Virus record (IMG/VR): IMGVR_UViG_3300010391_000157
Span: 1 to 26,365 of that record
DNA from: a virus
Strand: one strand, 5' to 3'
Length of the DNA: 26,365 nucleotides
Every line of letters starts with the position of its first letter. Position 1 is the stretch's first letter. Made by a program: the position numbers and the translations under genes. The notes under the pieces are model-generated. The model was not told the origin of the DNA. It searched no databases and saw only the letters and a list, made by a program, of their open reading frames with translations. Below, in pieces: positions 1 to 26,365 of this stretch.

Positions 1-470
1 ACATCGACGCCGACGCCGACCGTCAGCAACACCCCCACCGAGACGCCGACCGCAACCCCGACCGTCACGGACACGCCGACCGAGACCCCGACCGAGACGC
101 CGACCGAGACGACGTTCACGCAGACTCCGACGGCGACGCCGACGAACACGCCGACGAACACGCCGACGAACACGCCGACCGACACGCCGACGAACACGCC
201 GACGAACACGCCGACCGACACGCCGACCGACACGCCGACGCCGGGCGGTCCGACGAGCACTCCCACAGATACGTCGACCGAAACGCCGACGCCGACCGAA
301 ACGCCGACGCCGACCGAAACGCCGACGCCAACTGAGACACTTACCGTCACCGAAACGCCGACCATGACATACACGCCGACGAACACCGAGACGCCTACAC
401 CGACTACAACGCCGACCGTAACTCAAACGCTAACCGTCACCCCGACGTTCACTCGCGTGTTCACACGCGT
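1..470 (+). repeat. Degenerate Thr-Pro-coding tandem repeat
   Basis: Short units based on acg-ccg-acc/acg with one variable codon are repeated with 6-, 12- and 18-nt periodicity. The third codon position varies, so the peptide repeat appears to be kept while the DNA drifts. Confidence 0.8.
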
Positions 471-543
471 TCCGTCCGCATCGCCAACGCGAACACCACT
501 GCGGACCCGCGTCCCGACCCGCGTGCATACACCACATCACTAG
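1..543 (+). CDS. Thr-Pro repeat protein, C-terminal part (gene starts before window)
   Basis: The frame is open from base 1 to a TAG at 541-543, so 180 codons are visible and the N-terminus lies outside the window. Almost the whole visible part is a low-complexity array of Thr-Pro pairs separated by Thr, Glu, Asn, Asp or Ala, with one GGP break near residue 82. The last 30 or so residues leave the repeat and become basic (Arg-Val-Pro-Thr type) before ending in His-His. Such arrays are usually extended extracellular linkers or stalks and potential O-glycosylation sites. The next gene starts 16 nt downstream on the same strand, so the two are probably cotranscribed. It is probably the tail of a secreted, Cys-containing protein like its three neighbours. 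No enzymatic function can be assigned. Confidence 0.75.
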
Positions 544-559
544 AAGGATGGAATCGAAG

Positions 560-1522
560 ATGACCAGACTGAATACCGCCGCCGCTGCTGTCTTCTTCTT
601 TTCGCTGCTCACCAGCACCGCGGTCCACGCCGGCACGCAGTCGTGCTGCGACACGTCGCCGTCTCCCGGCTGCGACGACCCGGTGTGCCAGGCGGCCATC
701 TGCGCGTTCGACGACCACTGCTGCACGATCGACTGGGACTATCAGTGCACGCTCGAAGCGGAGGGGCTCTACACGGTGCTCGGGACATACCTGTGCGACT
801 GCGCGGTGCCGGCCACGCCGACTCCGACGCGCACGCCGACGCCGCCCGCCGGCGGGCCGACGCGCACGCCGACGGCGTGCGAAGACACCGGCCAGGACTC
901 CATCTCGCTCATGTCCGTGACGTTCCCGCCGCTCGCGACGGTGAACGCGCGCGGTGGCACGGACGCCATCGTCGAGCTGCACACTGTCGAGGCGAACTCG
1001 ACCTGCCCAGTGACGCTCCGGTTCGAGCACCGCGCGTGCGAGGACGGCGACCGGAAGGGCCGGCAGTGCGACGAGGACCTCGACTGCCCGCCGTTCCTCT
1101 TCGACGGTATCTGCGCGCGCTCGCTCGCGGCGCCGCTCGCGCTCACGTGGGTCCTGACTGACAACCACGGCACGACGGTCGCCGGGCCGACGACGGTCGC
1201 GCCGGCCTCGGGGATCGTGCGACTGCAGCTCTGCCCGACTACGCCGACGCCGACGGTCACCCAGACGCCGACCTCGACGCCGACGAGAACTTCGACCTCG
1301 ACCGCCACCAGCACGTGGACCCCGGGCGGCCCCACCGGTACGCCGACGCTGACGCCGACGAGTACGACGAACCCGACACGAACGTCGCCGGCGACCAAAA
1401 CGGCGACTCCGACTTTCAACGACGCGCGCGACGAGCGCCGCCTCGGGCTGACCTGGACGTTCCCGTGCGGGCGCGCTAGCCGCGACGTGCTCTTCACCCT
1501 CAGGCACGGTCTTGAGCCATGA
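560..1522 (+). CDS. Secreted Cys-rich protein with Thr-Pro linkers
   Basis: About 320 aa. The start at 560 is preferred because it begins directly at a typical Sec signal peptide (MTRLN, a hydrophobic Ala/Val/Phe core, then a VHA-G cleavage site) and lies 12 nt after an AGAAGG motif. The upstream ATG at 548 abuts that motif and adds only four residues. The mature protein opens with a Cys module of the pattern CC...PGC.D..C...IC..D..CC...WD..C. Thr-Pro linkers follow near residues 90-105. A mid domain holds a second Cys cluster (CEDGDRKGRQCDEDLDC), and a second Thr-Pro region spans about residues 230-290. The stop overlaps the next start (ATGA at 1519). The Cys module resembles ones I know from exported proteins of Binatota, myxobacteria and planctomycetes, and its function is unknown. 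A surface or virion-associated role is inferred from position only. Confidence 0.75.
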   Translation: MTRLNTAAAAVFFFSLLTSTAVHAGTQSCCDTSPSPGCDDPVCQAAICAFDDHCCTIDWDYQCTLEAEGLYTVLGTYLCDCAVPATPTPTRTPTPPAGGPTRTPTACEDTGQDSISLMSVTFPPLATVNARGGTDAIVELHTVEANSTCPVTLRFEHRACEDGDRKGRQCDEDLDCPPFLFDGICARSLAAPLALTWVLTDNHGTTVAGPTTVAPASGIVRLQLCPTTPTPTVTQTPTSTPTRTSTSTATSTWTPGGPTGTPTLTPTSTTNPTRTSPATKTATPTFNDARDERRLGLTWTFPCGRASRDVLFTLRHGLEP

Positions 1523-3366
1523 CCGGTCGTTCGACGCGATACCTGCGGCGACTTGCGAAGCGTGGTCTCCCAGTGCCTAGCGCTCGAATCCAGGCGTTCT
1601 CGCGCGCGCCGACGCGCCAGGAACGTCGTCTCGGATCGACCTGGTGTAAACTAAAGTTTACACTAGCCATAATCGTCGTTCTGGCCGCGTCGACCGGCGC
1701 GCGGAGCGCCGGCACGGTCGGCTCGCGAGCACAGGTGACGTTCGCGTCGGTGACGAGCCCGAACGGTGGGTGTCTGTCGAACTGCAGCGGCACCGTCACG
1801 TGGGTGGACCAGATCGCGCCGTCGAACGGGCGCGCGTCTCACCTCTTCGCCAATTGCATCGGGACCGGCTTCAACGTCGGCGCCACGTACATCTGGAACG
1901 TCAACGGCCTCGACACGACGCTGCGCTGCACGCTCGCCGGCGCGCCGCCGCAGTCGTGCTCAGACGTGACGCACGAGATCAACTACAACGCCGGCGACAC
2001 GGTCTACCTCCACCAGGACGGCCGCACGGGGACCGGCGTCGAGTGCGCCGTCACCATGATGATCAGTGCCTTCGGCAGCACGACGATCAACCACGACTCG
2101 ATCGTGCACTTCGGGAAGGTGTTCTCGAACACCGGCAACTCGCGCTGCGCGCAGACGTCCTTCGCTGGCATCGGGTGCGCGCTCGGCGCGTCTGCGGGCG
2201 GGTGGTTCCGCGCGCCGTCGAGCGGCGGGAAGTTCTCCGCGCTCGGCTGCACGCACGACGCCGCGATGCTCAGCGGTCGGTCGTACACGTACACCGCGCG
2301 GAACGAGACGAGTGGCTTCGATTCTGACATGTCGGTCACGTGCGCGGACGGCGGGCGCGCGTCGTCGTCGACGGCGTGCATCAACCCGTACTGCACCTTC
2401 TCGGCCGGCGACAAGATCACGATCAACGAGACGTACGCCGTCGGCCAGCTCATGGCGCGCGGCCTGTGGCTCGAGGCGCACGGCGTCCCGCAGGTGTCCA
2501 CGTCTGGCGACGCGCTCTCGACCTCTCTCCTGAAGGCGTGCGCACCGAACCTCCCGTGCTCGACGAACGTCGGGTCGGACGGCAAGCCGCTCGCCGAGCG
2601 AGCGACGCGCGCGACGCGCGTCCAGAAGCTCCAGGTCGACACGTCGGCGAACGTCGGGGGCAATCTCGTCGTCGACGTGTGCACCGGCTCGACGAACTCG
2701 GTGACCTGCAGCGGCGGTCTCAGGTGCACGATCACGAGCGGGGCGAAGCACTGCGAGAACTTCTCGGACGCGGTCGACATCGCGGAGGGCGATTACTACA
2801 ACGTCCAGTACACTGACCAGCCGCTGTCGGCGTTCCCGAACACGCACTACCTCGCGTACTCGATCGAGCTGGCGGAGGTCCCGCCGCCGACGCCGACCGT
2901 GACGCGCACGCCGACGCCGACGCCGACCGCGCCGCCGCCGTGCACGCCGATCCCCGGACACTGCTGCGACTGCGGGCCGGACAACCAGTGCAAGGACCCG
3001 CTGTGCGGCGACGCGTGCCCGACGCCGTGCATCAAGTGCGTCGACAACTGCTACTGCTGGCCAGTACTCCCGACCGGCACGCCGACCCAGACGCGGACCG
3101 TCACGCCGACCGCGACCTCGACGCCGACGCAGACGCCGACCCCGGCGGACGGCTGCTGCGCGTGCGACGACGTGGGCGACGGCTATGACCAGTGCTTCGA
3201 CGCGCAGCCGTGGACGTGCGAGGCGTGCGGCACGTCGATCGTGGTCCACTTCGAGTCGGGCGTCGCGTGCGGCGAGGGCTGCGGCGGGACGTGGCCGACG
3301 AGCACGCCGACGCGGACGCCGACGCAGACCGTGACTGACACGCCGACCGCGACGGTGACGCCGTGA
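1519..3366 (+). CDS. Secreted Cys-rich beta-rich protein with Thr-Pro linkers (paralogue 1)
   Basis: 615 aa if started at the ATG overlapping the previous stop; a GTG at 1573 is an alternative. The recognisable signal peptide ([12 protein letters not shown]..., cleavage near GARSA) begins only at about residue 45. No canonical start lies next to it, and the upstream stretch contains a dispersed repeat and a palindrome, so the true start is uncertain. The mature protein has about 400 residues of Gly/Ser/Thr-rich, Cys-paired, probably beta-sandwich sequence, then a Thr-Pro linker, a compact Cys cluster ([17 protein letters not shown]), another linker, a second Cys cluster, and a Thr-Pro tail. 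It is clearly related to the next protein: both contain GRS.T.TARN.T.G..S...VTC and a later CTG/CSGTT.SVTC motif. The stop overlaps the next ATG by 4 nt. Its place in the tail operon suggests a virion or cell-surface role; no family is recognised. Confidence 0.75.
1532..1595 (+). repeat. Dispersed repeat, copy A (16-mer plus 36-mer)
   Basis: Bases 1560-1595 match 14103-14138 at 34 of 36 positions in the same orientation. A 16-mer at 1532-1547 is the exact reverse complement of 14074-14089, which occupies the matching place beside the other copy (12 and 13 nt away). The copy lies in the doubtful N-terminal extension of the 1519-3366 gene. Confidence 0.8.
1641..1666. promoter_or_regulatory. Palindromic operator-like site
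   Basis: A 12+2+12 inverted repeat with one mismatch, centred on GTGTAAACT-AA-AGTTTACAC, is strikingly AT-rich in a GC-rich setting. It contains TGTAAA-N6-TTTACA, the spacing of a TyrR box, although no TyrR gene is seen. It lies between repeat copy A and the signal-peptide codons of the 1519-3366 gene, as a regulator binding site would. No convincing -10/-35 pair is visible next to it. Confidence 0.45.
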
Positions 3367-5942
3367 AGACGCGCGCACTCCTCATCGCGGTTCTAACGCT
3401 GGCGTTCGCAGCCAGGCGCGCGCACGCAGCCGCCGTGACCCGCAGCGAGCTAGACCTGTACCTCAACGGCAACAACTACTGTTGGTCTGGCTGCTCAACC
3501 AACGAAGTCGAGAAGGACCACATTGTCCCGGCGAGTGGCCGCCTCTCCAACCTCTACGTCCACTGCACCGGAACAACCGGCGCGCAGACGTACACGCTGC
3601 GGAAGAACGGTTCCAACACGTCGCTGACCTGCACTCTCGGCGGCTCGACCGGCGACTGCTCGGACACGTCGAACACCGTGGACTACGTCGCGACGGACAA
3701 TCTCTCCTTCAACTCCGGAGGGGTGAACGGCGAGTGCACCGCGTCGATGCTACTGAGCGCTAACGGCAACACGTCGGGGAACCACGACGCGGTGCTCACG
3801 GCAAAAGGCGTCGATGCTAACCCCGGCAACGCGAGCTGCGGCCCGGGGAGGACGACCGCGCTGGTATGCAACGCCACGCAGAACGTCCACGGCTCGGCAT
3901 TCTTCCAGGCGCCGAGCGGAGGCGGAACGTTCTCGGCGATAGCGTGTACCGCCGATGCTACGATGATTAGTGGCCGGTCGCGCACGATCACGGCGCGAAA
4001 CGACACCACTGGCATGAACAGCAACCTCGCCGTCACGTGCAACAGCACCACCAGGTCGGCGCAGAGCACCTCGTGCTCGTCGAACTGCTCGGTGAGCGCG
4101 GCGGACTTCGTTGGCATCGACCACACGTTCGTCACCGGTCAGGACATGTTCTACGGGTGGTGGTGGGAGATCACTGGCGTCCCGCACGTCATGGCCTGCG
4201 GCGGCGTGAATGACACGAGCACGCAGTTCTGCACCCCGAACAAGCCAGCGAGCACGATTGCCGGGCTCGTCAGGGCGCCGCGCGGGTCGGTCTTCCAGAA
4301 CTTCCGCGCGGCCTCCTCCGTGCTGCTGGGCCAGACTGTGCTCGTGGAAATCTGCTCTGGCACGACATCATCCGTCACGTGCGGCGGCGGCCGCCCGAAC
4401 TGTAATCTCACCACCGCTGTCTCCACGTGCAGCGATACGTCGAACACTGCGACACTAGCCGCCGGCGACTACTGGTACGTCAAGATAGGCGCCGACTTGG
4501 TCGCCGGGACGAGCAGCATCAACGTGGCCTTCGAGGCCGCCGAGTCGGCGACCAACACACCGACGCCGACGCAGACGCCGACAATAACCAACACGCCGAC
4601 GCAGACCCCGACTGTGACGAACACACCGACGCAGACCCCGACGATCACGGATACGCCGACGCAGACCCCGACGATCACGGACACGCCGACGCAGACCCCG
4701 ACGATCACGGACACGCCGACGCATACGCCCACGATCACGGACACGCCAACCGAGACGCCGACTCACACTCCGACGCAGACACCGACTGTGACGAACACAC
4801 CGACGCAGACGCCAACAGTCACGCAGACGCCGACGGCCACGACGCTCAAGCGCTGCCAGACGCCGACGCCGCGGCCGATCGTGTGCTGCCAGTTCTTCAC
4901 ATCCGGCTTCCCGTCGTGCTCGCAGTCCGACCCAAACATCGGCTGTGGTGACCTCGGCACCGAGGTGCCGGACACGGTGTGCAACGGCGAGACGAGCATG
5001 TGCGAAGCACGGACGCCGACGCCGACGCCGGCGGCGACACCGACCATCACGCCGCTGCCCGGGGACTCGTGCTGCCAGTGCGACACGCTCCCGCTCACGT
5101 GCGACGCGCCGCACCCGCCGCCGGTGAACTGCGGCCCGTGCGCCGTCATCCCGCACTCGTTCTGCAACGGCCAGTCCGGGCTGTGCGAGGCGTTCCCGAC
5201 CGCCACGCCGACGGTCGCCACGCCGACGCCGGTCGCGACCTTCCCGTGCCCGGCCGGCTCGTCGCCCTTCACGTTCCCAGTCTCCGCCCCGACCGACGAC
5301 GGCTTCGCGTTCACTACCGAGGCGGGGAGCTGGCGATCGCAGACGTGCGCGAACGCGGGCGACGACGACGTGGTTATGCCGCTGGTCGCCGAGCGGAACG
5401 AGACGCACACGTACGACTCGACCATGGCGATGTTCCGGATCACGCCCGACCTCGGGCCGCAGTCCGTCATCGTCTCCGGCGCGCTGCGGCTCTACGCGAC
5501 GGCGAACGTGAACGGCGACGCGCCGGCGTGGGGCGTCGCGTGCCGCTACTACCCGAAGGATAACTGGCCGGTCGGCTGCGAGGACTTCTCGGTCGACCCC
5601 GCGGGGCCGATTGCGTTCGCCTTCTCGCCGACGCTCTCGAACCCACCGATGGCGTTCTTCCCGGTCGGCGCGTACTCGGCGCCGATACCACTCCGCAACG
5701 TCGGCTCGATCGCGCCGGGCGTGCCGGTGGGGTTCCGCTGCTGGCTCGCAGAGGTCGGCGTGCCGACCAAGCTGAACGAGGTGGCGTTCTCGTCGATCGA
5801 GGGCGGGCACCCGCCGCTCCTCGACCTGTGCGTCCTCCACGGGCAGCCGCGCTCGCCCTCGCCGACGCCGCGCGAGACCGCCACGCCGGCGGCGACGCCG
5901 ACCCAGGCTGGCGGCGTGCCGCGGTGCGACACGGGGACCTGA
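3363..5942 (+). CDS. Secreted Cys-rich protein with Thr-Pro array and C-terminal beta domain (paralogue 2)
   Basis: 859 aa. The ATG overlaps the previous stop and opens directly into a signal peptide ([17 protein letters not shown], cleavage near AHA-A). Residues of about 25-395 are the domain shared with the preceding protein: [33 protein letters not shown] and [14 protein letters not shown] correspond to SGRASHLF-, CTLAG- and [14 protein letters not shown]-type motifs there. A long Thr-Pro array (about 400-495) is followed by two Cys-rich modules (about 500-620) separated by another linker. The C-terminal 210 residues begin [13 protein letters not shown] and continue with FRITPDLG..., resembling the DNRLRE/carbohydrate-binding-like beta domains of surface proteins. 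It ends 1 nt before the tail protein I gene, which argues that it is part of the virion operon. Adhesin or fibre function is inferred, not shown. Confidence 0.75.
4558..4840 (+). repeat. 30-bp tandem repeat coding a Thr-Pro decapeptide
   Basis: About nine units of a 30-bp motif encode TPT-I/V-T-D/N-TPTQ. The central four (about 4635-4750) are nearly identical at the DNA level, containing acgatcacgga with t/c changes only. This points to recent unit duplication and possible length variation. Confidence 0.8.
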
Positions 5943-5943
5943 G

Positions 5944-7099
5944 ATGCCGGAGCTCCAGCTACAGTCCTCGCTCGCCGGGGACACGCGCAGCAAGGCGATG
6001 CTCAAGCTCGCCGGCCGGCTGTCGCGCCCCGAGCCGGGGTCGCCAGGCGTCATCGACGGGGACGCTGCTCGTGTACTGGCTCGGCAACGAGCCCGACTCG
6101 GCCGAGCCGTACTGGAACGCGCTCATCCCGTACCTGCTCTGGCAGTTCGACCTCCTCTCGCCGTTCTGGCAGCGGCTCCAGCCGGTCGGCACGTCGGGGA
6201 CGAAGGCGCTGCGCGAGCTGGTCAAGATCGGCGTCGCGCTCCACAAGATCCGCGGCACGCCGCGAGCGCTGAAGCTCATCCTCCAGGCGCTCGGCTACGG
6301 CGCGCGCGCGCCGGCCGCGCCGACCGTCCGCATCCTCGAGGGCCAGGACTCGTGGGGCGGGTCGTACTGGCCGCCGGAGCAGGGGTGGGCGGTGTATCGC
6401 GTCGTCCTCCCGACGTCCGGCATCCGCATCGCCGAGCTGCCAGACCTCCACTGGGACCCGCGCAAGACCTACAGGCCGGGGGACATCGTGACGTACCCGA
6501 CGGCGATAAACAACGGCGTGATCGACACGGTGAACCGCGGGAGCTTCTACGTCGCGGCGACGGTGCCGCCGGTCGGCGCGCCGCCGAAGTACTTCGAGGT
6601 CGGCAACGTCGGTCGCACGATCCACGAGGACGGGACGCTGAACGCCGCGGAGAACCCGACGAACGCGTTCCAGATCGGGGACATGCGGTGGCTCAGCGAG
6701 GTGGGCGCGCTGACAACTCGTTACTGGAACCCCATGTCGCCGCTCAACGGCGTGCTGTACCGGCTGCTCACGCCGCTCGACATCAGCCTCATCCGCGAGG
6801 CGTGCGTGTTCTTCGCGCCGGTGAGCCGGTGGCTCGACCTCATCACGTTCGACATCGAGCTGGCCATCCACGACTTCCTGCCGCCGTTCTCAGACTCGGT
6901 GACCGCGCCGACCGGCGTGGCCGTCCCGGTGTTCGACGCGCTGCCACCGCTCTACGACACGATGATCGTCGCCATGCCGAGCATGGCGGACGCCATCACC
7001 TTCGTTCCGACGCACCGCGGCGCGTGGCGCCACGGCGCCGGATTCACATACTCGAAAGCGAAGATCCGCATGATCGACAACATCCCGCGGATCGTATAA
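5944..7099 (+). CDS. Phage tail protein I (P2 gpI-like), with +1 frameshift
   Basis: The protein reads in two frames. From ATG 5944 it runs MPELQLQSSLAGD... to about codon 38. The conserved part then continues in the +1 frame from GTLLVYWLGNEPDSA to the TAA at 7097-7099. Removing or skipping one G of the GGGG at 6058-6061 joins them into a product of about 384 aa. The region LLWQFDLL...ELVKIGVALHKIRGTPRALKLILQALGYG matches the core of the Tail_P2_I family, which builds the outer baseplate and attaches tail fibres in P2-like myophages. The C-terminal half contains a YRPGDIVTYPT...FYVAAT segment of the kind found in tail-attached carbohydrate-binding modules. The larger open frame that starts upstream at 5828 is not the true start, because its N-terminus is out-of-frame sequence of the previous gene. 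The break could be a sequencing indel, a real mutation, or programmed +1 frameshifting. Confidence 0.75.
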
Positions 7100-7115
7100 A
7101 AAAGGAGAGAGGACT

Positions 7116-7811
7116 ATGAGACCAAGAGGACACGTCGTCACCACCGCATGGTGCAAGAGGACCGGTCGCCGGCTGTGGACGCGCGAGGCGGACAACCTCG
7201 TCGTGTACGCGGGCACCATCAACGTCGCGAACCACATCGCCGACCTCACCAACTTCGGCGTCGTCGCCTTCGGCGTCGGGTCGGGCGGTGGCGCGCCGTC
7301 GACCGGCGACACGGCGTTGACGAACCCGAGCTACTACAAGGAGTTCGTCGCGGCGACGACCGTCTCTGGCTCGCCGCTGCCGGCCACCATCACCTTCAAC
7401 TGGGGGATCAACAGCGGGTCGCCGCTCGACCACGGCGCGAAGGGCATCGTCGCCACGGAGATCGGGCTTTTCATGAACCCGACCGGCGTGGCGCTGCCGG
7501 ACGTGATCAGCACCGTGACGCTCGGGACGTGGGCGTCGGGGTCGCCGTACGTCTCCACGCCGGCATCCTCGGCTAGCGTGCTGCTCGACTCGAACCTCAA
7601 CGTCCAGGTCTGCACGACAGCCGGCACGAGCGGCGGCAGCGAGCCGACGTGGGCCACGACCATCGGCAACACGACCGCGGACAACACCGTCACCTGGACG
7701 TGCCGCGCGCTGCACTCACAGCCGACCGTCCTCTTCGCTCGCGCGCTGATGCCGCTCGGCGTGCTCACCCCGGCCGTCGGCTTCACGTCGACGTGGTTCG
7801 TGACGGTGTAA
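7116..7811 (+). CDS. Tail fibre-associated structural protein
   Basis: 231 aa, with a strong ribosome binding site (AAAGGAGAGAGG) just before the ATG. The N-terminus (VVTTAWCKRTGRRLWTREAD, NLVVYAGTINVANHIA) resembles phage tail proteins that begin with a short beta-hairpin and a conserved N.v...G...ia element. Residues of about 165-190 carry TAGTSGGSEPTWATTIG followed by TADNTVTW, a short module recurrent in phage fibres and surface proteins. There is no signal peptide. It follows tail protein I and precedes a fibre-like gene, the usual order in myophage tail clusters (gpI, then gpH-type fibres). The exact role is uncertain; a fibre connector or fibre is most likely. Confidence 0.6.
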   Translation: MRPRGHVVTTAWCKRTGRRLWTREADNLVVYAGTINVANHIADLTNFGVVAFGVGSGGGAPSTGDTALTNPSYYKEFVAATTVSGSPLPATITFNWGINSGSPLDHGAKGIVATEIGLFMNPTGVALPDVISTVTLGTWASGSPYVSTPASSASVLLDSNLNVQVCTTAGTSGGSEPTWATTIGNTTADNTVTWTCRALHSQPTVLFARALMPLGVLTPAVGFTSTWFVTV

Positions 7812-7813
7812 CC

Positions 7814-8416
7814 ATGGCGAACCTCACGGACAACCCCAGCATCAACTCCGGCCCGCGCGTGATCACGTGGACGGCGAACGATACCTACAAGCTCGACGGC
7901 AACGACGCCGTAGAGGGCGCCGCTGTCGGCGCGTCGTTCGGCGGGCTCGGGAACGACAACCAGCCGCACCAGAAGCTAGCGAACCGGACGTCGGCGCTCT
8001 ACAACGCCATCCAGGCGTTCGCCGGCGAACACGACTTCCTCTTCAACAGCGTCTCGCTGCCCGCGCACGCCGACGGCCTCTTGATATTCCCCATGGCGTT
8101 CGCCGGCAGCAACACGCCGGTGTGGGTCCAGTTCGGCTTCATCACGATCGGGCCGACGACCGGCTCAGCGAACGGCGTGCTGCAGCGACCGTGGTTCCAG
8201 GAGTTCCCGAACCAGGTGCTCTCCGTGCAGTGCACGCCGGCGATACTCACCGACGTGTCAACGCCGCTCTCGATGCAGGTCACGCCGATCCTCGTCGCGT
8301 GCTCGAAGACGACGTTCTCGTTCCGGTGGCAGATCGAGTTCGTCCTCACCGGCGCCGGCGCCGTGAACCCCGGCACCGTGCCGTGGGGCTTCAACTACCT
8401 CGCTCTCGGGTTCTAA
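7814..8416 (+). CDS. Tail fibre-like protein
   Basis: 200 aa from the ATG at 7814, two bases after the previous TAA; the open frame extends upstream only as out-of-frame sequence. The N-terminal half has YKLDGNDAVEGAAVGASFGG and NQPHQKLANRTSALYNAIQA, a pattern typical of tail-fibre shafts, in which the LANRT..L helix precedes the receptor-binding head. The C-terminus ends GFNYLALGF, like the terminal beta strand of gp53-type tail-fibre domains. No signal peptide. It is probably the distal receptor-binding component; the family assignment is by motif only. Confidence 0.6.
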   Translation: MANLTDNPSINSGPRVITWTANDTYKLDGNDAVEGAAVGASFGGLGNDNQPHQKLANRTSALYNAIQAFAGEHDFLFNSVSLPAHADGLLIFPMAFAGSNTPVWVQFGFITIGPTTGSANGVLQRPWFQEFPNQVLSVQCTPAILTDVSTPLSMQVTPILVACSKTTFSFRWQIEFVLTGAGAVNPGTVPWGFNYLALGF

Positions 8417-8427
8417 GGAGAAAGAAG

Positions 8428-9198
8428 ATGACGCTCAAGAAAACTATCGTCGCACTCTCGCTGCTCGCGTCGACCGCAGCGCGCGCGCAGATCTGGTCGC
8501 CCATCTCGCCGACCAACAGCGGCGTGAATTTTGTGACCCACGTGAACCAGTCGCACAACGCGGTCAGGCCGATCGAGCCCGGGTTGTCGTGCTACCCGTT
8601 CTCGTTCCTCCCGGCCGTCATCAAGAACCACCAGGTCATCGCCTGCCACCACTGCGCGACGACGAACCCGTGCTCCACCGGCACCAACGAGCTGCTCGCG
8701 ATGGGAGTCTGCGACGACAACGGGGCGAACTGCCAGTGGAATTGCAACGCCACGGCGCCGACCAACATCGGCGGCAGCTGCTGCACGGTCGGCGCCAGCA
8801 GGGTCTTCAGCCAGGCCGTACTCGTGAACGACGCGTTGCTCCACGACACGGAGACCGCGGTGCTCTATCAGTCGCTCCCGCTCGGCAACTCGCCGACCGG
8901 CGGGTGGTGGGTTCACTACCACGCGTCGATGCTCGTGCAGCCGACAGGTACAGTCCAGTGCGACCTCAGGCTGTACGTGGACGCGCCCGGTACGGCGCAG
9001 CGCGTCGCATCGACGAATGGCGCGAGCGCGGTAACGGTGACGCTCGACTTCGATAAGTTCCAGGCGAACGGCGCGACGACTCAGATCGACGTGCGCGGCA
9101 TCGGGTCGGTCGACAACACATGCACGGTGCTCGCAGCGACCGGAATAACGGCGAGCGTCAGTGCGTCACGCTTCGAAGTCCTCGCTACCCCGAAGTGA
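8428..9198 (+). CDS. Secreted Cys-rich protein of unknown function
   Basis: 256 aa. The ATG at 8428 follows TAAGGAGAAAGAAG, a good ribosome binding site. It opens with a clear Sec signal peptide (MTLKKTIVALSLLASTAARA, cleavage before QIWSP). The mature protein has a Cys/His cluster (IACHHCATTNPC), a second Cys cluster (CQWNCNAT...CC) and a C-terminal beta-rich region (HASMLVQP, VQCDLRLYV, TQIDVRG). It has no Thr-Pro array, unlike the secreted proteins upstream. It is the last gene of the + strand block, and its 3' end overlaps the converging hydroxymethylase gene by 14 nt; no terminator hairpin is visible there. Presence at the end of the fibre cluster suggests a surface or host-interaction role, but nothing identifies it. 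Confidence 0.65.
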   Translation: MTLKKTIVALSLLASTAARAQIWSPISPTNSGVNFVTHVNQSHNAVRPIEPGLSCYPFSFLPAVIKNHQVIACHHCATTNPCSTGTNELLAMGVCDDNGANCQWNCNATAPTNIGGSCCTVGASRVFSQAVLVNDALLHDTETAVLYQSLPLGNSPTGGWWVHYHASMLVQPTGTVQCDLRLYVDAPGTAQRVASTNGASAVTVTLDFDKFQANGATTQIDVRGIGSVDNTCTVLAATGITASVSASRFEVLATPK

Positions 9199-10039
9199 GC
9201 GGCCTGATCCTCCAGTACGGTTCCCCGCTCTGGTAGAGACCCTTGCCGCGGTCTCGGCAGATGAACAAACTCATCTGGACGTCTGGCCACCGCGCCGCGG
9301 CGTCGCCGGGCATCGACGCGCTCGGCAGACGCCGGTCGTGCGACGCCACGTCGATCGCCGCCTCGTCGCGCAGGTAGTAGTGCGCCGACGCGGCCGTGAA
9401 GTACAGGTTGCCGAGCTTCTGGACCCTGTGCTCGCTCCTCCGGTTCACGGCGTCTGCGACGAAGAGCGATAGCACCGTGAAGTTGAACCAGTCGTACGGG
9501 ACGCCGAGCCAGGCGTCGGACGACCGCATGTAGGCGTGGCAGTTCAGCTGGCCGCCGCGGACCATCCACTGGAGTGCAACGGTGCATGGGACGTCTTTCG
9601 TCTTCGGCGGGTTCTTCTGCCAGAACGTCACGACCGCCTGGCGCGTGTCGCGGTCGTCCACGATCGAGTCGACGACATGCTTCCACTGCTCACCGAACCT
9701 CGGGCCGTACGCGCCGAAGAATGTCACGCCGTCGTCGGAGAACCGCGCGATGTGCTTATTGAACGGCGCGATGGTCACTACGCGGTCGTCGCCGGTAGCA
9801 ATCCATATCGCCTCGGCGGCGAGGAACACGTACGACAGCTTGCGCGACTCGACGCGCACCACCGGGTCGCGTGACATGTCGAAAGCCGTGGTCAGCTGTG
9901 GCACCTCGCGCGTCGCTTGGCCACGAGGGTTGACAAGCGCGCCCTCCTGGCGGAGCGTCCGCAGCCAGACCTGCCACGCGTCCGACGCGTTCTCGTATAC
10001 CATCGTCGGGCCGTGCTGTCTCAGTGCGTGTTCTCTCAT
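9185..10039 (-). CDS. Thymidylate synthase family enzyme, probable dCMP hydroxymethylase
   Basis: 284 aa. The fold signatures of the ThyA family are in order: E76..W79 (AEAIWIATG), GAYGPRFG (109-116), DTRQAVVTFW, catalytic Cys152 in DVPCTVALQW, MRSSDAWLG (171-179), and H220/Y222 near the C-terminus. The residue after LGVPY is Asp183. Canonical thymidylate synthase has Asn here (LGLPFN), which selects dUMP, while T4 dCMP hydroxymethylase has Asp (MRSNDVVFGFRND). MRS.D, CT after the catalytic site and H.Y also agree with T4 gp42. The predicted reaction is therefore transfer of a one-carbon unit from methylenetetrahydrofolate to C5 of dCMP, giving 5-hydroxymethyl-dCMP; 5-methylation of dCMP is the alternative. 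The start codon overlaps the kinase stop (ATGA). This is the last gene of the modification operon. Confidence 0.8.
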   Translation of the reverse strand: MREHALRQHGPTMVYENASDAWQVWLRTLRQEGALVNPRGQATREVPQLTTAFDMSRDPVVRVESRKLSYVFLAAEAIWIATGDDRVVTIAPFNKHIARFSDDGVTFFGAYGPRFGEQWKHVVDSIVDDRDTRQAVVTFWQKNPPKTKDVPCTVALQWMVRGGQLNCHAYMRSSDAWLGVPYDWFNFTVLSLFVADAVNRRSEHRVQKLGNLYFTAASAHYYLRDEAAIDVASHDRRLPSASMPGDAAARWPDVQMSLFICRDRGKGLYQSGEPYWRIRPLTSG

Positions 10040-10593
10040 AGCAGTCTCACTTTCTGAGGGATGATGCGCCGGCGCAGCTCGACGTACGGCACGTTGAGTG
10101 ACGCCGTCCAGTCATATAGTACGTCCCACCCGTCCCACCTGAGGTACCAATTCCACACTTGCCTGAGGTTAAACAGGTCGACCTCAATCGACTCGCGCGA
10201 GAACCCGGTGCCCTTCCACTCCTCGTCGTGCCGCCTGACGAACGACTCGTGGCACGCACGGAACGGCGGCAGGCAGCACACCACGACGCCGCCGTGGTCG
10301 CGGAGGATCCCCTCGAGGATGTCACGCTGGTAGGCCGTCACTCGGTTCTCGCCGCCACGGAACACCTGGCCGTACGGTTCCTCGCTCACCCAGCACCGGT
10401 CGAGGAACACCTCGTCGGTCCCGTCGTGGCCGTCGTTGACGACCATCGTCTCGCAATAGTGACGCCAGATCTTGACCTCGCCGCGGTACGGCCCGTGGTG
10501 GTAGACGCGCGTGCGCGGCGTCCTGAGGCTCTCGATGAGCGTCGACTTGCCGGACCCGTCCGGCCCCTCGAACACGACCACGCGCGGGATCAT
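10036..10593 (-). CDS. Deoxynucleoside monophosphate kinase (thymidylate kinase-like)
   Basis: 185 aa from the ATG at 10593, which overlaps the upstream stop (ATGA) and has GGGAGGG four bases before it; the longer frame upstream lies inside the previous gene. Walker A is FEGPDGSGKST (residues 8-18). The DR motif FLDRCWVSEEPYGQVFRGG and the lid-region Arg cluster are typical of TMP-kinase-like P-loop enzymes found in phages. It transfers phosphate from ATP to a dNMP in the cytoplasm. Next to a predicted dCMP hydroxymethylase and a MazG-like enzyme, the likely substrate is 5-hydroxymethyl-dCMP, the role played in T4 by gp1, although its sequence family is that of thymidylate kinase rather than gp1. 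Substrate choice is inferred from context only. Confidence 0.75.
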   Translation of the reverse strand: MIPRVVVFEGPDGSGKSTLIESLRTPRTRVYHHGPYRGEVKIWRHYCETMVVNDGHDGTDEVFLDRCWVSEEPYGQVFRGGENRVTAYQRDILEGILRDHGGVVVCCLPPFRACHESFVRRHDEEWKGTGFSRESIEVDLFNLRQVWNWYLRWDGWDVLYDWTASLNVPYVELRRRIIPQKVRLL

Positions 10594-11093
10594 GAGACCC
10601 TCCCGGTGGTCATGGTCCCGATGACCTCGCACTCGCAGAGACCGCAGCGGCAGTCGACGAGTCGCCGCGTCGGCGTGTCGATGTCCGTGACGCGGTCGAC
10701 GTTGAGGTGCGTCATCACGAGATCGGTGAGGTGCGGCGGCTGCCAGTCGTTTGGCTTGACGACCCCCTGCTTCTCAGCCGCGTCGACGCCGACGCCGCGC
10801 TTCGTCATGTTCGCCGCGTGCACGCGGTCCCACGCCGCCTCGAACGGGAAGCCGTGGAGGTACGCGTTCCCGACGGCGACGTACACGAGGTCGACGAGCG
10901 CATCGAGCGCGTCCTCGAGCGCGCGCGGCGGCGCGGTCGCCGGCGAGAGCGCGTGCTCGTACTCTTCTAGTTCTTCATGCAGGTGCTCGACCCGCTGCGC
11001 GGCGAGCCGCTTAGGGAGCATCCGCGGGCCGCCGCGGTACTCGATGCCGGCGACCCGCTCCATGAACTGCCTCACGTCTTTGATGATCTTCAT
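10590..11093 (-). CDS. MazG-like nucleotide pyrophosphohydrolase
   Basis: 167 aa. The ATG overlaps the previous stop (ATGA). The all-alpha NTP pyrophosphatase core is visible: HLHEELEEYEHAL (about residues 37-49) supplies the first metal-binding Glu set, and ALEDALDALVDLVYVAVGNAY (about 58-78) the second set, followed by a VHAANMTKRG motif typical of phage MazG/phosphoribosyl-ATP-pyrophosphatase-like proteins. The family hydrolyses (d)NTPs to (d)NMP and pyrophosphate. In this operon a dCTPase role, analogous to T4 gp56, would remove dCTP and feed dCMP to the hydroxymethylase. The C-terminal 35 residues are Cys-rich (CRCGLCEC) and not part of the usual fold; they may bind metal. Substrate specificity cannot be read from the sequence. 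Confidence 0.75.
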   Translation of the reverse strand: MKIIKDVRQFMERVAGIEYRGGPRMLPKRLAAQRVEHLHEELEEYEHALSPATAPPRALEDALDALVDLVYVAVGNAYLHGFPFEAAWDRVHAANMTKRGVGVDAAEKQGVVKPNDWQPPHLTDLVMTHLNVDRVTDIDTPTRRLVDCRCGLCECEVIGTMTTGRVS

Positions 11094-14053
11094 TTTCCAC
11101 CTCCTTGGAGTGCTTTGACAAATGACGCCCGGAACTTCGCCGGGTCGTGCTTGGTGCTGACCTCCGCAAGCTGTCGGTCGGCGATTGCCTGAAGCTCGCG
11201 GTCGCGCTTCTTGAAGAGTCCGGAGATCACCGCCGCGACACCAGCGCGGTCAAAGTCAACCTTGCCCGTGATCTCGCTCGACTTCTTGCGCGCCCACATC
11301 GTGCAGCCGGCGTACGGCGCCGTCACGACCGAGTCGTACTTCGCCGCCGCGACGGCGAACTCCGGGACGACGGCGACGCAGCCCGCGTGCACGGCGTCGA
11401 GCGAGACGTACTCGAGCGTGTCGCCGAACGCCGGCGACGGGAGCGACAGGTGGACCCACGGCGACCAGTCGATGTGGTCGAGGCTCTCGTACTCGTCGTG
11501 GTAGCGGAACGCGTTCCCCTTCGGCGACGTGGCCTCGAACGCGCCGGTGTAGAACTTCTTCTTGTTCGGGTTCGCGCAGCTCGGCTGGTGTGCCTGGTCC
11601 TTGCGGACGAGCGGCGCCGCTCCCCTGAACTTCATCGCCTGGCTCATCTCGTACAGCAGCCACGCGACCGACGGCATGCCCGTCGCGTTGTAGCCCCACA
11701 CCTCCACGTCGCCGCCCATCTGGTCGATCATGAGGAGCGCGGCGTTCTGCCCCTTGTTCGACATGAGCCTCCCGGTCATCATGACCGCGCGCCGGCGCTT
11801 CGCCGCCTGGCGCTTCGGCGCGCGCTCGCTCGAGTACGGGAGGTACGCGTTCGTGACGAACTTCACCCACGGCCACCGCGCGAACTTCTCGCGCGCTTGC
11901 CGCTCGCGCGTCGTAACCAGCGATCCGCAGAACGACGGCGCCTTCAGGATGGCGTCCATCACGTCGTCGTGCTTCGACGGGTAGATCCCGCCGTGGTACA
12001 TCGCCGTGAACGGGACCTTGAGCCGGCGCACGACATCGGCGTAGTACGGCTCGCCGTCCTTCCTGACCTCGGGCGCGAAGCACACGAGGTCGCCGAGGAT
12101 CACCGCGTCGTACGAGTTTAGCTTCTCTGCCGCGCCCGCGTACGAGAACGCCTGCCACGGCCAGCCGTTGGTGTTCCAGCCGGCGAGCGACCGTCCTGAC
12201 TTCGAGAACGACACGAGGTCGACCGCCTCGACGCCGTCTCGGAGGTGGCCGGAGAAGTCTGTCGACCCGCACAGGCGCGGGAACCAGTCGACGACAGTGA
12301 CGCGCTTCGGGCGCTCGGTGATCGTCAGCCGCTCGCCTGCTGGTGCGTCAGTCGCGACGACCGGCGCGTCGGCCTCCTTGGTCTCGCGCTCGCGCGCCGC
12401 CTTCGCCGCCTTCTTCTCGGCCGGCGCGTCGACGCTCCACGGCGGGACGTCCATCGCGCCGGCCTCGATGAGCTTCTTGTAGTTGTAGTACACGTCGCTG
12501 CGCTTCGTCGTCCGACCCTGCCAGTGCCTGTGGACGAGCGCCACGATCTGGTCGGGCGTGTACCGACCGGTCATCCACACGCGCTGGATGTACTTGCCGG
12601 ACCCCTCGCCGGCCATCGGCGGCTGTGCGCCCGCAGCCGCCGGCGCCGGCGTCGGCATCCCGCCGCTCAGCTCGCCGCCGGTCTTGAGGACGCGCTGCTT
12701 CTTCTGCTTCGGCTCCGGCGGGACGAAGCTCTCGCGGTCGCCGTCGCCCGCGAGCGAGTCGTCCGTCGGCTCCTCGATGGGCTTCGATCTCTTCTCCGCC
12801 CCAACGACGAGGCGCGCGTCGCCCACGTCGACCTCGATGGTCATCTTACTCCCGCGCATCGTGATCGTGCCACCGCGCACGGCCATCGTCATGTCTCGCG
12901 GTTCTACTTTCTTCATCTCTCGCCTCTCTTTCTGTCGCAACCCGTGTGGCGACCTGACGCGTAACGCGTCTCCGTATTCATCAGTGATGTCCATTGGTTC
13001 CTTGTCGAGCTCGCGCAGGTCGACGCGCGTTACGCGCCGGTCGCACCACGCGGCGTCTGGTTCGAGGAGCGTCGCGGCGACGCAGCGCGCGATGAACTCG
13101 CCGACCGGCGGCATGACCGCGCGCGCGAGGAGCGAGTCCCACTCCTTCTCGCGCGGGTCGCCGAACTTGAACGCCTGCGGGTACCCGCACACCGCCTTCG
13201 CCTCGTTAATCCCGAGCCGCCGGTCTTTCGTCGGGTGGTAGTAGTGGTGGCCGCCGGTGTACGCGCCCATCACGCCGTCCCACGGGAGGCGGCCGTCCAT
13301 GAACGACGGTCGACCGTGGACTTCGCCCTTCTTGTTCCGCATCTTGTCCCAGCGCGGGTGCATCTTCATCCACGCCTGCGACAGGCTCCCGCCGACCGGC
13401 GACCGCTTGAGCGCGTCGATGACGTTGCGCTGCTTGAGTGGGCAGTGGTACCCGGCCTCTCGCACCTGCTTGAAGACGTCTCGCACCGTCACATCAACCC
13501 GCTCGATCGGCACGACGACGAGGCGCGCCGCGCGGTGCGCGACGAACAGGAACCGCTTGCGCGCCTGCGGGAGCCCGTGCCACCGCGCGTTCGTGAAGAT
13601 GTGCGTCACGGAGTAACCGAGCGCGAGCGCGCGGCGCGTGAAGTCGTCGACGAGTGAGCGGCCGAGCGTGTACGCGCGCGGCACCGACTCGTGCGCGAAC
13701 GCGCGAGCCTCGAGTCCCTCGAACAGCGCGAACGCCTTCCCCCAGCACGCCGTCCGCGGGTCGGTCTTCCACGCCTCCCTGCCGCGCTTCGGCGTCACGC
13801 CGATCGGCGAGAAGATCGCGCAGGGCGGGTTGGCGTAGAGGAAGTCGACGCGGCCGCAGTACTCGCCGACCGGCCACGCCGCGCGGTCGACGTACACCGG
13901 CATCTGTGGCCAGTTCGCGCGCGCCGTCGACGCCCCGTAGTCGCCGTCTTCGAAGTGCGCGAGGACGTTGAAGTGACGCTCGACTCCGAGCGTGAACCCG
14001 CCCGCGAAGATGTACGTCCCGGCGGCCGTCGGCCTGGTCGCGCGAGGCTTCAT
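11090..14053 (-). CDS. Cytosine-C5 methyltransferase-like domain fused to GT-B glycosyltransferase
   Basis: 987 aa from ATG 14053; a GTG at 14074 would add seven residues but has no ribosome binding site. Residues 1-335 form a DNA cytosine-C5 methyltransferase: motif I YIFAGGFTLGV (two residues shorter than the usual FAGIGG), motif IV YANPPCAIFS with Cys78, motif VI HESVP, motif VIII LPQARKRFLF, and motif IX RRLGINEAKAVCGYP. Residues of about 355-480 are linker. Residues of about 485-540 (GRYTPDQIVALVHRHW, SDVYYNY) look like a small winged-helix-type domain. An Ala/Lys-rich linker leads into a GT-B glycosyltransferase at about 580-987, with TGRLMSNKG (760-768) and LEYVSLDAVHAGCVAV as the nucleotide-sugar-side motifs. 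The stop overlaps the MazG-like start. The likely role is cytosine-directed DNA modification followed by glycosylation. An internal ATG at 12916 may give a separate product. Confidence 0.75.
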   Translation of the reverse strand: MKPRATRPTAAGTYIFAGGFTLGVERHFNVLAHFEDGDYGASTARANWPQMPVYVDRAAWPVGEYCGRVDFLYANPPCAIFSPIGVTPKRGREAWKTDPRTACWGKAFALFEGLEARAFAHESVPRAYTLGRSLVDDFTRRALALGYSVTHIFTNARWHGLPQARKRFLFVAHRAARLVVVPIERVDVTVRDVFKQVREAGYHCPLKQRNVIDALKRSPVGGSLSQAWMKMHPRWDKMRNKKGEVHGRPSFMDGRLPWDGVMGAYTGGHHYYHPTKDRRLGINEAKAVCGYPQAFKFGDPREKEWDSLLARAVMPPVGEFIARCVAATLLEPDAAWCDRRVTRVDLRELDKEPMDITDEYGDALRVRSPHGLRQKERREMKKVEPRDMTMAVRGGTITMRGSKMTIEVDVGDARLVVGAEKRSKPIEEPTDDSLAGDGDRESFVPPEPKQKKQRVLKTGGELSGGMPTPAPAAAGAQPPMAGEGSGKYIQRVWMTGRYTPDQIVALVHRHWQGRTTKRSDVYYNYKKLIEAGAMDVPPWSVDAPAEKKAAKAARERETKEADAPVVATDAPAGERLTITERPKRVTVVDWFPRLCGSTDFSGHLRDGVEAVDLVSFSKSGRSLAGWNTNGWPWQAFSYAGAAEKLNSYDAVILGDLVCFAPEVRKDGEPYYADVVRRLKVPFTAMYHGGIYPSKHDDVMDAILKAPSFCGSLVTTRERQAREKFARWPWVKFVTNAYLPYSSERAPKRQAAKRRRAVMMTGRLMSNKGQNAALLMIDQMGGDVEVWGYNATGMPSVAWLLYEMSQAMKFRGAAPLVRKDQAHQPSCANPNKKKFYTGAFEATSPKGNAFRYHDEYESLDHIDWSPWVHLSLPSPAFGDTLEYVSLDAVHAGCVAVVPEFAVAAAKYDSVVTAPYAGCTMWARKKSSEITGKVDFDRAGVAAVISGLFKKRDRELQAIADRQLAEVSTKHDPAKFRASFVKALQGGGK

Positions 14054-14214
14054 CTCAGGCCGCCATCCGGCCACGCAGGTATCGCGTCGCGGCGCGCGTT
14101 TGGCGTGGTCTCCCAGTGCCTGGTGCTCGAATCCAGGCCTGTTTCGCCTATACCTCGCCTGGCGTTCTGCCTGGCGACGCGCGGAGGCCTGAGATAGATC
14201 AGGTGACGCGTCAT
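14050..14214 (-). CDS. Possible 54-aa basic ORF across repeat copy B
   Basis: An ATG-initiated frame ends with a TGA overlapping the methyltransferase start in the same ATGA manner as real genes of this operon. However, it has only a weak ribosome binding site and runs straight through the dispersed repeat, whose other copy is in an unrelated setting. The product is Arg-rich, with a DSSTRHWETTP segment encoded by the repeat. It could equally be a structured non-coding leader. Confidence 0.25.
   Translation of the reverse strand: MTRHLIYLRPPRVARQNARRGIGETGLDSSTRHWETTPNARRDAIPAWPDGGLR
14074..14138 (+). repeat. Dispersed repeat, copy B
   Basis: The 36-mer at 14103-14138 matches 1560-1595 with two differences, and here GCCTGG...CCAGGC pair perfectly as a hairpin stem. 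The 16-mer at 14074-14089 is the reverse complement of 1532-1547. Inverted AGGTAT and ATACCT motifs flank the 36-mer. Confidence 0.8.
14188..14203. repeat. Short hairpin beside a perfect 10-mer palindrome
   Basis: CCTGA-gataga-TCAGG can form a five-pair hairpin. It is directly followed by TGACGCGTCA (14204-14213), a perfect palindrome. Both precede the methyltransferase gene on the - strand and may be regulatory. Confidence 0.35.
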
Positions 14215-14218
14215 GTAA

Positions 14219-14392
14219 TCAGTACCCCCGCCTGGCGATTGCAGCGCATCGACGTTCGACGCGCAGGCGTTCTTGCTTTTGCCGACTGACGTCGAAGCAC
14301 AGCTGACACAGCTGCTGCCCCGCGAGCGAGTAGGTCACTCGGGTCGACTGCGCGCACTTCGAGCACGCTAACTTGACTCGACTGTCTTGCAC
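14219..14392 (-). CDS. Small zinc-ribbon protein (GTG start)
   Basis: 57 aa. A GTG start is preceded by AAGGAGG at ideal spacing, 12 nt after the helicase stop. Two CxxC pairs (CSKC at 10-13 and CQLC at 29-32) spaced by 15 residues form a probable zinc ribbon, followed by a basic tail rich in Arg, Lys and Gln. Small zinc ribbons of this kind are common in phage early operons and often bind nucleic acid or RNA polymerase. No specific family is recognised. Confidence 0.65.
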   Translation of the reverse strand: MQDSRVKLACSKCAQSTRVTYSLAGQQLCQLCFDVSRQKQERLRVERRCAAIARRGY

Positions 14393-14404
14393 GTCGGTCC
14401 TCCT

Positions 14405-15739
14405 TCATTTCAGCGCCGCGAGCAGGGCGTCCTGGACGGACGCCTTGTCCCTGAGTCGCATCATCATCTGCTCGTCGATCGTGTTGCGCGCGACGACGTG
14501 GTACACGAACACGCGCGCCATCTGGCCCTGCCGCCAGACGCGGCGGTTGAGCTGCTCGTAGTTCTCGAGGTCCCACGTCAGCGAGTGCCAGATCACGTGG
14601 CGCCCGCCGGCCTGGAGGTTCAGCCCGTGGCTGACCGACTGCGGCTGCGCGAGGAGCACCGGCAGGTCGCCGGCGTTCCACATCCTGATCGTGTCCGCCG
14701 CGTCGCGCGCTGACACGTCACCGCCGATGTGGCGCGCGACGACCGCACCGGCAAACTCCTCAGGGAAGACGCGCCGGAGCCGCTCGAGGTCGTGGTGCGT
14801 GTCGTACACGACGATGGCCGGTGAGCCGTTGAGCTCGGCGACGAGGCCACGCACCACTTCGGTCTTCTCGTCGTGGAGCTTGACCGCCACGCCGTCAGGT
14901 CCGTAGATTCCGCCGCACGCAACCTGTCGGAGCTTCGTCGTCATCGCCGCCGCGTTCACGGCCGTAATGACGGTGGTCGACTTGAGCTCCGTGATGAAGT
15001 CGTCCTTGAGCTCGTCGTACGCTTTACGCGCCGCCGGCGGGAGCTCGACCTCGATGGTCGACGCGACGAGCGGCGGGAGCTCGAGGTAGTCTTCGCTCGC
15101 GAGGCGCATCACGAGCGGCTTAATCGCTTCGTTGATCTCCTCGTCCGCGCCGTCGCGGAGCTTCCACTCGTGGCCGCCGTACCCGGTCGGGTAGAAATAC
15201 TGGTTGCGGTAGTGCGTCACGTATCGACCGAGCGCTCGCCCGCCGTCGAGGATGTACACCTGGCCGAAGAGGTTGAGGTACCCGTTCGGCACCGGCGTCC
15301 CCGTGAGGATGAACCGGCGGCGGAACATCGGGAGGAGCTTGCGCATGATCTTGAACCGCTGCGTCCCGGGGTTCTTGAACATCGTCGACTCGTCGACCAC
15401 GAGCGCGTCGAACTTCCAGCCGGGCTGAGTCGTCAGCCACGCGAGGCCATCGACGTTTAGCACCACCACGTCGGCCTCCGGGTCGCGCAGCGCCTCCGCC
15501 TTCTTCGGCCCGTGCGCGACGACGACCTTCAGCCCGTGGAAGTCGGTCCACTTCCGCGCCTCCGCCGGCCACACGAGGTGCGCGACGCGCAGCGGCGCGA
15601 CGACGAGCGTCTTCCCGACGATGCCCTCCGCCTTCAGGATCTTCAGCGCCGCGAGGACGATAGACGTCTTCCCGAGTCCCGGGTCGAGGAACAGCCCGGC
15701 CGCGCCGTGCTGGAGGAGGAACTTCACCGCGCGCTTCAT
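14405..15739 (-). CDS. SNF2/DEAD-like superfamily II helicase
   Basis: 444 aa from the first available in-frame ATG (15739). Motifs in order: Walker A DPGLGKTS (19-26), motif Ia VVAPLRVAHLVW, DEAH-box variant VVDESTMFKNP (about 114-124), motif III LTGTPVPNG (145-153), and motif VI RRVWRQGQ (399-406). The family uses ATP to translocate on duplex DNA and serves phage replication, recombination or replication-fork remodelling. The conserved Q-motif-like segment QPWKPHAY lies before the ATG and is read in the same frame back to at least 15770, where no ATG, GTG or TTG exists. Skipping one base of the homopolymer at 15777-15780 would fuse it to the upstream VRR-NUC frame. The true N-terminus is therefore uncertain; frameshift fusion or a non-standard start are the options. 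Confidence 0.8.
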   Translation of the reverse strand: MKRAVKFLLQHGAAGLFLDPGLGKTSIVLAALKILKAEGIVGKTLVVAPLRVAHLVWPAEARKWTDFHGLKVVVAHGPKKAEALRDPEADVVVLNVDGLAWLTTQPGWKFDALVVDESTMFKNPGTQRFKIMRKLLPMFRRRFILTGTPVPNGYLNLFGQVYILDGGRALGRYVTHYRNQYFYPTGYGGHEWKLRDGADEEINEAIKPLVMRLASEDYLELPPLVASTIEVELPPAARKAYDELKDDFITELKSTTVITAVNAAAMTTKLRQVACGGIYGPDGVAVKLHDEKTEVVRGLVAELNGSPAIVVYDTHHDLERLRRVFPEEFAGAVVARHIGGDVSARDAADTIRMWNAGDLPVLLAQPQSVSHGLNLQAGGRHVIWHSLTWDLENYEQLNRRVWRQGQMARVFVYHVVARNTIDEQMMMRLRDKASVQDALLAALK

Positions 15740-15767
15740 GTACGCGTGCGGCTTCCACGGCTGGCTG

Positions 15768-16118
15768 CTAGCGAATGGGGATGACCTTCGGTCGTGGTCG
15801 TCCCGCGGTTGTGACGGTCGCGACCGGGATGCTGGCGACCTTGACGCCGACGAGCTCGAGGAAAGCGGCGGCCTTCTCGTAGCTGTCGACGACCGCGACG
15901 TGGAAGCCGCGCTCGACGAGCTCGGCGCGCAAGTGCTCCTGGATCCGCCGGAGCGTCTCACCCGGCCTCTTGAACTCGACGAACGCACACTTACCTTCCT
16001 TCCCGAGCACGAGCCGGTCCGGCCACCCGCGCCGGCCGGCCGGCGTCATCTTGAGGCAGCGGAACCCGCTCGACTCCGCGAGCCCGACGAACCACCGCTC
16101 GATCTGTCTCTCCAGCAT
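15768..16118 (-). CDS. VRR-NUC domain nuclease
   Basis: 116 aa, with GGGAGGAATGTTACC before the ATG as a good ribosome binding site. The PD-(D/E)XK core is readable: GRRGWPDRLVL gives Pro33-Asp34, CAFVEFKRPG gives Glu48-x-Lys50, and RRIQEHLRAELVERGFHVAVVD supplies the conserved Gln60 and following helix-strand. VRR-NUC proteins are structure-selective endonucleases or Holliday-junction-type resolvases; in phages they sit beside or are fused to SNF2 helicases, as here. The last 15 residues (about 102-116) are outside the domain and lead to a possible +1 shift site joining it to the helicase. Function in replication or recombination is known for the family; the partner relation with the helicase is inferred from order and the open frame. 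Confidence 0.85.
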   Translation of the reverse strand: MLERQIERWFVGLAESSGFRCLKMTPAGRRGWPDRLVLGKEGKCAFVEFKRPGETLRRIQEHLRAELVERGFHVAVVDSYEKAAAFLELVGVKVASIPVATVTTAGRPRPKVIPIR

Positions 16119-16184
16119 GGTAACATTCCTCCCGTGGTCTCGAGCATTGCGCGGTCATGCGCCTCTCGATCTCCTCGCCGATGC

Positions 16185-16331
16185 TCACGTCCACACCACG
16201 TGGAGACGCCGCGCGTGCGGCCGCGCGTCTCTCACGACGGTCGCGCGCAATCGCGGCAAGTCGTAGCACGCCCAGGCCGCGACGCCGAGGTAGAAATACA
16301 CGGCGAACACCGCGACGACTCGCCTAACCAT
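16185..16331 (-). CDS. Small single-span membrane protein
   Basis: 48 aa. The ATG lies inside the end of the upstream gene (8-nt overlap, ATGGTTAG). After a basic start (MVRR) comes one hydrophobic segment of about 18 residues (VVAVFAVYFYLGVAAWAC), then a basic, Arg-rich cytoplasmic-type tail. The layout predicts an inner-membrane protein with the charged tail inside. No homology is recognised; possible roles in phage include lysis control or superinfection exclusion. Confidence 0.5.
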   Translation of the reverse strand: MVRRVVAVFAVYFYLGVAAWACYDLPRLRATVVRDARPHARRLHVVWT

Positions 16332-16548
16332 ACTTCAGCTCCGCGGCCATGTCGTCGAGGGCGACCTCGCCGAGGTCGCCCTGGAAGTCGTTCCACTCGA
16401 GCGCGCCGATCTGGTTTCTGACCACGCGCGCGTGACCGCGAACGTCCTCGTCCGTGAGCCGCACGACGAACGACTGCTGCCCGGAGTCGAACCTGACGCT
16501 CACGCGCACGCCGGGGTGCGCGAGCGCGAACCTGAAGGCGTCCATCAT
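16324..16548 (-). CDS. Hypothetical early protein, 74 aa
   Basis: The start is placed at ATG 16548, which overlaps the upstream TGA (ATGATG) and follows GGAGGTGAG; the longer frame is upstream gene sequence. The product begins MMDAFRFALAHPGVRVSVRF and ends acidic, with no Cys, membrane segment or known motif. It is coupled to both neighbours by overlap. Confidence 0.55.
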   Translation of the reverse strand: MMDAFRFALAHPGVRVSVRFDSGQQSFVVRLTDEDVRGHARVVRNQIGALEWNDFQGDLGEVALDDMAAELKYG

Positions 16549-16760
16549 CTCACCTCCGCCTTTGGTGAGCACGCTTTCGCACTCGCCGCGGTGCGTCGCT
16601 CCTTCGTCTCCACGTCCTTCTCCAACCACATGATCGCCGTCTCCATCTCAGTCAGCGCAATGTTCAACTCTCGCGAAGCGCGGCGGCCGTTGTCGCGCCC
16701 GTCGATCAGGGTGAGGCGGGCGACGCGCAAGTGGTCAAGAGCCAAGTACTCATACGTCAT
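16545..16760 (-). CDS. Small helical protein, possibly Acb2-like
   Basis: 71 aa, with a strong ribosome binding site (GGAGGTGAATC) before the ATG. The predicted fold is a helical hairpin: residues 1-25 and 28-55, with RELNIALTEMETAIMWLEKDV as the second helix. That helix follows the pattern of small phage hairpin proteins related to Acb2/Tad-type sponges, which typically read like R..aiA.t.lE.A.mWl.kA and bind cyclic nucleotide signals of CBASS or Thoeris defence. The match is only a pattern from memory, and the protein is shorter than Acb2, so treat it as a hypothesis. The tail (KERRTAASAKAC...) is probably disordered. The stop overlaps the next start. Confidence 0.4.
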   Translation of the reverse strand: MTYEYLALDHLRVARLTLIDGRDNGRRASRELNIALTEMETAIMWLEKDVETKERRTAASAKACSPKAEVR

Positions 16761-16772
16761 GATTCACCTCCA

Positions 16773-17480
16773 TCAGAACTTGCACGGCCCGCTCTTCTTC
16801 TTACTGTACGGGCACCACGTGCAGTGCATCCCGGGCGTCGGCGCGAAGCGCGCGTCGGCCAGCATCATGCGCGTTCGCCCGCGCCACGTCGACTCGAGCT
16901 GGGCGAAGTTTCGCTCGCGCTCGAACATCCCCACGTCGTCGAACCCGCCGACGATGGTGTCGTGATCGAGGAACCACAGCTCGGCGACGACCGTCGCGGC
17001 GTCGGGGTACATCGCGAACCCGGCGAGCGCGTAGAGCTCGAGCTGCGGCTCGTACCCCGATCGCATCTTGCCGGACTTGAAGTCGACCACAGTGAGCGCG
17101 CGACGCTTGAGGACGTGCGCGTCGGTCTTGACTCGCACCCAGCAGTCGGCGTCGAACCACCCGGTCGGCTCCAGCTTCTCGTTGAGCGCCCACTCCGCCT
17201 CCGGCTTCGCCTTCACCCTGCGCAGCGTCCGCAGCTCGGCGGCGAAGCCCTCGAGCTCGACCGGTACTTCCTTGATGGTCCCGGTAAGGAAGCGCTCGCA
17301 GAGCTGGTGGAGCTCCCCGCCGCGCTGCGCGGCCGGCCCCGACGGGTCGGGGAGCTTGTCGATGTGCTTGTGCTTGAACCGCTCCGGGCACGTCTCGTAG
17401 TCCGACCAGCGCGAGAACGACCACGCAGTCACGCGCTGCGTCTTCGCCGCGCCGGCCTTCGTGGTGCGCGCGCCCTTCAC
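16773..17480 (-). CDS. PD-(D/E)XK exonuclease, Cas4/RecB-like, with probable Fe-S Cys
   Basis: 235 aa from a GTG at 17480 that overlaps the upstream stop (GTGA); the longer frame is sequence of upstream genes. The domain starts with SFSRWSDYETCPERFKH (Cys31), then His58 in GGELHQLCE. The catalytic core follows: Asp120 in WVRVKTDAHV, Asp133-x-Lys135 in TVVDFKSGK, and Gln146-Tyr150 in QLELY. Cys220, Cys223 and Cys233 near the C-terminus, together with Cys31, have the layout of the 4Fe-4S cluster of Cas4/AddB-type nucleases. Phages use such enzymes for single-strand exonuclease steps in recombination or replication. It lies among replication genes near the polymerase. Polarity and partner are unknown. 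Confidence 0.8.
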   Translation of the reverse strand: MKGARTTKAGAAKTQRVTAWSFSRWSDYETCPERFKHKHIDKLPDPSGPAAQRGGELHQLCERFLTGTIKEVPVELEGFAAELRTLRRVKAKPEAEWALNEKLEPTGWFDADCWVRVKTDAHVLKRRALTVVDFKSGKMRSGYEPQLELYALAGFAMYPDAATVVAELWFLDHDTIVGGFDDVGMFERERNFAQLESTWRGRTRMMLADARFAPTPGMHCTWCPYSKKKSGPCKF

Positions 17481-17677
17481 GGCCGCACCGTGACCGTCGC
17501 CCGGCCGTCTGGTTCGATGCGTCCGTGATAGAATTGGAATTTGCGGTCGATGAACCCAGCGCACAGGCGGTGCTGGCCGACGCGCAGCTCGAAGAGGAAC
17601 GCGCGGTGCCAGAACAACAGCGCTGGGAAGTACGCGACCGTCACGCTGAACCGCGGCTTGAAGACGAACGACTTCAC
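17477..17677 (-). CDS. Hypothetical early protein, 66 aa
   Basis: The GTG at 17677 overlaps the previous stop (GTGA); a second GTG at 17683 is possible. The product is aromatic-rich (FVFKPRF, VAYFPALLFWHRAFLF) and probably a compact beta protein rather than a membrane segment, since Arg and His interrupt it. No motif is recognised. Its stop overlaps the nuclease start in the same GTGA way. Confidence 0.5.
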   Translation of the reverse strand: MKSFVFKPRFSVTVAYFPALLFWHRAFLFELRVGQHRLCAGFIDRKFQFYHGRIEPDGRATVTVRP

Positions 17678-17868
17678 GGCCACACCTGGCGCGCGCCGCG
17701 GTATCCGTCAGGCGCGTCGCGGCCGCCCCACTCCTCGCCGTCGAAGCGGAAGCCGCCATCAGCGTGGTGGTCGCACTCGACCACGTCTCCCTTCGCGGGC
17801 GACATCGGTGCCTTCTCCATCGCGCTCGCGCAGCAGCGATACACGCCGCCGAAGTTGAAGGTCGCCAT
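17674..17868 (-). CDS. Hypothetical early protein, 64 aa, Cys/His-containing
   Basis: The start is set at ATG 17868, which shares a base with the upstream TGA (TGATG); the longer frame is not coding. The sequence begins MATFNFGGVYRCC and has an ECDHHADGGFRFDGEEWGG segment. The Cys and His could bind a metal, but there is no standard spacing. It is acidic overall in the middle. No family is known to me. Confidence 0.5.
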   Translation of the reverse strand: MATFNFGGVYRCCASAMEKAPMSPAKGDVVECDHHADGGFRFDGEEWGGRDAPDGYRGARQVWP

Positions 17869-18050
17869 CACCGCTCTCCCGTCATGAGTCGCGCGAGGAT
17901 CTCGCAGGCGAGCCGAGGGTCGTTCTCGATGCGTGACTCCAGCTCCCAGCAGCGGTCGCACCGCCTCGTCCTGAGCACCGTCGTCGACAGGCCGCAGATC
18001 CCGCACGGGACCGTCGGCTGCGACGCGTAACTCTGTTGCGTGGATCTCAT
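17868..18050 (-). CDS. Small zinc-ribbon protein
   Basis: 60 aa. GGAGG precedes the ATG, and the gene begins 2 nt after the polymerase stop. CGIC (16-19) and CDRC (31-34) followed by WELESRIENDP match a small zinc-ribbon family I recognise from many phage early regions (C..C...T.....CdrCwE...R). Its role is unknown; nucleic-acid or protein binding is likely. Confidence 0.6.
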   Translation of the reverse strand: MRSTQQSYASQPTVPCGICGLSTTVLRTRRCDRCWELESRIENDPRLACEILARLMTGER

Positions 18051-18052
18051 CT

Positions 18053-19894
18053 TCAGTGTCCTCCTTCTTGCAGGGCGCCCCAGCTCTTCGCGCCGCGTGC
18101 GCCGCCCGTCAGCATTGCCACGTCGAACTTCACCGACTCCATCGCCTCGCGGAGGCGCCTATCTTCTTCTTTCGCCGCCTTCGTCGGGACGCAGACGAGG
18201 AGCTCGTCGTGGAGCGTGATCAGCATGCGCCCCTCGTGCGGCGCGCTGAAGTAGTTGAGCATCGCCTGCTTGGTGCAGTCGGCCGCGCTCCCCTGGACGA
18301 GCACGTTCAGCAGCTTGTAGTCGTACACGCGCAACCGGCCGTCGACGAACCGCGGGCGCTCGACGTGGTACTCTCGCCCGCCCCAGGTGTGGATCGGCTG
18401 CTTCTTGAACGCGCGCGACTTGAGCTCGTCGATCAGGCTCTTGAGACCCGGGAACGTCCCGAGGTAAGCGGACCTGATCGACTTCGCGGTGGCGACTTCG
18501 ACCTCGAGCATGATCGCCGTCTTCCCGATCCCCGCCCCGTATATGATTGCGAAGCCGAGGTTCTTGATCGGCTTGCGCGCGTAGCTCGTCCCGAGCTGGC
18601 GGTTGATCCGCTCCTGCGCGAGCGCGTGCATGTCGAGCCGCGGGTCATCGAGGTACGCGCGGAGGAGCACGCCGTCCTCGTAGTGCGCGAGGATGCGGAG
18701 CTCCTGCTGCGAGTAGTCGCGGTCGACGAGCGACCAGCCGCGCGGCGGCGCTACGTAGTTCCGCATGTACGGGAGCGTCCCGGCGAGGAGTCGCAGCGGC
18801 TTCGGCACGATCAGGTCTTTCTTCTCCGGGTTCTTCGGGATGTTCTGGAAGTTCGGCCGCGAGCTGAACCGGCCGGTGCGCGCGCCGCCCTGCTCGGCGC
18901 GGACCTGCTTCCACTCCGTGTAGATCAGCGGCGCCCCGGCGCGCTCCGCCATCTCGACCCACGGCCGGCCGAAGTTGCGGATGGCGTTCGCGAGCTTCCC
19001 GCGGTACGCGAGGACCTCGCGCACCGACTCGTCGGTCACCACTTCCATGAGCGCGTCGCGCGCCGTCGACCGCGCGCCCTTCGGCGTGAGGATCCACTCG
19101 GTCACGACGCCGGCGCGCTCCATCGCGTCGGCGAGCTGCGAGCCGGAGTCGACCTCGAGGCCGGGCGACTTGAGGCGGTGGCGGAGCCAGCGATCAGTCA
19201 CCGCGAGCCACTCGTCCCACTCCGCGAGGTCCGCGCGCAGGCGCTGCAGGTCGACCGGCACGCCGCCGCGCTCCATCTCGACGAGGTGAGGCATGAGCGC
19301 CATCTCGCGGTCGTACGCCGCGCGCATGCCGCGGTCGACGGTGACGCTCTTCCAGAGCCGGTCGTACACCGCGCGCGTGCGGTCCACGTCGCCGCGCGCG
19401 TACTCGCCGACGAGCTTCCCCGGCGCTTCGCAGATGTGCGCCGCCCAGTCCTTCCACTTCTTCGGCTTGCCCTTAGCAGCGGGCGAGTTCGTCATGACCC
19501 AGTCGCGGACGGCGTCACGCTCCGCCGGCGGCACGCCGAGCACGCGGTCGGAGTACGGCTTGAGGTGGAGGTCTGGAACGTGCGGGTCGTCGAGGAACGC
19601 GAGGATCATCGCGTCGTGCGCGCCGCGCGTCGGCCACTGGAGCCCGAGGTGCACCCGCGCTACCTCGAGGTCGAACTTCGCGTTCCAGCACAAGATCTGA
19701 TGGTCCTTCCACACCGCCTGGAGCAGCCGCGTCGCATCGACGCGCGTCGTGTTGTTCTCGGTCGGGTGACCCCACGCGTAGTACTTCGAGGCGCGCCAGC
19801 CGGGGAGGTGGACGGCTACGCCGACCGGCTTGGGCGGGTAGTCAGGTCGGCCAGCGATTGCCTCGGTCTCGAAGTCGATAGTCGCGACGTTCAT
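18053..19894 (-). CDS. Family A DNA polymerase with 3'-5' exonuclease
   Basis: 613 aa, lacking any 5'-nuclease domain, as usual for phage Pol A. The DEDDy exonuclease is complete: Asp7/Glu9 in TIDFETE, Asn71/Asp75 in WNAKFD, and Tyr165/Asp169 in YARGD. Polymerase motifs: motif A VDRDYSQQELR (Asp393, Glu399), motif B RKPIKNLGFAIIYG (Lys444, with Phe448 at the position of E. coli Phe762 and Tyr452 at Tyr766), and motif C LHDELLV (His562, Asp563, Glu564). Phe at the 762 position predicts ordinary discrimination against dideoxynucleotides. It is the replicative polymerase of the phage. The start overlaps the stop of a tiny membrane-peptide gene (ATGA). If the genome contains modified dCTP, this enzyme must accept it; nothing in the active site is obviously altered. 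Confidence 0.93.
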   Translation of the reverse strand: MNVATIDFETEAIAGRPDYPPKPVGVAVHLPGWRASKYYAWGHPTENNTTRVDATRLLQAVWKDHQILCWNAKFDLEVARVHLGLQWPTRGAHDAMILAFLDDPHVPDLHLKPYSDRVLGVPPAERDAVRDWVMTNSPAAKGKPKKWKDWAAHICEAPGKLVGEYARGDVDRTRAVYDRLWKSVTVDRGMRAAYDREMALMPHLVEMERGGVPVDLQRLRADLAEWDEWLAVTDRWLRHRLKSPGLEVDSGSQLADAMERAGVVTEWILTPKGARSTARDALMEVVTDESVREVLAYRGKLANAIRNFGRPWVEMAERAGAPLIYTEWKQVRAEQGGARTGRFSSRPNFQNIPKNPEKKDLIVPKPLRLLAGTLPYMRNYVAPPRGWSLVDRDYSQQELRILAHYEDGVLLRAYLDDPRLDMHALAQERINRQLGTSYARKPIKNLGFAIIYGAGIGKTAIMLEVEVATAKSIRSAYLGTFPGLKSLIDELKSRAFKKQPIHTWGGREYHVERPRFVDGRLRVYDYKLLNVLVQGSAADCTKQAMLNYFSAPHEGRMLITLHDELLVCVPTKAAKEEDRRLREAMESVKFDVAMLTGGARGAKSWGALQEGGH

Positions 19895-19974
19895 TCGTTA
19901 AACACCCAGTTGGTGACGAACCAGAGAGCGGCGATGGCAGTGAAGACTGCCAGGTCTGTCCACAGGTCGGTCAC
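19891..19974 (-). CDS. 27-aa membrane peptide
   Basis: A GTG start overlaps the stop of the preceding 23-aa gene (GTGA), and its own stop overlaps the polymerase ATG. After a short acidic start (MTDLWTD) the peptide is one hydrophobic segment (LAVFTAIAALWFVTNWVF) ending NE. The upstream extension of this frame is not coding. Translational coupling to the polymerase is likely. Confidence 0.45.
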   Translation of the reverse strand: MTDLWTDLAVFTAIAALWFVTNWVFNE

Positions 19975-20042
19975 CCGAGCACCGCCCACATCGCGGCGGT
20001 GGACAGTGCCCACATGACAACTAACCACAGGTCGGGCGTCAT
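19971..20042 (-). CDS. 23-aa membrane peptide
   Basis: The ATG overlaps the stop of the upstream gene (ATGA) and the TGA overlaps the GTG of the next gene. The peptide starts MTPDLWLVVMW and stays hydrophobic to the end. Its beginning resembles that of the following peptide (MT-D-L-W), so the two may be diverged duplicates. It is very short, so the call rests on the overlaps. Confidence 0.4.
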   Translation of the reverse strand: MTPDLWLVVMWALSTAAMWAVLG

Positions 20043-20203
20043 CGGACCCGCCTCCCGAAGCGCAAGTGCAAGAACGGCCACCGGTGGTCACCCCACGCGA
20101 GAAAGTTCAGACGACGCCGCGTGATGACGACGATGCGCGGCTTGAGCCACATCGCGTTCACGTCGCGCTGCAGGAACCAGAAGTGCGTCTCTTCATGTAT
20201 CAT
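20039..20203 (-). CDS. Hypothetical early protein, 54 aa, basic and aromatic
   Basis: The start is at ATG 20203 with GGAGGAACTCGA before it, overlapping the upstream stop (ATGA). It begins MIHEETHFWFLQRDVNAMW and ends strongly basic (LRFGRRVR). Several Trp and Phe residues with no membrane-length hydrophobic run suggest a small beta protein. No family is recognised. Confidence 0.5.
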   Translation of the reverse strand: MIHEETHFWFLQRDVNAMWLKPRIVVITRRRLNFLAWGDHRWPFLHLRFGRRVR

Positions 20204-20373
20204 TCGAGTTCCTCCACCTTCATGACCGTCGGCGCGACGCGCACCTTCTTCCCGGCGTGCTTGCAACCAGGCGTCACGCAGCACTGAACCCACGGGTCCC
20301 CGTTGCTGACGAACATCGTCGCCAAGCACGACGGGCAGACCAGCTCGGTCTTCACGAACGCTCCCGCGATCAT
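20200..20373 (-). CDS. Small zinc-ribbon protein
   Basis: 57 aa from ATG 20373, overlapping the upstream TGA. CPSC (12-15) and a second Cys set (QCCVTPGCKH) form a probable zinc ribbon; the tail is acidic (KVEELE). The strong purine tract GAGGAGGTGGAGG before the start serves as ribosome binding site within the previous gene. Confidence 0.55.
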   Translation of the reverse strand: MIAGAFVKTELVCPSCLATMFVSNGDPWVQCCVTPGCKHAGKKVRVAPTVMKVEELE

Positions 20374-20564
20374 CCCTCCACCTCCTCGGGCATCTTGTGC
20401 GCGTCGACCTTGTGCCCGTAGCTCGTCGCGACGACGAGCGCGTGCCCGTGGTTCAGTGCGTGGACGCGCACGGCGGGTCCGGCCCACTTGTTCCCGTTCT
20501 TGTCGCGGATGACGGTCGGCACGTCGAACGTACGCGCGCGTTGCGTGTAGTCGATTGCGTTCAT
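20370..20564 (-). CDS. Hypothetical early protein, 64 aa
   Basis: The start is at ATG 20564 after GGAGGGACC, overlapping the upstream stop (ATGA). The product starts MNAIDYTQRARTFDVPTVI and contains RDKNGNKWAGPAVRVHAL and HGHALVVATSYGHKVDAHK, looking like a small beta-barrel. No family is recognised. Confidence 0.5.
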   Translation of the reverse strand: MNAIDYTQRARTFDVPTVIRDKNGNKWAGPAVRVHALNHGHALVVATSYGHKVDAHKMPEEVEG

Positions 20565-20782
20565 GGTCCCTCCTGCAACTTTGCCCAGTCGACCTTCGAC
20601 TGGAGCCGCGACCGCCTCGTGTGGAGTCGCAGCATGATGTACGGCCTGCGCTTCCCCTCGCGCTCGACCGCCAGCGCGCGGCCGAGCGTCTCGAGGTCCC
20701 AGCCGCACAGGACCGCGTTTAGCGTCGACCAGTTGCGCAGGCTCTCGCGCAGCTGGTCGTCCGTCGGTCTCCGTCCGGCCAT
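20561..20782 (-). CDS. Conserved-type small phage protein, 73 aa
   Basis: It starts MAGRRPTDDQLRESLRNW, 5 nt after the stop of the ssDNA-binding-like gene. The core, DLETLGRALAVEREGKRRPYI followed by MLRLHTRRSRLQ, resembles small helical proteins repeatedly seen in phage early regions (l..ll..E..gkrR..i..RlH.R...l). Function is unknown. Its stop overlaps the next start. Confidence 0.5.
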   Translation of the reverse strand: MAGRRPTDDQLRESLRNWSTLNAVLCGWDLETLGRALAVEREGKRRPYIMLRLHTRRSRLQSKVDWAKLQEGP

Positions 20783-20787
20783 GGGCG

Positions 20788-21639
20788 CTAGAACTTCTTC
20801 TTCCCGGCGGCCGTCGGTCTGCTGCCGGCGGGCTCCGCGGCGGGCGCTGGCCTCGACGCTGACTTCTGTGCTGCCTTCACCGGCGCGCGCGCCGGCGCTT
20901 TCTTCTCGCTCTCATCGGGAGCGCGGAACGTCGGCGTGAGGAGCTCGTCGCCGAGCGCGGTGCGGAGCGCCTTCACGGCCGTGAGCTTGTCGACGCCGAG
21001 GAGCGGGTCCTCCGAGAGGTGCGGAGCGATGACGTACGCGCCGCCGGACGGCTGCATCTCGAGTTCGGTCACGACGCCCCACGGCGGCCTGCGGAGGACC
21101 GCCTTCAGCTTCTTGACGTAGCCGGCCCAGAACTTGAGGCTCGTCGGCGGGAGGTTGAGCTGGAACACCTCGCTGTCGCTCGTCACGTCGTTGAGGTTCA
21201 TCGCGGAGACGAGCGCGAGCTTGCGGCCGTTCTTGCACGCCTTCCCCTTCCCGTCGCCGGAGCCGAACGCGTTCGCCCAGCAGTCCGAGCATGTCAGGTT
21301 CTGCCTCGACGGCACGTCGTTTGTCGGCGCGAGCTTCTCCGGGTCGCGGTCGACCGCGTAGCAGACCGGCGTCGCCGGCTTGTCGGGGTTGAACTTCTCG
21401 GTGTAGTACGCGTTCACCGACACCGAGTCGAGGACGATCACGCGAATCGGCGACTCGAGCACCTCGCCCTTCGTGCTGAAGTGGCCGCCCTTGATCGAGA
21501 TGAAGTTCCCGCCGCCTGTCGTCCGCTCCGCCGCGACGGCGGCGTCGGCGTCGCGCGCGAGCTCCTCCTCCCACGTGGCGGGGAGCTGGTCGTTGTGCGG
21601 CACGAGCGCGGTCGACGCGCCATTACTCTTCTTTGCCAT
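20788..21639 (-). CDS. Probable single-stranded DNA-binding protein
   Basis: 283 aa from ATG 21639, with AAGGAGAAACACACT upstream; an earlier in-frame ATG at 21672 lacks such a site. After TWEEELARDADAA come FISIKGGHFSTKG and a strand IRVIVLDSVSVNAYYTEKF. Four Cys then follow (93, 117, 120, 135) in a PVCYAVD...LTCSDCWANAFGSG...KACKNGRK pattern, probably a zinc site. TSLKFWAGYVKKLK and VVTELEMQPS follow. This layout matches a widespread phage early protein usually taken as an ssDNA-binding or annealing-type protein, and it sits beside the polymerase cluster. The C-terminal 45 residues are Ala/Pro/Lys-rich and end GKKKF, not the acidic tip of bacterial SSB. Assignment is by family resemblance. 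Confidence 0.5.
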   Translation of the reverse strand: MAKKSNGASTALVPHNDQLPATWEEELARDADAAVAAERTTGGGNFISIKGGHFSTKGEVLESPIRVIVLDSVSVNAYYTEKFNPDKPATPVCYAVDRDPEKLAPTNDVPSRQNLTCSDCWANAFGSGDGKGKACKNGRKLALVSAMNLNDVTSDSEVFQLNLPPTSLKFWAGYVKKLKAVLRRPPWGVVTELEMQPSGGAYVIAPHLSEDPLLGVDKLTAVKALRTALGDELLTPTFRAPDESEKKAPARAPVKAAQKSASRPAPAAEPAGSRPTAAGKKKF

Positions 21640-21802
21640 AGTGTGTTTCTCCTTCTGATTTGTTGGTCCCACTTACCGGGCGCATGATCTGAAGCAAGCA
21701 GTTGCGGCACGTCGCGGCCGCGTGCCAGAGCTGGCGACGCGCCTCGTACAGCCAAATCGACCCGCAGCGCGGGCACTTGCTCTTGAACGTGAAGAGCTTC
21801 AT
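21623..21802 (-). CDS. Small zinc-ribbon protein
   Basis: 59 aa from ATG 21802, overlapping the previous stop (ATGA); the upstream extension of the frame belongs to the previous gene. CPRC (10-13) and CRNC (32-35) form a zinc ribbon with a central amphipathic helix (IWLYEARRQLWHAAAT). The 3' end overlaps the start of the ssDNA-binding-like gene by 17 nt, and that gene's ribosome binding site lies within it. Confidence 0.55.
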   Translation of the reverse strand: MKLFTFKSKCPRCGSIWLYEARRQLWHAAATCRNCLLQIMRPVSGTNKSEGETHYGKEE

Positions 21803-22182
21803 CGCTTCACCGCCGACAGCGCGAGCTCGACGGCGCGGAACACGCCGACGCCGGGCACTGTCTTCTTCTGCTCCCACCGCTCCCGAACGGCGGTCGACGA
21901 CAGCCGCCGCTGCAGCAGCTCGAACGCGCCGGTCTTCTTGATGTGCGCGACGAGCTTCTCGTAGTCCTCGAGCTGCGGGTACTCGCGGTGCGAGAGCGTC
22001 GCCTGGAGCTTTTTGCCGCGCGCGCTCTCGAGGCCGGCGTCTTTGAGCGCCGTCATCACCACTTGCTCGGTCTCGTCGATCAACTTCTTAACCTCGTCGA
22101 CCGCGCGCTCGGCTTTCGCTTTCTTCTCCCTCAGCGCGTGGAGCGTGTCAATCCACGTGCCGATGTTGTTGCGCTCTGCCAT
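21799..22182 (-). CDS. Conserved-type helical phage early protein, 127 aa
   Basis: GGAGTGTGAG precedes the ATG. Residues of about 10-55 form a charged coiled coil (DTLHALREKKAKAERAVDEV, then KKLIDETEQVV). SARGKKLQATLSHREYPQLE and DYEKLVAHIKKTGAFELLQR then lead to AVRERWEQKKTVPGVGVF. The combination of a coiled coil, a strand, and an LLQRR..s.aV.E..e....vPGv segment recurs in phage proteins of unknown function encoded near ssDNA-binding proteins. A Gam-like or SSB-associated role is possible but not shown. Confidence 0.6.
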   Translation of the reverse strand: MAERNNIGTWIDTLHALREKKAKAERAVDEVKKLIDETEQVVMTALKDAGLESARGKKLQATLSHREYPQLEDYEKLVAHIKKTGAFELLQRRLSSTAVRERWEQKKTVPGVGVFRAVELALSAVKR

Positions 22183-22183
22183 C

Positions 22184-22324
22184 TCACACTCCTCTCTTCG
22201 GCTTGTCGCGCGGGCGCCGGCGCTTCGCCTTCTGCTCCTCGGGGAGGAGCGTGAACGTGTCAGCGCGTATGCCGGCTTCGACGCGCCGACGCGCCTTGCG
22301 GTCTGGAAAGTTCATTCGCTTCAT
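22184..22324 (-). CDS. Small basic protein, 46 aa
   Basis: AAGGAGGTAACACG gives one of the best ribosome binding sites in the window. The product (MKRMNFPDRKARRR... ending RDKPKRGV) is strongly basic, with a short acidic centre (LLPEEQ). It is the first gene after the gap at 22325-22392 and so could be the first product of a transcript. Function is unknown. Confidence 0.5.
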   Translation of the reverse strand: MKRMNFPDRKARRRVEAGIRADTFTLLPEEQKAKRRRPRDKPKRGV

Positions 22325-22392
22325 CGTGTTACCTCCTTCGTATAACGCCGCGACCGGGTAGTGTACACCCGTCGTCTAAAAAAACTTCGTGC
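22325..22392 (-). promoter_or_regulatory. Possible transcription boundary: weak terminator and operator-like hairpin
   Basis: Reading on the - strand, the stop of the phosphoesterase gene lies in a small CTCAC-cag-GTGAG hairpin followed a few bases later by seven T. Then comes CGGGT-gtacact-ACCCG, containing GTGTACAC, and a TTATAC (-10-like) box before the next gene's AAGGAGG. No clear -35 is present. This is the only sizeable non-overlapping gap between 14.4 and 25.2 kb. Confidence 0.35.
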
Positions 22393-23727
22393 TCACCTGG
22401 TGAGCTCCTTCCATCTGTACGACCACGTGCTGTTCGGCGCGTAGAAGCCGCGGTCGTAGAACGGCTCGAACGCCGGCGCGAACCGATGCACGTCGCCGTC
22501 GGCAGAGATGCGCATCGAGACGAACCACCCGCCGACGTGCGCCTGGATCTTGAGCTTGCGGAGGAACGGGTCCTGGTCCTTCGTGCACCCCGCCTGGAGC
22601 ACGTGCACCTCGCGCGGGTACCCGTACTCCGCCTTGTGGTAGTGGCCGACGAGGAGCACGGATGGCTTCTCGCCGCCCTGGTACGACTCGACGATCTTCT
22701 GGACGGCGTAGCTCGTCGCGTACGCGCTCCCGCCGCCGGCGTGGATCAGGCGCATGAAGTTCTGGTCGGCCGGCTCGAGCTCCGGGCTGCCGAGCGCGAT
22801 GTCGTGCTCCATGTGCCCGAGGAACTCGAGGTCGGTGCGCCCGGCCGCGCGCGCCTGGTGCTCGATGTACTGGCCGATGTTGATCCCCTCGCGCTGCACG
22901 TACCAGCCCTCGTGTTCGTCGCCGGTGATGAACCGCGTGACGACCCCCTTCCGCTGCGGCCAGTTCTCGACGAAGTAGCTCACCTGCCCTTCGATGCCGC
23001 GCGCCACGAGGTCGAACTTGTTGTGAATGAACTCACCGTCGATCATGTTCCCGAGCTGGTAGACGACGCTGTACCCTTCGCCTTCCCACATGTCGAACAG
23101 CGCGTTGAGGACGTCCATGCGCGCGTACTTCGAGCAGAGGTGGTTGTCGGCCGTGACGCCGAACTTCACGCGGTCGCCGTCGAACCGCGCGATGTCGATC
23201 GGTGTCGCTTCCGACTTCCCCGGTATGCGCCGGAGCTCGACCGCCCCGGCGTCTACGTGGATCTCGACGAACGCTGCCTCGAGCGTCGCGAGCGCGGTGC
23301 TGACCGCCTTCGGCGCGACGTTGAAGTGGTCGGCCAGCTCGACCGGCGTCCACTGCTTCGCGGTGCGCTTGAGGAGCGCGTGCACCGCCTCGTGGAGCTG
23401 GTCGACCGCGACGCCTCGCTTCGGCGGGACGACCACGCCGATTCGCGCGCGGTGTCGCTTCGCCTTCTCGTGGCACGCGCCGCACGTGTGGTCGCGGTTC
23501 CCGCGCCCGCTCATGTGGAACGCGGTCAGCGCCTTCTCGGCGCCGCACTCCTTGCACGTCCGGCGCGCGTCCGGGTCGGGCGGTTTCTTCAGCGCGCGCT
23601 TCTTTACGACGCGCGCCCGGCACGCCTGGCACGTCAAGTCGCGCGTGCCCTTGGCGGCTCCTCCTCTCGACCGGAACGCTGTCAGCGGCTTCGACGCGCC
23701 GCACCCCTTGCAGACTCTCTCGTTCAC
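22393..23727 (-). CDS. Zinc-finger/HTH metallophosphoesterase
   Basis: 444 aa from a GTG at 23727 overlapping the upstream stop (GTGA). Two similar zinc-finger repeats open the protein: CKGC...CQAC (6-36) and CKEC...CGAC (58-85), each with a K.LTAF motif, like fingers found in phage endonucleases. Residues of about 110-165 form a winged-helix (WTPVELADHFNVAPKAVSTA). A calcineurin-like phosphoesterase follows: Asp194-x-His196 (TADNHL), GNMID (226-230, Asn where GD is usual), GDEHE (269-273), His329 before GGG, and GHYH (361-364). Family members are metal-dependent phosphatases or nucleases; DNA-binding fingers suggest action on DNA. It lies in the early operon upstream of the polymerase genes. 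The exact substrate is unknown. Confidence 0.75.
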   Translation of the reverse strand: MNERVCKGCGASKPLTAFRSRGGAAKGTRDLTCQACRARVVKKRALKKPPDPDARRTCKECGAEKALTAFHMSGRGNRDHTCGACHEKAKRHRARIGVVVPPKRGVAVDQLHEAVHALLKRTAKQWTPVELADHFNVAPKAVSTALATLEAAFVEIHVDAGAVELRRIPGKSEATPIDIARFDGDRVKFGVTADNHLCSKYARMDVLNALFDMWEGEGYSVVYQLGNMIDGEFIHNKFDLVARGIEGQVSYFVENWPQRKGVVTRFITGDEHEGWYVQREGINIGQYIEHQARAAGRTDLEFLGHMEHDIALGSPELEPADQNFMRLIHAGGGSAYATSYAVQKIVESYQGGEKPSVLLVGHYHKAEYGYPREVHVLQAGCTKDQDPFLRKLKIQAHVGGWFVSMRISADGDVHRFAPAFEPFYDRGFYAPNSTWSYRWKELTR

Positions 23728-24491
23728 TTGCCCTCTCCCTTCAGGTGGCCGCCCTTTACGAACCACGCGCGGAACGACGAGATCGTCCCGATGGTGACCT
23801 TCTTGTCCGGGAGCGCCTTCGCCACCGACTCCGCGGCCGCTTGGTTCGTCGCGCCGCCCTTGAGCACGTCGAAGATTGTCGCGCGCAGCGTCCCCTCGCG
23901 GAACGTCGTCGCGCCGTCGGTCGGCTTCTTGGTCGCCGGCTTTTCGGTCGATGCCACCGCGCCGTCGGCCGCTATCGGCCTGTCCTTCGCCTTCGCCTTC
24001 GCGCGCGCCTTGATGCCGGCCATCGTCGCGTTCGCTGGGGTCTCTTTCTTCTTGGTCGTCTTCTTCGCTGTTGCCATCGGGACGTCTCCTTCTTTCGACA
24101 GGACGGTGACCTCCGTCGTCGGGGCCCAGTCCATCTCTACTCGGCGAGTGGCGTCTACCGTCTTCTCGCCTACCGTGAACTGCGTCTTGACGAGCCGCCC
24201 GACGCGGGCGCGACCCGGCGTCACGTGCAGCAGCGTAACCTCGCGCCCGGAGTCGAGCCGCACGAGCGACCCGACCGGCGCGCGGTTTATCGGGCCGGTA
24301 TCGCCGACCTCGAGCTGCTCGTCACCCTCGGCGCCGCACGCGATGAGCCCGGCCGACGGCCCCCTCCACGGGGGCTCGTCGTACTCCCGCGCGAGCTCGG
24401 CCGGCGTCGCCGGGTCGAGCACCGCCTTCTCTCTCTTCTTCATGTCTTTCTTCGCCGGCCCAGTCTTCGTCCGGCCGCCTCCGCGCGTCAC
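23724..24491 (-). CDS. Two-part hypothetical protein with basic C-terminal domain
   Basis: 255 aa from GTG 24491 (GTGA overlap); an ATG at 24443 is an alternative, just after a repeated hairpin element. The first part (LDPATPAELAREYDEPPW, then a beta-rich region NRAPVGSLVRLDSGREVTLL) looks like a small SH3-like domain. At residue 139 (ATG 24077) a second start, MATAKKTTKKKE, is preceded by GAAGGAGACGTCCCG, a strong ribosome binding site. From there the product is Lys/Ala-rich and histone-H1-like, then ends with a helical domain, LRATIFDVLKGGATNQAAAE, containing a T.G.ISS.raw motif. A separate 117-aa protein could be made from 24077. No function assigned. Confidence 0.5.
   Translation of the reverse strand: MTRGGGRTKTGPAKKDMKKREKAVLDPATPAELAREYDEPPWRGPSAGLIACGAEGDEQLEVGDTGPINRAPVGSLVRLDSGREVTLLHVTPGRARVGRLVKTQFTVGEKTVDATRRVEMDWAPTTEVTVLSKEGDVPMATAKKTTKKKETPANATMAGIKARAKAKAKDRPIAADGAVASTEKPATKKPTDGATTFREGTLRATIFDVLKGGATNQAAAESVAKALPDKKVTIGTISSFRAWFVKGGHLKGEGK
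24454..24476. repeat. Repeated hairpin element, copy 1
   Basis: It matches 25191-25212 except for one inserted base. It ends 10 nt before ATG 24443 on the - strand, suggesting a leader element. Confidence 0.55.
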
Positions 24492-24750
24492 GAGTGCCAC
24501 CCGTCTCTCCCCATCATCCACTGCGGCCGTGGCTTGCTCGGGTCGCGTCGCCGCTGCTGGTATCCCGACACCTCGTCGGTCTCGGCCTCCGCCGCCGACG
24601 CGTCGCTTGCAAGTAACTTGAACCAGCACGCGCCTGGTCGCAGCTGTCGGTGCACGCGCCCGTAGCGCCAGAAGACAGACCTCATGTCATCGCGCGCGTG
24701 TGCCGTCCCGTGCCGGCACGTGAAGGGCTTGGCGTGGTCGACTTGCTTCT

Positions 24751-24754
<4 letters not shown>
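24488..24754 (-). CDS. Hypothetical early protein, 88 aa
   Basis: The ATG at 24754 overlaps the stop of the EF-hand protein gene (ATGA). The product begins MKKQVDHAKPFTCRHGTAHA, has a basic aromatic stretch (RSVFWRYGRVHRQLRPGACW), then an acidic patch and a Pro/Trp/Met-rich tail. The Cys/His near the start could bind metal. No family is recognised; the call rests on tight coupling at both ends. Confidence 0.5.
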
Positions 24755-25173
<419 letters not shown>

Positions 25174-25190
25174 GGTGCTTTCCTCTCTCG

Positions 25191-25212
25191 GCCGGCCCAG
25201 CTTCGTCCGGCC
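25191..25212. repeat. Repeated hairpin element, copy 2
   Basis: GGCCGG...CCGGCC arms can pair around an 11-nt loop. It lies 17 nt before the ATG of the EF-hand protein and matches copy 1 (24454-24476) apart from one base. Confidence 0.55.
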
Positions 25213-25221
25213 TGACAGATG

Positions 25222-25584
25222 TTAGACGGCGTACGCGGGTGCGTCGCCGCCATCATGCATGAACTTGTTGAATCGCTCCGCCGCGTGGCGCGTATTCGCG
25301 AACAGGCCGAGCGATGCGCCGTCAAGCAGCGCGTCCGCCATCCAGCCGCTCACGCGCGTCGCCTCGCACACGAACTCCGCGCGCTCGCCCGGCGCCATCG
25401 CCGTCAGCGACCGGTAGTCAGTCGAGAACTCCACGCGGACCGGTCGTCCGTCGCGCGTGACCAGGAACACCTTGAACATTCGTTTCTCCTTCCTCGACAT
25501 TGAGTCGTAGCGCGGGTTCACTTCGATGACGGTTCCCTTGGGCACCAACTCGGCTAGAAGTTTCATTCCAGCGTCGGTCACCAT
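25222..25584 (-). CDS. Hypothetical early protein, 120 aa (internal start possible)
   Basis: The start at ATG 25584 follows AAGGAGGTGAGTGAC with ideal spacing, just after the upstream stop. The first 35 residues include KLLAELVPKGTVIEV. Then ATG 25479 occurs in frame behind AAGGAGAAACGA, a second strong ribosome binding site, giving a possible 85-aa product (MFKVFLVTRDGRPVRVEFST). The later part has APGERAEFVCEATRVSG and a helical LFANTRHAAERFNKFMHDGG. No recognised family and no membrane segment. Confidence 0.5.
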   Translation of the reverse strand: MVTDAGMKLLAELVPKGTVIEVNPRYDSMSRKEKRMFKVFLVTRDGRPVRVEFSTDYRSLTAMAPGERAEFVCEATRVSGWMADALLDGASLGLFANTRHAAERFNKFMHDGGDAPAYAV

Positions 25585-25585
25585 G

Positions 25586-26008
25586 TCACTCACCTCCTTC
25601 TCCCAGGTACTCCCTGCACGGGAACCACGCGCGCACCGGCCGGCCGAACGAGTCGCTCGCCCAGCCCCAGTACCCGCACGGCCGCGGCGGCGAGTAGTAG
25701 ACCGGCGGCGGCCACGGCCGCGGGCACGGCGGGTAGATCACAACGGGCGGGAACCAGATCCCGACGTGGCCGTGCCAGGTCGAGTGCGCGCGCGCCGGCG
25801 CGGCGAGGGCCGCGACCAGCGCGAGCGCGGCCGCGATGTTTTTCACAGTGCTTTTCGCTTTGATGTTCTTCGCGGCATCTATCGCGCCTCTCACTATCGC
25901 GTACATGGCGAGCCCAACTCCCGACAAAAAGAAGCACGCGGCTACCAAGCCGCACGCGAGGAAGCCAAACAAGGCGGCACCTAGTATGATCAAGATTACG
26001 AACTCCAT
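25586..26008 (-). CDS. Membrane protein with in-frame exported Pro/Trp-rich part
   Basis: 140 aa; AAGGAGTAAACA precedes the ATG. Residues 1-45 are strongly hydrophobic (FVILIILGAALFGFLACGLV, then AACFFLSGVGLAMYAIV), i.e. one or two membrane spans. At Val55 (GTG 25846) a second signal-peptide-like stretch begins (VKNIAAALALVAALAAPARA, then HSTWHGH). It is followed by a Pro/Trp/Tyr-rich exported region with Cys (VYYSPPRPCGYWGW). The second part reads like an independent small secreted protein, so this may be two genes joined in frame or one gene with internal initiation. No function known. Confidence 0.5.
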   Translation of the reverse strand: MEFVILIILGAALFGFLACGLVAACFFLSGVGLAMYAIVRGAIDAAKNIKAKSTVKNIAAALALVAALAAPARAHSTWHGHVGIWFPPVVIYPPCPRPWPPPVYYSPPRPCGYWGWASDSFGRPVRAWFPCREYLGEGGE

Positions 26009-26019
26009 TGTTTACTCCT

Positions 26020-26365
26020 TCACGCCGCGAGCAGCAGGTCCATCGCCTGCTGCTTCGCGCCGGCGCCGGCGCCGAACTGCGACTGGTCGAACCGCGTCTC
26101 GACGGTCTTCGCCCGCCGGTGGTGGTCGACCAGCTCCGTGACCGCGTTGTACGCCGCCCACTTCGTCCCGGGGGCGCAGGCTGCGGCGCGCTGCCCGCTC
26201 TTGAAGAGCTCGACGACCTTCACGGCCGCCGCGGTGTGGGCGATCTTCGCCTCCGCGCCGACCGGGAAGAGCCTGTTGGCGAGCTCGGCCATCTCGATCG
26301 CCGTGAACCGCGCGTTCGCGAGGACGAGCGCGGCCTCGTGGAACGCGCCGAAGTACTCGCGCGCC
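26020..26365 (-). CDS. DUF932-like protein, C-terminal part (cut by window end)
   Basis: The frame is open to the right edge; about 115 codons are visible and the start is outside. The segment APGTKWAAYNAVTELVDHHR is the hallmark of DUF932 (phage/plasmid-like protein family), followed by a typical C-terminal helical tail (FGAGAGAKQQAMDLLLAA). Upstream, ARFTAIEMAELANRLFPVG fits the family's helical region. DUF932 proteins are common on phages and plasmids, and no biochemical role is firmly established to my knowledge. It ends 11 nt before the membrane protein gene and probably shares its transcript. Confidence 0.75.
   Translation of the reverse strand, partial: AREYFGAFHEAALVLANARFTAIEMAELANRLFPVGAEAKIAHTAAAVKVVELFKSGQRAAACAPGTKWAAYNAVTELVDHHRRAKTVETRFDQSQFGAGAGAKQQAMDLLLAA

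What the first reader, a model, noticed from the sequence alone, without database searches (positions are those of the whole stretch)
15737..15800. VRR-NUC and helicase may be one protein made by +1 frameshifting
The helicase lacks any ATG, GTG or TTG before its conserved QPWKPHAY segment, and that frame is open back into the VRR-NUC gene. Skipping one base at CCCC (15777-15780 on the complement; codons AUC-CCC-AUU) fuses the two frames 3 codons before the VRR-NUC stop. CCC followed by A is a plausible +1 slip site. VRR-NUC/SNF2 fusions are known.
Basis: partly seen in the sequence, partly recalled or inferred. Interest (0 to 1): 0.5.

Follow-up and report, generated by a model that had tools for sequence, protein, structure and literature searches.

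The report
Phage nuclease-helicase pair, frames out of step
In this phage contig two neighbouring DNA-replication genes, a small nuclease and a helicase, look like one protein broken by a one-base frame change; a length error in the assembled sequence is a likelier cause than deliberate ribosomal frameshifting, because a tail gene in the same contig seems broken in the same way.

Summary
The geometry is real: VRR-NUC (16118-15768, minus) ends in TAG and the SNF2 helicase lies in its +1 frame without a close start before WKPHAY. But GTG 15988 and GTG 15961 are in frame inside VRR-NUC, so the claim of no ATG/GTG/TTG is wrong. Of 223 homologous loci with adjacent VRR-NUC none is fused in one ORF; of 190 distinct junctions 183 have the same +1 phase and 189 an in-frame start within 150 nt. 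So +1 phase is the family norm, not a sign of slippage. The window is still odd: codon usage follows VRR-NUC to its stop and flips to the helicase frame within 15768-15779; upstream, its helicase frame scores below all 76 homologues compared, disfavouring the GTGs. A Tail_P2_I gene (5944-7099) seems broken with the same sign near a GGGG run. Best reading: a one-base discrepancy of this contig in an ordinary replication module, implying a continuous nuclease-helicase ORF in the real genome (0.40). Programmed +1 frameshifting is possible but unsupported (0.12).

The parts
15768..16118 (-). VRR-NUC endonuclease gene, 116 aa, ATG start with strong Shine-Dalgarno-like site, TAG stop; last ~28 codons are a tail beyond the domain
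   Evidence: PF08774 20.9 bits, below the 23.8 cut-off; phrog_93 E 6e-20; site energy -10.3
14405..15766 (-). SNF2-type phage DNA helicase, the part with coding-like codon usage (15766 is approximate); frame open back to 16045
   Evidence: PF00176 E 1.8e-19, PF00271; phrog_62 E 2e-143
15740..15757 (-). WKPHAY codons, conserved helicase N-terminal motif lying before ATG 15739
   Evidence: of 190 distinct homologues: aromatic at the W position W 109, Y 54, F 25; His 173; Tyr 186
15768..15779 (-). interval where codon usage switches from the VRR-NUC frame to the helicase frame (within 2 nats; up to 15810 within 4 nats)
   Evidence: one search puts the switch at 15775/15776
15777..15780 (-). CCCC run, the proposed slip site, or the place of a contig length error
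15986..15988 (-). in-frame GTG inside VRR-NUC, candidate helicase start with good Shine-Dalgarno-like site (-9.2)
   Evidence: 3.2% of 155 out-of-frame start codons in window genes reach this
15959..15961 (-). in-frame GTG inside VRR-NUC, second candidate helicase start (-5.8)
   Evidence: 10.3% of 155 reach this
15737..15739 (-). in-frame ATG downstream of WKPHAY, weak site (-3.3)
5944..7099 (+). tail protein (Tail_P2_I) gene that seems broken between frames +0 and +1 at 6042-6068, an interval holding GGGG 6058-6061; used as evidence on contig quality

Best explanation
The locus is the ordinary phage replication pair of VRR-NUC nuclease and SNF2 helicase. The frame change between them is most likely a one-base length discrepancy of this contig in or beside the CCCC run, not a programmed event. 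In the real genome VRR-NUC would then run straight into the helicase as one ORF with a linker of about 33 residues. Shown: frames, codon-usage switch, lack of a close start, signs of a second same-signed break in the contig. Inferred: that this break is an error, and that the real product is continuous. Presumed work, from the families and not tested: the helicase translocates on or remodels DNA, and the nuclease cuts branched or recombining phage DNA.
For: Codon usage favours the VRR-NUC frame up to the stop and the helicase frame right after it. With a table from the helicase body only, the helicase frame scores -0.93 per codon from GTG 15961 to the W of WKPHAY, against a mean of +0.12 in 76 homologues, none of them as low; in the 17 with G+C of 0.60 or more, 16 are positive. 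No NTG or ATN codon lies in the helicase frame between 15961 and 15739, and from 15931 to 15740 the only ATG/GTG/TTG in any frame of that strand is GTG 15758, in the VRR-NUC frame after its stop. The Tail_P2_I gene of this contig also seems split: its N-terminus reads in frame +0 (residues 4-28, 11 of 25 identical to phage KP12, two-sequence E 0.003; 1 of 5000 shuffles as good) and the rest in frame +1 (E 2e-10 to the same protein). The two switches have the same sign; GGGG lies inside one switch interval and CCCC overlaps the edge of the other.
Against: None of 223 adjacent homologous pairs is a single ORF, so a real fusion would be new in this sample. The contig as given already has the family's usual +1 phase (183 of 190), which needs no error. 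No reads were available, and no second copy of the junction was found (0 matches; records very near the window may be left out of that search). The tail-gene case rests on one distant homologue: its frame +0 piece has no Pfam or PHROGs match (at E 1: only a 0.5 hit), the piece just after the break matches KP12 weakly (174 of 5000 shuffles as good), and frame +1 has a GTG at 6071 (-5.7) that could start a separate gene.
Confidence: 0.4

Rival explanations
1. The sequence is right and the helicase is a separate protein that starts inside the VRR-NUC gene in the +1 frame, as its relatives seem to do, at GTG 15988 or GTG 15961.
For: 183 of 190 distinct homologous junctions have the same +1 phase, and in 180 of those 183 the VRR-NUC ORF runs past the helicase start codon nearest the W; candidate starts have better Shine-Dalgarno energies than matched in-frame positions (171 versus 110 of 190 at -5 or lower, p 4e-9). 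GTG 15988 scores -9.2, close to VRR-NUC's own -10.3. L061 has GTG at -138 where its relative L066 has ATG at -144 (both also have GTG at -15), so start codons can drift inside the VRR-NUC gene.
Against: The start would lie 204-231 nt upstream of the W, further than any best-site start picked among 123 distinct homologues (up to 186). Its helicase-frame codon score is lower than in all 76 homologues compared. The extension would be a Ser/Arg-rich stretch that looks like out-of-frame reading.
Confidence: 0.24
2. A programmed or tolerated +1 ribosomal frameshift at ATC CCC ATT makes a VRR-NUC/helicase fusion from the sequence as given.
For: Geometry and codon-usage switch fit. CCC (26 of 288 Pro codons) and ATT (8 of 116 Ile codons) are rare in seven window genes, and CCC-ATT occurs in none of their 4045 codons. 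A weak GAAGG lies at 15789-15785, just upstream.
Against: 189 of 190 distinct homologues have a start of their own within 150 nt and 0 of 223 are fused, so nothing shows conservation of a shift. The A-site codon is a sense codon; CCC to CCA re-pairs only partly. In-frame CCC-A occurs 3 times and CCCC in the same register 9 times in genes taken as intact. No tRNA gene was found in the window.
Confidence: 0.12
3. The helicase starts at ATG 15739, after the VRR-NUC stop, and the upstream WKPHAY is a relic.
For: It is the only ATG near the junction. Met stands where 182 of 190 homologues have Gln; the other 8 also have Met.
Against: It loses positions that are His in 173 and Tyr in 186 of 190 homologues. 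The eight homologues with Met there (L012, L014, L028, L030, L047, L049, L092, L143) have upstream start codons. The Shine-Dalgarno-like site is weak (-3.3). Codon usage is already helicase-like before it.
Confidence: 0.1
4. The usual start codon near the VRR-NUC stop was lost by a substitution (real or an error), or initiation uses a non-standard codon; the proteins are separate.
For: L095 has no ATG/GTG/TTG within 150 nt, only an ATT about where L043 has ATG (my reading of the DNA). In the window ACG codons stand at 15901 and 15880.
Against: No NTG or ATN codon lies in the helicase frame between 15961 and 15739; ACG 15901 and 15880 have weak sites (-3.5 and -2.5).
Confidence: 0.14

Closest known systems
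Phage VRR-NUC + SNF2-like helicase pair of the replication module, as in Stenotrophomonas phage AXL_3, Pseudoxanthomonas phage PW916 and the shared genes of Candidatus Heliusviridae (PMC9226167, one passage seen)
   Same: VRR-NUC directly followed by SNF2 helicase in the +1 frame; DNA polymerase A and a PD-(D/E)XK exonuclease further upstream
   Different: Those relatives have helicase start codons inside the VRR-NUC gene within 150 nt of the W; the window has none so near, and its VRR-NUC stops just before the W
Bacterial release-factor-2 (prfB) type +1 frameshifting (recalled, from no call)
   Same: +1 shift; a weak Shine-Dalgarno-like GAAGG just upstream
   Different: No stop codon in the A site, imperfect re-pairing, no sign of conservation in relatives
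Tail_P2_I protein of Klebsiella phage KP12 (yardstick for contig quality)
   Same: Similar to both halves of the window's tail gene
   Different: One ORF in KP12, two frames in the window

Membership tests
VRR-NUC (PF08774 / phrog_93) | Profile match | tested here: inconclusive
   Pfam 20.9 bits, below the 23.8 cut-off, E 4e-4; phrog_93 E 6e-20; tblastn hits in 685 phage records at E 0.01 or better
VRR-NUC (PF08774 / phrog_93) | PD-(D/E)XK-like residues (GWPD ... EFK; motif recalled) | tested here: met
   GWPDR and FVEFK read in P0002; GWPDR and IEFK in L012 and L014
SNF2-type phage helicase (PF00176, phrog_62) | SNF2-related and helicase C domains over the cut-off | tested here: met
   PF00176 70.3 bits and PF00271 31.3 bits, both over cut-off
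SNF2-type phage helicase (PF00176, phrog_62) | Start codon upstream of the W-x-P-H-x-Y segment | tested here: inconclusive
   Only GTG 15961 and 15988, over 200 nt upstream; homologues have one within 150 nt in 189 of 190
Programmed +1 frameshift gene | Conserved in relatives | tested here: not met
   0 of 223 fused in one ORF; 189 of 190 distinct homologues have an in-frame start within 150 nt
Programmed +1 frameshift gene | Stop or strongly rare codon in the A site | tested here: inconclusive
   AUU is a sense codon but rare here: 8 of 116 Ile codons
Programmed +1 frameshift gene | Stimulating RNA structure | not tested
   No fold was run
Programmed +1 frameshift gene | Frameshift product observed | not testable with these tools
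   No proteomics or reporter data
VRR-NUC/SNF2 fusion protein | Both domains in one uninterrupted ORF | tested here: not met
   Different frames in the contig; 0 of 223 homologous pairs fused. Side search: 13 VRR_NUC matches in 185 genomes; 3 of the 8 with ORFs over 500 aa were looked at and have no SNF2 domain

The most novel reading that the evidence does not exclude
The sequence is right, and this phage lineage has turned the family's out-of-frame overlapping gene pair into a VRR-NUC/helicase fusion made by +1 ribosomal slippage at a rare CCC-AUU codon pair; the same-signed break near GGGG in its tail gene would then be a second +1 site, meaning that this phage or its host tolerates +1 slippage at 4-base runs.
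Probability: 0.08. Interest if true: 0.6.

Novelty: new member of a known kind. Interest (0 to 1): 0.22.

Why it matters
If the break is a contig error, the lesson is practical: codon-usage frame switches plus a look at other genes of the same contig help to tell assembly slips from recoding. By-product: the VRR-NUC/SNF2 pair keeps one +1 reading-frame relation in 183 of 190 distinct homologous junctions, with helicase start codons usually embedded in the nuclease gene. That suggests translational coupling of the two proteins, which a reporter could test. If the slippage were real, it would be a new recoding case in phage replication genes.

Tried and rejected
Rejected: that the +1 phase itself signals slippage (it is the family norm); that shifting one base inside the linker would expose a nearby start (from 15931 to 15740 the only ATG/GTG/TTG in any frame of the strand is GTG 15758, in the VRR-NUC frame after its stop); a tRNA gene in the window that might help a shift (none found).

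Led nowhere: a viral-contig search with VRR-NUC alone (36 stretches, no relative confirmed); a junction pattern in viral contigs to find a second copy (0 matches); near relatives in genome contigs (4 loci, 40-41% identity, all on one contig); relatives of the tail protein in viral contigs (none), by DNA in phages (none), by protein in phages (2 records, one looked at). Literature, listings only: 9 papers; 1 paper, on polinton-like viruses; 91 papers, 10 listed; no listed title or abstract start was about a frameshift or fusion of this pair in phages. Passages were seen in two papers.

Mended on checking: one search does not set the two breaks apart by start codons alone, since nearly every switch has some start codon within about 90 nt, GTG 6071 and ATG 15739 included; what sets them apart is similarity to homologues upstream of those starts. 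For this the best explanation went from 0.42 to 0.40 and the upstream GTG starts from 0.22 to 0.24. My first codon table held two doubtful genes (5944-7119, 22486-24621); the tables left them out and agree. The table includes the helicase body itself.

Limits: most loci were best-scoring hits, not a random sample; the VRR-NUC profile was seeded with window and relatives; dropped before the counts were 8 loci without VRR-NUC, 4 without a readable Walker A anchor and 4 with non-adjacent VRR-NUC, of 240 sequences including the window. The matched Shine-Dalgarno control includes positions sharing the same upstream site.

Full report
WHAT IS THERE. The window is a 26,365-base IMG/VR virus record, G+C 0.676. 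On the minus strand it carries a phage replication module: DNA polymerase A (19894-18053), a PD-(D/E)XK exonuclease with a weaker DUF2800 match, VRR-NUC (16118-15768), SNF2 helicase (to 14405) and a C5 DNA methyltransferase. VRR-NUC, SNF2-like helicase, DNA polymerase I and a DUF2800 protein are among the nine genes shared by Candidatus Heliusviridae (PMC9226167, one passage seen).

THE OBSERVATION. The end of VRR-NUC reads ATC CCC ATT CGC TAG and the helicase lies in the +1 frame. The statement that the helicase has no ATG, GTG or TTG before QPWKPHAY is not right: GTG 15988 and GTG 15961 are in frame, inside VRR-NUC. Between 15961 and ATG 15739 there is none, nor any other NTG or ATN codon in that frame.

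THE FAMILY. I gathered 239 homologous loci from viral contigs, phage records and one genome contig. With the window, 240 sequences were analysed; 224 had VRR-NUC adjacent (223 homologous loci), giving 190 distinct homologous junctions. None is a single ORF. The helicase is in the +1 frame relative to VRR-NUC in 183 of 190, +2 in 5, 0 in 2. In 189 of 190 an ATG, GTG or TTG lies in frame within 150 nt upstream of the position of the window's W; the exception is L095 (ATG at -186). In 180 of the 183 +1 junctions the VRR-NUC ORF runs past the start codon nearest the W. Candidate starts have better Shine-Dalgarno energies than matched in-frame positions (171 versus 110 of 190 at -5 or lower; p 4e-9). 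In AXL_3, PW916 and L049 an ATG lies in the VRR-NUC codons GlyTyrGlu, behind GAGGAA. So embedded start codons in the +1 frame are the norm, and the frame relation needs no slippage.

WHY THE WINDOW IS STILL ODD. A codon-usage path over the window switches from the VRR-NUC frame to the helicase frame at 15775/15776; the best switch lies in 15768-15779 within 2 nats, up to 15810 within 4 nats. With a table from the helicase body only, the helicase frame scores -0.93 per codon from GTG 15961 to the W. In 76 homologues with at least 30 nt between start and W the mean is +0.12 and none is as low; in the 17 with G+C of 0.60 or more, 16 are positive. In 45 relatives the overlap codes about equally in both frames (mean +0.15 helicase, +0.12 VRR-NUC); the window's overlap codes for VRR-NUC only. 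This argues against the two GTG codons, although GTG 15988 has a good Shine-Dalgarno-like site (-9.2; 3.2% of 155 out-of-frame start codons in window genes reach that). A start at ATG 15739 would lose positions that are His in 173 and Tyr in 186 of 190 homologues and has a weak site (-3.3).

SIGNS OF A SECOND BREAK IN THE CONTIG. The same codon path shows a switch from frame +0 to +1 in 5944-7099, best at 6042-6068. The downstream part matches Tail_P2_I and phrog_5726. Residues 4-28 in frame +0 match the N-terminus of the tail protein of Klebsiella phage KP12 (11 of 25 identical, E 0.003; 1 of 5000 shuffles as good, against 1434 of 5000 for the same DNA in frame +1), and the +1 part matches the rest of that one protein (E 2e-10). 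Frame +0 has no stop there (open to 7119). So a gene that is one ORF in KP12 seems split here, with the same sign as at the helicase. GGGG 6058-6061 lies in one interval and CCCC 15777-15780 overlaps the edge of the other; C/G runs of four or more come once per 246 nt, so meeting one at each by chance is unlikely but not excluded. Against this: only one homologue was compared; the piece just after the break matches it weakly (174 of 5000 shuffles as good); the frame +0 piece has no family match; and frame +1 has a GTG at 6071 with energy -5.7, so two separate genes are not excluded.

HOW IT MOST LIKELY WORKS. Shown: frames, family architecture, codon-usage switch, signs of a second break. Inferred: the contig carries one-base length errors at short G/C runs, and in the real genome VRR-NUC reads on into the helicase. 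Against this stand 0 fusions among 223 relatives, and the fact that the contig's phase is already the family's. I give it 0.40, the upstream GTG starts 0.24, a lost or non-standard start 0.14, programmed +1 slippage 0.12, ATG 15739 0.10.

PROGRAMMED SLIPPAGE. For it: CCC and ATT are both rare in seven window genes, and the pair CCC-ATT is in none of their 4045 codons; GAAGG lies at 15789-15785. Against it: a sense codon in the A site, partial re-pairing, no sign of conservation, and the same motifs in genes taken as intact (CCC-A in frame 3 times, CCCC in the same register 9 times). No RNA fold was run.

COMPARISON WITH WHAT IS KNOWN. The pair belongs to the known phage VRR-NUC/SNF2 replication module. 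In a side search of 185 genomes 13 VRR_NUC matches were found; of the 8 with ORFs over 500 aa I looked at 3: an N6-methylase, a protein with only a weak VRR_NUC match, and a FAN1-like protein with an exonuclease domain. The other 5 were not looked at. Paper searches (listings) showed none about a frameshift in this pair.

Noticed in passing
5944-7099 (+): Tail_P2_I-like tail gene that seems split between two frames near 6042-6068, at a GGGG run.
   Followed up: yes
14053-11090 (-): Nearly 1000-aa protein: C5 DNA methyltransferase in the first ~330 residues, then over 500 residues without Pfam or PHROGs match that look to me like a glycosyltransferase (recalled impression, not tested).
   Followed up: partly
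11093-9188 (-): Nucleotide-metabolism cluster: MazG-like pyrophosphohydrolase, thymidylate-kinase-like and thymidylate-synthase-like proteins next to the methyltransferase; possibly base modification.
   Followed up: no
L061, L062, L064, L066 around the helicase start: L066 has ATG at -144 where L061, L062 and L064 have GTG at -138 (all four also have GTG at -15): a start codon that may have moved inside the VRR-NUC gene.
   Followed up: partly
L095 helicase start: The only one of 190 distinct homologues without ATG/GTG/TTG within 150 nt; an ATT stands about where L043 has ATG, a possible non-standard start.
   Followed up: partly
L151 and L152, 1501-3381: Helicase match stretched to 1881 nt with lower score and no VRR-NUC found: perhaps an insertion in the helicase gene.
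   Followed up: no
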